Assembly: GCF_003058465.1 (NCBI RefSeq)
Contig: NZ_CP028901.1
Coordinates: forward strand, 2,356,001-2,420,000
Reading direction: 5' to 3'
DNA from: Orrella marina
GTDB lineage: Bacteria > Pseudomonadota > Gammaproteobacteria > Burkholderiales > Burkholderiaceae_B
DNA: 64,000 nucleotides
The translations under genes were made by a program, and so were the position numbers. Numbering within the stretch: position 1 is the stretch's first letter; every line of letters starts with the position of its first letter. This document shows positions 1 to 64,000 of the stretch, in pieces. Under the pieces are notes generated by a model. That model saw only the letters and a list, made by a program, of their open reading frames with translations. It had not been told where the DNA came from and searched no databases.

Positions 1-1
1 C

Positions 2-637
2 GAGGGCAGCACACATCCGACCCTCAAGAATTTGAACCTGACGATTCGCAGCGGTGAGAAAGTTGCAATCACTGGCCCAAGTGGAAGTGGCAAATCCAGC
101 CTGCTTGAGCTTCTGGCCGGTGAGTTGTCCCCGAGCTCAGGTACTGCCGCCTGCCATACGTGCACTTTATTACGCCAGCTTCCTCAACTCTTTAACGATA
201 CCGTTGCCGAGAATCTTCGCATTGCAGCACCGCAAGCAACCGATGAGAGTCTTTGGTGTGCGCTCAGAGCAGCTGGACTCGCCCAAGATATCCGTCAACA
301 GCCTGACGGGCTCAACACGATGCTCGGTGAAACGGGACTTGGACTTTCGGCCGGACAGAAACGTCGCCTCGCACTGGCCAGGCTACTGCTGCTGAACCGA
401 TCCACATGGCTGCTTGACGAGCCAACCGAAGGGCTAGACGGTCCGCTTGCCAACGACATTCTGGATCGACTTTTCAAAAGCGCGTCGGGACAGACCATCG
501 TCGTAGCAACCCATCTACATCGTGAGGCCCGGCATGCGGACCGGATCATCGAGATCCGGCACGGCCAGATCACTGCCAGTGCAGAGCGTGCATCCCCGCG
601 GTTTCAACACCTTCTTTCCACTTTAAGACCTGACTGA
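2..637 (+). CDS. cydC: CydC, ATP-binding half of the CydDC thiol exporter (5' end outside window)
   Basis: C-terminal nucleotide-binding domain of the ABC exporter CydDC, which moves glutathione/cysteine to the periplasm and is needed to assemble cytochrome bd. Visible in order: Walker A (GPSGSGKSS), ABC signature (LSAGQKRRLALA), Walker B with catalytic Glu (WLLDEPTEGLD) and the switch His (VATHLH). The frame is open from the first bases, and the TTG at 32 is only an internal codon. The transmembrane half lies upstream of the window. It ends 9 bp before cydA, so it is cotranscribed with the oxidase genes. CydC rather than CydD is chosen from the position next to cydA and is less certain than the ABC assignment. 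Confidence 0.88.
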   Translation, partial: EGSTHPTLKNLNLTIRSGEKVAITGPSGSGKSSLLELLAGELSPSSGTAACHTCTLLRQLPQLFNDTVAENLRIAAPQATDESLWCALRAAGLAQDIRQQPDGLNTMLGETGLGLSAGQKRRLALARLLLLNRSTWLLDEPTEGLDGPLANDILDRLFKSASGQTIVVATHLHREARHADRIIEIRHGQITASAERASPRFQHLLSTLRPD

Positions 638-646
638 GAGCGCCCT

Positions 647-2239
647 ATGGAACTCGATATTGTTTCCCTATCCCGAATACAGTTCGCCCTGACCGCGATG
701 TATCACTTTCTGTTTGTTCCACTGACGATTGGTCTGTCGATCATCATTGCCATCATGGAAACGGTCTACGTCATGACCGGACGACTGATCTGGCGTCAGA
801 TGACAAAGTTCTGGGGCACCCTGTTCGGAATCAACTTTGTGCTTGGCGTGGCCACTGGAATCGTGATGGAGTTCCAGTTCGGCATGAACTGGAGTTACTA
901 CAGCCACTACGTCGGAGACATCTTCGGTGCACCACTAGCCATCGAAGGCCTGATGGCCTTCTTCCTTGAGGCCACCTTCGTCGGCCTGTTTTTCTTCGGA
1001 TGGGACAAATTATCAAAAGTTGGACACCTGGCAGCAACCTGGGCAGTCGCGCTGGGATCCAACCTGTCAGCGCTGTGGATCCTGATTGCCAACGGCTGGA
1101 TGCAGTATCCGGTCGGATCTGCATTCAACCCTGAAACCATGCGCATGGAAGTCACGGATTTTGCACAGGTACTGCTCAATCCGGTTGCTCAGGCCAAGTT
1201 TGTCCACACCGTATCTGCCGGATACGTCACCGCAGCAATCTTCGTGCTCGGCGTATCGGCCTGGTATCTGCTTAAGGGACAGCACACTGATATTGCCAAA
1301 CGATCAATCGCCATTGCTTCGTCATTTGGCCTTGCAGCTGCGCTATCTGTAGTCGTGCTTGGTGACGAAAGCGGTTACCTGTCATCTGAGCATCAGAAAA
1401 TGAAACTCGCAGCAATAGAGGGCATGTGGGAAACCGAGCCTGCGCCTGCAAGCTTCACGGTTGTCGGCTGGCCTGACCAAGAAGCGCGCGAAACCCATTA
1501 CGCCATTCACATCCCCTGGGTCATGGGTCTGATCGGAACACGCTCACTCGATGAGGAGATTCCTGGAATCGACCAGCTAGTGGAAAACGCTCAAGACCGT
1601 ATCCACAGCGGCATCATCGCTTTCGATGCCTTGCAAGGCATCCGCCAGGCTGGATCGGATTCAGCCATTGTCCAGGAGGACAGGGCCCGATTCGAGGAAC
1701 ATGGCAACAACCTGGGATACGCGCTGCTCCTCAAGCGCTATGTGGACGACCCCCGCATTGCGACGCAAGAGCAGATTCAGCAGGCCGCCTGGGACACTGT
1801 ACCCATGGTCGCACCGCTTTTCTGGGCTTTCCGGATCATGGTCGGCCTAGGGTTCCTCTTCATACTGCTGATGGCAACTTTCTTCATCCTCTCGGCCAGA
1901 AGGCGATACGAAAACCATCCATGGTTATTGAAAATAGCCGTCTTCTCGATTCCGCTGCCGTTTCTCGCCTCAGAAATGGGATGGTTCGTCGCGGAGTTTG
2001 GCCGTCAGCCCTGGATCATAGAAGGTGTTCTGCCCACTGCCGCCGCCGTTTCCAATCTGGGCATCCGGACAGTTCTTGGCACAATTGCCGGGTTTGTGGC
2101 GATCTACACGATTCTTCTCATCATCGAGATGAAGCTAATGCTGAGAGCCATTCGCAAGGGTCCGGAACCAGATGATTCGCCCGAAGCGCCCCTGACAACC
2201 CCCCGTCTGTCACAACGTCTCATTCCATCGGAGCAATAA
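647..2239 (+). CDS. cydA: Cytochrome bd ubiquinol oxidase subunit I
   Basis: Quinol-oxidising and haem-carrying subunit (b558, b595, d) of the inner-membrane bd oxidase, which reduces O2 to water with high affinity. At 530 residues it has the expected family length. Seen: the N-terminal helix with the conserved His (about residue 20, MYHFLFVPLTIG), the GWMQYP segment, the GDESGY/EGMW region, and the GRQPW motif near the C-terminus that follows the periplasmic quinol loop. Start ATG is 9 bp after cydC and cydB follows after 4 bp, giving a tight cydC-A-B-X operon. The encoded oxidase tolerates nitric oxide, sulfide and cyanide better than haem-copper oxidases (family knowledge). Confidence 0.97.
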   Translation: MELDIVSLSRIQFALTAMYHFLFVPLTIGLSIIIAIMETVYVMTGRLIWRQMTKFWGTLFGINFVLGVATGIVMEFQFGMNWSYYSHYVGDIFGAPLAIEGLMAFFLEATFVGLFFFGWDKLSKVGHLAATWAVALGSNLSALWILIANGWMQYPVGSAFNPETMRMEVTDFAQVLLNPVAQAKFVHTVSAGYVTAAIFVLGVSAWYLLKGQHTDIAKRSIAIASSFGLAAALSVVVLGDESGYLSSEHQKMKLAAIEGMWETEPAPASFTVVGWPDQEARETHYAIHIPWVMGLIGTRSLDEEIPGIDQLVENAQDRIHSGIIAFDALQGIRQAGSDSAIVQEDRARFEEHGNNLGYALLLKRYVDDPRIATQEQIQQAAWDTVPMVAPLFWAFRIMVGLGFLFILLMATFFILSARRRYENHPWLLKIAVFSIPLPFLASEMGWFVAEFGRQPWIIEGVLPTAAAVSNLGIRTVLGTIAGFVAIYTILLIIEMKLMLRAIRKGPEPDDSPEAPLTTPRLSQRLIPSEQ

Positions 2240-2243
2240 CATC

Positions 2244-3398
2244 ATGGTTCTTCATACACTCATTGATTATGACGTTCTCAGGGTCATCTGGTGGGCCCTG
2301 CTCGGTGTGTTGTTGATTGGTTTTGCACTTACCGACGGATTTGACCTGGGCACTGCAATGATGCTGCCATTTATTGGAAAGAAGGACATCGAACGTCGCA
2401 TCATCATCAATACAGTCGGACCGGTGTGGGAAGGAAACCAGGTCTGGCTCATTCTTGCTGGGGGTGCGATTTTTGCCGCGTGGCCACAACTGTACGCTGT
2501 CTCGTTCTCGGGATTCTATCTGGCTATGTTTGCCATCCTGTTTGCCTTGATCCTCAGGCCTGTCGGCTTCAAGTATCGAAGCAAACGCGATGATCCGGCC
2601 TGGCGTCGGAACTGGGATATTGCACTCTTCATCGGGGGACTTGTTCCAGGTCTGATCTTCGGTGTTGCAATCGGCAATGTGCTACTCGGAGTGCCTTTCC
2701 GCCTGGACCAGGATCTACGCATCTTTTACGAGGGTACATTCTTTGAGCTGCTCTCGCCATTCGCCATGTTATGCGGACTGGTGAGCGTCAGCATGTTGGT
2801 CATGCATGGCGCGTCCTGGCTGATGATCAAGACCGAGGATCCGATTGCTGGTCGAGCCCGTATGACCGGAATCGCTGCATCTTTGCTGACACTTGCCCTG
2901 TTTACACTGGCTGGATACGTCTTGTGGGGTTTCGTTGATGGCTACCGAATCACCAGCGCGATTGACGTGACCGGACCATCCAACCCCTTGGGCAAGTCAG
3001 TCGACCTGGCCAGCGGGGCATGGTTTGACAATTATATAAGCCATCCTTGGACAATTGTTGCGCCTGCCCTGGGGCTCGGTGCGTCAGTACTGGCTTGCTT
3101 TGCACTGGTTGCCAATCGTCCTGCCCTCGCATTTACCGCAAGCGCGTTGTCGATTACTGGAATCATCAGCAGTGTGGGGGCATCGATGTTCCCGATCATC
3201 CTGCCCTCCTCGGTCAATCCGGAAGCAAGCCTTGCGGTCTGGGATGCATCCTCCAGTCATCTGACACTTTTCATCATGCTGGTCGTGACCGTCATCTTCA
3301 TACCCATCATTTTGGCCTACACGACCTGGGTATACCGAGTCTTGTGGGGCAAAGTCACCGAACGTGACATCACCAATAGTCACACTCACTCATACTGA
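2244..3398 (+). CDS. cydB: Cytochrome bd ubiquinol oxidase subunit II
   Basis: Second integral-membrane subunit of the bd oxidase, pairing with CydA. Its 384 residues are typical. Seen: an N-terminal helix with DGFDLG, the highly conserved GPVWEGNQVW segment around residue 57, and about eight further hydrophobic helices. The start lies 4 bp after the cydA stop and the small subunit gene cydX follows after 16 bp. No unusual residues were noticed. Confidence 0.97.
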   Translation: MVLHTLIDYDVLRVIWWALLGVLLIGFALTDGFDLGTAMMLPFIGKKDIERRIIINTVGPVWEGNQVWLILAGGAIFAAWPQLYAVSFSGFYLAMFAILFALILRPVGFKYRSKRDDPAWRRNWDIALFIGGLVPGLIFGVAIGNVLLGVPFRLDQDLRIFYEGTFFELLSPFAMLCGLVSVSMLVMHGASWLMIKTEDPIAGRARMTGIAASLLTLALFTLAGYVLWGFVDGYRITSAIDVTGPSNPLGKSVDLASGAWFDNYISHPWTIVAPALGLGASVLACFALVANRPALAFTASALSITGIISSVGASMFPIILPSSVNPEASLAVWDASSSHLTLFIMLVVTVIFIPIILAYTTWVYRVLWGKVTERDITNSHTHSY

Positions 3399-3414
3399 TT
3401 CAAAGGAGAACAAC

Positions 3415-3525
3415 ATGTGGTACTTCGCCTGGATCCTTGGCTTGGGGGTTGCCGCAACTTTTGCGGTACTGAACGCAATGTGGTTTGAACTGAAAGAGGA
3501 CGACATCGGCAAATCGCAGTCTTGA
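3415..3525 (+). CDS. cydX: Cytochrome bd small subunit CydX
   Basis: A 36-residue single-span membrane peptide that stabilises the haems of the CydAB complex. It begins MWYFAWILGLG and continues with an alanine-rich helix, a conserved MWFEL segment and an acidic tail (KEDD), the classic CydX/YbgT pattern. A good ribosome site (AAGGAG) sits 8 bases before the ATG. Its place directly after cydB and before a hairpin terminator supports cotranscription. It is easily missed because of its size. Confidence 0.93.
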   Translation: MWYFAWILGLGVAATFAVLNAMWFELKEDDIGKSQS

Positions 3526-3577
3526 TCGTTGCAGCTCAATGGCGCAAACGGTTAACGACCCGGTTGATCAAAATCAC

Positions 3578-3613
3578 TAATAGATAAGGCTCCTCACGGA
3601 GCCTTATCTATTA
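3578..3613 (+). terminator. Hairpin terminator after cydABX
   Basis: Perfect 16-bp inverted repeat (3578-3593 and 3598-3613) with a 4-base loop, 50 bp after the cydX stop. The stem core is GC-rich and the arm ends AT-rich. There is no long T tract after it, so it may act as a 3' end stabiliser or a modest terminator. Confidence 0.75.
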
Positions 3614-3910
3614 GTACTCCCTCATTTTCCAGGCGTTATTCCCGGCGTGAATCCATGGCAGGTTGAGTCTGACGCGCAGAAATCGATGTCCGCTCACAGG
3701 ACAAATCCGACCCCTGCAAAATGAAAAGCCTGCAAAAATGACCGTAATCTGACATCATTCTCATTTGCGCCTTTTATAACTCGGATACATGGTCCGATTT
3801 CTGCCTGGCAAATGCATTTCAAGACCGCGTAATCCGCTACGGTTCCACCATTGACCCATGAAGTTCATTCACTTGTCCACCCATTTACCCATTGCAAGGA
3901 CTTTTTAACC
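3614..3910. other. Intergenic stretch between cyd terminator and ArsR-family gene
   Basis: No convincing gene is visible. It should contain the promoter of the downstream regulator. The AT-rich piece near 3755-3780 is a plausible core promoter area, but no box was assigned. Confidence 0.4.
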
Positions 3911-4237
3911 ATGTCGACTGCGCCATCAGATTCTGTGACGTCGCCAGCCCACTCCATGGCGCAGGCAGCAGAACAGGCCGCGCTTTTTCTCAGAATGCTC
4001 GGAAATGAACAGCGTCTTCACGTACTCTGTCTTCTGCTCGAACACCAGGAGTTATCAGTCAGTCAACTGCTTGATCACGTTCCCTTGAGTCAGTCAGCCC
4101 TGTCCCAGCATCTCGCAAAGATGCGCGAAGAAGGCTTGGTCAATACCCGCCGTGTTTCACAAATGATTTTCTACAGGATTGGAGACAGCAAAGTGGAACG
4201 CATCATTGAAGTACTGAAGGAGATGTACTGTCCCTAA
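3911..4237 (+). CDS. ArsR-family repressor of the YgaV/BigR (sulfane-sulfur sensing) type
   Basis: A 108-residue winged-helix regulator. The helix-turn-helix (LSQSALSQHLAKMREEGLV) and the ending LKEMYCP closely resemble E. coli YgaV and the BigR/SqrR group. The protein has exactly two cysteines, C40 (HVLCLLL) and C107 (MYCP), at the positions where those regulators form a polysulfide bridge when sulfide or persulfide rises. No metal-site motif such as ELCVCDL is present. I chose ATG 3911, which has AAGGA 11 bases upstream and gives a normal ArsR length. An ATG at 3851 would add 20 atypical residues. The small gene at 4357 is the only obvious neighbour on the same strand. Assignment to the persulfide class rests on the cysteine pattern. 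Confidence 0.82.
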   Translation: MSTAPSDSVTSPAHSMAQAAEQAALFLRMLGNEQRLHVLCLLLEHQELSVSQLLDHVPLSQSALSQHLAKMREEGLVNTRRVSQMIFYRIGDSKVERIIEVLKEMYCP

Positions 4238-4356
4238 ACCTTTGATGTAACACTTTGTTGCAAGTTCACAACAAAGTTCGTCAGATTCAGGCCGAAAACA
4301 GCCCGCTTTCGTACTTTTACTGTATGAACAAACAGCAAAACGAATACAATTCGGGC

Positions 4357-4614
4357 ATGAACACATCATGGTTGATTGAAGAAATCTGTCCAGAGAAAGA
4401 GACGGTTCATCTGGTCAAGTCAGGCACCAGCATCCGACGCAAGTTCTCGGTCCCAGGTGCTGTAGATGCTTGGCTGGAAGACGGGTTTCTCATCATTGCT
4501 TCAAATACTGGATATCTCTGGAAAATCACCCCCCAAACCGGTCATCGGAGAAGGGACATGAAACCTGTTTCCATTACCCGCCCTGGCTCTTTCAACGTAC
4601 CCTGCCCTGCCTGA
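4357..4614 (+). CDS. Small conserved-looking protein of unknown function
   Basis: About 85 residues, not recognised. The middle is well ordered (FSVPGAVDAWLEDGFLIIA, then GYLWKI), suggesting a small beta-rich fold. The tail is basic and proline-containing. No signal peptide or membrane segment is seen. An upstream ATG at 4324 would add 11 residues, and neither start has a strong ribosome site. It follows the YgaV-like repressor by 119 bp on the same strand, so it could share its transcript, but that is inference. Confidence 0.45.
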   Translation: MNTSWLIEEICPEKETVHLVKSGTSIRRKFSVPGAVDAWLEDGFLIIASNTGYLWKITPQTGHRRRDMKPVSITRPGSFNVPCPA

Positions 4615-4697
4615 AGCAACACGCAGGTTGACGGGTGAACTCCGGTAGCAGCGATACACTCCCGCACACGAGAAAAGCAGAACTCGCCCCAGATCCA

Positions 4698-5738
4698 CTA
4701 GAAGCGCTTAAAGCATCGCCTGACGTCATCCAGACCATATCCCTGTCGTAGCAAAAGCATCAGTAGCGTTCTAGCCTTGTGAGCGCTCAATTCTCCCGCG
4801 CCAACCAGTCCCCACTCAGAGTCCAGACGCTGATAGTCATCGATGACACCTCCGGCCCAGACTCGCGTGGATCGAACAATAACGACATCCTTAGCTCGCA
4901 AACCATCAATCAAAGGCTTCAGACAGGCAGCCACGTTGCCTGCCCCGGTCCCGGCAATAACCAGACCTCGCAGAAGGTTCGGACCGCCACCCAAAAACTG
5001 TTCAATTTCCGGAACCATCATGCCGACATGCTGATACAGAATGTCGACGCGAGGATACGTGACCGTCCCCTCACTGGATGGCCAAGTCAATTGAATATCC
5101 TCAGGCAATCCCTGAGTGCAGGGGGTCTCAAAATACTTGACCAGACCCATGGTGACGGTTCCGTCGCCCGCCCCGAACCCACCATGACCAGGCATCGCAA
5201 AAGATTCCACCGCGGTTGTATGCCCCTTGGTGACACGACGGGCAGGCATGATCCGGTCATTCATGACGATCTGGACACCGCGGCATCTGGATGCCGGATC
5301 GACTGCCACAGCAATCGCGTTGTAAAGATTCAGCGGTCCGTCAGCACTGAGTGCTGTGGCCGGACGCATAGCCCCCACCAGGATGACCGGCTTGTCAGAC
5401 CTGAGCAGTAGACTCAGAAAGAAGGCAGTCTCTTCCATCGTATCAGTACCGTGCGTAATCACGACGCCCGCCACTTGCTCTCTCTGCACTGCTTTTTCGA
5501 CTGCGTGCAATAGTTGCGTCCAGTCGAAAAGTTCCAGATCCGAGCTATCCTTGGCAACAACGTCCTGGACGTGCACATCTGCCAGGTTTTCGAGGCCAGG
5601 AATCGATGCCAGCAGATCCGCGCCAGGTCGTGCACCAGCCTGATAACTCGCACTCACAGCAGACTCTGCCACACCGGCAATTGTTCCCCCCATGGTCAGC
5701 ACATGAACCACAGGTTTGTTTTCGACTGAACTCATCAT
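4698..5738 (-). CDS. L-asparaginase (type I/II family)
   Basis: Hydrolyses L-asparagine to aspartate and ammonia. Both active-site signatures are present: the N-terminal TMGGTIAG with the nucleophilic Thr, and HGTDTMEETA with the Thr-Asp pair. A further family block GAMRPATALSADGPLNLY follows. At 346 residues the length is normal. No signal peptide is seen, so the enzyme is probably cytoplasmic although the sequence looks type II-like. The start at 5738 is preferred because AGGAAACGA lies just upstream; the frame stays open to 5765. It stands alone, with 210 bp to the upstream neighbour on the same strand. Confidence 0.9.
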   Translation of the reverse strand: MMSSVENKPVVHVLTMGGTIAGVAESAVSASYQAGARPGADLLASIPGLENLADVHVQDVVAKDSSDLELFDWTQLLHAVEKAVQREQVAGVVITHGTDTMEETAFFLSLLLRSDKPVILVGAMRPATALSADGPLNLYNAIAVAVDPASRCRGVQIVMNDRIMPARRVTKGHTTAVESFAMPGHGGFGAGDGTVTMGLVKYFETPCTQGLPEDIQLTWPSSEGTVTYPRVDILYQHVGMMVPEIEQFLGGGPNLLRGLVIAGTGAGNVAACLKPLIDGLRAKDVVIVRSTRVWAGGVIDDYQRLDSEWGLVGAGELSAHKARTLLMLLLRQGYGLDDVRRCFKRF

Positions 5739-5948
5739 TCGTTTCCTGTTTCCTTTTACTCGCAATCATCTGAATGAAAAGCAAGCAAACTTCGTGCCAC
5801 TTCCAACGCCCCTACCGAACAACCTTGTTGACACGACTCGAATCGGTCATCAGGCTTGATGCACATTCTCCCCACTGTTCGTCTGGCTCGACTCATTATG
5901 CGAAAGGGCGGAATGAACAGGTTTTGACAGCGAAGCAGACAGTCACAT

Positions 5949-6989
5949 TCACAGCCCTGCAAGCTCTCTGGTGAGATCTGCCGCCGCAATTTCCTTGCAA
6001 CCTGTTGCATTCTGGCCGGACCACAACGGAGAAAAGTCCTCACGACCATTCGACTCCGCCCGGCTACGCAAGCCAGCCGACGCGAACGTTGCATGCGGAA
6101 ACGACGGTGCCGTCATACTCATGGGCCCTTGCTCTCGAATGATTCGATTGACCAGTCCGCGCGCTGGACGACCTGTAAATACATTGGTGATCGCCGTATT
6201 GCGTTCACTCGCCTCAGCCAGCGCCTTTCGATGAACAGTGCTAGCTCGCGACTCCGGACACAGCAGATAGGTCGTCCCGATCTGTGCAGCAACGGCACCA
6301 AGCGCCAGAACGGCACGTACACCTGCTGCATCTGCGATTCCCCCGGCAGCGATCACTGGCACGCGCACCGACTTCACAATTTGCGATACGAGTGCCAGTG
6401 TACCGATCTGCGTGTTCAAATCATCGGTGAGAAACATACCTCTATGACCGCCAGCTTCGTATCCCTGCGCAATGATCCCATCAACCCCCTGGCGCTCAAG
6501 CCAGATGGCTTCTTCAAGCGTCGTGGCGCTCGACAAGATCTTCGCGCCGGTTTTACGAACCCTATCCAACAAGGATACTGGCGGGAGCCCAAAATGAAAG
6601 CTGACGACCGGTGGCTTGAACTGCTCGATCAAGGTTGCCATGCCAGCGTCGAATGGCTTGCGCGATGCACTAACCGGTAGCTGCGGCGCTTCGAGTTCGA
6701 ACTCGCGATAATATGCATCAAACTGATCGCGCCAGATTCGCACCTGCTCAGAATCAGGATCACTTGCCTTATGCGCAAAAAAGTTCACACCATAAGGTCG
6801 ATCCGTTCCAGCACTCAACTCCTTTAGCTGCTCTTCACACTGCCGCGCATCCAGCATTGCGCATGGCAGCGTCCCCATTCCTCCCACGTTCGATACTGCC
6901 AGGGACAAAGCGCTATCCTGAACGCCCGCCATGGGTGCCTGAATGATCGGCAGCTCCATTCCCAGCAACGACTTCAAAGCAGATGCCAT
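5949..6989 (-). CDS. Nitronate monooxygenase / 2-nitropropane dioxygenase family flavoprotein
   Basis: FMN-dependent TIM-barrel enzyme of the NMO family (346 residues), related to enzymes that oxidise toxic nitronates. Seen: the N-terminal PIIQAPMAGV, the substrate-side His in SFHFGLPP, the phosphate-binding IAQGYEAGGHRG, and VIAAGGIADAAGV followed by GAVAAQIGTTYL. The start at 6989 has GAGGG at good spacing; an open frame continues to 7034. The exact substrate cannot be told because this family also contains enoyl-reductase-like members. It lies on the same strand as the asparaginase but 210 bp away, so an operon is uncertain. Confidence 0.85.
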   Translation of the reverse strand: MASALKSLLGMELPIIQAPMAGVQDSALSLAVSNVGGMGTLPCAMLDARQCEEQLKELSAGTDRPYGVNFFAHKASDPDSEQVRIWRDQFDAYYREFELEAPQLPVSASRKPFDAGMATLIEQFKPPVVSFHFGLPPVSLLDRVRKTGAKILSSATTLEEAIWLERQGVDGIIAQGYEAGGHRGMFLTDDLNTQIGTLALVSQIVKSVRVPVIAAGGIADAAGVRAVLALGAVAAQIGTTYLLCPESRASTVHRKALAEASERNTAITNVFTGRPARGLVNRIIREQGPMSMTAPSFPHATFASAGLRSRAESNGREDFSPLWSGQNATGCKEIAAADLTRELAGL

Positions 6990-7268
6990 AACACCCTCAC
7001 TGTTAGCTTTAGTTTTAGTTTTATCCCTGAGCAACCTAATGTAACCTGCTCCTCACACTCTAGACCCATGGTAGGCGCCTGTCATTGTGTCGCCCTGAAA
7101 CATCGTCAATCAGAACTCGTAAATGATATCCGCACGTGTCGCGCGTATACAATCCGGATCACATCCATCAAATCCGGTGTATAGAATTTTCCCGGGCAGC
7201 CAACAGAGAGTCGCCATCCTCCACCACAGCAGACGCCTCCTTTGCGGGACTGAGCTCCCTAACTCACC

Positions 7269-8411
7269 ATGCTGACCGCCCCACAAGTTGTCTTGCTGTT
7301 TTCTGCACTGACAATCGGTTCAATGGGGTTGCTCATGGTGTTTCTTGCTCGCGACCACAACAACTACGTCCGCGGTATGTCTGAATGGGGTGCCGGCCTG
7401 CTTTTGACCTCGGCAACAATCATCATTGCGTTTATCGCCAGAAGTACCGTTGGCGTTATGCTCAGCGTGGTCATCGCTCAGTCGCTGGTCCTCATTGCAA
7501 TCATGATTGCCAATCACGGGGTACGGCGCTTCTTTGACGAGCCAGGCCCGTACTCGCCACTCACACTACTATTGTTTATCGCTACCTTCATCGGTTGCGC
7601 TGTTACATTCACGTGGATCTATCCGAGTTTAGATGGGCGTAACGTCGTTTACATGCTGGGGGGCTCGATCGTACTGGTTGACATGATCAGCGTGCTATAC
7701 CGGTATCGTCACCAGGGAGTGGGCGTGAAGATCCTGGGCACATCAATCATTGCCCTGCTGGTCGTTCGTGCAATCAAGTTGATTGCCGCGTTCATCGGCG
7801 TCCAGACATCAGAGTCATTGTTTGACGCATCTTCATATCAACTCATTTTGCTGGTACTACCAAGCGTTCTGATCCCTCTCGCGACACTTGCATTCATACT
7901 CATGGGGTCAGATAAACTGGTCCATCGACTCAACCAGATGATTCGCCATGACGATCTGACCGGCGCACTGAACAAGGCATCACTTTTCCAGGAACTCAGA
8001 CGTGAGATCCCACGTTCGGTACGCTATAGCCACCCACTAAGTCTGTTGATGATCGACCTCGACAACTTCAAGGCAATCAATGACCGGCAAGGACACCTGC
8101 ATGGCGACCAGGTACTCCGGAGCGTTGTCGAGCAGATTCAATCCTGTGTTCGCAGTACAGATTTTGTTGCCAGGTTTGGTGGAGACGAGTTTGCTGTCCT
8201 ACTTACCGATACGGATATTGATGCTGCAAAGTTGACCGCTCAGCGAGTTCTCGTGGGAATCCAGGAGGTACTCCCCCCTGAGTGCGGTGGCAGCATTGGC
8301 ATTTCCGCGATACGGAGTCATGGGGAAACGCCAGAGAGTCTGCTGCATCGGGCAGACCAGGCTCTCTACAAGGCAAAGTGCTCAGGCAAGAACCAGCTCG
8401 CACTTGCCTGA
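7269..8411 (+). CDS. Membrane-bound diguanylate cyclase (GGDEF)
   Basis: Makes cyclic di-GMP from two GTP. The first ~210 residues hold about six hydrophobic helices with short loops, without a recognisable ligand domain. The C-terminal GGDEF domain starts around residue 225 (HDDLTGALNK) and carries the intact active-site loop RFGGDEF (GGDEF at residues 304-308). An inhibitory I-site (RSTD) lies five residues before it, so product inhibition is expected. The length of 380 residues is normal. It ends 5 bp before the stop of the convergent Lrp-type regulator. It is the first of three c-di-GMP proteins in this window. Confidence 0.93.
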   Translation: MLTAPQVVLLFSALTIGSMGLLMVFLARDHNNYVRGMSEWGAGLLLTSATIIIAFIARSTVGVMLSVVIAQSLVLIAIMIANHGVRRFFDEPGPYSPLTLLLFIATFIGCAVTFTWIYPSLDGRNVVYMLGGSIVLVDMISVLYRYRHQGVGVKILGTSIIALLVVRAIKLIAAFIGVQTSESLFDASSYQLILLVLPSVLIPLATLAFILMGSDKLVHRLNQMIRHDDLTGALNKASLFQELRREIPRSVRYSHPLSLLMIDLDNFKAINDRQGHLHGDQVLRSVVEQIQSCVRSTDFVARFGGDEFAVLLTDTDIDAAKLTAQRVLVGIQEVLPPECGGSIGISAIRSHGETPESLLHRADQALYKAKCSGKNQLALA

Positions 8412-8416
8412 GCCTC

Positions 8417-8890
8417 TCAGCGTGAGTCGCCTGGCAGAGGCAATGCGGTCTTGTACCGGACACGCTTGAGCGCGAACGCCGAGCGGATTTTTTCAATACC
8501 GGGGATCGGTGTGAGCTGCTCAAGGATGAAACGCTCCAGAGCGGCGATATTGGTAACGGCCACTCTGATCAAATAGTCGCTGTCGCCGGTCATCAAGTAG
8601 CACTCCATAACCTGGTCATGCTCGCCAATTCGTTTCTCGAAGTCCGCAAGTGCCTCTTTGCTCTGACTTTTTAGGCTAATGCTGATAAAAACGTTCAAAT
8701 CCAGTCCGAGCGCCTTGGGGTTGGCAATCGCCACGTACCTGTCTATGACGCCACTCGCCTCGAGAGCCCTGACCCTGGCCAAACAAGGCGAGGGGCTTAG
8801 ATGGACCCTGCGGGCCAGTTCGACATTGGTCAGTCCACCGTCAGCTTGCAATTCTCTCAAAATTCTAAGATCAATAGCATCAAGTTCCAT
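8417..8890 (-). CDS. Lrp/AsnC-family regulator, MdeR-like
   Basis: A 157-residue feast/famine regulator: N-terminal helix-turn-helix (LDAIDLRILRELQADGG ... LSPSPCLARVRALEASGVI) followed by the ligand-binding RAM domain (GDSDYLIRVAVTN). It is transcribed divergently from an AceE-like E1 gene with 130 bp between the starts. In Pseudomonas putida an Lrp-type regulator, mdeR, sits in the same arrangement beside mdeA-mdeB, so local control of the neighbour is likely. The effector is unknown. A sulfur amino acid or 2-oxobutyrate precursor would fit the mde precedent, as inference. Confidence 0.87.
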   Translation of the reverse strand: MELDAIDLRILRELQADGGLTNVELARRVHLSPSPCLARVRALEASGVIDRYVAIANPKALGLDLNVFISISLKSQSKEALADFEKRIGEHDQVMECYLMTGDSDYLIRVAVTNIAALERFILEQLTPIPGIEKIRSAFALKRVRYKTALPLPGDSR

Positions 8891-8967
8891 TTATTTCGAA
8901 TCCTGATATTTTCTCAGCATTATATGCTTCAAACAATCCAATAAGGTCACAAGAAAACAATCAAATT

Positions 8968-8995
8968 CTGTCTGACAGATCCTAGAATGACAGAT
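8968..8995. promoter_or_regulatory. Candidate Lrp-type operator in the divergent promoter region
   Basis: A palindrome CTGTCTGACAG (8968-8978) overlaps one of two direct copies of TGACAGAT (8973-8980 and 8988-8995) spaced 15 bp apart. The spacing and the position just before the E1 gene suit phased Lrp-family binding, but no footprint motif is known for this protein. Confidence 0.35.
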
Positions 8996-9020
8996 TGTTC
9001 AAACTGATTTCGAGTGTGCC

Positions 9021-11609
9021 ATGAATGCTCCAATTGACCCCCGCATGAGTGCTCTGTTTCTTGAGCAGGAAGATCACGACCCGCAAGAAACTCAGGAATG
9101 GCGGGAGGCGTTCGTGTCAGTGTTGCAGCACTCTGGCTCACAACGCGCACGCCAGATTCTGGACGAACTCACGCGCGTTGCTCAGGCACACCATGTCGGA
9201 TGGCAACCCGAGCTGATCACGCCCTACGTCAACACGATTCATGTTGACGAGCAGGTGCCATTCCCGGGCGATCTCGCCATCGAAGAACGCCTGGCATCCA
9301 TCATGCGCTGGAATGCACTGGCCATGGTGGTGCGGGCAAACAACGCCTACGGTGAGCTCGGCGGGCACATTGCCAGCTACACCAGTGGCGCGGATCTCTT
9401 CGAAACCGGATTCAATCATTTTTTTCATGCCCGCGAAGGGCTTGAAGAAGGCCAGCATAGAGGTGATCTGGTTTTCCTGCAGCCACACAGCGCACCAGGC
9501 GTTTACGCCCGTGCATTTCTTGAAGGGCGACTTACCGAACAAGACCTGGAGCATTTCCGGCGTGAGATCACTGCAAAGGAGGCGGGAGCCAAGGGGTTGT
9601 CGAGTTACCCACACCCGATGTTGATGCCAGATTTCTGGCAGTTCCCGACTGGATCCATGGGAATTGGTCCAATCAGCTCGATCTATCACGCACGCTTCAT
9701 GCGTTACCTCACTGACCGGAACCTGCTCGACTGCAAAGACAGAAAAGTCTGGGGTATGTTTGGTGATGGAGAAATGGACGAACCAGAGTCGATGAGCGCA
9801 TTGACGCTGGCCGCCCGTGAGAACCTGGACAATCTCGTCTGGATCGTGAACTGCAATCTGCAAAGGCTTGATGGTCCGGTTCGTGGCAACGGCCGGATTA
9901 TTGATGAACTGGAAAGGCTGTTCAAGGGCGCTGGCTGGAACGTAATCAAACTGGTATGGGGAAGTGACTGGGACGGACTGTTTGCCAGAGACACCGAAGG
10001 AGCACTGGTCAAGGCATTTGCTCACACAGTGGATGGTCAGATGCAAACCTTCGCTGCAAAGGATGGTCAGTACAATCGAGAACACTTTTTTGGGCAGAAT
10101 GATGCCCTGCGCCGTCTTGCGCAGGGCATGACAGACGAGCAAATCGACCGACTGCGCCGCGGCGGCCACGATCTCGTCAAGATCCATGCAGCGTTCTCTC
10201 GGGCAGCCTCACACAAAGGCCAGCCCACTGTCATCCTTGCACAGACCAAAAAAGGTTTTGGTATGGGAACAGCGGGTCAAGGTCGCATGACGACACACAG
10301 TCAGAAAAAGCTCGACCATGACGCTCTGATTTCCTTTCGCAACCACTTCAATCTGCCGTTTACCGATGAGCAGGCAAAGTCGCTGGCTTTCTACAAACCG
10401 GCAGACAGCAGCCCAGAAATGCAGTATCTCCACGCTAAAAGAAAGGCCCTGGGGGGTTACCTTCCAGCTCGCGAATCGGTCTGCGTTCCCGTGATGTGCC
10501 CCTCCATTGAAAAATACGCAAAGTTTTCTCTCGAGGCAGAGGGCAAGGAAATGAGCACCACCATGGCATTCGTGAGGATGCTTGGCAACCTGCTCAAGGA
10601 TTCCACTCTCGGTCCTCGCATCGTGCCCATCGTTGCGGACGAGGCGAGAACCTTCGGCATGGCCAACCTGTTCAAGCAGGTCGGAATCTACTCAAGTGTG
10701 GGTCAGCGATATGCGCCAGAAGACATCGGCTCAGTTCTGAGTTATCGAGAAGCGCACGATGGCCAGATTCTTGAGGAGGGCATTTCGGAAGCGGGGGCAC
10801 TCGCGAGCTGGACTGCGGCCGCAACCAGCTACAGTGTTCACGGATTTGCGATGCTGCCTTTCTACATTTATTACTCCATGTTCGGATTTCAACGGGTGGG
10901 CGACCAGATCTGGGCAGCTGCCGATCAGCGCACCCGAGGATTTCTCATTGGTGCAACAGCCGGACGTTCGACCCTCGGCGGTGAAGGCCTTCAGCACCAG
11001 GATGGCACCAGTCACCTGATCGCCAGTACCATCCCGAACTGCAAGGCATACGACCCTGCCTTCGCTGGTGAGCTTGCGATCATCATCGATCACGGCATGA
11101 AAGAGATGATGGAGCAACAGCAGGATGTGTTCTACTACGTCACGATGATGAACGAAAATTACGCCCAGCCTAGCGTTGATCAGACACAGCGAGAGGGTGT
11201 TATTCGGGGCGGGTACAGGTTTCGTTCACTCAATGGCCAATCCGGAAAAGACCCCATCACCCTCATGGCATCTGGAGCAATCCTGAACGAGGCGCTCAGT
11301 GCAGCTGACTTGCTGGCATCTGAAGGCTACTCGGTTGACGTGATCAGTGTGACTAGCTGGAGCGAACTTGCTCGAGACCAGAATGGCTGGACCCGTTCGC
11401 TGGTTGAGAATGGGAATGGCCCCATCGTGGCTGCGTGTGATTATGTGCGTACGCTCCCGGAGTCGATCAGACAGCATATGCCGGGGCATCGCCGCTTCGT
11501 AACACTTGGAACAGATGACTTTGGACGTAGTGACACCCGTGTCGCCTTGCGCGACTATTTCGGCATCAGTGCTGAACACATTGCCTGTGCGGCCCGCACT
11601 GGTTCTTGA
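9021..11609 (+). CDS. Homodimeric 2-oxoacid dehydrogenase E1 (AceE/MdeB-like)
   Basis: Thiamine-diphosphate-dependent E1 of the AceE type (862 residues against about 887 for E. coli AceE). Such E1s decarboxylate pyruvate or a similar 2-oxoacid and pass the acyl group to a lipoyl E2. The ThDP/Mg motif GDGEMDEPES and the transketolase-like segment GGEGLQHQDGTSH are intact. There is no aceF or lpd downstream, unlike a normal pyruvate dehydrogenase operon. The divergent Lrp regulator instead matches P. putida mdeR-mdeB, where MdeB is an E1 linked to 2-oxobutyrate from methionine breakdown. It would have to borrow E2/E3 from elsewhere. Substrate choice is inference. A PIN-domain gene starts within its last codons. 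Confidence 0.85.
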   Translation: MNAPIDPRMSALFLEQEDHDPQETQEWREAFVSVLQHSGSQRARQILDELTRVAQAHHVGWQPELITPYVNTIHVDEQVPFPGDLAIEERLASIMRWNALAMVVRANNAYGELGGHIASYTSGADLFETGFNHFFHAREGLEEGQHRGDLVFLQPHSAPGVYARAFLEGRLTEQDLEHFRREITAKEAGAKGLSSYPHPMLMPDFWQFPTGSMGIGPISSIYHARFMRYLTDRNLLDCKDRKVWGMFGDGEMDEPESMSALTLAARENLDNLVWIVNCNLQRLDGPVRGNGRIIDELERLFKGAGWNVIKLVWGSDWDGLFARDTEGALVKAFAHTVDGQMQTFAAKDGQYNREHFFGQNDALRRLAQGMTDEQIDRLRRGGHDLVKIHAAFSRAASHKGQPTVILAQTKKGFGMGTAGQGRMTTHSQKKLDHDALISFRNHFNLPFTDEQAKSLAFYKPADSSPEMQYLHAKRKALGGYLPARESVCVPVMCPSIEKYAKFSLEAEGKEMSTTMAFVRMLGNLLKDSTLGPRIVPIVADEARTFGMANLFKQVGIYSSVGQRYAPEDIGSVLSYREAHDGQILEEGISEAGALASWTAAATSYSVHGFAMLPFYIYYSMFGFQRVGDQIWAAADQRTRGFLIGATAGRSTLGGEGLQHQDGTSHLIASTIPNCKAYDPAFAGELAIIIDHGMKEMMEQQQDVFYYVTMMNENYAQPSVDQTQREGVIRGGYRFRSLNGQSGKDPITLMASGAILNEALSAADLLASEGYSVDVISVTSWSELARDQNGWTRSLVENGNGPIVAACDYVRTLPESIRQHMPGHRRFVTLGTDDFGRSDTRVALRDYFGISAEHIACAARTGS

Positions 11610-12168
11610 CGCCTGTGTGTTGATGTCAGGGGTTCTACGCCCCTTGTTACTGTCACTGGCAAGAGACGGGTGGTTTACACCGCTCTGGTCAGACAAGATC
11701 TCAAATGAGTGGAAGCGTAACGCCGTCCGCATCTGGCCAGTCGATCCTGAGAAGCTGGATCAAGCCTGGCTGGACATGGAAACTGCGCACCCACACGCAA
11801 ACCTTTCCAGCCCGGCGAATACTCGACCGGACTGGAAGCCTCCTCCACTTCGCTATAGCGACGCCAAGGACTGGCACGTCATTCACACAGCATGCCTGGG
11901 TCGGACAGTCCATCCTGAGGTCAGCATTCTTACCTGGAACCTGAAGGATTTCCAGAAAACCGAACTCAAACGGCTTGGCATTGGTGTGCTGGACCCTGAT
12001 AAATTGCTGTCTCAATGGTGGCAAAGAAATCAGGCACATCTCGCGCACCGCCTGCAGGAAACAGTTGACGAGTTGATTCATCAAGGTAGACGGCAACCGG
12101 AGCCATTACAGGCATTTTTAAAGCGGGAAAGGCTGTATAGGCTCAGTCGTCTGGCTCAGAGCAAGTAA
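11587..12168 (+). CDS. PIN-domain protein
   Basis: Likely PIN-fold ribonuclease: the strand-1 Asp (LVLDACVLM), an acidic helix residue (KISNEWKRN), the DAKDWHVIHTA segment and the terminal ILTWNLKDF block provide the metal-binding acidic residues. It is about 193 residues from GTG 11587; TTG 11581 is also possible and there is no clear ribosome site. The start lies inside the E1 gene (overlap about 20 bp), which points to translational coupling. No small antitoxin gene adjoins it, so it does not look like a VapBC pair. A cellular RNase or orphan toxin are the alternatives. Confidence 0.75.
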   Translation: MRPALVLDACVLMSGVLRPLLLSLARDGWFTPLWSDKISNEWKRNAVRIWPVDPEKLDQAWLDMETAHPHANLSSPANTRPDWKPPPLRYSDAKDWHVIHTACLGRTVHPEVSILTWNLKDFQKTELKRLGIGVLDPDKLLSQWWQRNQAHLAHRLQETVDELIHQGRRQPEPLQAFLKRERLYRLSRLAQSK

Positions 12169-12242
12169 CAGATCACTCAGCCTGTGCAAACACGCCCTGA
12201 TGATCGCAAGCCAGGATCGGCTTCTGCGGAATCCCCGAGCAC

Positions 12243-12284
12243 CAAAAAATAAAAAAGAGCCCGATCCCGAACAGGAAAGGACTC
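12243..12284 (-). terminator. Rho-independent terminator of rpsO-pnp
   Basis: On the minus strand a GC stem (12279-12284 with 12257-12262) is followed by a run of Ts (A-rich 12243-12256 on the plus strand). It lies about 75 bp after the pnp stop. Confidence 0.75.
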
Positions 12285-12318
12285 TTGCAAGTCGCTCTGA
12301 GCAGTGACTTCACTACTG

Positions 12319-12351
12319 CGGATTGCAGGCGCAGACCTGGCCTGCAATCCG
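12319..12351 (-). other. Perfect 12-bp hairpin directly after pnp
   Basis: Inverted repeat 12319-12330 / 12340-12351 with a 9-base loop, 6 bp past the pnp stop and without a T tract. It probably protects the 3' end or assists the T-rich terminator further on. Confidence 0.6.
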
Positions 12352-12357
12352 TGGTCG

Positions 12358-14496
12358 TTACTCAGGCTTTTTGGCGAGCTCCGGATGTTGCTCTTCGATC
12401 CCGCCGATTGCCTTGACCGACAAGCGCAGACGGCCCTTGTCGTCAGCTTCGATGACTTTGACACGAACCATCTGACCAACCTTCAAGACATCATTGATGT
12501 TCGCGATGCGATAGTTGGCAATCTCGGAAATGTGCAGTAATCCATCACGACCGGGCAAAACCTGAACGATGGCACCGAAGTCCAGCAGACGCAGAACACT
12601 GCCTTCATAGACCTGACCCACTTCCACATCCGCTGTCAGTTCAGTGATACGACGCTCCGCTTCACGGGCGCGATCCAGATCAGCGCTCGAAATAACGATA
12701 GTACCGTCTTCAGAGATATCAATCTGCGCACCGGTTTCCTCGGTCAGACCACGAATCGTCGCGCCACCCTTGCCGATGACATCACGGATTTTCTCGGGGT
12801 TGATCTTCATGGTCAGCATGCGCGGCGCGAACTCGGAAAGCTCAGTGCGTGAACCATCAATCGAATCACGCATCTTGCCGAGGATGTGCAGACGACCTTC
12901 ACGGGCCTGAGCCAGTGCAACCTGCATGATTTCCTTGGTGATACCCTGAATCTTGATATCCATCTGCAAGGCGGTGATACCCTTTTCGGTACCAGCAACC
13001 TTGAAGTCCATATCGCCCAGATGGTCCTCATCACCCAGAATATCTGTCAGTACGGCAAACTTGCCGTCGTCCAGAATCAGGCCCATTGCGACACCAGCAA
13101 CATGATCCTGCAGCGGAACACCTGCGTCCATCATCGCGAGTGCGCCACCACAAACTGACGCCATCGATGAAGAACCGTTGGATTCAGTGATCTCGGATAC
13201 GAGACGAATAGTGTATTGGAAGTTTGAATGCTCCGGCAGCAATGGCATGAGCGCACGCTTGGCCAGTCGGCCGTGGCCAATCTCGCGACGCTTTGGCGCA
13301 CCAAAGCGGCCTGCCTCACCTGTCGCGAATGGCGGCATGTTGTAGTGCATCAAGAAACGGTCACGGTACTCGCCCGTGATCGAATCAATGATCTGCTCGT
13401 CCTGCTTGGTACCAAGTGTGGCAACAACCAATGCCTGGGTTTCACCCCGTGTAAAGAGCGCACTACCGTGGGCACGAGGAAGAACGCCTAGGCGAATCTC
13501 TATCGGACGCACTGTACGTGTGTCACGCCCATCAATACGTGGCTCGCCACTCAGGATCTGCTGACGCACAATCCGGGACTCGAGATCAAACAGAATGTTT
13601 TCGATGGCAACGGCATCTGGCGCCGCTTCATCACGGGCGGCAGCCTGAGATGCCAGCGCATCTTTGACCGAAGCGTAGACTTCACGCAGACGAGTTGTCC
13701 GCTCCTGCTTTTGACGGATCTGATAAGCCTCTTTCAGACCTGCTTCGCCAGCAGCTGTCACTTCAGCGATTAACGCTTCATTCTTGGCGGCAGGCTTCCA
13801 GTCCCACTCGGGCTTGCCAGCCTGACGGACGAGCTCATTGATGGCACCAATCGCAGCCTGCATGGCCTCATGACCAAACACCACACCGCCGAGCATGAGC
13901 TCTTCGGAGAGTTGCTTGGCTTCGGACTCTACCATCAGCACGGCAGCTTCTGTACCAGCCACGACCAGATCCATCTGTGAGGTCTTGAGCTGGGTAGCAG
14001 TCGGGTTCAGAATGTACTGGCCATCTGCATAACCCACGCGGGCAGCGCCGATCGGGCCATTGAAAGGAATACCTGAAATCGCCAACGCAGCCGATGCGCC
14101 GATCATCGCAGGGATGTCGGGCTCAATCTCTGGATTGACCGACAGAACATGGATGATGACCTGAACTTCGTTGTAGAAACCCTCAGGAAACAGAGGACGC
14201 AACGGACGATCGATCAGACGAGACGTCAATGTCTCTTTCTCGGACAGACGTCCTTCACGCTTGAAAAAGCCACCGGGAATCCGTCCGGCAGCGTATGTCT
14301 TCTCGACATAATCAACAGTCAGCGGGAAGAAATCCTGGCCTGATCTGGCCTGTTTGGCACCGACCACAGTCGCCAGAATCACAGTATCTTCCACTGAGAC
14401 AACCACGGCACCCGATGCCTGTCGGGCGATCTCACCCGTTTCCAGCGTGACCGTGTGCTGACCATACTGAAACGTTTGTGTCACTTTATTGAACAT
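12358..14496 (-). CDS. pnp: Polyribonucleotide nucleotidyltransferase (PNPase)
   Basis: Phosphorolytic 3'-5' exoribonuclease of the RNA degradosome (712 residues, normal). Seen: the two RNase PH-like halves ([12 protein letters not shown] early; [20 protein letters not shown] and [13 protein letters not shown] in the second half), then the KH domain ([20 protein letters not shown]) and the C-terminal S1 domain ([20 protein letters not shown]). It lies downstream of rpsO, the standard bacterial order, with a hairpin in the 97-bp gap that resembles the site of RNase III/PNPase autoregulation in E. coli. Confidence 0.98.
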
Positions 14497-14521
14497 TGCA
14501 ATTGATTCCTTACAAATTAAA

Positions 14522-14561
14522 AACCGTGGCTCCTGCGACTACTGTCGCTAGAACCACGGCT
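14522..14561 (-). promoter_or_regulatory. Leader hairpin upstream of pnp
   Basis: A two-part stem: outer CCGTGG (14524-14529) with CCACGG (14554-14559), inner GCGAC (14535-14539) with GTCGC (14544-14548) and a 4-base loop, separated by an asymmetric internal loop. It lies between rpsO and pnp, where E. coli carries the RNase III-cut hairpin through which PNPase represses itself. The function here is inferred from position. Confidence 0.55.
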
Positions 14562-14593
14562 CGCTCATGCGTTTGATGACCCTGAAATCTGGA

Positions 14594-14863
14594 TCACTTG
14601 CGCAGGCCAAGCTTCACGATCAGATCACGATAGGCGTCTGGATTACGGCCTTTCAGATAATCGAGCAGCTTGCGACGACGGCTCACCATACGCAGCAGAC
14701 CGCGACGTGAGTGATGGTCTTTCTTGTGAGCCTTGAAATGCCCTGTCAATTCATTGATGCGTGCTGTCAACAGAGCAACCTGAACTTCTGGAGAACCTGT
14801 GTCCCCAGCAGCCCGCTGAAATTGTGAAACGATATCGGCTTTCTTGATGTCAGCAACGGACAT
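14594..14863 (-). CDS. rpsO: 30S ribosomal protein S15
   Basis: An 89-residue primary 16S-rRNA-binding protein of the small-subunit platform, full length. Seen: the N-terminal [16 protein letters not shown] helix, the [25 protein letters not shown] block that contacts rRNA, and the ending LIVKLGLRK. First gene of the rpsO-pnp operon. The 322-bp region upstream should hold its promoter. Confidence 0.98.
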
Positions 14864-15185
14864 GTTAATTCCTCTATAAACTGGCGCTGAACCTGAGGAG
14901 GAACAGCGTGATGGTTAAAAGACCGCCAAGGGGTCAACAGACACCGGGCAATCCGACACTCGGCAACATCCCCATCAGAACGCAGTTAAGCCAAAGCGGA
15001 CTGACAGAAAGGGATGATTTACCGCAAACTGACCCGTGATGATCACGGGAAAGCTGCATTTGTGTTTGATCAACACCGGCTTGAGGCGTAAATTATACAC
15101 TCAGAGTCCCCTCAGGAGTTAGCGCCCTGTCCGGATCAATCTTCACGCCCCAAACAGGCTCAACATCTTTCTTGTAGGCAAAATC
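14864..15185. promoter_or_regulatory. Divergent promoter region between rpsO and the lipoprotein pair
   Basis: No gene is visible. The stretch must contain promoters for rpsO on one side and the lipoprotein genes on the other. GCGTAAATTATACACTC near 15088-15104 contains a good -10-like TATACA element, but no -35 was assigned. Confidence 0.4.
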
Positions 15186-15701
15186 ATGAAATTCTTTCAC
15201 CTCTCGAGATACTCACTCACAGCGATTGCGGGCGCACTGATCATGAGCGGTTGTGCATCCATCTCCGAAGTTCCTGCTGGCACCAGCTATGACGAGGTAG
15301 TCAAAGAGTTTGGCAATCCGGCAGTGTCCTGCCCACTGCCTGACGGGCGCACACGAATGATCTGGTCTCAAGAGCCACTGGGCGAACAGGTTTGGGCAAC
15401 AACCGTCGGAAGTGACCGCCGCATCAGCTCATTTGAGCAGGTCATGGCGCCCAACATGTTCGATCAACTCAACGAGGGCAGCTGGGATGCAGCAAAGGTC
15501 CGTTGCGCCTATGGTCCGCCAGCGCAGATTCAGTCCTTCCCTGACAGCCCCGGACGCATCGTCTGGGAGTATCGATTCATGGGTGGTGCAGACAATGAGT
15601 TCATGATGCTCTTCATTTCCTTTGACCGGGCCACCAATCAGGTGGTCAACTATTCAATTGGCCCTGATCCAGAAATGAATCTGTTGGCCGGTAGCCAGTA
15701 A
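15186..15701 (+). CDS. Predicted lipoprotein A of a tandem paralogous pair
   Basis: 171 residues with a lipoprotein signal (hydrophobic run ending LIMSGC, Cys at about residue 23), so probably anchored in the outer or inner membrane facing the periplasm. The mature part begins SISEVPAGTSYDEVVKEFGNP, reminiscent of small BamE/SmpA-like repeats, and contains SCPLPDGRTRMIWSQ and a Cys-containing VRCAYGPPAQI block shared with the next gene. The C-terminal shared motif is IGPDP. Function is unknown. The paralogue follows after 17 bp and both end at a bidirectional terminator. Confidence 0.8.
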   Translation: MKFFHLSRYSLTAIAGALIMSGCASISEVPAGTSYDEVVKEFGNPAVSCPLPDGRTRMIWSQEPLGEQVWATTVGSDRRISSFEQVMAPNMFDQLNEGSWDAAKVRCAYGPPAQIQSFPDSPGRIVWEYRFMGGADNEFMMLFISFDRATNQVVNYSIGPDPEMNLLAGSQ

Positions 15702-15718
15702 ACCGGAGCAAACCCAAA

Positions 15719-16177
15719 ATGTCGCACATGAAGGATAAGAAAACCGGTCGAGCCGGAAAAGCCGTGATAGCCAGTATGCTTGGCTTGATCCTGGCCGGTT
15801 GTGCACAAGTCAAGAACGTCCCGCCCGGGAGTTCGTTCACCGAGGTGGAGTCCCAGTTCGGCAAGCCCACATTGACATGCCCATTGCCGTCAGGTGGAAC
15901 GCGCGCCATCTGGTCTCAGCAACCGTACGGCCATTTCGCCTGGGCAACCGATATTTCGCCGGAAGGTGACACGGGTGAAATGGTTCAGGTCCTCACCGAC
16001 GAGTCCTTCAATCGACTCCAGCGCGGCATCTGGACAGCCGAAGACGTACGTTGTGCATTCGGCCCGCCAGCCATCATTGATGAAGTCGGATTACCAGCTG
16101 TCCGAACCAAGGTCTGGTCTTATCGCTATCGGCAGAATGGGGTCTGGTACTCGCTAATGTATATCTACTTCCCCTGA
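15719..16177 (+). CDS. Predicted lipoprotein B, paralogue of A, apparently frameshifted near its end
   Basis: 152 residues as read, with lipobox LILAGC and the same order of shared blocks as lipoprotein A (CPLPSGGTRAIWSQ, VRCAFGPPAII). The frame stops at TGA 16175-16177 straight after a four-C run (16171-16174). In the -1 frame the sequence continues for 26 codons to TGA 16252-16254 and restores the paralogue's tail, including AGPDP (IGPDP in A). One extra C would fuse the frames. Possible causes are a real one-base deletion, an assembly error or ribosomal slippage. The lost tail is short, so a partly functional product is possible. Confidence 0.75.
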   Translation: MSHMKDKKTGRAGKAVIASMLGLILAGCAQVKNVPPGSSFTEVESQFGKPTLTCPLPSGGTRAIWSQQPYGHFAWATDISPEGDTGEMVQVLTDESFNRLQRGIWTAEDVRCAFGPPAIIDEVGLPAVRTKVWSYRYRQNGVWYSLMYIYFP

Positions 16178-16256
16178 ACGCAGACCGTGTGCTCAAGTAC
16201 AACGCAGGACCTGACCCGATGTTCGAACAGGACAACCCGTTCCCTCGACTCTGATC

Positions 16257-16314
16257 GAACAACGTTGAAAGAAAAAGGCCTGACTCGTCAGGCCTTTTTC
16301 TTTCAACGTTGTTC
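16257..16314. terminator. 28-bp perfect inverted repeat, bidirectional terminator
   Basis: Arms 16257-16284 and 16287-16314 are perfectly complementary with only two bases between them (a larger loop in practice). The AAAGAAAAAGGCCTGAC arm gives a T-rich 3' side on both strands. It separates the convergent lipoprotein genes and pssA. Confidence 0.92.
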
Positions 16315-16329
16315 CTGGCAGCCTATGAC

Positions 16330-17118
16330 TCAACCTTCCGGATCGGACTTTCGGCCCCAGCTCAGACTTCGCGCACGCCTGACTTTCCAGAGCCACACTA
16401 CCCACCCGGACAGTCCGTAGACAACGAACAGCCCAAACAGGACGATAGGTGGATTACTGGTGATAAACACAAAAATGGCAACAAACACCAACATGGCCCA
16501 GAAAGGCACACTTTTTCCCAGTGCAAACGTTTTACCACTATAAAACGGCGCATTGCTGACCATAGTCACACCGGCGTATATCGTAATGGCAAACGTGATC
16601 CAGGCCAGACTTGACTCGTCGACTGCGAGGCGATTGTCCTGGACCAACCAGACGAAGCCAGCCACCAGCGCGGCTGCAGCAGGACTGGGCAAACCTTGAA
16701 AGAATCGCTTGTCGATAACCCCGATATTGGTATTGAAACGGGCCAGTCGCAATGCAGCCCCGGCAACATAGACAAAAGCAGCAAGCCAGCCCCATCGTCC
16801 CAGATCATTCATGGCGAACTGATACGCGACCAAAGCCGGTGCAACGCCAAATGAGGTCATGTCCGATAGCGAATCATATTGCTCACCGAATGCTGACTGG
16901 GTGTTGGTCAGGCGAGCAACCCGACCATCCATTCCATCAAGTACCAGCGCGCAGAAAATAGCAATCGCCGCCAGCTCGAACTGGCCACTCATTGCTTTGA
17001 CGACGGCAAAAAAACCTGCAAACAGGGCAGCTGTCGTGAATGCATTGGGCAACAGGTAGATTGCGCGACGCCGTTTCTCGAGATCGGTCTGTTCGTGCGA
17101 AGACTGGGATTCTGGCAT
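16330..17118 (-). CDS. pssA: CDP-diacylglycerol-serine O-phosphatidyltransferase
   Basis: Makes phosphatidylserine from CDP-diacylglycerol and serine at the inner membrane. It carries the CDP-alcohol phosphatidyltransferase signature D-G-x2-D-G-R-x-A-R-x8-G-x3-D-x3-D (DGMDGRVARLTNT through YDSLSD) and 6-7 hydrophobic helices in 262 residues. The start lies 11 bp after psd on the same strand, so the two consecutive steps to phosphatidylethanolamine are cotranscribed. Confidence 0.96.
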   Translation of the reverse strand: MPESQSSHEQTDLEKRRRAIYLLPNAFTTAALFAGFFAVVKAMSGQFELAAIAIFCALVLDGMDGRVARLTNTQSAFGEQYDSLSDMTSFGVAPALVAYQFAMNDLGRWGWLAAFVYVAGAALRLARFNTNIGVIDKRFFQGLPSPAAAALVAGFVWLVQDNRLAVDESSLAWITFAITIYAGVTMVSNAPFYSGKTFALGKSVPFWAMLVFVAIFVFITSNPPIVLFGLFVVYGLSGWVVWLWKVRRARSLSWGRKSDPEG

Positions 17119-17129
17119 ATTCCTTGACT

Positions 17130-17780
17130 TCAGTTTGGCAATTGCGCCAGTACAGTACTGGTCGCGCTGACTTTGTCGCCGATGGCTACACGAGGTCGCG
17201 ATCCAATCGGCAGATAGACATCGACGCGAGATCCGAAACGTATAAAACCGTATCGCTCACCACGTGCCAGAGTCTGATCCTCTTTAGCGTAGCAAAGAAT
17301 ACGCTTGGCTACCAAACCAGCCACCTGCACAGCAGTGACTACATGCCCGTCCGGCGTGTGAATCACCATTGCATTGCGCTCATTCTCCAGCGACGCCTTG
17401 TCCAGAGCAGCGTTGAAAAACTTGCCTGGGAAGTAAGTTACTTTCCTCACAGTACCATCAACCGGGCTGCGGTTACTGTGAACATTGAACACGTTCATGA
17501 AAACACTGATCTTGAGTGCCTTGCGTTCGGCATATGGATCGTCCACTTCGGCGATCATGACAATTCGACCGTCGGCCGGACTCAAGACGGCTCTTGGCTC
17601 ACTACTGCCTTCACGTGGCGGATCTCTGAAAAACTGCAGCACAAAAAGCGCAATGATCCAGAAGATGATTGAGATACCTGGTGACAAGTAGGTCACGGCC
17701 AGCGCGATCACGATTGCAATAGCCAGAAACGGCCAGCCCTCTCGCGCGATAATGGGATGCGGATAATGCGGTTTATTCAT
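17130..17780 (-). CDS. psd: Phosphatidylserine decarboxylase proenzyme (short type)
   Basis: Converts phosphatidylserine to phosphatidylethanolamine. The 216-residue short form has two N-terminal hydrophobic segments and a C-terminal [11 protein letters not shown]. Self-cleavage between Gly and Ser (Ser about residue 184) would generate the pyruvoyl group. The conserved block [13 protein letters not shown] is present. It precedes pssA, and the terminator of ilvC lies upstream, so psd probably has its own promoter in the 106-bp gap. Confidence 0.95.
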
Positions 17781-17815
17781 ATTAGGTCACTGGTTAACAA
17801 GCCGAAGGTTAACCG

Positions 17816-17839
17816 AAAAAAAACGCCCCGAAGGGCGTT
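17816..17839 (-). terminator. Rho-independent terminator of ilvBHC
   Basis: On the minus strand, AACGCCC/GGGCGTT (17833-17839 with 17822-17828) with loop TTCG is followed by an eight-T run (17816-17823 as A on the plus strand), 48 bp after the ilvC stop. Confidence 0.92.
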
Positions 17840-17886
17840 TGAAGACAGTTTAGTAGACTAAACCATCAAATCTGATTCAAATCTGA

Positions 17887-18930
<1,044 letters not shown>

Positions 18931-19000
18931 CTACAGGATTGGTTGCAAAATACGTGTATCGAACAACTTGCGTAGCCATGCTGGCCGTGCAAAGCCGCCA

Positions 19001-19492
19001 TCACAATTTGAGGATTCGTTCTCCGCGTCCGACACCACAAGACCCCGTACGAACGGTTTCCAGGATTGAAGTGCGATCCAGCGAACTGATGAACGCCTGC
19101 ATTTTCTCCTGATCACCAGTGAGCTCGACGGTGTAAGTCTTGTCGGTGACATCCACAATATGACCCCGGAAGATGTCAGCCAGGCGCTTGATTTCCTCGC
19201 GTTCTTTACCGACCGCACGAACCTTGATCAGCATGAGCTCGCGCTCAATGTGCGGACCATCGGAAAGGTCCACGAGCTTGACCACATCGATCAACCTGTT
19301 CAGGTGCTTGGTGATCTGCTCGATGATTGCATCTGAACCAATCGTCGTGAGGGTTAGCCTGGACAGGGTGGGATCCTCAGTCGGCGCGACGCTCAGCGTT
19401 TCAATGTTGTATCCCCTGGCGGAAAACAGACCCACTACACGCGACAGCGCACCAGGTTCATTCTCCATGAGGACAGAAATCATGTGTTTCAT
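19001..19492 (-). CDS. ilvH: Acetolactate synthase small (regulatory) subunit
   Basis: 163-residue regulatory subunit that activates IlvB and gives valine feedback control. The N-terminal ACT domain (ENEPGALSRVVGLFSARGYNIE) and the second ferredoxin-like domain are present, matching IlvH length. The start lies 10 bp after the ilvB stop, so the two subunits are translated from one mRNA. Confidence 0.97.
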   Translation of the reverse strand: MKHMISVLMENEPGALSRVVGLFSARGYNIETLSVAPTEDPTLSRLTLTTIGSDAIIEQITKHLNRLIDVVKLVDLSDGPHIERELMLIKVRAVGKEREEIKRLADIFRGHIVDVTDKTYTVELTGDQEKMQAFISSLDRTSILETVRTGSCGVGRGERILKL

Positions 19493-19502
19493 GGCGCCAC
19501 TC

Positions 19503-21221
19503 CTACAGATCTTCGGAACCGAGAAGCATCTCGGTCAAACCTTTACCCGCCTTCACCATCGGCCAGACGTTCTCGGACTGATCAGTGATGAAGTCAAGGA
19601 ACACCAGGCGATCTTTCCTGGCGAAAGCCTCTCTGAGCGCACCTTCCACATCCGCTGGCTTGTCAATGCGCATCCCGACGTGGCCATAGGCCTCGGCCAG
19701 TGCAACAAAATCAGGCAATGCGTCCATGTAGGACTCGGAATAACGTGAGCCGTAGTCAATCTGCTGCCATTGGCGAACCATGCCAAGATACCGGTTATTC
19801 AGACAAAGAATCTTCGGCGTCAGACCGTACTGACGGCAGGTCGAGAATTCCTGGATGTTCATCTGGATAGAGCCTTCACCAGTAATGCAGGCAACCGTCG
19901 CATCCGGGTTGGCCATCTGGACACCCATGGCGTACGGCAGACCGACACCCATCGTTCCGAGTCCACCGGAATTGATCCAGCGGCGTGGCTCATCAAATCC
20001 GTAATACTGCGCAGCCCACATCTGATGCTGTCCAACATCCGATGTCACGAACGCCTGTCCTTCGGTGATTTCCCAGAGTTTTTCTACGACAAACTGAGGC
20101 TTGATCAGCTCATCCGAGGGAGCATACTTCAGACACTGACGCGAGCGCCAGACCTCAATCTGATCCCACCATTTCTTGATCCCTTCAGCGCCAAAACCAG
20201 CGTCCTTGGGCGCAGCCTCAATCTGAGCGATCATCTCATTCAGGACGTCCTTGACGTTCCCGACGATCGGCACATCGACCTTGACTCGCTTTGAAATCGA
20301 AGAAGGATCCACGTCAATGTGGATGATCTTGCGAGGATGCTGTGCAAAATGTTTCGGGTTGCCGATGACCCGGTCATCAAACCTGGCCCCGATCGCAAGC
20401 AGTACATCGCAATGCTGCATGGCCATATTGGCCTCGTAGGTTCCATGCATGCCAGGCATACCTACAAACTGCTGATCAGTTGATGGATAGGCACCGAGTC
20501 CCATCAGCGTATTGGTACAAGGCGCACCCAGTAGTCGCACCAAGGCACGCAACTGCTCCGATGCATTCGACAAGATCACGCCACCGCCCGAGTAAATCAT
20601 CGGACGCTCAGCCTGCAGCAACATCTGCACGGCTTTCTTGATCTGGCCTTGATGTCCTTTGACCACCGGCGCATAGGAGCGCATCACCACATCTGAAGCT
20701 GGTGGCGCGTACTTGGTCCTGGCAACGGTAATATCTTTCGGAATATCAACCAGAACCGGACCTGGTCTTCCGGACTTGGCAATAAAGAAGGCCTTGCGCA
20801 TGACATCAGCCAGCTCTTTGACGTTTCGGACCAGGAAGTTATGCTTGACACAGGGCCGAGTGATGCCAACCGTATCGCACTCCTGGAAAGCATCTTCCCC
20901 GATCGCGTGAGTTGGCACCTGGCCACTGATGATGACCATCGGGATCGAATCCATATAGGCCGTCGCAATGCCTGTCACCGCATTGGTAACGCCAGGTCCG
21001 CTGGTCACCAGACACACACCAACCCGCTCAGACGAACGCGAATACGCATCAGCCGCATGAACAGCAGCCTGCTCGTGTCGAACGAGGATGTGCTTGAAAT
21101 TCTTTTGTTTGAAAATTGCGTCGTAGATGTAGAGCACCGCTCCGCCTGGATACCCAAAGACGTGATCAACGCCTTCTTCAGCCAGACAGCGCACGACGAT
21201 TTCGGCGCCTGTCAGTTCCAT
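19503..21221 (-). CDS. ilvB: Acetolactate synthase large (catalytic) subunit
   Basis: ThDP/FAD enzyme condensing two pyruvates, or pyruvate with 2-oxobutyrate (572 residues). Seen: the catalytic Glu region LVRHEQAAVHAADAYSR, the FAD-binding GARFDDRVIGN, and a ThDP motif read as TGEGSIQMNIQEF followed by LNN. The usual Asp of GDG is Glu here, a variation known in the AHAS family. First gene of ilvBHC. A hairpin lies just upstream of its start. Confidence 0.97.
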   Translation of the reverse strand: MELTGAEIVVRCLAEEGVDHVFGYPGGAVLYIYDAIFKQKNFKHILVRHEQAAVHAADAYSRSSERVGVCLVTSGPGVTNAVTGIATAYMDSIPMVIISGQVPTHAIGEDAFQECDTVGITRPCVKHNFLVRNVKELADVMRKAFFIAKSGRPGPVLVDIPKDITVARTKYAPPASDVVMRSYAPVVKGHQGQIKKAVQMLLQAERPMIYSGGGVILSNASEQLRALVRLLGAPCTNTLMGLGAYPSTDQQFVGMPGMHGTYEANMAMQHCDVLLAIGARFDDRVIGNPKHFAQHPRKIIHIDVDPSSISKRVKVDVPIVGNVKDVLNEMIAQIEAAPKDAGFGAEGIKKWWDQIEVWRSRQCLKYAPSDELIKPQFVVEKLWEITEGQAFVTSDVGQHQMWAAQYYGFDEPRRWINSGGLGTMGVGLPYAMGVQMANPDATVACITGEGSIQMNIQEFSTCRQYGLTPKILCLNNRYLGMVRQWQQIDYGSRYSESYMDALPDFVALAEAYGHVGMRIDKPADVEGALREAFARKDRLVFLDFITDQSENVWPMVKAGKGLTEMLLGSEDL

Positions 21222-21705
21222 GTTGTAAATCCTTTCATGACCCGCTTCACCTTTCCGGATATGTGACTGACCGTCAGGGTTAGTTCACATGGAAGCTACG
21301 CTGGCATCTGTCACATGACTGACGCTTTCAGACTCACGGAGCCTGGCCGCCCACCCACACAACAAACCCGACGCACCTTCACCGTTCGGTTCGGCACGCG
21401 CCCCATTGGCGCATTGGATTGAAACGGATGCCTGGTTCACCGCTCGTGGCGGGAATTTTGGCAAAAATTGACTATGCCGGTGTCAGACAGGTCATCTGAT
21501 CCTGGCACAGAGACTGGAAGAATTAGAGGTACATAATTCTGCAGAATCTACCAATTTAACTTTTTCCGCAGTGCAGCGCAAATCACCCACCCCGCCTGTT
21601 GCCGTGAAGACACACAAACGAGGCAGTGCAGACCTGACTGACATCGGTACACGCACCTGCCACACCAGACACAACAGCTCGCCCAAAATCAGGTAGAGTT
21701 CGAGC
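21222..21705. promoter_or_regulatory. ilvB leader and divergent promoter region
   Basis: 484 bp without a convincing gene. An imperfect hairpin (arms 21261-21272 and 21278-21290, one bulge and one G-T pair) ends about 40 bp before the ilvB start on the minus strand and may be a leader element. I looked for a leader peptide rich in Ile/Val/Leu codons and did not find one. The right half is AT-richer and probably serves the FUSC gene. Confidence 0.4.
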
Positions 21706-23868
21706 ATGACCGAGTCCCGACTTTCTCGCCTGCAACGTTTCATCTACAGCCACCACTTTGTCAGTGGGGCCAGACGTGGCTCGGGAGTCATCCTTGCATT
21801 CGTCGTAGCGAGCGCACTTCTCGGCAATCCAAACGCAGGCATGATTGCCGCACTCGGCGCACTTTGCGTCGGCATCATCGATCAGCCCGGACCCTTGTCG
21901 CAACGCATCAGGGAAATGACGGGTGGACTCTTTCTGGGCGTTCTTGCCGTCAGTCTGACCGGCTTCGCATCCAGCCATCCCTTTTTGCTACTGATATCGG
22001 TTGTCGGTCAGACCTTCGCTTTCTCAATGTTTGCGGTATTTGGCAAACGCGGTGCGATCATCGGACTTGGCTGTCTCATCGTAACGGTAACGACCATGCA
22101 TACGCCGCTCACACCTGACGAGGTGCTTGAGCACACACTCATCACCCTGGGAGGAGGGCTGTTCTATCTCTTGTTCAGTTCCCTGGCAAGTCTCCCACTG
22201 TCAGTACGTGAAGAAGAGCAGGCTCTGTCAGTAGCGCTCTTTGCAACTGCCAACTACGTCTATGCTCGCGGGGAGATGTACGACCCGGGCACTGATATCG
22301 ATGAAGCCTATCGCAAACTGCTAGCCAGCCAGGCGGTCATGAGCGACCAGCACCAGTCTGCCCGTGACATGATCATGCGGCGATTGTCTAAAGAGGCACT
22401 GGTCGAGTCTCCTCGAAAGATCATGATATGGAACATCTACATCGACATGGTGAACATGCTCGAGATGCTGGTGGCGACTCATACTGACTACACACTGCTG
22501 CACAGAAAACTCGGTGAGTCCGACACCATCATTTTCATGCGCGATGCACTCCTGAAAATGTCATCCGAGCTTGAACGTATCGCCCAGGCCGTCACCCGTG
22601 AAAAACGGGTTCATCGCCGCAATAGCGTCAAGGCAGAATTACGAGCGCTTGAGTACGAACTTGAACAGATGAAACGTAGTGGTTTTCAGAAGGAAGAAGC
22701 ACAGACGTATGCCATTTGCGTTCAAGTCCTGCGCAGGCTGCGAAACTCCAATCGCCTGATCGAACACATGCTGGCACAAACCAGCATGCCACGCGATGAG
22801 AAGCCGCTTAACATTGATCAACTTGAAACATCCCTGGTCGAATTTCTGTCACGACAGTCGTTCCGGCCAGGTCTGCTCACGAGCAATCTTCGCAAAGACT
22901 CACCCACCTTCAGGTTTTCGCTCAGGGTCAGCCTGGGGGTTGCAATCGCACTGATGCTAGGCATTGTCTTTCCACAACTCGGACCACACGGTTACTGGAT
23001 CGTGTTGACCGTGATCATCATCATGAAACCTGCGTTTGCACTGACCAAGCAGCGCAACACCGCACGACTGACTGGCACACTGCTCGGCTGCGTGATCGCT
23101 TTCGTAGTTTTCTTTCTGACCGATGACACCCGGACCCTGATCCTGATCATGGTCGCCTCCATCATCATCGGATTCAGCTTCACGATCATCAACTACCTGG
23201 TCGCGTCTGTTTTTATGACGGTCACCCTGCTGATCGCCCTGCACTTCCTGTTACCCTCGTCTTATGATCTGGTTGCCGAGCGAGCACTCGATACAGTACT
23301 TGGCTCGATCATCGCGTTTGCCTGCAGCTACTTCCTGCCCTGGTGGGAAGCGAATTCCCTGCCTTCGCTTGCCCGTGCAGCCATCCGTGCGAATCAGGAG
23401 TATCTGCGCAGCGCGATTCGATTACTTGAGTTGCCTGGTGATGACCCGGGCCGGGATCGTTATCAACAGTACGGCCTGCCACTTGCCAGAAAAAATGCGC
23501 TTGTTGCGTTCAGCAATTTCGCACAAGCCTTCTACCGGATGATGGGTGAGCCGGCTTCGCAACAACGCTGTGTATCCGAATTCAACAATCTTCTGATTCA
23601 GAGTCACATCATGGCAGCGCAAATCAGTACCTTGATCACGGCTTCCAGTCTTCCCGGCACAGAAGTGGCCCCACTGGTCGACTCGCTTAAACAGATCGAC
23701 GCCGCGCTCGAGAACCGGGCCCTCGAGCAGATCAGTCAAAGCCTGCTCAACCGTTCAGCAGAAACGGAGCCGGCAGACTGGTACTTCCCTCTTGGTCAGT
23801 TGCAGCGTGCTGTACAGAACATCATCCGCGAATCAATGGCAATTCGGGCAGAGCCTGCGAACGCCTGA
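21706..23868 (+). CDS. FUSC-family inner-membrane protein (YccS/AaeB-like)
   Basis: 720 residues arranged as two membrane blocks of about six helices (roughly residues 20-160 and 395-540) around a soluble, partly coiled-coil middle, followed by a cytosolic helical tail. This is the architecture of the fusaric acid resistance/YccS family. Family members are proposed efflux components for aromatic acids, but no adjacent AaeA-like fusion protein or outer-membrane factor is present, so the YccS-type single-gene form is more likely. Substrate unknown. Confidence 0.85.
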   Translation: MTESRLSRLQRFIYSHHFVSGARRGSGVILAFVVASALLGNPNAGMIAALGALCVGIIDQPGPLSQRIREMTGGLFLGVLAVSLTGFASSHPFLLLISVVGQTFAFSMFAVFGKRGAIIGLGCLIVTVTTMHTPLTPDEVLEHTLITLGGGLFYLLFSSLASLPLSVREEEQALSVALFATANYVYARGEMYDPGTDIDEAYRKLLASQAVMSDQHQSARDMIMRRLSKEALVESPRKIMIWNIYIDMVNMLEMLVATHTDYTLLHRKLGESDTIIFMRDALLKMSSELERIAQAVTREKRVHRRNSVKAELRALEYELEQMKRSGFQKEEAQTYAICVQVLRRLRNSNRLIEHMLAQTSMPRDEKPLNIDQLETSLVEFLSRQSFRPGLLTSNLRKDSPTFRFSLRVSLGVAIALMLGIVFPQLGPHGYWIVLTVIIIMKPAFALTKQRNTARLTGTLLGCVIAFVVFFLTDDTRTLILIMVASIIIGFSFTIINYLVASVFMTVTLLIALHFLLPSSYDLVAERALDTVLGSIIAFACSYFLPWWEANSLPSLARAAIRANQEYLRSAIRLLELPGDDPGRDRYQQYGLPLARKNALVAFSNFAQAFYRMMGEPASQQRCVSEFNNLLIQSHIMAAQISTLITASSLPGTEVAPLVDSLKQIDAALENRALEQISQSLLNRSAETEPADWYFPLGQLQRAVQNIIRESMAIRAEPANA

Positions 23869-24277
23869 GCATAGATTGCGAGTATTGTGCGTTTCTTGCG
23901 TTACTTGCGTTACCTGCGTTACCTGCGCAACACACTCACCGCACCATCCTTTCCTGGGCATACAGACCACCCTGGCTCTAATTGCCTCAAAGGCCTGCCT
24001 CAGTTAATCTTGATGCGGTGCATTCATCGCGTTCAACTCTCAGGGATGTTATTCATCAGGATCACGACGAGAACGGATAGACGGATAGCCATGGCGAACC
24101 AATATGAAAACCGCACGTCTCAGATATTTGTAAACGACAAATCTGGTGAATGCTGCCATAGTGCCACTTTCGTTCAAAGACTGGCTGATAAACACGCAGG
24201 CAGCCGCTTGCATCGGTCGCGCGCTTGGTCTTTCAACATTCACCGCCCACTTCTACAACCGTAATCAGGAGATCACA
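23869..24277. other. Intergenic stretch containing a 9-bp tandem repeat
   Basis: About 400 bp before the acetoacetate decarboxylase gene, with no gene recognised. Apart from the tandem repeat at 23888-23932, no ordered structure is seen. Confidence 0.4.
23888..23932. repeat. 9-bp tandem repeat, about five units
   Basis: Units TGCGTTTCT, TGCGTTACT, TGCGTTACC, TGCGTTACC, TGCGCAACA in a row, starting 20 bp after the FUSC stop. The first and last are degenerate. It does not extend a coding frame. Confidence 0.8.
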
Positions 24278-25024
24278 TTGAAAATCGCTGACATTCGCGC
24301 CAATGCGTATTCGATGCCATTCGCCAACCCTTCGTACCCGAAAGGTCCCTACAAGTTCATCAATCGCGAGTTCTTCATTATTTCTTATCGCACCGATCCG
24401 GACGCGTTGCGTGCCGTGGTGCCTGAACCGCTGCGCATTGAAGAGCCGATTGTGAACTATGAGTTCATCCGTATGCCGGACTCATCAGGTTTTGGAGACT
24501 ACACCGAAACCGGACAAGTGATTGCCGTCGTTGACGAACAGGGTCGCAAAGGCGGATATACACACATGATGTACCTCGATGATGAGGCACCGATTGCTGG
24601 TGGACGCGAGCTGTGGGGCTTCCCCAAAAAGCTGGCAAACCCAACTTTGCGAGTAGAGTCTGACACACTCATCGGCACACTTGATTACGGTCCTATCCGG
24701 GTCGCAACGGGGACCATGGGTTACAAGTACGAGGAGCTCGACGCTGCTGCGCAGCAAAAAGCAATGTCAGAGAGTCCGAACTATCTGCTCAAGATCATTC
24801 CGCACGTTGACGGTTCGCCCCGGATTTGCGAACTGGTCCGGTTCTACCTGCAAGACGTGAAGGTCAAAGGCGCCTGGACAGGTCCGGTGCAACTTGAGCT
24901 CTTCAAGCATGCGCTTGCCCCCGTCGCAGACCTCCCAGTGCTGGAGATTATCGGGGCCAAGCACCTTGTTTGTGACCTTACTCTGGGGCTTGGGGAGGTG
25001 GCGTACGACTATCTGAAGGCGTAA
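24278..25024 (+). CDS. adc: Acetoacetate decarboxylase
   Basis: Decarboxylates acetoacetate to acetone and CO2 through a Schiff-base lysine. The block ELWGFPKK (residues 111-118) matches the E-[LI]-W-G-[YF]-P-K-K site of the clostridial enzyme, giving the adjacent lysines K117/K118. The start is TTG 24278, with AGGAG 7 bases upstream, giving 248 residues as in the family. The open frame back to 24146 lacks family similarity. The last 47 bp overlap the 3' end of the convergent patatin gene. In related bacteria this pair often lies near 3-hydroxybutyrate metabolism. Confidence 0.9.
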
Positions 25025-26600
25025 CGTCAGTATCGGTAACCGCCTGGGTTGCACTAGACACCTTTGCTACCTTGGCGCCCTCGGTCTCGCTTGCTGATTT
25101 TGTAGCCTTCTTTGCAGCTGACCGAGTGGCCGACCTGGTCGTGGCGCCTTTTGCACCCGCTGTCTTTCGTACAGCCTTTGCAGGCGCAGCCGCCTTCACA
25201 GCACGTGTTGCGCGTCCACCCTTCGAGCCCGGTTCGACCGCATTTTCTTCATCATCCACCTTCGACACACCAACTTGCGCATGATCAGCCGCAGCACTAC
25301 GGGTCTGAGCTCCTGATCCGCGAGACTCTGACGAGCCAGGTCTACCGTGAAACTGACTCGAGCTGCGCTTGCGTGTGTGAACGTCAAACGTCACAAAGTT
25401 CTCACCTTCTGCAGGCATGTCCAGGCAATCCGGGTACTCGAGAGTTTCGTTCATATCATGCTGACCGGTCTGCCAGTGCATACGCATGGTTTCGTGACTG
25501 AACTGGTAATCCTTGTAGTGACCCTCTGTAGACTTGTTCTGATAAATGAGATGAATCACGTTATATCGTGCCCCCATCATGCGACGGACCATCTCGTCAA
25601 ACCAGGGGTCATTATCACGCACTTCTTGCGGGATGCGGTCTACCGTATCGATCAGAACCTTTCGCATCTGCTGTGCCAGATGCACAACGTTGGTGACCGT
25701 ACGAGTACGACTTGAGTACTGAATATCCTTGAGCCGCTCATTGACCTGGAAAATGTCCGTGGGCAACGAGCCCTGGGCACTCCAGAGGTCGACTTGAAAT
25801 ACCAGCGTGTCTTTGCGGGGCGAGCTGCCAAGAACGTACTCCAGCGGCGTATTCGAGACGCAGCCACCGTCCCAGTAAAACTCACCGTCAATTTCTGTCG
25901 CGGGAAAGCCTGGCGGCAAAGACCCGGACGCCACGAAGTGTTTGGGAGTAAGTTTGATCTTTTCGGAATCGAAATAAACGAAGTTGCCACTCGCAACATT
26001 GGTTGCACCGAGCGACACCCTGGTCTCGCCGCTATTGATGCGGTCAAAATCCGCCAGTCTTTCAAGTGTCTCGATGATCGGAGATGTGTCGTAGAAACTT
26101 GCAACATCAGGCGATCCGCTACCCGGCGCCATCACTCTGGGTTTGAAAAACCCGTGTTGCCCGTTAATGATGGAGCTCATCGCAGACATAGAACCAAGCA
26201 TCGTCTGCGCAGCGCCGTCAAACCAGCTGGCCCAAGGGCTCGCCACCGGGGAGTGCACACTAAACATGCTCGCAAAGGGGTTGGCGGTTGCCTTGTCCGC
26301 ATCGGATCTGACACCGCCGAACAAGCCCTCCATCCAGTTGACCGGACACATAGGTGGGCTGCAAATGGTGTCCCAGAATTCATGCAGGCGTTCAACACGT
26401 TTCTCCGGGGGATTGCCCGCAATGATCGCGCAATTGAGTGCGCCAATTGAAATCCCTGCAACCCAGTTAGGGTGAATGCCGGCATGGGCAAGTCCTTCAT
26501 AAACACCCGCCTGATAGGAGCCGAGTGCACCACCTCCTTGAAGCACCAGGGCAACTTTGGGGTACTCCTGAATCTTCTTCGCGTATCTAGAATTAATCAT
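24978..26600 (-). CDS. Patatin-like phospholipase, DUF3734 type
   Basis: 540-residue serine hydrolase of the patatin fold. The oxyanion motif [11 protein letters not shown], nucleophile elbow GISIG and catalytic Asp in [11 protein letters not shown] are all present. The first ~400 residues are the enzyme plus DUF3734 region. The last ~130 are a low-complexity Ala/Lys/Ser/Thr tail. ATG 26600 overlaps the yaaA stop as ATGA, fixing the start and indicating coupled translation. Its 3' end overlaps adc on the other strand. The substrate is unknown; phospholipids or PHB-granule-associated lipids are possible. Confidence 0.9.
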
Positions 26601-27385
26601 GACTGGGACTCCCAATTTTCTGGTCGACGAAATACCAACTTGTCTTGCGAGGAAAGATCCGGAGCGAAAACATACCCCTCACTGTCAAAGCTTTGCAGTT
26701 GCTCTGGTCTGTTAACGCGATGCTTGATGGCATATCGCGCCATCAGTCCACGCGCTCTCTTTGCGTAGAAGCTAATGATCTTCCACTGCCCTGCTTTCTG
26801 GTCCTGGAAAACACACTGGATGACACGGGCATTGAGTGTCTTGAGATCGACCACCTTGAAGTACTCGTCAGAGGCCAGATTAATGATGACAGGATCTTTC
26901 TCTTTCGCAAGACGGCTGTTCAAATACGGAGAAACCACGTCCTTCCAGTACTCATAAAGATTCTTGCCCTTTGAGTTTTCAAGACGTGTGCCCATCTCAA
27001 GCCGATATGGCTGCATCAGATCCAACGGTCTCAGCACGCCGTAAAGACCACTCAGTATCGCCACATGTTCCTGCGCCCATTGCAAATCTTTGTCAGACAG
27101 GTCACTGGCCTGAAGACCCTCGTACACATCACCGTTAAAGGCAAGAGCAGCCGGCCTTGCATTGTGCAAGGAAAACCTTGGTGTCCACTGCTGATAGCGC
27201 TCGACATTCATTTCCGCCAGGGACTGGCTTAGTGACATGAGACCGGCAACCTCGTCAGCGGATTTTGCTTTAAGGACCTCAATCAATCCTTTGGACTCAT
27301 CGACGAACAACGGATCGGAATGCAGGCTAGTCGCCAGTGGCGAGTCATAGTCAAGTTTCTTTGCAGGTGAGAGCAAAAAGAGCAT
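26597..27385 (-). CDS. yaaA: YaaA-family peroxide-stress protein
   Basis: 262 residues beginning MLFLLSPAKKLDYDSP, the characteristic start of the YaaA/DUF328 family. The family limits intracellular iron and protects against H2O2 damage, and E. coli YaaA binds DNA. Further conserved blocks: FNGDVYEGL, LSGLYGVLRPLDL and YAKRARGLMARY. The stop overlaps the patatin start. Upstream lies the tRNA-Ser gene on the other strand. Confidence 0.95.
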   Translation of the reverse strand: MLFLLSPAKKLDYDSPLATSLHSDPLFVDESKGLIEVLKAKSADEVAGLMSLSQSLAEMNVERYQQWTPRFSLHNARPAALAFNGDVYEGLQASDLSDKDLQWAQEHVAILSGLYGVLRPLDLMQPYRLEMGTRLENSKGKNLYEYWKDVVSPYLNSRLAKEKDPVIINLASDEYFKVVDLKTLNARVIQCVFQDQKAGQWKIISFYAKRARGLMARYAIKHRVNRPEQLQSFDSEGYVFAPDLSSQDKLVFRRPENWESQS

Positions 27386-27518
27386 GGTCGAACCACTCCG
27401 TATGGATACCTTTTACATCTCAAGTGTAAAGGTTTCCTGATGGAAATCGGCAGTAACCGGAAGCTCAAGGAGCCAGATGTTTTCTGATCCAGAATCTGTT
27501 AGAATCGTTGGCTTGCTG

Positions 27519-27610
<92 letters not shown>

Positions 27611-27643
27611 CAACCTGTACACAACCATTCCCGACAATGGACT

Positions 27644-27678
27644 AAACCCGCATAAACACTCCTTCTGCGAGTTTTTTT
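27644..27678 (+). terminator. Terminator after tRNA-Ser
   Basis: Stem AAACCCGCA (27644-27652) with TGCGAGTTT (27666-27674), one mismatch, followed by a T7 run, 35 bp after the tRNA. Confidence 0.7.
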
Positions 27679-28475
27679 GCGCCCCCGTGTATATACAGCA
27701 ATGGATGGACATATAGCCAATACTGGCTGCACTCTTGGATGTACCAAGCCAAACGGCATACGGGAAACAAAAACTGTCTGATGTGGCGTGCCCCTGGCAA
27801 TCACAACATATGTCACAGCCAGGGCAGGTGCAAAGCACACCCACGTGACAACTGATCTGGCATCAAAGTGGTTGTACAAAACAGCAGCACCGCTCATGCG
27901 CGTGCACAAGGGTGTTGAAATTGCTTGCACATGAACTGAGCGCAAGAATCTGATGTCCGCAGACCTGTACGGCAAGAAGAGCATGTCGAGCAATGTTTGA
28001 GCACACATTATCGACAGAGCAGGCCCTGCAAATTCACGGCCTGATTTTGACTTGACAAGGAAAAGAGTGGGCAAGTGCGCCCCGGTGCTTGGAGCCTATC
28101 TGTCTAATCGTGACCATGCCGTCATCACCTGCGCAATTGAACCCTCCGAACACCTTGACCACATCATCACAACACGAACTCCATTACAAGGCAGCATAGC
28201 GCAGTTACCTGTAAAGGCCCGGTTCTCGAATCCACGTGAGCCGCTATGACAGGATCGACAGTCACCAGACCTACACCTTGACAGGTCCGACTGCACTCCG
28301 GCTTCAAATGACATGGATTTCTGCGGGCGCCGTCACTCGACACCCGAGCACACCGCCAGTTCAGCGCCCGCGCTATACAAGAAACGGCTTCCTGGAGTCG
28401 AGTGTCGCATCGACCTCATGCCTCAAACTGACAAATCTCTGTGCGCCCTATGCGCCCTGCAAAGGACCCTTGGCC
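27679..28475. other. About 800 bp without a recognisable gene at the island edge
   Basis: Open frames here are short or antisense to the tRNA and none resembles a known family. The composition is mixed and the piece looks like decayed mobile DNA. It contains TTTGACTTGACAAGGAA (28046-28062), which recurs inverted at 35033-35049. Confidence 0.4.
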
Positions 28476-28479
28476 CATG

Positions 28480-28778
28480 TCATTACACACAAGTCATTCG
28501 TCCTGCAGTTTCCGGGCAAATTTCAGTCCGGCTGCAAAGTCGACCACCCGCTGTAATCCGAGCCAGATCGTTTTGACGCCAGGCTCACCATCATCTTTGC
28601 GACCCAGGAAGCCACCGAGCACGGCAATCAGAAGGATCACTTCATTGAGTTTAGGGAGTGACTTCGGAACCTTCTTGCGGTTAAGGATGTATGCGGCCTG
28701 CCATTCGTCCTTTTCAAACAGCAGGGCGGCATCCAGATCCGGACAGGTTCTGCCCAGACGCATCAGTCGCGCAATGCG
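28480..28778 (-). pseudogene. IS50/Tn5-like (IS4-family) transposase C-terminal remnant
   Basis: The last ~95 codons of a Tn5-type transposase survive (stop at 28494-28496): CPDLDAALLFEKDEWQ, then LPKLNEVILLIAVLGGFLGRK and GEPGVKTIWLGLQR are hallmarks of this group. The catalytic core is missing. TCATTACACACAAGT at 28480-28494 resembles the Tn5 end (TCTTATACACAAGT). The 5' break, around 28765-28780, abuts the truncated nucleotidyltransferase gene on the opposite strand, so the element or a later deletion removed that gene's start. Confidence 0.8.
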
Positions 28779-28990
28779 CGGGTCTTCGGCTCCGTGCTGT
28801 GTGGCCAGGACACCGACAGCAGCGACCTCGACATCCTCATAGACCCGACGCCGGAAACGACGCTGATGGATGTGGCCGCGATTCAGGTAGAACTGGAGCG
28901 CCTGCTTGGGGTGTCGGTCGATGTACTCACGCCCAGGGCCTTGCCCGACGCTTTCCGCAGCCGGGTTCTCTCTGAGGCGGTGCCGGTATG
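28765..28990 (+). pseudogene. MNT-type nucleotidyltransferase (MntA antitoxin) remnant
   Basis: The frame reads RNARVFGSVLCGQDTDSSDLDILID, the G-S-x10-D-x-D signature of the minimal nucleotidyltransferases that act as antitoxins to HepT by adding AMP. The N-terminus before RNARV is lost at the junction with the IS50-like remnant. At the 3' end the expected stop overlapping hepT is changed, so the frame runs on to 29090. Confidence 0.75.
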
Positions 28991-29350
28991 TCCAGGGCGA
29001 TGCGCGTCTCGGACCACCTCAGTCACATCCTCAAGGCCGTCGAGCGTATCGACCGCTATACGGCAGACATGGACGAGGTGGCATTCCTGAACAGCGAGCT
29101 TGTCCAGGACGCAGTGATCCGCAACATCGAGATCATTGGCGAAGGCATCGAACAACATACAGCGCGTTGACCCAGTTGACCCAGCGTTCGCCGCGCAACA
29201 CTACCATATTCCTTGGCGGGTCCTGTACACCATGTGCAATCGCCTCTCGCATGGCTACGACAAGGTGGACATGGAAATCGTCTGAAATACAATTCAAGGT
29301 GATCTGCCGGTGCTGTGCTGTATCAGCAGGTGCAGGCGATTGCCGGTGTG
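28988..29350 (+). pseudogene. HepT-like HEPN ribonuclease toxin, inactivated
   Basis: ATG 28988 opens a HepT frame (RYTADMDEVAFLNSELVQDAV, then IRNIEIIGEGI) that hits TGA at 29168-29170. The remainder continues in another frame (AFAAQHYHIPWRVLY) and holds the RNase motif R-x3-H in NRLSHGY. A second stop lies at 29283-29285, followed by another frame change. Several independent lesions show long-standing decay. It overlaps the MNT remnant, as in working mntA-hepT pairs. Confidence 0.8.
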
Positions 29351-29610
29351 GCGCTAGACAATGGTTCTGATTTCGGGTGTGCGCCACAAGGGCGGCGACA
29401 AAGTGCTCTGCACTGAACACATGGGCCGGTCGTCGCTGCCACGACGGGCATGTTGGCGGATATGGCAGAGCAGTAGATGCGCGCTGAAAGCATTACCGAA
29501 CAGGCTCTTCAGAATGTGGCAATGATTGGCCACACACTGCGCAAAGCCGCACCAGATAACGGTTTACCGGAAAGAGCGTCGAACTACGAACTTGGCGAAG
29601 TTTAGCCATA

Positions 29611-29820
29611 CCTGCGAACATCCTGAACCTCCCTGACTTCAAGGTGCAGCGGGTCGAGCAGGCCGACCACGACTATCACGTCTACGCAGAAGTATCGAAC
29701 CTTCCCAACGTCTGCACGGCCCGCGGCTCCGACCGCCTTCTCATCGAACTTTCCGGCTGAAACCAGGTGAAACGGGGTATTCCCGTCGATCGTGACCGGC
29801 ACCATAACGGTTCGCACCTA
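29611..29820 (+). pseudogene. ISL3-family transposase N-terminal remnant
   Basis: LNLPDFKVQRVEQADHDYHV followed by YAEVSNLPNVCTARGSDRLL matches the start of ISL3 transposases. The zinc knuckle is degenerate (second Cys replaced by Arg) and a stop follows at 29758-29760. GIPVDRDR shortly after, in another frame, looks like the next family block. No DDE domain remains. Confidence 0.65.
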
Positions 29821-30191
29821 CTGACCTCGCAGAGCTCTTGCCAATGACCGCATCGCTCTCGCTTGTCGTGTTTCCAGACACTATGTGTGCATGAGGCGAG
29901 CATTAAACGCATCAAATGCTGACTTCAATGCTCACCCGCATTGAATCGAGCATTGTGAGCTTCGTTTACGAGTCAGCATGACGCAGTTGTAGAAAACTTC
30001 ACAATAATGGACCCTGGTGTTCAGACCAGTATCACAATGGAGATTCAGGCCAGAATAGCGGCAAAGCTCGATGGGACAACCCACCGCACCGTTTGGAAGG
30101 GCTGCAACACACTGAGTTCAGCTCCGTGCAGTTCGACGCATGGGGTGATGGTCGTTATCAGAGTAACCTGAAAAACCGTCTTTTCTTCGTC
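29821..30191. other. Decayed stretch between the ISL3 remnant and the diguanylate cyclase gene
   Basis: No gene assigned. One frame around 30085-30180 (RLEGLQHTEFSSVQFDAWGD) looks protein-like but I could not name it. It runs into the 3' end of the opposite-strand cyclase gene. Confidence 0.35.
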
Positions 30192-32099
30192 TCAATCTGG
30201 CTCACAAACAACGCGATTTCGGCCAGATCGCTTGGCTTCATAAAGTAGCTCATCTGCGCGAGACAATGCCTGATCCAGCCCCTCAGAGTGCGGATCAATA
30301 CACACAAGACCAATCGACACTGTCAGTCGAATAACACCACCGTCGTTCACCGATCTTTCACTTGCCTGAATCGCCAGATTCTCCACCGCCATCCTGATGC
30401 GTTCGGCAATCTCTTTTGCGTCCTGCCGCGTTGCGGTCCGAAGCAAGATCGCAAGCTCTTCACCGCCCATCCTCGCGACAATATCTCCGGTTCGAACTGA
30501 TTGCTGGCACGCCTGAGCAAACGCCTTGAGCACAAGGTCACCAGCGGCATGTCCAAATCTGTCGTTGATTTGCTTGAAATGATCAATATCCAGACAAAGC
30601 AACGCGCAGATCTGTCCGGATCGCGGCAAATGCCTCAGTTCTTGCTCAGCAAGCAAAAAGAAATTTCTGCGATTGAAGGCACCAGTCAACGGATCTGTGA
30701 ATGCTTGCTCGCGCAACTGATCCTCTAACAACCGACGCTGAGTCACATCCAATAGCGTTGTCCGCGTCATGAGAAACTCACCCTGCTCGCTGTAGACCGC
30801 TTTCGCAGTGAGCGACACTGGAAAGCTTGAACCGTCCTTGCGACACATCCGCATCGGATAGTCGACGATTGCACCTCTGGACTTGAGTATCTCCAGGTGA
30901 GTTTGATCCGACGGCGTTTGTGGGCGCGAAGGATCTGGCACCAGTATCTGTGAGAAGTGCATTTTCCCGACCAACTCGTCACGGCCGTAGCCGATCCATT
31001 CAAGCGCTGTGTCGTTGATTCGGACATAGACCCCTTGCCCATCGACTGACTGGTAACCGCAAGGCGCGTTCTCGTAAAGATCCGAGAGTTCTTTCGCGTG
31101 ATCGCTTTGCACACGCATCATATGCTGACGCAACAGCCGCTGCTTTGCGACAGCCCAGCTTACGAACGCAACGAATAAAACGAGCAAGGCCAATAGCAGC
31201 TGCACCCAATTCTGGTAAAGCAAAGTTCCACCAAGCCACACAGACTCTGGAAGGTACAGGAGTGAAATCCACCGCTGTGCCTGGGCATCACGCGTAAGTT
31301 CTTGCGACAGTGACTGTGAAGGTGCTGTTGTTACAGCCTGAAACGGGGCGTCAGCAAATGCCTGCAAGGGATAAATTGCCTCGGACAGATAAAGACCGTC
31401 GCTAACCTGCACCACACTGCTGTCAGATGCTTTAAGCACATGCCAAAGTGATGGGTCCTGCCGCGCCAGAGTTTGATCCGGTTGTCCAAGCAGCCAGCCC
31501 CAGGTTGACCGGTGTGTGTCGGTTGTTAGCCAGTAACCGCTTTGATTTAACAAGGAGAAATCGATTGAATTCGGTGCGCCACCCTGTATCAGGGCTCTAG
31601 CCCAGTTAAAGATCCGTTGACCATCCAGATTCGCAACGACAATTCCCAGCAGTGATCCTTGTGCGTCGGTGATCGGAGAGGCGATTCTGAGGGTGGTAAC
31701 CAAAGGCTCCTGGATGCGACCGTTTTCTTCATTCAGATCGATTTCAGAAACGTAGATCTCGCCAGGCTTCAAGCGCATCGCAATTTTGAAGTAGTCTGTT
31801 TCATCTTTGAATTGCAGCTCGGCGTCAGGAACTTTCGCGACATCAAGACCTGCTCTACGGACAGAACTCTTTTGGGCACCAGCCTGTGCACCATTGGTGT
31901 CTTCCACACGATTGATGCGAACAATCTCATACCCTGCTGAGTCAAGAATTCTGAGCTGACTATAAAAGTTAAAGCTATCAACAGCTCGCAACAAGTGGGC
32001 ACCTAGCTCAGCCTTGGCTCTGTGCTGATCCGGTGCGGAAACAACAACCCGTCTCGTTAGAGGCAGCATGCTCAACATACGAACCTGTACCCCGGCCAA
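30192..32099 (-). CDS. Diguanylate cyclase with periplasmic sensor and PAS domains, 5' end frameshifted
   Basis: Order: a dCache-like periplasmic sensor (residues ~20-290 of the reading), a transmembrane helix (LLLALLVLFVAFVSWAV), a PAS domain (~345-455) and a C-terminal GGDEF domain (~465-635) with active-site loop RMGGEELAIL and I-site RTGD. GGEEL is a tolerated GGDEF variant. The frame begins at a TTG just inside the sensor and lacks the first membrane helix. That helix is encoded directly upstream in another frame from ATG 32194 (RLAFTYFFVLLLSVLLI). Adding one base to the AAAA run at 32098-32101 (plus strand) would join the two. The gene is therefore either recently inactivated or misread. 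Confidence 0.85.
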   Translation of the reverse strand: MAGVQVRMLSMLPLTRRVVVSAPDQHRAKAELGAHLLRAVDSFNFYSQLRILDSAGYEIVRINRVEDTNGAQAGAQKSSVRRAGLDVAKVPDAELQFKDETDYFKIAMRLKPGEIYVSEIDLNEENGRIQEPLVTTLRIASPITDAQGSLLGIVVANLDGQRIFNWARALIQGGAPNSIDFSLLNQSGYWLTTDTHRSTWGWLLGQPDQTLARQDPSLWHVLKASDSSVVQVSDGLYLSEAIYPLQAFADAPFQAVTTAPSQSLSQELTRDAQAQRWISLLYLPESVWLGGTLLYQNWVQLLLALLVLFVAFVSWAVAKQRLLRQHMMRVQSDHAKELSDLYENAPCGYQSVDGQGVYVRINDTALEWIGYGRDELVGKMHFSQILVPDPSRPQTPSDQTHLEILKSRGAIVDYPMRMCRKDGSSFPVSLTAKAVYSEQGEFLMTRTTLLDVTQRRLLEDQLREQAFTDPLTGAFNRRNFFLLAEQELRHLPRSGQICALLCLDIDHFKQINDRFGHAAGDLVLKAFAQACQQSVRTGDIVARMGGEELAILLRTATRQDAKEIAERIRMAVENLAIQASERSVNDGGVIRLTVSIGLVCIDPHSEGLDQALSRADELLYEAKRSGRNRVVCEPD

Positions 32100-32194
32100 A
32101 AGATCAGTAGTACCGAGAGCAACAGCACAAAAAAGTAAGTAAATGCTAAACGGGCTGTTCGAAATACGCTAGTTGGAGTGGATGGGTGCGCCAT

Positions 32195-32559
32195 AAAAGA
32201 CCATAAGCAGAACCTAATATCGGCCAGAGTACCATCTGTTACAACAAGACAGCATTGCATGCTGGCACGGGCGACGATGCCTCACGTCCCGCCTAGTCAA
32301 CCCAAAACAGGGTGCCCCGAAGGACACCCTGAGAATAGCGACAAGATGCCGAGTTACCCATCCGTTGAGGTCAGCCTGCACAGTCGTGTTTGCACGAACA
32401 ACGGACGAGCCCACAAATCCCGGATTCTTCGCAATTGCGAAACACCGGAACTGAGCAACACTGACCTCTAAAGAACTACACGCCCCGGTGCACCCAGGCC
32501 ATCGGCGAGTCAGGCCATGAAACAAACCGCAGAGCTGATCCGCAGATCTTCCAGCGACC
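32195..32559. other. Stretch without a convincing gene
   Basis: Upstream region of the diguanylate cyclase followed by unassigned sequence. A small stem CAGGGTG/CACCCTG lies near 32309-32332. Open frames here are short and unlike known families. Confidence 0.35.
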
Positions 32560-32751
32560 GCCACACCGCCTTGCGGCAGCTACAAGATGGGAGCAGGTAT
32601 GGCGCAGACTCGAGCTAGACGCATTTCCGGCACTTGGCAGCATCCCGGCAGATGCTCTCACAGCGGCCCATGTGCGGGATTGCGTTAAAGCCATCGAGGC
32701 ACGGGGGGCGATCAAGGCGGGAGGATACTGCAATGATGACCGAAACCATGG
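32560..32751 (+). pseudogene. P4-type tyrosine recombinase (integrase) fragment
   Basis: About 60 codons read WEQVWRRLELDAFPALGSIP, then LTAAHVRDCVKAIEARGAI, matching the SAM-like core-binding domain of P4-family integrases that insert islands at tRNA genes. There is no start and the catalytic R-H-R-Y domain is absent. A stop follows at 32749-32751. It is a plausible leftover of the integrase that brought in DNA beside tRNA-Ser. Confidence 0.65.
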
Positions 32752-32771
32752 CGACTATTGACGGACCTCGA

Positions 32772-33065
32772 TCAAGCAGGCTGAGCGTGCAAGCGAATAC
32801 CCAAGGCTCTAATCACTTTCCAGATGGTTGCAAACTCAGGGTTTCCTTCTCCCGAGAGAGCACGGTAAAGACTCTCCCGCTTAATTCCGCTTTCCTTCGC
32901 AAGCTGGCTCATCCCGTGCGCACGGGCGATGACCCCGAGCGCATGGGCAATGAACTTCGGATCGTCGCCAGCCTCCTCAAGTGCGGCATCAAGATAGGCG
33001 GCAATTTCTTCTTCGGTGCGAAGGTGAAAGGCAGAATCCCAGGGCCGGGTCTGTGTTTTTTTCAT
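32772..33065 (-). CDS. HigA-like antitoxin (COG3636 addiction-module antidote)
   Basis: 97 residues with an Xre-type helix-turn-helix (MSQLAKESGIKRESLYRALS). The N-terminal TEEEIAAYLDAALEEAGDDP is typical of this antitoxin family, which binds the toxin and represses the shared promoter. It starts 3 bp after the toxin stop, in toxin-first order as in higBA. Both genes are intact. Confidence 0.9.
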   Translation of the reverse strand: MKKTQTRPWDSAFHLRTEEEIAAYLDAALEEAGDDPKFIAHALGVIARAHGMSQLAKESGIKRESLYRALSGEGNPEFATIWKVIRALGIRLHAQPA

Positions 33066-33068
33066 GGC

Positions 33069-33368
33069 TCACTCCAAATCAAGAGCGCTGGAAATTTCTT
33101 TGGCACGCGCTATGTCGTTCTGCTGGCTGGATTTATCCCCACCACAAAGCAGCACTACAAGCACCTCACCACGTTGAACGTAATACACCCTGTAGCCAGG
33201 TCCGTAGTTGATGCGCAATTCAACAATTCCACCCCCGACAGACTTGCTGTCACCAGGGTTGCCCATTTCAAGGCGATCAATACGAGTCTGAATGCGTACC
33301 CGAGCGCGGATATCACGCAGCCCCATAAACCAGTCATCGAAGCATTCAGTTGTGCGAATCGAATACAT
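33069..33368 (-). CDS. HigB/RelE-type toxin (COG3657)
   Basis: 99-residue predicted ribosome-dependent mRNA interferase. The block from CFDDWFMGLRD to IQTRIDRLEMGNPGD and the strand IDRLEMGNPGD...ELRINYGPGYRVYY fit the family, as does the final VLLCGGDKSSQQNDIARA. The start at 33368 (MYSIRTTE) agrees with family length; the frame stays open to 33449. Its upstream DNA up to the IS630 end should hold the autoregulated promoter. It is the only apparently functional addiction module in the island. Confidence 0.9.
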   Translation of the reverse strand: MYSIRTTECFDDWFMGLRDIRARVRIQTRIDRLEMGNPGDSKSVGGGIVELRINYGPGYRVYYVQRGEVLVVLLCGGDKSSQQNDIARAKEISSALDLE

Positions 33369-33524
33369 AGCGAAAATGTAACCCATGGGGGACACTTTTG
33401 CAATCGCTATCAAGCGCCATGCGTATACACCTATGTTGCATATTTTCAAGGTATGCCGCGTAAAAGCCGCACTGCTGAGACAAAAGCAGTCGGGCTTGGA
33501 ACCCCGAACTACTCAAGGCGGACG

Positions 33525-33547
33525 ACCGCCACCTGGCGGTATTTTTA
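33525..33547 (+). terminator. Terminator-like hairpin upstream of the IS630 element
   Basis: ACCGCC (33525-33530) and GGCGGT (33535-33540) with a 4-base loop, followed by ATTTTTA. No gene on the plus strand clearly ends here. A similar GGCGGTATTT hairpin stands at 36988-37012. Confidence 0.5.
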
Positions 33548-33625
33548 CGTCCGAACGCTACTGTGCGCCATCTATGGGCGAGCCGTGGCGAGAACGGCTA
33601 CGGCCGTGCCGGTTGCCCGTGAGTG

Positions 33626-34880
33626 ACTAGTAGATCGTTCCATCAATATAGTTACAAAATAGAGTATAACGGCCATGATACTTTTATGTTTCCTGGAGGG
33701 AAACCATCATGGCCAGAAAAACCAGTCGCGCCGCACTGGTGTTGACAGCAGAACAGCGCGCAATGCTCACGCAGCTTGCGGGCTCTCGAACCGCACCGAT
33801 TCGCGAGGTTGAACGGGCCAAGATACTCTTGGGTTACGCCGATGGGGCTTCGATCAGCGACTTGATGCGCCAGATCGGTGTGGGCCGACCCATGATTTAC
33901 AAGTGCATTGACAAGGCACTGGCTGCCGGGGCCAGCGCAGGCTTGAAAGACTCCTATCACCGTCCACACGAGCCAGAAATCTCTGACGAAGCAAAAGCGT
34001 GGGTGGTGAGTATCGCCTGCGTCAAGCCGAAAGATCTGGGTTTGTCTGCGGAGCTCTGGACCATCTCGGCACTGGCGGCTCATATCCGCAAGCATGCTCT
34101 CGAGGTGGGGCACACCAGACTCGCCGAGGCCGGCAAGAGCACCATCTGGCGAATTCTGAACGAGAACGCAATCAAGCCACACAAGATTCGGTACTACCCC
34201 GAGCGCCGAGATCCGGAGTTTGATCGCAAGATGCAAGAGGTGCTGCTTGTCTATCGGGGGTCTCGCTCTATCAGAACTGCCACACCCGGAAGTCTGCCAC
34301 AAACCCGGTCTACACCGTCAGCGTGGATGAGAAACCGGGGGTGCAGGCGCTGGGCCTGACTGCACCCGATTTACCGCCGGTCCCCGGCAAGGCCGCAACA
34401 GTGTCGCGCGACTACGAGTATGTCCGCCATGGCACGGTTTCCATTCTGGCCGGCATTGACTTGCACTCCGGTCATATCTTTGCGCGCACCGAGGATCGCC
34501 ACCGAAGTGTCGAATTCATTGCTCTGCTCAAGGAAATTGATGCGTACTATCCACCCGAGTCAGTCATACGGCTGGTTCTGGACAATCACTCTTCGCACAT
34601 CTCAAAAGAGACCATGGCTTATCTGGCCACGTGCCCCGGTCGGTTCGAGTACGTCCACACACCCAAACATGGATCGTGGCTCAACCTGATCGAATGTGCA
34701 TTCTCGAAGATGGCAAGAACCTTCTTGCGTCACATTCGGGTCGATTCGATCGAAGAGTTGAAAACCAGAATCATGAAAGGAGTCGAGGAGATGAATCAGC
34801 TGCCCGTGGTGTTTCGCTGGAACAAGTTCGACCTCGGGCTTTCATGATTTGTAACTGTATTGTTGAAACGATCTACTAGT
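33626..34880 (+). mobile_element. IS630-family insertion sequence
   Basis: About 1.25 kb bounded by 33-base terminal inverted repeats, 33626-33658 and 34848-34880, 30 of 33 bases matching (including the flanking CTAGT). The ends lie next to TA dinucleotides, the IS630 target. One transposase gene is inside, in two frames. Because the inverted repeats are nearly intact, the insertion is probably fairly recent. Confidence 0.9.
33709..34847 (+). CDS. IS630-family transposase read in two frames
   Basis: Frame 1 (33709-34359) gives the N-terminal helix-turn-helix and linker (ISDLMRQIGVGRPMIYKCID; ERRDPEFDRKMQEVLLVY). The DDE domain continues in the -1 frame to 34847, with catalytic SVDEKPG, LVLDNHSSH and WLNLIECAF. 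The switch lies at the five-G run in TATCGGGGGTCT (near 34256), where related transposases read Tyr-Arg-Glu-Val. Loss of one base or a programmed -1 shift on the G run would both explain it. GGAGGG precedes ATG 33709. Confidence 0.85.
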
Positions 34881-35180
34881 GAGTATTCCGGTCGATCCTC
34901 GACCTTCCTTCCCGACAAGGGCGATACCCCAACCTCTTTTCAGGAGCGAGACCTACACTCGATGATGGCTGCTCAGCCAGGCTACTGCGGATTGACCAGG
35001 CGGACAGAGGGCGTCCACAGCTCACAGTCTTCTTCCTTGTCAAGTCAAAGACAGTGCGATCTGCGTGATCGGGATGCCTAGATTCTTTCCGGTACTGGTC
35101 CGTACATGATGAAGAAAGGATTCACATTGACGGTAGCCTGCCCGTCACTCACCTTCAAGTACTTTCGCTCTTCAGATTTC
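34881..35180. other. 300-bp gap between IS630 and IS1380 elements
   Basis: No gene recognised. It contains the second, inverted copy (35033-35049) of the 17-base sequence found at 28046-28062. Confidence 0.4.
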
Positions 35181-36916
35181 CCTAGCCCGGATTTTTCACG
35201 GAAATGGGCGGTATTTGTTTAACCCATTGATACAATTGGGATTACGCCAATAACGCTTCGTAAGAAGCTTAAACAAAACCGCCCATGAATGATTCTATCC
35301 CAACCCAGCTTCGCTTTCCTGCCAGTGCTGGTTTCACCGTGCGTGCACAGTTTGATGGTGGTGCCCTGTCGAGCGATTTCGGCGCCATCCTGCTTCGGGG
35401 TACGGATCTGCAAACCGGGCTGATCTCGCGTCTGGCTGGCGCAATCCATGACAAACGCCATCCGTCGTATATCTCGCATTCCATGACCGATCTGCTGCGC
35501 CAGCGCGTGTTCCAGAGCGCATGCGGATATGCCGATGGCAATGACGCCAACGCCTTGCGTGCAGACCCGATGTTCAAGCTCGCCGCGGGCCGTGCACCGC
35601 TGGACGCAGACACCGACCTCGCCTCAGGCCCGACGCTGTCACGGCTGGAGAACAATCTGACTCGTCGTGATATCTATCGTCTTGCCAAAAGCTTTGTCCA
35701 CGCCTTTATCGACAGCTATGCCCAGGCCCCGGCCTTGATCGTGCTCGACATGGATCACTTCGAGGATCCCACTCACGGCCAGCAGGAACTCGCCTTTTAC
35801 AACCACCATTACCGCCACCACTGCTACATGCCGTTGTTTCTGTTCGAGGGACTCTCGGGCAAGCTGATCACGGCCATCCTGCGCCCGGGCAAGCGCCCCA
35901 CAGGTCGGGAAAATGCCGCCATCATCGCGCGTGTGGTGCGCGCGCTGCGCCAGGCCTGGCCCGACACCCACATCATCTTGCGCGGTGATGGCCATTTCTC
36001 CAACCCGGAACTCATGGCGTTATGTGAGCAGGACCCCGCAATGGACTTCATCTTTGGACTGGCGGGCAACAAGGTGCTGCTACCCCTGGCGCAACCGTTG
36101 CTTGAGCGAGCAAAGTCCCATTACCAGTCGCGCTGCGAAAGCGCCCGCCATCTCGGCTTGCCTGCCCCGGGTGCAACCCGCCTGTATGACGACCTGTCCT
36201 ATCAGGCCGGCACCTGGCCCAAGGCCTATCGGGTCGTGCTCAAGGCTGAGGTGATGGCGCTGGGCGAGAACCCCCGGTTTGTGGTGAGCTCACTGAACGA
36301 GCCCACAGCCGAGTTGCTCTATCGCGAGCTGTACTGCGCTCGCGGCCAGGACGAGAACTACATCAAGGCCATCAAGAACGATCGGGCCAGCGATCGCACC
36401 TCTGACCACACCTTCCTTGCCAACCACATGCGGATGTTCTATGCCTGTGCAGCGTATGTGCTGATCCACAGCCTGCGTGAGAATACGCTGGCACACACGG
36501 AGCTGGCCAGAGCGCAGCCCGGGACCATCATCCTCAAGCTGTTCAAGCTCGCCGTGCGGGTCGTGCAGTACAAAGACCGGATTCGTCTGTCCTTGCCCAC
36601 AGGGTGTCCGGTGAAAGGGATTCTGGAGCGGGTGACCGAACTGCTCTACCAGACACAGCGGCCACCCGCACCGGCCTGAGCGCAGACACGCGATCAGACA
36701 ACCCTTTAAAAATTCAAAACCGAGACATCGGAGGTTGATGCACGCTTGTTGCTGACCCGTTCAGGCCGAAATCGGCGAAAGCAGGTAAGAAGTTGGCAAA
36801 ATCCACTCTCCAATCTGCATGGCACGCGCAACGGAAACGTCAAAGGGTGCAGAAATCAGGAAGAACCAGGGAAGTCGCAGCACTCAGGCCCGGTTTATGA
36901 AACGTTCGGGTTAAAG
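35181..36916 (+). mobile_element. IS1380-family insertion sequence
   Basis: Left end CCTAGCCCGGATTTTTCACG (35181-35200). The right end near 36896-36916 (TGAAACGTTCGGGTTAAAG) is a partial inverted match of about 13 of 18 bases. One intact transposase gene lies inside. A clear short target duplication was not found, so the right boundary is approximate. Confidence 0.75.
35285..36679 (+). CDS. IS1380-family transposase
   Basis: 464 residues, intact. The DDE acidic residues are in LIVLDMDHFEDPTHG and ILRGDGHFSNPELMA. The Y-(2)-R-(3)-E-(6)-K signature of the IS4-related clan is met exactly by YCARGQDENYIKAIK. A leader hairpin (GGGCGGTATTTGTTTAA at 35208-35224 with TTAAACAAAACCGCCC at 35269-35284) covers the start and may limit translation from read-through transcripts. 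Confidence 0.93.
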   Translation: MNDSIPTQLRFPASAGFTVRAQFDGGALSSDFGAILLRGTDLQTGLISRLAGAIHDKRHPSYISHSMTDLLRQRVFQSACGYADGNDANALRADPMFKLAAGRAPLDADTDLASGPTLSRLENNLTRRDIYRLAKSFVHAFIDSYAQAPALIVLDMDHFEDPTHGQQELAFYNHHYRHHCYMPLFLFEGLSGKLITAILRPGKRPTGRENAAIIARVVRALRQAWPDTHIILRGDGHFSNPELMALCEQDPAMDFIFGLAGNKVLLPLAQPLLERAKSHYQSRCESARHLGLPAPGATRLYDDLSYQAGTWPKAYRVVLKAEVMALGENPRFVVSSLNEPTAELLYRELYCARGQDENYIKAIKNDRASDRTSDHTFLANHMRMFYACAAYVLIHSLRENTLAHTELARAQPGTIILKLFKLAVRVVQYKDRIRLSLPTGCPVKGILERVTELLYQTQRPPAPA

Positions 36917-37263
36917 ACACGTAACAACCTGCAAATCAATCAGATTTCAGATTTTTTGTCGTTCGCAGTCCCATATTTCTCATTGAGATACCGCCCATGC
37001 TGGCGGTATTTGTAACAGTGCTCACCTGACCCTGACCAGGCTGTCACGGATGTGTCATCAAGCCGAAGCGGAGTGCGACAATCTCCCACCTTCAATGGCA
37101 TTGGACCCAACGGGCGTTGAGTCCAGATCAGACCTCCTGGTTTTCGGGTATGGACAACTCGACGCCCTCCGAACAACCTCCTGCTACGAGCTTCTCGTGC
37201 GCTCAAGCATTCATCGCTGAAACCTCATTGCAGAGTGATCAGCAAATCGTCTCAACCAGATTT
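36917..37263. other. Gap between IS1380 and ligJ-like gene with one hairpin
   Basis: No gene assigned. ATACCGCC (36988-36995) and GGCGGTAT (37002-37009) form an 8-bp stem followed by TTTGT. Minus-strand frames look like degraded coding sequence but match no family I can name. Confidence 0.4.
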
Positions 37264-38301
37264 CTACAACACGTTGTGCTTTTCCAGTTGTGCGCGCAAC
37301 CTTGGATACACCCTCAATGCATTGCCACTCATGATTTTGTTGCGATCATCTGCAGATAGATGCGCAACAGCATCGATATACCGCTTGGTATCATCGTAGA
37401 AGTGGCCAGTTGTAGGATCAATGCCCTTGACCGCCCCGACAATCTCAGATGCAAAAAGGATATTCTCGGCAGGAATGACGTTTAACAAAAGGTCAACACC
37501 AGGCTGATGGTAGACGCACGTATCAAAAAAGACATTGTTCAGCAGTTCCTGCAGCGGAGGCCGACCGAGGTTCTGAGCAAGCCCACGATATCGGCCCCAA
37601 TGGTAGGGAACTGCACCTCCGCCATGGGGAATGATGAACCGCAGTGTCGGAAAGTCTTTGAAAACATCGCCCTGAATGAACTGCATGAAGGCAGTCGTAT
37701 CACCATTAAGATAGTGCGCGCCTGTGTGATGAAAATTCGGGTTGCAAGAGCAACTGACATGAATCATCGCCGGCACGTCAAGTTCCACCAGTTTCTCGAA
37801 CAAGGGATACCAGTGTCGCGCTGTAAGAGGGGGATCCGTCCAGTAACCATCGGAAGGATCCGGATTCAGGTTGCAACCCACGAACCCGAGTTCCTCCACA
37901 CACCGGGTGAGCTCAGCAACACAGTTGCCTGGACTGACACCAGGCGACTGCGGCAACTGACAAACACCTGCCAGTCTGCTGGGGTAGAGAGAAACAGCGC
38001 GATGAATCAAGTCATTGCACGCCCTTGACCAGTCGGCACTAATACGAGCATCTCCGTGGTGGTGTGCCATGGCACCCGCCGTCGGTGAAAAGATCGTCAG
38101 ATCAACACCTCGTTCCGCCTGAATCTTTAGCTGATTGTTCTCCAGGCTTTCACGAATTTCATCATCGGTGATATTGACCTGTGGATCAAGATAGGTCCCT
38201 TCCGACTCAAATCGCGCCAGCTGCTTCTGACGAAACTCGTTGAGCTGCTTAGGTGCGGTGGTGTAGTGACCATGACAGTCAATTACCAGACTCTTCTGCA
38301 T
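37264..38301 (-). CDS. 4-oxalomesaconate hydratase-like amidohydrolase (LigJ family)
   Basis: 345-residue amidohydrolase-superfamily enzyme. The N-terminal metal motif DCHGHYTTAPK, the TIFSPTAGAMAHHHGD stretch, MIHVSCSCNPNFHHTG, the metal His in IIPHGGGAVPYHWGR and the C-terminal FASEIVGAVKGIDP closely follow LigJ, which hydrates 4-oxalomesaconate in the protocatechuate 4,5-cleavage and gallate pathways. The upstream Bug gene is 27 bp away on the same strand, suggesting linked uptake and degradation of an aromatic acid. None of the other pathway genes is in the window, so an altered substrate is possible. Confidence 0.82.
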   Translation of the reverse strand: MQKSLVIDCHGHYTTAPKQLNEFRQKQLARFESEGTYLDPQVNITDDEIRESLENNQLKIQAERGVDLTIFSPTAGAMAHHHGDARISADWSRACNDLIHRAVSLYPSRLAGVCQLPQSPGVSPGNCVAELTRCVEELGFVGCNLNPDPSDGYWTDPPLTARHWYPLFEKLVELDVPAMIHVSCSCNPNFHHTGAHYLNGDTTAFMQFIQGDVFKDFPTLRFIIPHGGGAVPYHWGRYRGLAQNLGRPPLQELLNNVFFDTCVYHQPGVDLLLNVIPAENILFASEIVGAVKGIDPTTGHFYDDTKRYIDAVAHLSADDRNKIMSGNALRVYPRLRAQLEKHNVL

Positions 38302-38328
38302 GTTTCTCTACCTCAACTCGTAGCCAGA

Positions 38329-39324
38329 TCAATTAAAGCTGATGCCGGCATCACTGATTACCTTCTGCCACTTCTGCGTGTCGTCCTTGGCAAGCTGATC
38401 GAGCTTGGCGGGATTGGTGATCACGACATCGACGCCCTGCGCCTGAAGATTCTTGACAAGCTCGCTCTGACTATCGATATTCGAGAGAGCTTGTGTGATT
38501 TTTTCAATCACGGCGTCAGGTGTGTCCTTGGGAGCGTAAAAACCATACCAGGTGTTGTATTCGAATCCCGGGACGGCACGCGAGACCATTGGCACATCCT
38601 TCATGGCTTGGGATTGGGTCGGACCTGTCAGGCCAACCATCTTCAGCATGCCCTGATCCACCAGGCCCTGCAATGATGCCGGGCTGCTCAGCATGGCATG
38701 GACCTCCCCGGAAATCATGTCTTTAACGGCTTGCGATGATCCCTTGTAGTGAATGGTCTGCGCATCGATACCGGCAGCATTCTTGAAGTATTCAATACCG
38801 AGATGGCCAAGACCTCCCACACCTGGTGTTGCAAAGTTCAGTTTGCCCGGATTCTCTTTGGCGTAGGCAATGAACTCCTCAAGCGTATCGACAGGTAGCT
38901 TCGCAGAAATGAAAAGCCCGTGCGGACTTGACGTCGCCTGGGAGATGGGTCGTAGCAACTCATCGATCTGCATGGGTGGATTGGTTCGCAGTGGCTGTAC
39001 AGTGACGTTACCCGAAGCCGCAAACAGCAGAGTATGACCGTCCGGATTCGCGCCTGCAACCGAGTTGATCGCCACGACACCGCCGCCGCCACCGCGGTTA
39101 TCAACCACGGCTGATCCATTGAGCTCATCGCCGAGATATTGACCAAATGCACGGCCAGCCAGATCGGCTGGTCCACCAGCCGCAAAGGGAACAACAATAC
39201 GAATGGGACTATCAGGATAGTCTGTTGCATCAGACGCCTGGGCTGGCAGGCCACTCAAGGCTAGCGCAGCAGTCGCGCCAACAAGAGACTTTTTGAATAC
39301 ATCAAGATGGAAAGAAACTGCCAT
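38329..39324 (-). CDS. Bug/TctC-family periplasmic solute-binding protein
   Basis: 331-residue binding protein of the tripartite tricarboxylate transporter family: signal peptide (SLVGATAALALSGLPAQA), then the family start YPDSPIRIVVPFAAGGPADL and a later GVPALVSS-like fold. I use ATG 39324, with GGGAG 6 bases upstream; the longer open frame to 39573 is not needed. Membrane genes tctA/tctB are absent here, as is usual for orphan Bug proteins in Burkholderiales. It pairs with the LigJ-like gene 27 bp downstream. Confidence 0.92.
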   Translation of the reverse strand: MAVSFHLDVFKKSLVGATAALALSGLPAQASDATDYPDSPIRIVVPFAAGGPADLAGRAFGQYLGDELNGSAVVDNRGGGGGVVAINSVAGANPDGHTLLFAASGNVTVQPLRTNPPMQIDELLRPISQATSSPHGLFISAKLPVDTLEEFIAYAKENPGKLNFATPGVGGLGHLGIEYFKNAAGIDAQTIHYKGSSQAVKDMISGEVHAMLSSPASLQGLVDQGMLKMVGLTGPTQSQAMKDVPMVSRAVPGFEYNTWYGFYAPKDTPDAVIEKITQALSNIDSQSELVKNLQAQGVDVVITNPAKLDQLAKDDTQKWQKVISDAGISFN

Positions 39325-39511
39325 GACTACTCCCTGTTCATTATTAAAGCTTGTAGATCGACGCCCATCGCCGCAGCGCGATTGCCATTGCGCCAGACGG
39401 CGATCCAACTCACCTCGCTTAGTGAGCCTGAGCTTATCATGGGGCAGACTCGGGTCGGCTTGCACTCTAAGCAGGATTCCAGCGAACGGAAGGCTGGCTC
39501 CACGCGAAAGC

Positions 39512-39535
39512 CCCCGCACAAGCAAAACTGCGGGG
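39512..39535 (-). terminator. Hairpin after the methyltransferase-like lipoprotein gene
   Basis: CCCCGCA (39512-39518) and TGCGGGG (39529-39535) form a 7-bp GC stem with a 10-base loop, followed by only a short TTT on the minus strand. It lies 40 bp past the gene's stop. Confidence 0.55.
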
Positions 39536-39573
39536 CAACAAATCCTGTGCGCCTTACGCGCGGTAGTGACCAA

Positions 39574-40434
39574 TTAGGGCACTTTTCTCGCGACGATGGC
39601 CCGCTCACTGCCCGGAAAACGCCACTGTTGCCCGTCAACCACGAACTGTACCGACCGCCCCATGCCATCCGCGAAACCGGTTTGGGGTTCGAGTGCCAGA
39701 GTTGCGCCATCCAAGCGACCCTGAACTGGCAGCGCCGTGCCAGACGATGGCGTATAGGTACCAGTGACATTCTGAAATGACTGCCTGATATCCAGCACAC
39801 CGTCGGGCATTCCGGGGACGCCCGAGAACTGCCATTTACCCTCAACCTTTGCTGGAACAATCCATAAATAGGCACTCCAGCCATCCTCGACAGATGTGGT
39901 GTCGTCCGGTTGCCATGCTCCCATTCTGAATGTGTTCGACACCACCCGTGTCCCAGGTTTCATCGCCAGGATCTGGGGCTTTAACTGGATGTTCAAGCGT
40001 TCAAGCAAATAGAGCGTCAGAACGTCGGCTTTCGAGAAGATCGCTTCGAAGATGTCCCCGGTCACGATCGTCACCTTGTCCTCGACACCGGCAGCCCTGA
40101 CCTTCTGCCTGGCAAACTCAGCCATATCCGGGTTGTACTCAATCCCCACTGCGGTCGCACCAAATTTTCGGGCAGCTTCAATCGCAATTTTTCCGTCTCC
40201 CGCGCCAAGATCGTACACAAGATCATCCGGTCCGACCTGGGCCATCTCAAGCATGTTGTCCACAAGCTTATCGGGCGTCGGCACCCACATCACATCCTTG
40301 CCATGCTGGGCACGTAAAGGTCGGTACTCTCCATCCGGACCGGTCGTAGAACAACCGCCAACCAGAAACACCGACACCAGCAAACCTGCAATCGGTGTGC
40401 GCCGATCGCACATCATTTCAGTTGATCGTCTCAT
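39574..40434 (-). CDS. Exported lipoprotein with a class I SAM-methyltransferase fold
   Basis: 286 residues. The N-terminus is a lipoprotein signal (LLVSVFLVGGC, Cys about residue 28). The body has the Rossmann methyltransferase motif I DLGAGDGKIAIEAA, the acidic motif II VGIEYNP and a further VTGDIF block, as in small cytosolic methyltransferases. About 110 residues of beta-rich C-terminal sequence follow. S-adenosylmethionine is not expected in the periplasm, so the export signal is surprising. Either the site is reused for another ligand or the signal is misread. Start sites just downstream (MMCDRR) would still keep the signal. Confidence 0.78.
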   Translation of the reverse strand: MRRSTEMMCDRRTPIAGLLVSVFLVGGCSTTGPDGEYRPLRAQHGKDVMWVPTPDKLVDNMLEMAQVGPDDLVYDLGAGDGKIAIEAARKFGATAVGIEYNPDMAEFARQKVRAAGVEDKVTIVTGDIFEAIFSKADVLTLYLLERLNIQLKPQILAMKPGTRVVSNTFRMGAWQPDDTTSVEDGWSAYLWIVPAKVEGKWQFSGVPGMPDGVLDIRQSFQNVTGTYTPSSGTALPVQGRLDGATLALEPQTGFADGMGRSVQFVVDGQQWRFPGSERAIVARKVP

Positions 40435-40588
40435 GAAAACGCCCTCATCATCGCCCGTTTCATCGTAGCTGACTTTTATACGGGGTTCTCAGCTTTTACG
40501 CTTCACTTTTACGCGTAGCCGAAGCGACCGCCGCACTCAAAAGGGCCCCGGTTATACACAGCAAGCTAATGTCCCTGAAGGACCATAA

Positions 40589-40795
40589 CATCGTCCCCGG
40601 TCGGTCATACTGACTGCTCTGACTGCTGTCCTGGCCCTTGTTCCGCGTAATCAGACAGCTTCCTGGGGCCTCTCGCCAACGCACTGGTCAGCGGTAGTTG
40701 TGGGTGGAATCGCGATTACCTTTCGATTTGTCCCTGCGCTTTACGCGTTACGGTTTCGTCTGGGCGTCAACCCGACTTCGGAGCGAGTGATCTGA
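40589..40795 (+). pseudogene. RND efflux pump (AcrB-type) C-terminal remnant
   Basis: 69 codons read HRPRSVILTALTAVLALVP, then WGLSPTHWSAVVVGGIAI and FVPALYALRFRLG before TGA 40793-40795. This is the last two helices and tail of an RND inner-membrane pump. The other ~950 residues are missing, and a TAA stands just upstream in frame. Residues normally conserved (PLTHxxFWGxLA) are changed, consistent with decay. Confidence 0.72.
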
Positions 40796-40798
40796 TCG

Positions 40799-41677
40799 CT
40801 AAACGCCACCTTGGTGCTGATCATCCCAAGGTCGACCTTTCCATGACCCTACGCTTGCGCCCTGCGTTGCTCTGAGCAGGATGCGAGGCGAGGCACCAAA
40901 AACCCTTCTGAACATCTTCGCAAAGGCTGCCGAAGAACTGTAACCCAACTCGGAAGCAATCAGGCCCAATGGTCGATTCTGCTCGGCCAGGGAGAACGCA
41001 CGCATGAGGCGGGCTTGCTGGCGCCATGCATGAAACGTCATGCCAGTCTGTTGAGGAAACAGGCGCATGACACTTCTCTCGGACAAACCTACCCGGCTAC
41101 CCAGCCGACCGATAGGCTCTGACTCACCAAGATGGTCAAGCACGTGCTGGCAGAGCTCGGCCAAGCGCTTGTCTGACGGGAACCTCAGCCCGAGCGGAGC
41201 GCTGACTTGCTGAGCGATTTCATCCACGATGACCTGCATGAGTCGGCCATCCGGACCATACTCGTCATATAGCGGTGAAATGGTCACGGCGCGTATGATC
41301 AATTCACGAAGCAGAGGTGAGATCGCCCGGACCTGGCACTCGTTATCCGGGAACGGAACGACTCCACTAGAAATATACAGTGTTCGCATTTCCACTTCCG
41401 TATCCATACGAACCGAATGCTCCACAGTTGCTGGAATCCAGAGGCCATAGCTTGGGGGGATCGTCCACACCGTGTTGAGCGCCTCGATGCTCATGACCCC
41501 CTTGATCGCGTAAACAAGCTGGTCACGTTCATGACTATGGCGCGCGATAACATGACCAGCTCGATCCGTTCTGGCGAATGCGACGACTGCGCGAGGAACC
41601 GCGTTGGCTGACTTTGCATCGGGGTGATGACTTAAGGTTTGCAACGCGAGCGAGGGAGATGGCGGTTTTGGAATCAT
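40799..41677 (-). CDS. AraC-family regulator with cupin sensor domain
   Basis: 292 residues: an N-terminal cupin (RHSHERDQLVYAIKGVM, then YGLWIPATVEHSV) and a C-terminal double helix-turn-helix (LGSRVGLSERSVMRLFPQQTG; IASELGYSSSAAFAKMFRRVFGASP). The cupin part resembles the NimR/YeaM group, which control a divergent MFS exporter. Here too an MFS gene starts 90 bp away on the other strand, so it is probably the target. Its stop lies 4 bp from the RND remnant stop. Confidence 0.9.
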   Translation of the reverse strand: MIPKPPSPSLALQTLSHHPDAKSANAVPRAVVAFARTDRAGHVIARHSHERDQLVYAIKGVMSIEALNTVWTIPPSYGLWIPATVEHSVRMDTEVEMRTLYISSGVVPFPDNECQVRAISPLLRELIIRAVTISPLYDEYGPDGRLMQVIVDEIAQQVSAPLGLRFPSDKRLAELCQHVLDHLGESEPIGRLGSRVGLSERSVMRLFPQQTGMTFHAWRQQARLMRAFSLAEQNRPLGLIASELGYSSSAAFAKMFRRVFGASPRILLRATQGASVGSWKGRPWDDQHQGGV

Positions 41678-41767
41678 TATTGGCGATTCATGACAACAAG
41701 GCCATCATACTCTAGATCAAACTGCTTGAATCACCGCATCAAGAGTGACACTGTCTCGAGCCCCGGA

Positions 41768-42961
41768 ATGATGGATACACAAATCAGCAAACATAACTTT
41801 GCAACACGCCTATTACTAAACATCGGCCACGCCTTGGACCACATGATGCTGCTGATCTTTGCGACTGCGGTTGTTTCGATCACATCGGAATTTGGGCTTC
41901 AAAGCTGGGAGGACCTGATGCCCTACAGTGTTGGAGCGTTCTTTTTCTTCGGACTAGGATCCATACCATCAGGCCGTCTTGGCGACCTCTGGGGTCGTCG
42001 ACCCATGATGATCCTGTTCTTTTTCAGTCTTGGCGTCGCATCCATTCTGGTGGGATTTTCGAATTCGCCATGGCAACTGGCATTTGCGCTAGCCTTGCTA
42101 GGATGTGCAGCGTCCATTTACCATCCTGTTGGCATTCCCATGCTGGTCGAAGGCGAGACGCGTCCCGGCTGGGCAATTGGCGTGAACGGACTGGCCGGCA
42201 ATCTCGGGTTGGCGGCAGCTGCGGTCGTTACCGGATTCTTCGTCAAGTTCTTTGACTGGCGAGCGGCGTTTATCGTACCCGGGATCATAAGCATCGCCTG
42301 TGGCATTGCTTTCACATTGCTATCCCCCAAAAACCAACTCTCACCCGCAAAGAAGAAGTCCACCGCATCCGGATCTCGTCACGGCCTGTCCATGACAAAG
42401 CTACTGATCATCATGACGATCGCCGCTACCAGCGCAAGCATGGTGTTCAACTTTTCCGTTAACAGTAACTATGAACTGTTATCCAGCCGGATCAACAACA
42501 TCTTTCAGGATCCAGCCGTTCTGGGCGCCATGCTTGCACTGGTCTATGTCATCGCGTCCTTCACCCAACTGCTGGTTGGAAAACTGTTGGACCGATTCCC
42601 CTTGAAAAGGTTGTACCAATCGATTGTCGCCCTTCAGTTCGTGGCCCTTATCGCTGCTGCGACCTCGGATGGATGGGTTTTCTATATCCTGCAGGTCGCT
42701 TTCATGGCGGCCATCTTTGGTGCCATCCCCTTCACTGACGCGATGATTGTGCGTTTTGTAGATGATTCGATGCGATCTCGAGTCACAGGCATGCGCCTAG
42801 CAGTTGCCTTCGGTGGCAGCTCGCTCGCGGTCTGGCTGATCGGTCCGATTGTAAAGACAGCAGGATTTACCAGCCTGCTCACACTCATGGCTGCAACCAC
42901 AATCATGACGCTGATCGTGGTGAGCCAGTTACCAAATACCTCACACGCCAGAAGCTTATGA
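41768..42961 (+). CDS. MFS transporter (Fsr/NimT-like efflux)
   Basis: About 397 residues with 12 predicted helices. The MFS signature after helix 2 is GRLGDLWGRRPMM. YHPVGIPMLVEG and GLAGNLGLAAAA recall fosmidomycin-resistance (Fsr)-type exporters. I start at ATG 41768/41771; the frame is open back to 41639 but that part is not transporter-like and overlaps the divergent promoter. Regulation by the adjacent AraC protein is inferred from the arrangement. The substrate is unknown. Confidence 0.88.
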   Translation: MMDTQISKHNFATRLLLNIGHALDHMMLLIFATAVVSITSEFGLQSWEDLMPYSVGAFFFFGLGSIPSGRLGDLWGRRPMMILFFFSLGVASILVGFSNSPWQLAFALALLGCAASIYHPVGIPMLVEGETRPGWAIGVNGLAGNLGLAAAAVVTGFFVKFFDWRAAFIVPGIISIACGIAFTLLSPKNQLSPAKKKSTASGSRHGLSMTKLLIIMTIAATSASMVFNFSVNSNYELLSSRINNIFQDPAVLGAMLALVYVIASFTQLLVGKLLDRFPLKRLYQSIVALQFVALIAAATSDGWVFYILQVAFMAAIFGAIPFTDAMIVRFVDDSMRSRVTGMRLAVAFGGSSLAVWLIGPIVKTAGFTSLLTLMAATTIMTLIVVSQLPNTSHARSL

Positions 42962-42980
42962 CGACAGGGTGAAACCAGGG

Positions 42981-43061
42981 CACACCCAGACACGGATCGT
43001 GGCTCAATCTGATCTCGGGCCAGCTTAGTGTGCAACGGTATGGTCGAAACGTTCTACTCGG
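42981..43061 (+). pseudogene. Remnant of a second IS630-type element
   Basis: 42981-43013 (TPRHGSWLNLI when translated) matches the transposase segment at about 34659-34692 of the intact IS630. After an internal deletion, 43030-43058 resembles that element's right inverted repeat (TGGTCGAAACGTTCTACT against TTGTTGAAACGATCTACT). It lies between the MFS gene and the split flavoprotein gene. Confidence 0.75.
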
Positions 43062-43066
43062 CCAAC

Positions 43067-43572
43067 TCAGTTTCCTTCTTGTTTGGCCAGACAGCGCGCG
43101 GCAGTGAAGCCGAATGTCATTGCTGGCCCAATCAATGAGCCACCGCCTGGATAACTACCTCGAAACACGCTGGCCATATCATTGCCAACCGCAAAAAGTC
43201 CAGGAATAACGCTTGAGTCGGTTCTTAACACCCGAGCATGTTCGTCGGTACGAATACCAGCAAAATTGCCGATATCACCGGCGTACATCCAGACTGCATA
43301 ATATGGGCCTTTGTCAAGAGGGGCCACATTCGGGTTGTAGCTATTGCCCGGGTCGCCTAGATAATGGCAGTAGAGGTCCTTGCCCTTGCCGAACTCGGGA
43401 TCCTCGCCTCGCTGGGCGTGAGTGTTGTAATTCGATATGGTCTCCTCCAGCACACTGGAATCTATTCCAATCCTCTCTGCCAGACCTCCAACGCTATCAG
43501 CACGAACCAAATATCCCGTTCGCAATAGATTACCTAAAGGCAAAAAGGGCTTGGCGTAACCAAGGCCGGGAC
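43067..43572 (-). pseudogene. FAD-dependent dehydrogenase C-terminal part, cut off by IS1634
   Basis: Reads GYAKPFLPLGNLLRTGYLVRADSVGGLAERIG through RGEDPEFGKG, GPYYAVWMYAGDIGNFAGI and the terminal FAD motif GLFAVGNDMASVFRGSYPGGG. This is the C-terminal ~165 residues of the fumarate-reductase/ketosteroid-dehydrogenase-like flavoprotein family. The gene is interrupted by the IS1634 element, and 27 codons are repeated on its far side. The FAD-binding N-terminus is absent from the window. Confidence 0.85.
43491..43572. repeat. Long direct repeat flanking IS1634, left copy
   Basis: 43491-43562 is identical to 45249-45320 (72 bp). The similarity continues, with GGCCG shared, up to the inverted repeat at 43573. 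It is interpreted as an unusually long target duplication of flavoprotein-gene sequence. Confidence 0.92.
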
Positions 43573-43588
43573 TCCCGAGTTCTGCCAT

Positions 43589-45130
43589 TTAGTACGTGTT
43601 TTCGAGTTTCAACAGCTCGGTCAGCTTTTTGATCACGGCGGATTCCGATTGCATCCTCAGGGGGTGGACGAACCCGGTGCGGTCGTCACGAATCCGGACA
43701 TCATGCACTTTCCACAACTCATCTCGAATTCGCCTGATCGACACACTGGTTTTGATTTCCAGATACTTCGCCATCATCAAGGCCATGAAGCAGGTGACGA
43801 TGTGCGAACGAATCGCGTCCTGCGTACGATGATAAATGGGCCGTGCCTGCAAATCTGACTTGCTGATCCGGAATGCCTGTTCGACATGCCAGAGGTCGTG
43901 ATAATGGCGCACCACGTCCTCATCAGACAAATCCTGTGGTGAGATATTGGTCACGTAACCCTTGATGCCAAGCAGCGTCTGCGCCTTTTCGTTGAGTTCA
44001 TCGTTGAACTCGAACTGGCCCTTGCTGTTGGACTTCTTGATGAATCGAGCCCTTCTGCCTGGCTCGTCGCGATCGAGCAGTGCTCGCGCACGGCTGACCT
44101 GTTTTTCGAGCTCTCGCTTGTCTTTCTTGTAGCGTGCGTCCGAGAACTGGCACACGATACTGACGTCAACTTGAACTTTGCTATTCCTGAGTGTGTGAGA
44201 GAACCGGCGCACAGCTTTGTCAATGCGTGGCATTTTTGCGTCGATCTGATCAATGAATGCCTTGCTGTGGTTGGCCAGTCGAGCCCCTACGATGTATCGA
44301 TAGCCTTGTTGCTGTAACTGGTGCATGTTCTCCGTCGAAAGCATGGCAGCATCGGCCACGATGACGGGTTTGCAAGCCGATCCGACACGTTGCTCAAAGC
44401 GCCTGAGAATGTCCAGCATCGTGTGACCTTCGAAGGTATTGCCCTCGAAGACTTCGTGCATGACGGGAAAGCCTGACGTGGTGGTGATCAGACCGATGAC
44501 GATCTGAGGTTGCTGGGGTTTGTTGTCTTTGGAGAAACCGGGTCGTTGAAAGTCATATTCCTTGAACGACTCGAAGTACAGCGTCGTGACATCATAGAGA
44601 ACCAGGTTCAACGGCTCCTTGAGCTCATTCTGCACCAGGGCAATGGCGGCTGACTCGATATGCGGTTGCTGCTCAACGAGTCGAGGCAACAAGCGGTAGA
44701 CGGTGCGCTCCGCATAGCGCACGTCAAAGTGTTCCTGTAGTCGTTGTAGAGTGCGCAGCTTGGAAGCTGGCTCAATGATCCGCATGAGGGCCAGATCGAG
44801 GTATAGCTCGTGCAGTTCGCTCAAACCGCAACGTTTGGCACAGGCCAGCAATGCCGAACGGGCAAACTGATGGGTGACGCCGATGACACTGGCGTGACGC
44901 ATGTCAACCGCTGGGGGTGGTGCCAGCTCCTCGGCAAAGAGACTGGGCTGCACGCAATGTGCCTCTGCGTAGCGATGGGCCTCGGCCAGCAGGGTTTGGA
45001 GGGTGCTGTCATCGTGCGCACTGCCCATGTGTTTGACGACCTCACAGCGCGATGCCTTGTATCGCACCACCTGAACGGCGGTCGCGCCTGATTTGGTCCG
45101 GGTCTTTCTGACGGTGAGATCTCCTCGCAT
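43589..45130 (-). CDS. IS1634-family transposase
   Basis: 513 residues from ATG 45130 (MRGDLTVRKTRTKSG). Conserved: LVLYDVTTLYFES around the first Asp, KPVIVADAAMLS with the second Asp, YIVGARLAN, and the YREN-like DLWHVEQAFRISKSDLQARPI with the catalytic Glu. Intact and of normal length. The open frame to 45199 adds an unlikely N-terminus. The AT-rich perfect hairpin upstream (45183-45213) may block transcription entering from outside. Confidence 0.93.
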   Translation of the reverse strand: MRGDLTVRKTRTKSGATAVQVVRYKASRCEVVKHMGSAHDDSTLQTLLAEAHRYAEAHCVQPSLFAEELAPPPAVDMRHASVIGVTHQFARSALLACAKRCGLSELHELYLDLALMRIIEPASKLRTLQRLQEHFDVRYAERTVYRLLPRLVEQQPHIESAAIALVQNELKEPLNLVLYDVTTLYFESFKEYDFQRPGFSKDNKPQQPQIVIGLITTTSGFPVMHEVFEGNTFEGHTMLDILRRFEQRVGSACKPVIVADAAMLSTENMHQLQQQGYRYIVGARLANHSKAFIDQIDAKMPRIDKAVRRFSHTLRNSKVQVDVSIVCQFSDARYKKDKRELEKQVSRARALLDRDEPGRRARFIKKSNSKGQFEFNDELNEKAQTLLGIKGYVTNISPQDLSDEDVVRHYHDLWHVEQAFRISKSDLQARPIYHRTQDAIRSHIVTCFMALMMAKYLEIKTSVSIRRIRDELWKVHDVRIRDDRTGFVHPLRMQSESAVIKKLTELLKLENTY

Positions 45131-45182
45131 GAGCGAAAAGATAGCATTTAGTACGTGTTTACGTCTTCTGGGAAATTGCAAG

Positions 45183-45213
45183 GAATTGAAAAATAACAAC
45201 TATTTTTCAATTC
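45183..45213. terminator. Perfect AT-rich hairpin inside the IS1634 end
   Basis: Arms GAATTGAAAAATA (45183-45195) and TATTTTTCAATTC (45201-45213) with a 5-base loop, between the transposase start and the right inverted repeat. Confidence 0.65.
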
Positions 45214-45248
45214 TCAATTTTTCTTAATAAAGTTGGCAGAAGTCAGGA

Positions 45249-45349
45249 ACGCTATCAGCACGAACCAAATATCCCGTTCGCAATAGATTACCTAAAGGCA
45301 AAAAGGGCTTGGCGTAACCATGGCCGTACTTGCTGAAAGCAGTTGCATC
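45249..45349 (-). pseudogene. FAD-dependent dehydrogenase fragment upstream of IS1634
   Basis: Codons for CDATAFSKYGHGYAKPFLPL through VRADSV continue the split flavoprotein gene on the other side of the IS. The first 82 bp (45249-45330) form the right copy of the long direct repeat. Upstream of about 45349 the similarity stops where TnpB-element DNA begins, so the gene's 5' part was lost in a separate event. Confidence 0.8.
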
Positions 45350-45395
45350 GCATTTGACATCCTCGCCCACCTGAAGAAAGGCGATTCCTACGGCG

Positions 45396-45745
45396 CTAAA
45401 CAAGAGCAAGCTCCTGCGTAGTCGCTTCGGCGGGTTCCTGCTTCGTCGGACGGCCCGACTGCACCGTTCCTCCACAGGCCAACACGGCATGTCCTGCCGC
45501 TAAGATATTGATCGCGCCGACGAGATCGGCGTTTTCCTCGAATCCACAGTCGACACAAGCAAAGCGGACTTGCGTCTGGCGGTTCTGCGCCGACACATGA
45601 CCGCAGCACGAGCAGGTACGGCTGGTGTTGCGTGGAATGACCGCCACCACCTGACCGCCTCGCCATGCCTGCTTATACTCCAGTTGCCGTCGGAACTCGA
45701 ACCAGCCTTGACGCAGCCGCTTGCCTCGGTCAAAGCAACTAATCT
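45396..45745 (-). pseudogene. TnpB (IS200/IS605) C-terminal remnant
   Basis: About 115 codons remain: GWFEFRRQLEYKQAWRGG, the zinc-ribbon CSCCGHVSAQ/FACVDCGF, and the last RuvC Asp in ENADLVGAINILAAG, ending EATTQELALV. The RuvC I and II motifs are absent. Upstream codons to 46028 are not TnpB-like, so the nuclease is dead. The 3' end and following ~50 bp could still encode part of a former omega RNA. Confidence 0.8.
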
Positions 45746-46055
45746 TATAGCCGGGATAAATGGAAACATGCGGCTTCTGCGTTGAATCGGTCAAGAGTTG
45801 CTTGTTTTGCCTGAGGCTGCCCGCGTTGTCGATTGACGGCAGCCTGGCATGCATGCTGGATTGCGCCCGCGAGGAAGGGACGCCGCCGGCCCTTGATCGC
45901 GGTGAGTTCCCCGGCTCAAGCGGCATCAAGCGCAGGCTTTTTCGGTAAGCCACTCTGGGAGCAGTTGGATTTCGTGCAGCCAGCGCCTCTATCCTTACAA
46001 CCATCGGCCAGCGCCCAGCGCGAGGCAATGACCGTGGCGGCGCACGTCAAGGGAA
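45746..46055. other. Unassigned stretch between TnpB remnant and the GGDEF-EAL gene
   Basis: No known protein family is recognisable. GC-rich, with one open minus-strand frame continuing from the TnpB remnant and probably resulting from a rearrangement. Confidence 0.35.
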
Positions 46056-46092
46056 GTTTATCCTGCCTGGATACGCACCAGGCAGGATAAAC
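46056..46092 (-). terminator. 15-bp perfect hairpin after the GGDEF-EAL gene
   Basis: Arms 46056-46070 and 46078-46092 with a 7-base loop, 2 bp past the stop codon on the minus strand. There is no T tract, so it may stabilise the 3' end. A former IS605 end palindrome is an alternative. Confidence 0.6.
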
Positions 46093-46094
46093 CA

Positions 46095-49000
46095 TCAGCC
46101 AGCTTGGCTGCTTTGCTCCAGACACTGCCAGACCATCGAATTCATGCTTTTTGACTGTTCTCGCACCCTCGAAAAGTGCACCCACGCCTGACTGACATCG
46201 CCCTTCTGATACGCAATGATCGCATCCTTTCCGGCATCGTGCAGGGCAATATGGTGCTGCTGGGCCTGCCTGACAATCACGCAGATCTGGTCTGACGACG
46301 CATACTGACAAACAAGCTCGCCAAACCCACAAGAGCGGGAATCGAGCACCGGTGGATCTGACCGCTCACCTTGCAAGTAAAGCTCCAGTGCATCCACCCA
46401 CCCTTCATGGGCTGCCATCATTAACGCGACAGGATAAAAGCTTGTGGGAATGGGTCTGACACCTCTCCAGGAGGAATCGGGCTGCCACTGCTCAAGCCAA
46501 GGGATCAATGCCGAGACCGGCATCGGACGGGAAATTGCATATCCCTGTGCACGCTGACAACCAAGACGTAACAACATCAGGGCATGACGACTGGTTTCCA
46601 CCCCTTCTGCGATCACAGGTACATTGAACGACTTCGAAAGGCTGACAACGGCCTGCACGATTGTCATATCCTCTCGATCTGCGAGCATGTCACGTACAAA
46701 ACCCTGATCGATCTTAAGCTCATTAAATGAGAGGTGTTTCAAGTAGGACAACGAAGAAAACCCCGTTCCAAAATCATCCAGGGAGATCTGAACGCCCAGA
46801 TTCTGTATCTCCTGAATGGTTTTGGTGGCAAGCGAGAGGTCATCGATCAGGATGTTCTCCACCACTTCCAGCGTCAGCAAATCAGGAGAAATGCCCGGAT
46901 GTCGGTGAAGCAGATCACGCAACTCATTCATAAACGAGATCCGCAGACTCTCACGCGCCGCAATGATGATATTGACGCTCATCCCAATCCGGTGACCTTT
47001 TGCCAGCAAGTCTTCCAGATCCGTGAACGCCTGTGCTAGCACCCACCGGGTCAACATTAACCCAAGCCTTTCATGCCCCTGGATCAAGTCCAGAAACTTG
47101 TCGGGATACAGTAGCCCTTCAGAAGGATGATTCCATCGCACCAGCGCCTCAACACCGAACACAGTTCCCGCCGCCATATCGACCTGAGGCTGGTAGTGCA
47201 AAACCATCTCGCCATTCTCGATTGCGCGGCGCAACTGTTCGGTGCGAGCATTGCGCTCAATGATGGACCGTTCAAACGCGGAGTCAAAGAACACAATCTG
47301 GTTCTTTCCGTGCTGCTTGGCAGAATACATCGCCTGATCGGCCTGACGTAAAAGCTGGTCAGCGTCAACAGCACCATCCTGAGGATAAAAAGTCACGCCA
47401 AAGCTCGCGGTCAGGCGCAACGTTTTGCCGTCCAGCACCACTGGATCACGCAAGGCATCGAGCAGCCTCCTGAAAACAGGGTGCTCGGCAGAGGCCTGTT
47501 CCATGTTCTGGATGACAAGTACAAACTCATCTCCTCCAAACCTCGCAGCAATATCACCTTTACGGATGATCGATTCCAGACGTCTGGCAATATTCTGAAG
47601 GTAGCGATCACCGGTTTCATGATCATGGCTATCATTGATCAACTTGAATTCGTCAAGATCAATAAAGACCACCGCAAGCGGCAAATCCAGCATCTTGTGT
47701 CGGGCAAGAGCCTGCCTCAACGCATCTGACACCGATGCCCGGTTTGGCAGGCCCGTCAGTTGGTCATAGAAAGCAACGCGCTTGAGCCGATCTTCATAAT
47801 CCAAGCGTTCGGTGATATCCGTGACGTTTGCGATGAAGTTGACGACTTCACCGTCGGTGCTCTTGAGCGTGGTAATCCGGGTTTCGATCGCATATTGCTC
47901 ACCCGATCTGGACCGGTTCCAGATCTGACCGACCCAGAAGCCATGCTCATTGAGATGACGCCACATCGACTCGTAGAATGCTCTGTCCTGCCTACCAGAA
48001 TGAAGAATGGAAGGATTTTGTCCAATCAGCTCTTTACGGCTATATCCCGTCATCTCGCAGTAGCGGTCGTTTACCTCGATGATCGAGGCGGTACTGTCCG
48101 TAATCACAACACCGTCGTAGGAATGGCTGAACACACGAGCCAATAGTTCGAGCCGCTTTTGTGCCTGCCTGTGTTCAGTCAGGTCCACATCGATGCAATA
48201 AAGCTCTGGTTCCCCATCAGATGAATCCCGCAACACTTTGCTCGAAAATACCACCTTGGTCGCCCCATCCTTGTCGACCAGATCCATCTCGCTCGGCGCA
48301 ATCGCCTCGCCCCCGTCCAGCCATCGGTCGATCTTCTCCGAAAGATCCTTCTGCACGGCCGCCGGAACGATCAAGCTGTTCATTGGCTGCCCCATCGCCT
48401 GTCTGGCCGTGTACCCGTAGATCGACTCACTTCCTTTGTTCCAGAAAATGACCTGCTTGTTCCTGTCATATCCCTGAACGGCAACATTCGGCAAATGTTC
48501 CAGAAGCCCTCTGAAGCGGGCTTCGCTCTGAGCCAGCGCCTGCTGGGCGATGACCTTCTCAGTGATATCAATACTGATTGACATCACTCGCAAGGCACCA
48601 TCGACCCGGATCGGCTCAAGCGTCACAGACTCCCAGACAACTTTACCTTGGGGGTTGATCGATCGCCATTCGAAGTGCTGGCGACCAGACTGCACAGCCT
48701 GCCTCACCCATGTCTGAGCGTCAGCCGGACTGAAGGGTGCAGGCTGACCCCATACCCGCATCGCTTTCAATTGTGCAATGTCCTGCACCTGGTAGGAACT
48801 CAATGCCTGGTTGTTTGCATCAAGCACATCCCCTGTGTCAGGGTCATGAATCATGATACCGACAGGCGACCTCTCGAAGAGCGCCCTGAACCGGTGCCCA
48901 CTGTTTTCCAGGGCGACCTGAGTGCGCTTGAGATCTGTAATCTCGATCGAGATTGTGGCTGCCCCTAATAGATCGTTCGTCTCTTCATCAAACACAGGAA

Positions 49001-50831
49001 AGTGTCGCGAACGAAACTCGTGAAGCTCGCCAGCTTTGTCAACAATCTGATCCTCCACGACAAAGCTATCACCGCGCGCGAGACTCAATGCGCGTCTGGC
49101 ATTGTCCTGATACGTTTCAATGGAGGCGGGATCGATCAGCCCTGCAAACACCTCGGCATCCGTACGACCGATCACATCATCCAGCGACTTGCCAGCCAGC
49201 CTCATAAAGCCACTATTTGCAGTCCGGTACCGCAGATCACGATCCCTCAGTACAACCACATCGACAGAGTTGTCGATCAGCGTTGCATACAAACGCAGTT
49301 CCCTCTCAAGTTGCTTGCGCCCGGATATGTCCTGCAAAACCCCGTTGATCTCGACAACATTGCCTGTACTGTCACGTGTCAGCCAGGTAAAGTCATCCAC
49401 CCAGATCCAGCTACCCGTACCATGACGCAAACGGTAGATCTGCTTGTACATGTCGGGACCATGCGCAATGTAATGAGACACTTCGCGCGCGATCCGCTCC
49501 GAATCATCGGGGTGTATGAGGTCCAGGAATACACGGCGACCGTCGGTGAAGTCCGACGCCTTGTAGCCCAGAATCTCGACTGTTGGACTGACATATACGA
49601 CAGGCCAGCCTTGCAGATTCGCCCACCTGAACGCAACCACCGGAGAGCGGCTGATGATGTCCGAGAGCATTTTCAAATCATGATTGGCATGCTCACGCTC
49701 GGTCACGTCCTGGTGAATACCCACTGCAACCATGCCTTCACTCGGATCACGTTGCATGAGCCGTCCCCGGGTCTGCACCAGGACCCAGTGTCCATCCTTG
49801 TGACGCATCCGGATCAAGGCATCGTAATAAGTTAGCGTCCCGTCCATATTCTGGGCGATCAATTCCTTGGCACGCGCCAGATCATCCGGATGGCAAAGCC
49901 TCTCCCAGGTTTCAATTGTGACAGGATCAAGTTCACGCCTGGTGTATCCAAGCATGGAGGCCCAGTTCTCGTTGATCTCCAGATGGCCTGCACGCAACCA
50001 CCAGATCCAAGTACCAACCTGTGTTCCTTCGACAATGATGTCAAGATTGTCATGCGCACGATCGAGAGCCCGTCGATCGACCTCCTTCCAGTGAAGGTTG
50101 GCAAGCATCCTTGCCAAGGTTTCGAGAAGACGGACCTCCTCCTGACCATAATGTCTGTGCTGCCGGACCGAGTCAAACCCGATGAACCCCAGGCAAACGC
50201 CATCGGCCATGATCGGTACCACTACGACACTTTGAATATCCTGCAATTCGAGCCACGTGCGCAATCTGGAATTGGAAAGCGACTGGACATCGTCGATGAC
50301 GACCGATCGACCTTCTCGATGAGGTGCGACCCAGTCACTCTCATCCAGATCCGCCAACGGGATCGAGGGGTATCGTTCAATTTGCGGACTGATTCCTGGT
50401 GCGCACCACTCATAACGGTAATGCGCCAATCCAGCTTCGAGATCGTAATCAAACACGTAGCCGCGGTCAGCCCCAGTGAATGTCGTGACACGCTCTAACG
50501 CACTTGTAATGTACTGACCAACGTTTCTCGGGTCGTTGTTAATCAACGTGGTGGCAATCTGCGCCATCAACTCCGCGAGGGATGCGGCCTGGTCTGGACC
50601 GGTATCAGCTGACGCAACATCAGCGCGAACGAACCGGCCATCTTCAAGCCTGATCGCCATTCCGAGACGGCACAATTGATGCAGGCTGGCCTGAACCTGA
50701 GCCTCGGTGCACGTCGTAGCGAGGTCGTCGTACGCGGCAGAGACGAGACGATCTGCAAGAGCAGCACTCCAGACGGGTTCACCGTCAGGGGGTAGCGCGT
50801 AGAGAACTTTCAGGTTCAGCGTTTCGCTCAT
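46095..50831 (-). CDS. GAF-(PAS)6-GGDEF-EAL-CZB cyclic-di-GMP protein
   Basis: 1578 residues. Order: N-terminal winged-helix-like part (1-75), GAF (~85-245), six PAS/PAC units (~255-1030, each ending in a DITE/DVTE-like segment), GGDEF (~1035-1195; loop RFGGDEF, I-site RKGD), EAL (~1205-1455; EALVRWNHP, DDFGTGFSSL, KIDQGFV, EGVET all present) and a C-terminal domain. In the last, H1475 (HEGW), C1501 (SCGFG), H1527 and H1531 (HIALH) reproduce the spacing of the 3His/1Cys zinc site of CZB domains such as DgcZ. No membrane segment is seen, so it is probably cytosolic. Both catalytic domains look able to work. Zinc control is inferred. Confidence 0.92.
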   Translation of the reverse strand: MSETLNLKVLYALPPDGEPVWSAALADRLVSAAYDDLATTCTEAQVQASLHQLCRLGMAIRLEDGRFVRADVASADTGPDQAASLAELMAQIATTLINNDPRNVGQYITSALERVTTFTGADRGYVFDYDLEAGLAHYRYEWCAPGISPQIERYPSIPLADLDESDWVAPHREGRSVVIDDVQSLSNSRLRTWLELQDIQSVVVVPIMADGVCLGFIGFDSVRQHRHYGQEEVRLLETLARMLANLHWKEVDRRALDRAHDNLDIIVEGTQVGTWIWWLRAGHLEINENWASMLGYTRRELDPVTIETWERLCHPDDLARAKELIAQNMDGTLTYYDALIRMRHKDGHWVLVQTRGRLMQRDPSEGMVAVGIHQDVTEREHANHDLKMLSDIISRSPVVAFRWANLQGWPVVYVSPTVEILGYKASDFTDGRRVFLDLIHPDDSERIAREVSHYIAHGPDMYKQIYRLRHGTGSWIWVDDFTWLTRDSTGNVVEINGVLQDISGRKQLERELRLYATLIDNSVDVVVLRDRDLRYRTANSGFMRLAGKSLDDVIGRTDAEVFAGLIDPASIETYQDNARRALSLARGDSFVVEDQIVDKAGELHEFRSRHFPVFDEETNDLLGAATISIEITDLKRTQVALENSGHRFRALFERSPVGIMIHDPDTGDVLDANNQALSSYQVQDIAQLKAMRVWGQPAPFSPADAQTWVRQAVQSGRQHFEWRSINPQGKVVWESVTLEPIRVDGALRVMSISIDITEKVIAQQALAQSEARFRGLLEHLPNVAVQGYDRNKQVIFWNKGSESIYGYTARQAMGQPMNSLIVPAAVQKDLSEKIDRWLDGGEAIAPSEMDLVDKDGATKVVFSSKVLRDSSDGEPELYCIDVDLTEHRQAQKRLELLARVFSHSYDGVVITDSTASIIEVNDRYCEMTGYSRKELIGQNPSILHSGRQDRAFYESMWRHLNEHGFWVGQIWNRSRSGEQYAIETRITTLKSTDGEVVNFIANVTDITERLDYEDRLKRVAFYDQLTGLPNRASVSDALRQALARHKMLDLPLAVVFIDLDEFKLINDSHDHETGDRYLQNIARRLESIIRKGDIAARFGGDEFVLVIQNMEQASAEHPVFRRLLDALRDPVVLDGKTLRLTASFGVTFYPQDGAVDADQLLRQADQAMYSAKQHGKNQIVFFDSAFERSIIERNARTEQLRRAIENGEMVLHYQPQVDMAAGTVFGVEALVRWNHPSEGLLYPDKFLDLIQGHERLGLMLTRWVLAQAFTDLEDLLAKGHRIGMSVNIIIAARESLRISFMNELRDLLHRHPGISPDLLTLEVVENILIDDLSLATKTIQEIQNLGVQISLDDFGTGFSSLSYLKHLSFNELKIDQGFVRDMLADREDMTIVQAVVSLSKSFNVPVIAEGVETSRHALMLLRLGCQRAQGYAISRPMPVSALIPWLEQWQPDSSWRGVRPIPTSFYPVALMMAAHEGWVDALELYLQGERSDPPVLDSRSCGFGELVCQYASSDQICVIVRQAQQHHIALHDAGKDAIIAYQKGDVSQAWVHFSRVREQSKSMNSMVWQCLEQSSQAG

Positions 50832-51024
50832 CAGGCTCTCATGTTTTTGTTAGCCTAATCGATCTTGAATAGAGGCCCCTCAATTCTACCGAGTCTATCC
50901 CTCCTGGGGGTATTAGCCGGTGCGAAGATGCTGCATGCACAAACGCTTTTGCTCCGATTCTGCCTCTGCGCTGTCAGCTTCTGTGATTTTATGATCGCTT
51001 GCCATCCTGGATCGCTTATCCCGC

Positions 51025-51693
51025 TCATAGAACAGGCTCGCAAACCGAGGGCACCGCTCTTTCCGTAAACCGCGACTTGAGCTCTCTGGTCAAATCGACT
51101 CTGACAAGTTTCCAGAGATCGCCATGGCTGACATCTGGCCTGGCCGACCCGAGCGGGGTCAGGATGGATTCGGCTGCTTCAACGAATATCGTGTGCAGGC
51201 GCTCGGCGTCATATCCAAGATGACGTGCAGATCGTGCAAACAGCAACAATGCGCTGGTGGAGACAAATGCCGCGCCTGAGCGGAAAGGCCCTGTCTGAGC
51301 ATGCCAGCCATCGTTGTTTGCACCGCAGGCATCCAGGATCAAGACAATCGTCGCAAGAGACAGGCAAGGCCGGTGATCATTATTCTGGGCGGCCAACTTG
51401 CACAAGCCGAGCGTGTCATTGCGGTACCAGCCCAACTGTCCCTGGTCCCACCCGGATTGTCGACGCTCGTTGAGCAGGGCTGTCAACACCTCCTGAGCGC
51501 CAGGAGCCTGTCCGCTCTCCAGACGTTGTTGTTGAACGGTATTCCAGAATGCATCAGCCACCATTTCCCAAGGGGAAAACTGGTTTACCCACTTACGAAT
51601 ACGTGTTCTGCTCGACGCGTCGTAGCGAAGCGCCTCTGCGTGTAGCGACTGGTCATCACCCGACCTCGTCAACCACCCAGACAACCAACCCAT
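51025..51693 (-). CDS. Protein of unknown function (222 residues)
   Basis: Not recognised. Soluble-looking with a hydrophobic helix in the middle (LATIVLILDACG) and another around SGAAFVSTSALLLFA. Trp-rich near the N-terminus. ATG 51693 has GGGAG 5 bases upstream and is preferred to the TTG at 51705. It lies 193 bp upstream of the GGDEF-EAL gene on the same strand, so the two could share a transcript, but the gap is large enough for a promoter. Confidence 0.6.
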   Translation of the reverse strand: MGWLSGWLTRSGDDQSLHAEALRYDASSRTRIRKWVNQFSPWEMVADAFWNTVQQQRLESGQAPGAQEVLTALLNERRQSGWDQGQLGWYRNDTLGLCKLAAQNNDHRPCLSLATIVLILDACGANNDGWHAQTGPFRSGAAFVSTSALLLFARSARHLGYDAERLHTIFVEAAESILTPLGSARPDVSHGDLWKLVRVDLTRELKSRFTERAVPSVCEPVL

Positions 51694-51816
51694 TCTTGCT
51701 CCCAACGTTCAACTGAACAGTGACGCAGCATAGCCTGACAGACCAGAATCCGTATCGTCAACCATCTTCTCGGCTAAGCTTAGGACTTGAACCACAACGT
51801 TTGCGGAGAGACCAAG

Positions 51817-52803
51817 ATGCGGCAATCTTCTAAGCGACAGGTCCTGAGTGGCGCTGCAGCACTATTGATGGGAATGAGCGTAGCAACATCTGTATCAGCT
51901 AACCCAGCCACCCGGTTTGTCAGTGAGTCAGGTTATCAGCCCGTTGACGCAGACACCGTATGGCAGCAAGTCAACAACGCACTGCGCGCGAAGGCCGACA
52001 GCCTGTTTCAACCTGGCGCCGAACTGGGCCCTATTCCGCTATCAGTCGTTGCACTTGACGCACTTGAGCCCGCTCTGGAACGCACACGATACCGGGTGAG
52101 ATACGGCATTAACTGGGTAGCACCCCCTGAAGGCAGTGCGGGCGGACCTGTACCGGTCAGTTACGTCGAGGTTGCACGATTCAATATCGGTCCGGCTATC
52201 CGGGAAGGCCTCATAGATAGTCTGGGTAAGGAGAACGTCGCTAATGCCGAGGCATTTGGTGTTGGTCCAAACACGTCCTGGCGCTTTGTGACACAACCGG
52301 TCATGGGCAATCGCGCCATGATCATGTCAGCGGGTCGCACAGAGATAGATGACCAGGCTGCTCAAAACGAAATGTGTCTGGGATCCCCTTGCATGGGCGT
52401 CGCCTCCGTCATTGATAATGCGGCGCCCTGGAGTGACATGCAGCCGGTCGAGACCTGGCCTGACACTCCGCTCGTGACAGGTTCGCAACAAATGGTTTCT
52501 CCTGTGATCGCCATCAATCAGCTGCTGGGAGAAGTCGACAGTATCGAAACAGATAGTCCTGCGGGAGCGCCTGCACAACCTGACTGGAGCATCGAGGCCG
52601 TGATTGAATCCAATCTGGGACAAGACCTTGGCATCGAGGCTGCCTATCGGTGGGGCAATCTACTGGATGACTCCATCGGAACGCTGTGGCAGAGACTCGC
52701 GACTTTCGGGATGGGTGGCGATCAGCCGGCCGCCTTTCGGGCTGAAGCCTTCGAGTGCAATCGCGGCCCCGCATTTGCCGCTCCTGGTGAGTATTGCCCG
52801 TAA
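51817..52803 (+). CDS. Exported protein of unknown function (328 residues)
   Basis: A clear signal peptide (VLSGAAALLMGMSVATSVSA, cleavage before NPATRF) directs it to the periplasm or outside. Three cysteines lie in the mature part (ENEMCLGSPC and FECNRGP) plus one at the end, which may form disulfides. No catalytic motif is seen. ATG 51817 with GGAGAG upstream is preferred to 51787. The gene is convergent with the large metalloprotease gene (102 bp between stops). A functional link is possible but unproven. Confidence 0.7.
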   Translation: MRQSSKRQVLSGAAALLMGMSVATSVSANPATRFVSESGYQPVDADTVWQQVNNALRAKADSLFQPGAELGPIPLSVVALDALEPALERTRYRVRYGINWVAPPEGSAGGPVPVSYVEVARFNIGPAIREGLIDSLGKENVANAEAFGVGPNTSWRFVTQPVMGNRAMIMSAGRTEIDDQAAQNEMCLGSPCMGVASVIDNAAPWSDMQPVETWPDTPLVTGSQQMVSPVIAINQLLGEVDSIETDSPAGAPAQPDWSIEAVIESNLGQDLGIEAAYRWGNLLDDSIGTLWQRLATFGMGGDQPAAFRAEAFECNRGPAFAAPGEYCP

Positions 52804-52905
52804 TGCGACATAGCTGCACCCGAAGTTGTTGAAGGAATCTGGTTCAAATTACACCACATGCGAATCTGAACCGGTTTACCGGCTGGCGACGTCAGCTTCA
52901 CTCCC

Positions 52906-55900
52906 TCACGAAGGACATGTTCCTCTGAACTCAAAGGCTGTCGCTTGCCGGTCATCGCCGAGCATCCCTCTGGCAAATACCTGTCCCCCGTCCCACTGAA
53001 GCGCCCAGTCTTGACCGTCAGCACCCGTTGCACGTGGCCCATGAGACGCCTTCGCAGAGATAAGGTTGCCCTGCTCTCTTGTCATTTCGATCTGAATCGA
53101 ATCGGCACCAGGGATCTGAAACTCAATCCGGACAGACTCCAGCATCTCCAGATTGTGCAGACAATCCAGTACTTGAATATTGAGCGTGACAGACTGACCA
53201 AGCGACAATGTGATATCACCCTGACCTGATTGCCCCGAGTACGACTCTGATGCCGGTGATTTCGTGGAACCCACAGTGGTCTTGCTCGCCTTGTCATGGC
53301 GCCGTGCAGGCCAGGCCAGCACACTGGGGTCTTCCTGCACATCTACTCCGGTGAACTGAATTTGTATCTGGGCAACGAGCGAATCTCCATAGATCGACTG
53401 CAACCCAGGGTCAACGATCAGCATATATTCACGTTCGTGGTCGGGATCAGATGGCGCAACTGTCAGTTGCGCCCCGGTATCATCAAGCATGACCTCATGC
53501 GCAACGACCTTCCCTTCTGACAGCAGGCGTACTGCATCCAGCGTATCCACCTGAATCGGCGCATTCAATAACACGGTTGCGGACCCGTATCCGGCAAATG
53601 CCGCAGCATCACGTTGCGGATGCCCTGTCGGCCACATCGCAACCGGCGCGAACGGTACTGACAGTTTGACAGGCAAACGTGTGACAAACGATCTGACACC
53701 ATCACTAGTCACAAGCTCAAATGCGACGGAGTCTCCGGGAGTCAGGCTGGACATTTCCGGGGTGAAGGACTGGCCTGGCAGCAGAATTGCAAGTGTGCGC
53801 CATTGCTCACCGTCTGCAGAGTAACGCAGCGCGTGAGTCAGTCCTGACCCCTGGTGATCGTTGTGCCAGACCAGTTCTTCACCTGCTGTAAAAACATCGC
53901 CATCCTCGTGCGAAACGAATGTTGAGGGTTTTAACCCCGGCACGACTTTGCGTTCAGCAAGAACGTGCTCACCGCGCATCAACTGGATCCTGCCCGGCTC
54001 GCCCCGGATCGCGAATGTTCGGGCAAAAGGCTTCGCCCCTTTATCTGGATGACCTGATGCCACCAGGTCACTCGCCAGCACCACCCCATCAAGACCCAGC
54101 ACCCTCACTTGTAGCGCTGCATCCGGGGCGTCCACCTCAGTCAGATCCGGCCTCGGCCCTGCTACCGTCACTGCCGGCAACAAACCACCTGACTCACCAT
54201 CATTCCATCCACTGATGAGTAGCCACCGCTGCACTTGCGCTGAGTGATCCGTTTGCTCGACGCTCTGCATCATTTCATGCCACCGTGTCTGCCCTTGCAT
54301 ACTATCCCGGACCGAACGGGCACTCTCTACGTGTGCGATTGAACTGGAGTCAATGCGAGCCATTCGGGCTCGGCTGTGACTTACCATGGTTGGCATGTTC
54401 TCGAGCAACCAGTCATACTGATTCGGATCGATCCAGTACTTGTTCCGGGTTTCATACAGACAGGGAAACATCAGGTTCAGCAACGGCTCGCTGCTTTGCG
54501 CATTTCCGTCCTTACTCGACTTCTGCCATCCTGATGCCCCGTCGAGCGACACACGCATGCCTTCAATACCGGCAGCGATGGTCTTGTAGTGTTTCTGACA
54601 AACCTGACCGCGGTGCTCTTCACTTTCGGCATACGGCGTATGGGGCAACCCGAAAATATGACCAAACTCATGCGCGACTAAAGGAGTGAGCATGATGGAC
54701 GGAACGAACTGATTGCCCCGGGTCAATGTCGTCATGATGACCATGTTGCGTCCGGTTCGATCTCCATGCAGGCGCTCCATCACGGGCGAGTCTGGCTCGC
54801 CAAACCAGTATGGCTCGTCACCAGGTCGCGTCAGCGACTGTGGCTGCTCAAAAGGACTGGTCGCCTGGCCTCCACCCTGAAGACTTGGCGGGTGATAAGC
54901 CACCAGAATATCGGCAGACGACTGTGCAGCAATCTGTTCATGCATCAGCTCAAAAAAAGGCCCAAAGTCGTTATTGGCAGCCGCATGCCTCGGATCGCTC
55001 CAGGAGTTGAAGCCCTCTTTGCACACCATCCAGGACTTGGCGCCAGGCACACTGCAGATCGTGTCCTGGACATTGAATCGCCCCTGAAACCGTCCAATGA
55101 CGCTAACTACAGGAAATATCTGATTTGCGAACAACCTGTCACGCATTGCGGCAACGTGAATCGCATTGGTCATATCTGGATCGGCACCTCGTTCCAACCA
55201 CTCGGAATGCTCGGCGATGTAGTAGTCGAACGTCAGACGGTCAACCTGGCGTGACGCATAATCAATCGATTGTTCCGCAATAGCCGGCACGGGCTCAATG
55301 TCTTCAGGATACGGTTCATCCGGATACACTAGCGCAACGGCAGTCGTCGGGGAACGGCCAGACGAGGGACTCCATCCGTAGACATCGAGCGTCTTCTTGC
55401 CTAGCCGAATTTCTTCCTTGTCAAGCAAGTCAGGGCGCTTCACACGTCCCTTTTTCTCAGGAAAGAAGGACTTTTCGTACTCATCTTTGATCTCGATCCG
55501 GATCGGATAGCTCAGAACCTGCCAGGCCGAGTGGATATCGTCTCGTTCTTTCCATTGCGTGGCGACTCGGGCCACTGCAGGTTTCCCGTACACCATCGCA
55601 GCATTCTGTGAGACCTGGTAGAGATCAACCTGAACACGATCTGGATCCACGACGGTCGAAAATGCCAATCTGAAGTCGGCGGGCAACACTTCTGAATCCC
55701 GTCCACGCACACCATCTTCGCCAGATACAAGCTCAATCTCGTAGATCGTGCCCGGCAACAAAGTCTCTTTCGGCACAACCCGAATCCGGTCGGGGGCATC
55801 CAGAGAAACATCAGTCGCGACAAATACATACCCATTGGCCTGATCTCGCGTGGAAAGTATCACCGTTGTTTCATCCAGCGATCCCGCATAGAGCGGCGCA

Positions 55901-56775
55901 TCAAGCTCGATCAGAAACTCTGACCCTTCCAGCAGAACATTCTCCCGGCCGTGCTCCGGCGTGGTTTCAACCACCTGCATGGGTTCAAATTCCGTCTGAT
56001 CACACTGCGTCCAGTCAAATATGGCCTGAGTCCGGGGAGTCTTTCGCAGCGTGAATTCGAGATCGATATTCAGGCTATCCAAGTAGCCTTCTTTCTGGCG
56101 TTCATAATCAAAGGTGTGGTTCTTTACTGGCGCGACGCCAGCTACCATGGTGCTTGTCAGCCGCAAGGTGAAGGTATCCGATGTCCACTCAGTTTGAACC
56201 ACGCCAGGATTCTTACGGAGCGCACCATAATTCCGGTAGACGCTCATGTCGTCACGCTGCGTATCAGCCAGCCAGTTCTCGAACATGACCGAGCCGAAGC
56301 CTGCACGACCACCTTGCAACTCCAGTCCGTGAGCCACGGGCGTCATCTGCCCTTTTGGTCCACAGGGCAGATCGCCAATCAGGACCTGCGAGAATTCCAG
56401 TCCTTTCCGATGGCGATGGTCATGCAAAATGATTCCGAACGTGTTTCTGTTCTCGTAGCCACGCCGCGGAAAGACAGCCTGACCTGACATCACACCATCG
56501 CGCTGGGATAAAGAGCTCCCTCGAACCGTACCCTTCCAGGTTCCCACCAGATCCGCTCCGTACAGCACATCGTAGGCGTCCTTGAAGGGTGCATTCGAAT
56601 CGCGCCTGGAACCCTGCGCAAGCGCCGCATCTGCACTCAGTAACACGACAACCGACAACAGCGTAGCCAGAAGACAGACATCTATCAGGCTTCCAAGTCC
56701 ACTCTGTCGCACCGATCTCAACTCAGGCTGCCACCGGCAACGACCTGAACTTATACATGCATGAATGAGATGCAT
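52906..56775 (-). CDS. Large exported metzincin-type metalloprotease with Ig-like domains
   Basis: About 1289 residues. Hydrophobic signal segment (SLIDVCLLATLLSVVVLLSADAALA) after a long n-region; a GTG start nearer the segment is possible. The zinc motif HEFGHIFGLPH (residues 702-712) fits H-E-x2-H-x2-G-x2-H, with a metzincin-type Met-turn LNLMFP about 90 residues on. An SbsA-type Ig-like domain (ETTPEHGRENVLLEGSEF...) lies around 290-390, and beta-rich Ig-like repeats fill the region after 850. No membrane anchor or known sorting tail was seen. The substrate is unknown. Confidence 0.82.
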   Translation of the reverse strand: MHLIHACISSGRCRWQPELRSVRQSGLGSLIDVCLLATLLSVVVLLSADAALAQGSRRDSNAPFKDAYDVLYGADLVGTWKGTVRGSSLSQRDGVMSGQAVFPRRGYENRNTFGIILHDHRHRKGLEFSQVLIGDLPCGPKGQMTPVAHGLELQGGRAGFGSVMFENWLADTQRDDMSVYRNYGALRKNPGVVQTEWTSDTFTLRLTSTMVAGVAPVKNHTFDYERQKEGYLDSLNIDLEFTLRKTPRTQAIFDWTQCDQTEFEPMQVVETTPEHGRENVLLEGSEFLIELDAPLYAGSLDETTVILSTRDQANGYVFVATDVSLDAPDRIRVVPKETLLPGTIYEIELVSGEDGVRGRDSEVLPADFRLAFSTVVDPDRVQVDLYQVSQNAAMVYGKPAVARVATQWKERDDIHSAWQVLSYPIRIEIKDEYEKSFFPEKKGRVKRPDLLDKEEIRLGKKTLDVYGWSPSSGRSPTTAVALVYPDEPYPEDIEPVPAIAEQSIDYASRQVDRLTFDYYIAEHSEWLERGADPDMTNAIHVAAMRDRLFANQIFPVVSVIGRFQGRFNVQDTICSVPGAKSWMVCKEGFNSWSDPRHAAANNDFGPFFELMHEQIAAQSSADILVAYHPPSLQGGGQATSPFEQPQSLTRPGDEPYWFGEPDSPVMERLHGDRTGRNMVIMTTLTRGNQFVPSIMLTPLVAHEFGHIFGLPHTPYAESEEHRGQVCQKHYKTIAAGIEGMRVSLDGASGWQKSSKDGNAQSSEPLLNLMFPCLYETRNKYWIDPNQYDWLLENMPTMVSHSRARMARIDSSSIAHVESARSVRDSMQGQTRWHEMMQSVEQTDHSAQVQRWLLISGWNDGESGGLLPAVTVAGPRPDLTEVDAPDAALQVRVLGLDGVVLASDLVASGHPDKGAKPFARTFAIRGEPGRIQLMRGEHVLAERKVVPGLKPSTFVSHEDGDVFTAGEELVWHNDHQGSGLTHALRYSADGEQWRTLAILLPGQSFTPEMSSLTPGDSVAFELVTSDGVRSFVTRLPVKLSVPFAPVAMWPTGHPQRDAAAFAGYGSATVLLNAPIQVDTLDAVRLLSEGKVVAHEVMLDDTGAQLTVAPSDPDHEREYMLIVDPGLQSIYGDSLVAQIQIQFTGVDVQEDPSVLAWPARRHDKASKTTVGSTKSPASESYSGQSGQGDITLSLGQSVTLNIQVLDCLHNLEMLESVRIEFQIPGADSIQIEMTREQGNLISAKASHGPRATGADGQDWALQWDGGQVFARGMLGDDRQATAFEFRGTCPS

Positions 56776-56853
56776 CCGGCACACTCCCGTTTTCAGATTC
56801 CGCGGTATCGGCCCAGACCGGACACCAGAGCCCAGCATAGGCGAGCGCCCCGG

Positions 56854-57522
56854 TCAGGGCAACCGCTCCCAGAACTTCGAGCCCATCAGATCGCCCAGAC
56901 GGGTACACGGTTTGATGCTTCCCGTCACCCACATTGACTGCGGAGCCAGCGTGATGATCCAGGTAGCCAGAAATTTATGCCATTCTGGGGTATGAACTAA
57001 CGGACGACGTCTATCCTTGCGCTCGTCCGACACCATTCGCGATACTCGGTAGTATGGACCAAGCGCCCGATCAAACGCCAGCGAAGCACGAGCCATGTGA
57101 GACTGCGATGTGATCAGAGTGATTTCGGAGATTGATGGATTGCGTGTGAGCCAGCAAAACGCCTCAATTGCGTTTTCCAGGGTACTGGTTGACCTGTCTG
57201 CCAGTTCGATCTCGCCCCGCTCCATGGCCTGCAGCAAACGCTCAGAGAGGGCAAACTGATGCACAAAGCGACCTTGATCGAGCCCGGCACCGGCAATCAG
57301 CAACCGATCAAAACGTCCTTGTTCCATCTGATCAAGTGCAAACCGGATCCGTCGACTGTCTCCAGTCACGACAACAGCCGCTCGCGCGATACTCTGGTCC
57401 ATATCTGGCCCACTGCGCATCAGAAAGGTCCATTTCATCGCAGCGTAGAGACTGACTGCGACGAATCCACACAACAACGAAACGACAAACCAACTCAACC
57501 TGCAAGAAAAACCGTGCGGCAT
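56854..57522 (-). CDS. YdcF/SanA-like DUF218 membrane protein
   Basis: 222 residues: one N-terminal transmembrane helix (WFVVSLLCGFVAVSLYAAM) followed by a DUF218 domain (AAVVVTGDSRRIRFAL, LLIAGAG, STSTLENAIEAFCWL, LITSQSHMARASLAF). Family members (SanA, ElyC, YdcF) act on envelope integrity, including peptidoglycan/lipid-carrier homeostasis. It stops 78 bp before the metalloprotease start on the same strand, so the two may be cotranscribed. Confidence 0.85.
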   Translation of the reverse strand: MPHGFSCRLSWFVVSLLCGFVAVSLYAAMKWTFLMRSGPDMDQSIARAAVVVTGDSRRIRFALDQMEQGRFDRLLIAGAGLDQGRFVHQFALSERLLQAMERGEIELADRSTSTLENAIEAFCWLTRNPSISEITLITSQSHMARASLAFDRALGPYYRVSRMVSDERKDRRRPLVHTPEWHKFLATWIITLAPQSMWVTGSIKPCTRLGDLMGSKFWERLP

Positions 57523-57757
57523 CCCTTGTTTGCCTACCCATGTAAACTCACCGACCAGTCTGTACGAAGCGAGCCATTGTCAGAAACGTGACCAAAACCT
57601 TGCATATCGCTCGCATTCAGGGCGACAGCAGCATTCGTTCTTCGGTCAAGGCCAGCAAACGGTGCTTTTAGAAGATAATCGTCTACGAATGCAGGCAGAC
57701 CTGCGGAACCCTGACGGCGAGCCAGACTCGTCTTCAGGGAGTTGCAGAAAGTAACCG

Positions 57758-58369
57758 TTAAAGAGGCTGGCCTGGTGCTGTCTGCTGCATTGAGTCGCGA
57801 GTCTCAAACGACTTGAACCAGGCCGCAAGCGCTGGATGTGGAGCCAGCCAGTCGATATGACCAAACCGAAACATCAACCAGCCTAGCGTACAGGCCACAC
57901 TGATTGCGACGAGATTGACGCCCTCTGAAAAGGCATCAAGCTCCTGTTCCAGACGCGCAACCCCGCGCTTTACATTGGCGAACTGGCGCTCTACCCATTG
58001 CTCAGACTGAAGTTCCTGCGGGCGCATACCCTCGACCCGGACAGCCATGCCGGAATCCAGCGTCCCATCAGACAGACCCACCAGCGACCGCATTTTCCAG
58101 GCTTTGTCTGAATGTTCGGCAAGCAGCTGACCCTGTCCGTAAACATCGTTCAGATACTCGCAGATAACAGGCGAATCGATAATGAGGTCACCATTGCTGG
58201 CAATCAGGGCAGGTATCTTGGTCACCGGATTGATGTCTGGAAACCCGTTGTCCGGATCCCGGGGGTCCGTGTTGATCATCTCGATCTGGTCAATGATCCC
58301 CAGTTCATGGGCAATCACACGCACCTTTCGTGCGTAGGGTGAATTCGATGAGCAATAGAGCTTCATCAT
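57758..58369 (-). CDS. Glutathione S-transferase family protein
   Basis: About 203 residues. The thioredoxin-like N-terminal domain has the catalytic Ser region YCSSNSPYARKVRV and the cis-Pro loop KIPAL, then IDSPVICEYL for glutathione binding. The all-helical C-terminal half follows. ATG 58369, with GGAGAG about 8 bases upstream, is preferred; the frame is open back to 58480. Substrate unknown. It stands between the YdcF-like gene and the AA_synth gene on the same strand with gaps of over 170 bp. Confidence 0.9.
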   Translation of the reverse strand: MMKLYCSSNSPYARKVRVIAHELGIIDQIEMINTDPRDPDNGFPDINPVTKIPALIASNGDLIIDSPVICEYLNDVYGQGQLLAEHSDKAWKMRSLVGLSDGTLDSGMAVRVEGMRPQELQSEQWVERQFANVKRGVARLEQELDAFSEGVNLVAISVACTLGWLMFRFGHIDWLAPHPALAAWFKSFETRDSMQQTAPGQPL

Positions 58370-58545
58370 GGCGAATCTCTCCGGTAAGTTCTTTTGTGGA
58401 AGTTGACAATAAACCGATGCCCGACGGCGAAGACCGCCTCCTGGCAATGAACTAACTATCCTGACCTGGCAAAAGAACACACCGGTCAGTGTTGCTCACT
58501 GTACCAACGAGAACAAATCATCGCCAGTAAAGTCTCTGGCGCTTG

Positions 58546-59091
58546 CTACTTCCCAATCACAGCCCCGGCACGCCCGCCGACCGCCAGAGCAACCACGACA
58601 ACCACCTCACCATCTCGCGGTGCATCCGGGATCATTGCCTCAATCGCATCGAGCATCGTGAAATCCCATTCGTTGTCTGCGCCATGCAAAGGCACATCAA
58701 TCGACCGCCCGGGTCCACCTCGCTTGACCGAAGACGGGATCAACGCCTTTCCCTGCCCAATAAGCGCACGTAATGGCTTTCCAAGTTTCGGATGCAGGAG
58801 AGCCGCACCATGCTCAATCTCGCAATGCGAGCCGATGATGGCGCTCTTGCCATACGCGATGGGAGCACCATCTGGCTGACCGAGTCGGGACAGAGCCATC
58901 TCCCCAAGTTTCTGACCCAGCATCTCGCCCAGATCCGACAGTGTTCCCATCTGGTTAATGCGCTTGTCCGCGACCTCTATTACTGCGGCAGCCCAGGCCC
59001 GTCTGACGGGCGACCCGAGTTCTTCGCCTCGCTCTTGCAGTATTTCCTCAGCATATGTGACGTACTTTCGAATCGACGGTTCCAGTGTCAT
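58546..59091 (-). CDS. Amino acid synthesis family protein (AA_synth, PF06684)
   Basis: 181 residues matching the small AA_synth/DUF1185 family: IRKYVTYAEEILQERG, AIAYGKSAIIGSHCEIEHGAA and the central LHPKLGKPLRALIGQGKALIPS block followed by IDVPLHGADNEWDF are typical. The family is uncharacterised biochemically and commonly occurs beside uptake and catabolic genes for amino-acid-like or aromatic compounds. Here a FAH-family and a GGT gene follow upstream on the same strand, but a terminator lies between. Confidence 0.85.
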   Translation of the reverse strand: MTLEPSIRKYVTYAEEILQERGEELGSPVRRAWAAAVIEVADKRINQMGTLSDLGEMLGQKLGEMALSRLGQPDGAPIAYGKSAIIGSHCEIEHGAALLHPKLGKPLRALIGQGKALIPSSVKRGGPGRSIDVPLHGADNEWDFTMLDAIEAMIPDAPRDGEVVVVVALAVGGRAGAVIGK

Positions 59092-59253
59092 GCGTTCCTC
59101 CCGGTTACATATCTGGAGTCAGGCGAATCTGGAAACACCTGAGATCCTGAATCATTTTAAGTTTCCACTATATGCGATGAGTGCTTTTTACGAAACCCGG
59201 CCTGAGCATTGCACTCGCCAAATCCTCTACAGCCTGGATCTGGATGCATATCA

Positions 59254-59280
59254 AAAGAGGCCCCGGAAAGGAGCCCCTTT
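59254..59280 (-). terminator. Terminator after the FAH-family gene
   Basis: 11-bp stem (59254-59264 with 59270-59280, two G-T pairs) and a 5-base loop, ending in TTTT on the minus strand, about 60 bp beyond the FAH stop. Confidence 0.75.
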
Positions 59281-59340
59281 TGTCTACACGCCGCACTCTG
59301 TGATGGCATCCCCATCCATGCACGGCGAGTCACGACTGGA

Positions 59341-60192
59341 TTAGCCAGCTTTCCATTGCACCACTTTCTGGGTCTGGGTACCCAGCAATTCGCAGCCAAG
59401 CGTCATCGTGTCGCCTGCCTTCAGGAACACAGGCGGCTTCATACCAAGACCGACACCGGGCGGTGTACCTGTCACGATCACATCACCAGGCATGAGTGTC
59501 ACAAACCGGCTGACGTAGCTGACAATCTGCACCACGTTGAAAATCATCTTGCTGGTGTTGCCAGTCTGCATGCGCTTGCCATTCACATCCAGCCAGAGGT
59601 CGAGGTTCTGGGGATCTGCGACCTCATCACGCGTCACCAGCCACGGGCCAAGCGGTCCGAATGTGTCGCAGCCTTTTCCTTTGTCCCATGTACCTCCACG
59701 CTCCAGCTGATACTCTCGCTCGCTGACATCATTGGCCAGGCAATATCCCGCCACGTAGTTGAGCGCTTGCGCCTCGTCCACGTAAGAAGCCTTCGAACCC
59801 ATCACGATGGCCAGCTCGACTTCCCAGTCAGTCTTGACGGAGTCTCTGGGCAGCATGACATCATCATCAGGTCCCTGAATGCAGCTGATCGCCTTGGTGA
59901 AGACAATAGGCTCTTTTGGAATGGGGGACCCTGTCTCTTCAGCGTGATCGCTATAGTTCAGGCCAATGGCCAGAAACTTGCCAACATTTGCAACCGGACA
60001 TCCTATGCGAGGTGTGCCCTCGACCAATGGCAGTCTCGACATATCCAGCTTGGCCAGTTGAGCCAGAGAATCAGGGCTCAATTGTGCCGGCCCCAGATCT
60101 GGAACGACGTGGCTCAGGTCGCGCAGTGCACCCTGTCCATCAATCAGACCGGGCTTTTCCGCTCCAGGCGAACCGTAACGCACAAGTTTCAT
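59341..60192 (-). CDS. Fumarylacetoacetate hydrolase family protein
   Basis: 283 residues of the FAH fold, which cleaves C-C bonds of beta-diketo acids or isomerises related dienes. Metal ligands lie in WEVELAIVMG (Glu pair) and the downstream DV of YCLANDVSERE. The ending TPPGVGLGMKPPVFLKAGD is standard. The substrate cannot be told: ureidoglycolate, homoprotocatechuate and fumarylpyruvate branches are all similar. It lies 119 bp after the gamma-glutamyltransferase gene on the same strand. Confidence 0.9.
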   Translation of the reverse strand: MKLVRYGSPGAEKPGLIDGQGALRDLSHVVPDLGPAQLSPDSLAQLAKLDMSRLPLVEGTPRIGCPVANVGKFLAIGLNYSDHAEETGSPIPKEPIVFTKAISCIQGPDDDVMLPRDSVKTDWEVELAIVMGSKASYVDEAQALNYVAGYCLANDVSEREYQLERGGTWDKGKGCDTFGPLGPWLVTRDEVADPQNLDLWLDVNGKRMQTGNTSKMIFNVVQIVSYVSRFVTLMPGDVIVTGTPPGVGLGMKPPVFLKAGDTMTLGCELLGTQTQKVVQWKAG

Positions 60193-60311
60193 TTCCTACT
60201 CTCCCAATTACTTTAGTTTGCCGGCATATGAGGTCTACGGCATGATTCGCGATCATGTCGTGGATTCCTCTGACCGACGATAAGACGTTTGCCCTGCAGG
60301 GCAAACCGGAT

Positions 60312-61919
60312 TCAGTACCCGATCACCTGTCCATCACGACGTGTATCAGACCCACCAATATAAGCGACAGTCTCACCTGGCTCTGTATCAGGCTGTTGCG
60401 GCAAGCGGGCAATCAGTTGCGCACTGCCAAACTCCAGACTGTCTCGCGGTTCAACCCGGGGCGTATGACCCATCGCCTCCAGTTCACGAATGACAGACTC
60501 CGGCCATTCAGCTTCCATGATCAGCTCGCCCACGTCGTTGACGCGCCAGCGCGGCACGTCCGAGGCTGCCTGCGGATTCAGCCCCTCGGCAACCATTCTG
60601 AGCGTCATCTGCACGTGCCCTTGTGCCTGCATGTTGGCACCCATCACCCCGAACGCCATGACTGGCCTGCCATCCTGCGTCATGAAAGCCGGGATGATCG
60701 TGTGCATGGTCTTCTTTCCAGGTGCCACGATATTGGGATGCTGCGGGTCCAGCGAGAAACTCTTACCCCTATTGTGCAAGGAGATTCCAGTACCAGGCAC
60801 CACCACTCCAGACCCAAAGCCATTGAAGTTTGACTGGATGTAGGAAATCATCCGCCCCTGCGCATCTGCCGCACAGAGATAGATGGTTCCGCCGGTCTCG
60901 GGTTGCCCGGGATCGTACTGTCCCGCTCTGGTCGGATCGATCAGTGAGGCACGATGCTTGAGATAAGCGGGATCAAGCAGATCCGAGGCCTTGACTCGCA
61001 TATGGGCTGGATCGGTGATGTGCGCATGCAAGTCGGCGAAGGCTGCACGCATCGCTTCAATTTCCAGGTGAGCTCTGGCCGCGCTACCTGGCTGTGTCTC
61101 GCCATACGGCAGGTGTTCCAGAATGCCCAGTGCGATCAAAGCAGCAATTCCCTGTCCGTTAGGTGGAATTTCGTGAACGTGAACGGGACCGAATGACTGG
61201 GAAATCGGCTCGACCCACTCGGTACGATGTGCGGCGAGATCGTCCATCGAGAGCGCAGCACCATGCTCGGCAGCAAAGGCTGTAATGCGATGCGCCAGGC
61301 GCCCTTCGTAAAACGATCGGCCATGGGTTCTCGCGATTTCACGCAAGGTGACCGCCTGGTCCGCAAAACGCCAGATCTCCCCCGCACGCGGTGCTCTCCC
61401 ACGCGGCATGAAAGCCTCAAAGCCGGGAATCGAATGCAACTCCTTTGCCGCAGTATCCCATTGCCTGGCGATCACCGGACTGACAGGAAACCCGTCCATC
61501 GCGTGACGAATGGCATCTTCAAACAACTCCTCGAACGGCAAGTCACCAAACCGGTCGGAAAGATCAGCCCAGGCCGCAACCTGACCTGGAACTGTCACGG
61601 TTTCCCAGCCACGCGCGTCCATTGCCTGTCGGCCTTTGAAGCGAGCTGGCGTCCAACCTGCAGGGGCACGTCCTGATCCGTTCATCCCGTGCAGCTTCTC
61701 ACCATCCCACAAAATTGCAAACGCATCACCACCAAGTCCATTCATAGTCGGTTCGACGACAGTCAGGGTGATGGCTGTGGCGAGGGCCGCATCAATCGCG
61801 TTGCCGCCTTTAGCGAAGGCTGAAGTACCCGCCTGAGCAGCGAGCGGCTGGGAAGACGCAACCATGTTGCGTGCCATGACAGGTTTACGTTGAACCGAGT
61901 TGAATGTCTGGATATCCAT
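60312..61919 (-). CDS. Gamma-glutamyltransferase family protein
   Basis: 535-residue Ntn-hydrolase. The self-processing site is expected at the Thr in ETGGTIYLC (about residue 345), and downstream ISYIQSNFNGFGSG forms the substrate pocket. The Gly-rich GLGGDAFAILW lies near the N-terminus. No signal peptide is visible, so it is probably a cytosolic homologue rather than the periplasmic glutathione hydrolase; hydrolysis of an amide such as cephalosporin/acyl types is an alternative. It is divergent from glpK (235 bp between starts). Confidence 0.9.
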   Translation of the reverse strand: MDIQTFNSVQRKPVMARNMVASSQPLAAQAGTSAFAKGGNAIDAALATAITLTVVEPTMNGLGGDAFAILWDGEKLHGMNGSGRAPAGWTPARFKGRQAMDARGWETVTVPGQVAAWADLSDRFGDLPFEELFEDAIRHAMDGFPVSPVIARQWDTAAKELHSIPGFEAFMPRGRAPRAGEIWRFADQAVTLREIARTHGRSFYEGRLAHRITAFAAEHGAALSMDDLAAHRTEWVEPISQSFGPVHVHEIPPNGQGIAALIALGILEHLPYGETQPGSAARAHLEIEAMRAAFADLHAHITDPAHMRVKASDLLDPAYLKHRASLIDPTRAGQYDPGQPETGGTIYLCAADAQGRMISYIQSNFNGFGSGVVVPGTGISLHNRGKSFSLDPQHPNIVAPGKKTMHTIIPAFMTQDGRPVMAFGVMGANMQAQGHVQMTLRMVAEGLNPQAASDVPRWRVNDVGELIMEAEWPESVIRELEAMGHTPRVEPRDSLEFGSAQLIARLPQQPDTEPGETVAYIGGSDTRRDGQVIGY

Positions 61920-62154
61920 GATGGGTGAGATCCGTTGATTTGTGAGCGCCCGATCGTACGGACAAACCCCTAGGATATGTCAACCGCAGGGGTTTTGGCT
62001 ACGAAGTTGTCCCATGGCAAGACAGGTGAGCTTGGCGCGCTGTCTTATCGGGGTCACAAAGAGAATTTATGATGGTCTCGAACGGATAAATTGCCACCGT
62101 TTCAGAGGGACGGTTATGCTTGGCTTTCACTAAAACAAACAATAGACGCCACAG

Positions 62155-63672
62155 ATGACCTACGTCCTCGCTCTCGATCAGGGAACGACCAGTTCCCGTG
62201 CCATTCTGTTTGATGCCAGTGGTCAAATCGTTGGCGTCGCCCAGAAGGAACTCCAGCAATATTTCCCAAACAGTGGGTATGTTGAACATGATCCGCGGGC
62301 GATATGGGACGACCAGGTCCAGGTATCGCGACAGGTGCTGAAAGAAAGTCGAATTCCAGCAGACAGTATCGCGGCAATCGGGCTGACCAACCAGCGTGAA
62401 ACGACTGTTCTCTGGGATCGTCGCACAGGTGAACCATTGGCCAACGCCATTGTCTGGCAGGACAGAAGAGCAGCCGCGTTCTGCGCAGAGCTGACCGAAC
62501 GAGGTTATGCCGACAGAATTCATGCGGCGACGGGCTTGTTACCGGACGCCTATTTTTCAGCGTCCAAGCTCCGCTGGCTACTCGACAACATACCGAACGC
62601 ACGATCACGTGCAGATCGAGGCGAACTGGCATTCGGAACCATCGACAGCTGGCTGGTCTACAAACTGACGGGGGGTGCTGCCCACGTCACGGACGTCAGC
62701 AATGCCAGCAGAACATTACTTTTTAATATTCACACCCTGCAGTGGGACGATGAAATGCTGGAGCTATTTGACATTCCCCGCAGTCTTTTACCCGTTGTAT
62801 GTCCGAGTTCGATGGTGGTTGGTCACAGCGAGGCGGAGATCTTTGGACACCCGATTCCGATTGGCTCTATGGTGGGGGATCAGCAAGCAGCAACGTTCGG
62901 ACAGACCTGTTTTGAGACAGGCATGGTCAAGAATACATACGGTACAGGGTGCTTTCTGTTGCTAAATACAGGCGATATCGCTGTGACCAGCAACAATCGC
63001 ATGCTGACCACGATCGGATGGCAAATGGGCCCGAAGTCACCCGTTTCCTACTGCCTGGAGGGTTCTATTTTTATGGCTGGTGCGACCGTTCAGTGGCTAC
63101 GAGATGGTCTGGGCTTGTTTACCCGTACCGAGGATATCGAGCCGCTGGCCGCAAGCGTGACGAGCACCGATGATCTGTTCCTGGTGCCAGCCCTGACTGG
63201 TCTGGGTGCCCCGTATTGGGACGCCAATGCGCGCGGACTGATGATCGGCATGACACGGGGGACAGAACGAGCCCATATCGCGCGTGCTGCGCTGGAATCG
63301 ATAGCACTGCAGGTCAATGATGTACTGCAGGCCATGAGCGCGGACTCCAGACAGCCCATCACGCAGCTTCGAGTTGACGGCGGGGCATCACGGAACAATC
63401 TGCTGATGCAGATGCAGGCCGACTTCTCTGGCCTGCCCGTGTTTCGTCCCAAGGTGACCGAAACCACCGCACTGGGCGCAGCCTATCTCGCCGGCCTCGC
63501 GTGCGGAGTCTGGCCCGACCTTGAGACAGTGTCTTCACACTGGCAACTTGACCGGATTTTTGAACCGGCCTGGTCTGAAGACAGACGACAATCGCACATC
63601 GAGCGCTGGCAACAGGCGGTCGAACGCTGCCAGGAATGGACCACTGATCAATCCGGAAAGAACATCAAATGA
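62155..63672 (+). CDS. glpK: Glycerol kinase
   Basis: 505-residue FGGY-family kinase phosphorylating glycerol. Seen: the N-terminal phosphate loop LALDQGTTSSRAI, TNQRETTVLWDR, the catalytic Asp region TIDSWLVYKLTGG, the family signature YGTGCFLLLNTG and the C-terminal LRVDGGASRNN. Its stop overlaps the glpD start as ATGA, so both are translated together. Confidence 0.97.
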   Translation: MTYVLALDQGTTSSRAILFDASGQIVGVAQKELQQYFPNSGYVEHDPRAIWDDQVQVSRQVLKESRIPADSIAAIGLTNQRETTVLWDRRTGEPLANAIVWQDRRAAAFCAELTERGYADRIHAATGLLPDAYFSASKLRWLLDNIPNARSRADRGELAFGTIDSWLVYKLTGGAAHVTDVSNASRTLLFNIHTLQWDDEMLELFDIPRSLLPVVCPSSMVVGHSEAEIFGHPIPIGSMVGDQQAATFGQTCFETGMVKNTYGTGCFLLLNTGDIAVTSNNRMLTTIGWQMGPKSPVSYCLEGSIFMAGATVQWLRDGLGLFTRTEDIEPLAASVTSTDDLFLVPALTGLGAPYWDANARGLMIGMTRGTERAHIARAALESIALQVNDVLQAMSADSRQPITQLRVDGGASRNNLLMQMQADFSGLPVFRPKVTETTALGAAYLAGLACGVWPDLETVSSHWQLDRIFEPAWSEDRRQSHIERWQQAVERCQEWTTDQSGKNIK

Positions 63673-64000
63673 GCAACAAGACAGTCAAACCAGCACTCGC
63701 CACAGACAGGGCCAGTCTTATCAAGCAGACTCAGTCCGAAGTGCCATTCGACATGGTCGTCATCGGTGGTGGTGCAACAGGTCTGGGTACGGCACTGGAT
63801 GCAGTCACTCGAGGATACAGGGTAGCCTTGTTCGAGAAGTTTGACTTTGCAAAAGGCACCTCATCTCGCTCGACCAAGCTGGTGCATGGTGGCGTGCGCT
63901 ATCTGGCTCAGGGCAACATATCTCTCGTCAAAGAAGCCTTGCATGAGCGAAGCACCGTTCTGAACAGTGCGCCCCACCTGGCCCAGCCGCTCGGCTTTCT
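63669..64000 (+). CDS. glpD: Glycerol-3-phosphate dehydrogenase (3' end outside window)
   Basis: The first 110 codons of the FAD-dependent enzyme that oxidises glycerol 3-phosphate to dihydroxyacetone phosphate at the membrane. The dinucleotide-binding VIGGGATGLGTALDAVTRGY and the family motif TSSRSTKLVHGGVRYL are present. The 4-bp overlap with glpK fixes the start and shows an operon. Confidence 0.95.
   Translation, partial: MSNKTVKPALATDRASLIKQTQSEVPFDMVVIGGGATGLGTALDAVTRGYRVALFEKFDFAKGTSSRSTKLVHGGVRYLAQGNISLVKEALHERSTVLNSAPHLAQPLGF

Follow-up and report, generated by a model that had tools for sequence, protein, structure and literature searches.

An IS1634-family insertion in a flavoprotein gene of Orrella marina and the long target duplications of its transposase branch

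Within a 64,000-nucleotide stretch of the Orrella marina genome (contig NZ_CP028901.1; hereafter, the window), an insertion sequence of the IS1634 family interrupts a flavoprotein gene and stands between two copies of a target sequence (Table 1). The edges of the element were set by its inverted repeats, which are imperfect and match at 12 of 14 bp, along with the same end bases in two other full copies. Directly outside these edges, the sequence that begins at 43490 recurs at 45248-45320 as an identical run of 73 bases, which is far beyond chance for a repeat that touches both edges of an element. A preliminary description of this DNA had reported an exact repeat of 72 bp; the repeat is real, and the identical run is one base longer. 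A repeat search of the window returned the pair 43490-43568 / 45248-45326 (79 nt, 78 matching). When the edges of the insertion sequence copies are applied, the repeat extends to 84 columns with five ungapped mismatches, or to 83 bp with one insertion, and the 77 matches in 82 bp given earlier describe the same repeat.

Table 1. The interrupted gene, the target duplication and the inserted element, in positions of the window.
Feature	Position	Strand	Basis
Flavoprotein gene, C-terminal remainder	43067..43489	-	PF00890 and NF004789 matches of 43067-43588
Left copy of target duplication, 84 bp, first base A, last T, reaches insertion sequence	43490..43573	.	flank comparison
IS1634-family insertion sequence, 1674 bp	43574..45247	-	length and edges identical in three genomic copies
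Terminal inverted repeat CCCGAGTTCTGCCA, end downstream of transposase gene	43574..43587	+	sequence and copy comparison
Subterminal direct repeat, copy adjoining left inverted repeat	43586..43604	.	repeat search
Transposase, 513 aa from ATG (536 aa from TTG at 45199)	43589..45130	-	NF033559, PF01609
Subterminal direct repeat, second copy, about 15 bp upstream of transposase ATG	45145..45163	.	repeat search
Terminal inverted repeat CCTGACTTCTGCCA, end upstream of transposase gene	45234..45247	-	sequence and copy comparison
Right copy of target duplication; 83 bp (to 45330) with one indel allowed	45248..45331	.	flank comparison
Flavoprotein gene, upstream remainder, then TnpB remnant	45332..45395	-	homology clear to about 45370

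The gene at the repeat matches PF00890, with a fragment match to NF004789/PRK06134 below the whole-protein cut-off, in agreement with the earlier view that the repeat belongs to a flavoprotein gene. When the flanks are joined at one repeat copy, they form a continuous open reading frame; with E 1e-30 as the limit, it has matches in 10 of the 61 genomes searched, the host's own among them. The best homologue (genome G010, 61% identity) is a 572-aa frame that runs through the junction with one copy of the stretch, and all six aligned homologues, G010 and five others, cross the junction with the stretch present once. The open frame and these single copies bear out the proposal that the repeat is duplicated target. 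The preliminary description also proposed a search for the empty site in related genomes. At the protein level the six homologues supply it, and at the DNA level none was found for the window locus among the 61 genomes, own included; nor did we find an empty-site genome that already carried both copies. Beyond the right copy, flavoprotein homology fades near 45370 and is adjoined by the frame of a TnpB remnant (45396-46028; PF07282, with NF040570 below cut-off), so that only about 40-65 bp of the gene can be read on that side and the gene appears to have been broken twice.

The two copies of the duplication differ by one A/T substitution after the 73 identical bases (43563 / 45321) and by an A-to-CC change 4 bp from the left joint (43569-43573 / 45327-45330). 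All of these changes fall within 11 bp of the left joint, and the element itself is identical over 1674 bp to another genomic copy. Judged by relatives, the left copy may be the older one at the substitution (Leu versus His), and the right copy at the A-to-CC site, a mixed pattern for which we have no explanation. Near both ends of the element there is a 19-bp direct repeat (18 of 19 matching), one copy of which lies just upstream of the transposase start. Direct repeats of a similar kind (CGCACTAA) are present near both ends in 9 of 17 scanned related loci from the GTDB contig scan described below. Such repeats could possibly act as an operator, or as a binding site by which the two ends would differ. 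A perfect 13-bp inverted repeat with a 5-base loop (45183-45213) also lies upstream of the transposase gene within the element.

The transposase confirms the proposed family: it matches NF033559 with 349 bits against a cut-off of 100 (E 3.9e-104). Membership in the IS4 family proper was considered and rejected, given that IS4 models score below their cut-offs (best 50.8 bits versus 115), that L413 stands in place of the YREK arginine, and that the duplications are 50-98 bp rather than about 10. Residues D180, D260, and E417, which we take as the DDE triad on the strength of their conservation, are conserved together with K424 in the aligned transposases used below (40 from elements with long duplications, 28 from elements with short ones). 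The position of the YREK arginine, four before the E, was taken from the spacing given in PMC2266710; Y410 and L413 are invariant in 58 close relatives, and W414 adjoins the arginine site. An AlphaFold model of the transposase (mean pLDDT 82) has the Tn5 transposase as its nearest solved fold (E 8.7e-08, TM-score 0.42 by query, 10% identity), and no solved structure matched the transposase by sequence at E 1 or better.

The host genome (G000; one contig, 4.23 Mb) contains three full copies of the element. One, at 604900-606573, equals the window copy in all 1674 bases, and the other, at 1978896-1980569, differs at 3. Both are bounded by perfect duplications, of 98 and 50 bp, that abut the two ends exactly. 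Short duplications at the other copies, an outcome that had been named as counterevidence, were therefore not found. With 83/84, 98, and 50 bp in a single genome, the length of the duplication varies from copy to copy. Two partial relatives in the same genome (82-83% identity) have flank matches of only 9-10 bp, which is chance level.

Long duplications arise by insertion. For example, an element with a 102-bp duplication on a plasmid of Rhodococcus sp. RDE2 has its empty site on a plasmid of Rhodococcus sp. PD04, where the 102 bp occur once with 0 mismatches and where the flank alignments overlap by exactly 102 bp. The same empty site is found on a plasmid of R. pyridinivorans, again in one copy, with 6 mismatches in 102 bp. 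(A search with the element flank of PD04 as query returned its own record only.) Likewise, two genomes of the same genus as G979 have, at the matching locus, only one copy of a 505-bp stretch that is duplicated in G979 (39 and 62 mismatches). The case of an Aliarcobacter element with a 680-bp duplication is partial: the relative has one match to the first 577 bases, and the similarity ends there. A tandem duplication that existed beforehand, with the element landing between its copies, would leave the same picture at a single locus, but repeats reach the insertion sequence in all three full copies of G000, related elements have single-copy empty sites, and relatives of the window gene are single copy, which makes this explanation scarcely credible.

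To place these lengths in the family, loci were collected from a scan of GTDB contigs (23 loci), from protein and model searches of genomes, for which counts are minimum values, and from plasmids (14 regions taken, with 60 of 62 matching records listed). Element edges were located as inverted repeats that start with C and have T at position 8, and the flanks were then compared. The duplication caller was tuned repeatedly on these very loci, and the end motifs that it used were drawn from confident calls; duplications of 7-13 bp were permitted, and none was retained. We assigned 159 loci to a long or a short side by their nearest transposase, which was the sole basis for loci whose ends were not found.

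Across at least 159 loci and 14 plasmid loci, there were 71 long duplications and 40 of 4-6 bp, the rest being absent or unreadable. Every short duplication was 4, 5, or 6 bp, while the 68 measured long ones ranged from 14 to 1253 bp with a median of 132.5. Among the 97 loci of the long side, 65 were duplicated, 12 had no duplication despite both ends and at least 500 bp of flank, 5 fell at contig ends, and the ends of 15 were not found. On the short side (62 loci), the corresponding figures were 35 duplicated, 14 without duplication with both ends, 3 without duplication and with less than 500 bp of flank, and 10 whose ends were not found; L085, being the same locus as L151, is outside the count of 35. 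No locus carried a duplication on the side opposite to its own length class. The plasmid loci gave six long duplications (608, 400, 102, 27, 680, and 33 bp), five short ones (5, 5, 5, 5, and 6 bp), and three unreadable cases.

Some long-side loci required judgment. Of the twelve without a duplication, all except L024 were read again by gapped alignment over flanks of 1.9-9 kb, and nine of these eleven again had none. At L096 the sole repeat was imperfect and began 88 bp away from the element, and we took it as no duplication. At L219, the left copy of a 161-bp exact repeat abuts the element, whereas 2.4 kb separate the right copy from the assigned end, perhaps owing to a later insertion; this locus was counted as lacking a duplication despite the repeat. 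The same description applies to L254 (genome G954). Repeats end short of one element end at L171, L172, L210, and L237, with an apparent second insertion in one copy at L210 and a run into N at L237. The first three entered the count at 136, 202, and 176 bp, one copy of each being assumed to have changed afterwards. Three other loci are among the long duplications and outside the 68 lengths: L215, with a repeat of about 410 bp whose edges were not found and which enters no length statistic; L018, with at least 629 bp at a contig end; and L237, with at least 59 bp. The shortest duplication on the long side, 14 bp, comes from one copy (L202). At the other extreme, L154 (1129 bp, genome G843) and L222 (1253 bp, genome G885) are cases where one insertion doubles a gene-sized segment.

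The distribution of lengths is fitted by a lognormal (KS p 0.79), and an exponential is not rejected either (p 0.16). No helical period was detected, in what is a weak test with 27 lengths of 105 bp or less. Lengths did not differ overall between the long sub-branches (Kruskal p 0.41); the sub-branch of the window is somewhat shorter at an uncorrected p of 0.02, with the lower bound of L018 taken as 629. We also considered error-prone gap filling as a general process, and 17 mismatches in 11,228 duplicated bases speak against it.

Once formed, the duplications can be reshuffled. In genome G177, two of four copies (L200 and L220) lack matching flanks of their own. Instead, each has a left flank that is an exact match, 156 bp long in one case and 281 bp in the other, to the right flank of its partner. 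The pair stand in opposite orientations with 43 kb between them, and a 43-kb inversion explains the swap, so that long duplications serve as labels of later rearrangement. Such an inversion does not account for every missing duplication, as the re-read long-side loci above show. Recombination of this kind lends some plausibility to a different origin of the repeats, in which two independent nearby insertions on sister chromosomes recombined and left one element in a duplicated target. Yet under that origin most copies would have required a pair of insertions no more than a few hundred bases apart, and the short branch should show the same outcome, whereas none of its 40 measured duplications exceeds 6 bp. 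We therefore regard it as very improbable.

Long duplications go with one transposase branch. In a tree of 81 transposases, from which 11 rows of unknown class were left uncounted, a single branch has the 42 long elements on one side and the 28 short ones on the other, without exception (SH-aLRT 99), and shuffled class labels need about 22 changes instead of one. A pruned tree that leaves out the unknowns and seven long-branched, fragmentary, or divergent rows gives the same split of 38 long versus 25 short, with a bootstrap of 100 and in 200 of 200 bootstrap trees. In both trees the program flags long-branch joins and uneven amino-acid composition, and because the tree is unrooted, a gain of the long class reads the same as a loss. 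The 11 plasmid elements with clear duplications, which were added after the first tree, all fell on the side that matched their length; among them, an element of Mycoplasmopsis (400 bp) and one of Mycobacterium riyadhense (608 bp) joined the long side. The preliminary description had treated the locus as one clear example and did not foresee a habit common to a whole branch of the family. Long duplications were known before for IS1634 and IS1549. In the literature searched, including PMC3053259, PMC8944449, PMC1798306, and PMC11004492, we did not meet the single-branch split, and no paper was seen, by title or abstract start and with most subscription journals outside the search, to map duplication length onto the family tree.

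The sequences on either side of this branch differ at a few positions. W414 and F448 are invariant in the 40 long rows and present in 29% of the 28 short ones, position 330 is S in 93% of the long and N in 75% of the short, and D260 is followed by R in 89% of the short rows and by varying residues in the long. No domain is specific to either branch, with none gained or lost among the same rows.

Both classes also occur side by side in one host. In addition to the window element with 83/98/50 bp, G000 has another element of the family (589 aa); of its three copies that were read, L109 and L139 have 6-bp duplications. Its third copy (L132) and a third IS1634-family element (L140; 600 aa, 55% alike) had no duplication, longer flanks included. 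Genome G843 holds the element with 1129 bp together with others that made duplications of 4, 5, and 5 bp, and one with none. The class thus goes with the transposase and not with the host, and comparison of the sequences suggests that long duplication is a trait of one branch of the IS1634 family. From what is established for DDE transposition, the gaps at new insertions are necessarily filled by the host, and so the length might be set by host factors instead of the transposase. Nevertheless, in G000 and G843 elements of the two kinds keep their own lengths within one host, and a single change on the transposase tree suffices to explain the class; we judge control by the host to be very improbable.

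The joints themselves carry information on how these insertions are made. The ends of long elements favour joining 5' of an A: among 61 long copies, 79% have this base as the first duplicated one, whichever end is considered. Specifically, 94 of 120 joints (60 copies) have A at +1, compared with 360 of 1200 positions further in (p about 1e-27); since copies are not independent, we also took one copy per element length, which gave 28 and 29 of 36. Short copies have T at +1 with A at +5, a pattern expected when two joints lie at a fixed distance. Because both joints of the long copies share one preference, which random repair would not produce, each end is a normal transposase joint. At +2, one of seven positions compared, the ends of the long copies differ (p 0.0007): purines are found in 53 of 61 at the end upstream of the gene and in 35 of 61 at the opposite end, which hints that the two ends play unequal parts. 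The A+T content of joints is slightly above that of nearby windows (0.601 versus 0.567), in part from the A at +1. Hairpins or terminators as preferred targets were rejected: 119 joints folded against neighbouring windows showed no difference (p 0.60). One joint of copy L003 is in a hairpin loop.

We are confident that an IS1634-family element entered the flavoprotein gene of the window and duplicated about 83 bases, as its branch does. Most DDE transposons have a fixed target stagger that is set by the geometry of the complex. In the window, the two element ends would have been joined to opposite target strands 83 bases apart, and filling of the long single-stranded stretches would then have yielded two copies of the target. 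The enzyme is probably of the cut-and-paste type, like that of Tn5. One end may join one strand first, and the second end may join the other strand later, at any distance and mostly on the side that gives a duplication. Indeed, distance seems to be free in the second joining, with direction mostly fixed toward duplication, given that 65 of 77 readable long-side loci (both ends, at least 500 bp of flank) have duplications. The remaining 12 of 77 leave room for some deletion-type insertions; on the short side, 14 of 49 lack a duplication.

A different arrangement would have both ends act together on a looped duplex target and catch two distant sites at once, which has the merit of explaining variable distance with an ordinary transpososome. 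Looping is expected to disfavour sites closer than about 100 bp, to show helical phase, and to yield deletions as often as duplications. Against these expectations, 27 of the 68 lengths are 105 bp or less and have no visible phase, although the phase test is weak, and duplications make up the 65 of 77 loci given above. Simultaneous capture on looped duplex is therefore unlikely, if the most serious competitor. Joining of the ends in two steps, on DNA that is probably flexible between the joints (unwound, single-stranded, or replicating), is the simplest reading and the one that we prefer. As a whole, this explanation is very probably the best one for the data, while its last step, the state of the DNA between the joints, is tentative.

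Taken together, these results could be accommodated by a single evolutionary switch in the IS1634 family, an idea that we put forward as plausible and somewhat speculative. On one side of the switch, transposition would be coupled, with a fixed stagger of 4-6 bp. On the other, it would proceed in two steps, with the second end joining about 14 to more than 1200 bases away, always to the same side, where unwinding or replication has opened the DNA. Few residues might make up this switch: W414 (beside the YREK site), F448, and S330, and in the short branch the R that adjoins the second of the conserved D residues. The long, unique duplications would be barcodes of later rearrangement. If length class is a branch trait and both kinds share a host, paired enzymes of one family become directly comparable, and the responsible residues and the state of the target become testable. 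Furthermore, every insertion with a long duplication doubles a segment of a gene and leaves a record from which later inversions between copies can be read.

The element can be set against known systems. According to PMC2266710, members of the IS1634 family are 1500-2000 bp long with ends of the form C.....YT, form three clusters, and have the DDE residues, whereas the YREK arginine is usually absent (5 of 32 have it). The window element fits this description in its 1674 bp, in its ends (CCCGAGTT / CCTGACTT), in its conserved DDE residues, and in L413 at the arginine site. It departs from the direct repeats of 5-6 bp in the general description of the family, with its own being 83/84, 98, and 50 bp; as the same source names IS1549 and IS1634 as exceptions, the longer repeats are no bar to membership. 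Members with 5-6 bp duplications share the NCBIfam model, the ends C.....YT, and the conserved D, D, E, and K, but they differ in a fixed 4-6 bp with a T...A preference and lie on the other side of the tree. Tn5 and IS50, which are related to IS4 and move by cut and paste, provide the nearest solved fold to the window transposase at only 10% identity, and the duplications of the IS50 group are 8-9 bp (table in PMC2266710). The closest counterparts are IS1634 of Mycoplasma mycoides and IS1549 of Mycobacterium smegmatis, which belong to the same family in other hosts and, as the preliminary description noted, make long and variable repeats, between them 8-514 bp (PMC2266710). The same paper (2008) states that a mechanistic model for these variable duplications had yet to be proposed. 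Like the two of them, the window element has long repeats that vary from copy to copy, here within one genome, and related mycobacterial and mycoplasmal elements, which stand in for the two type sequences in the tree, fall on its side.
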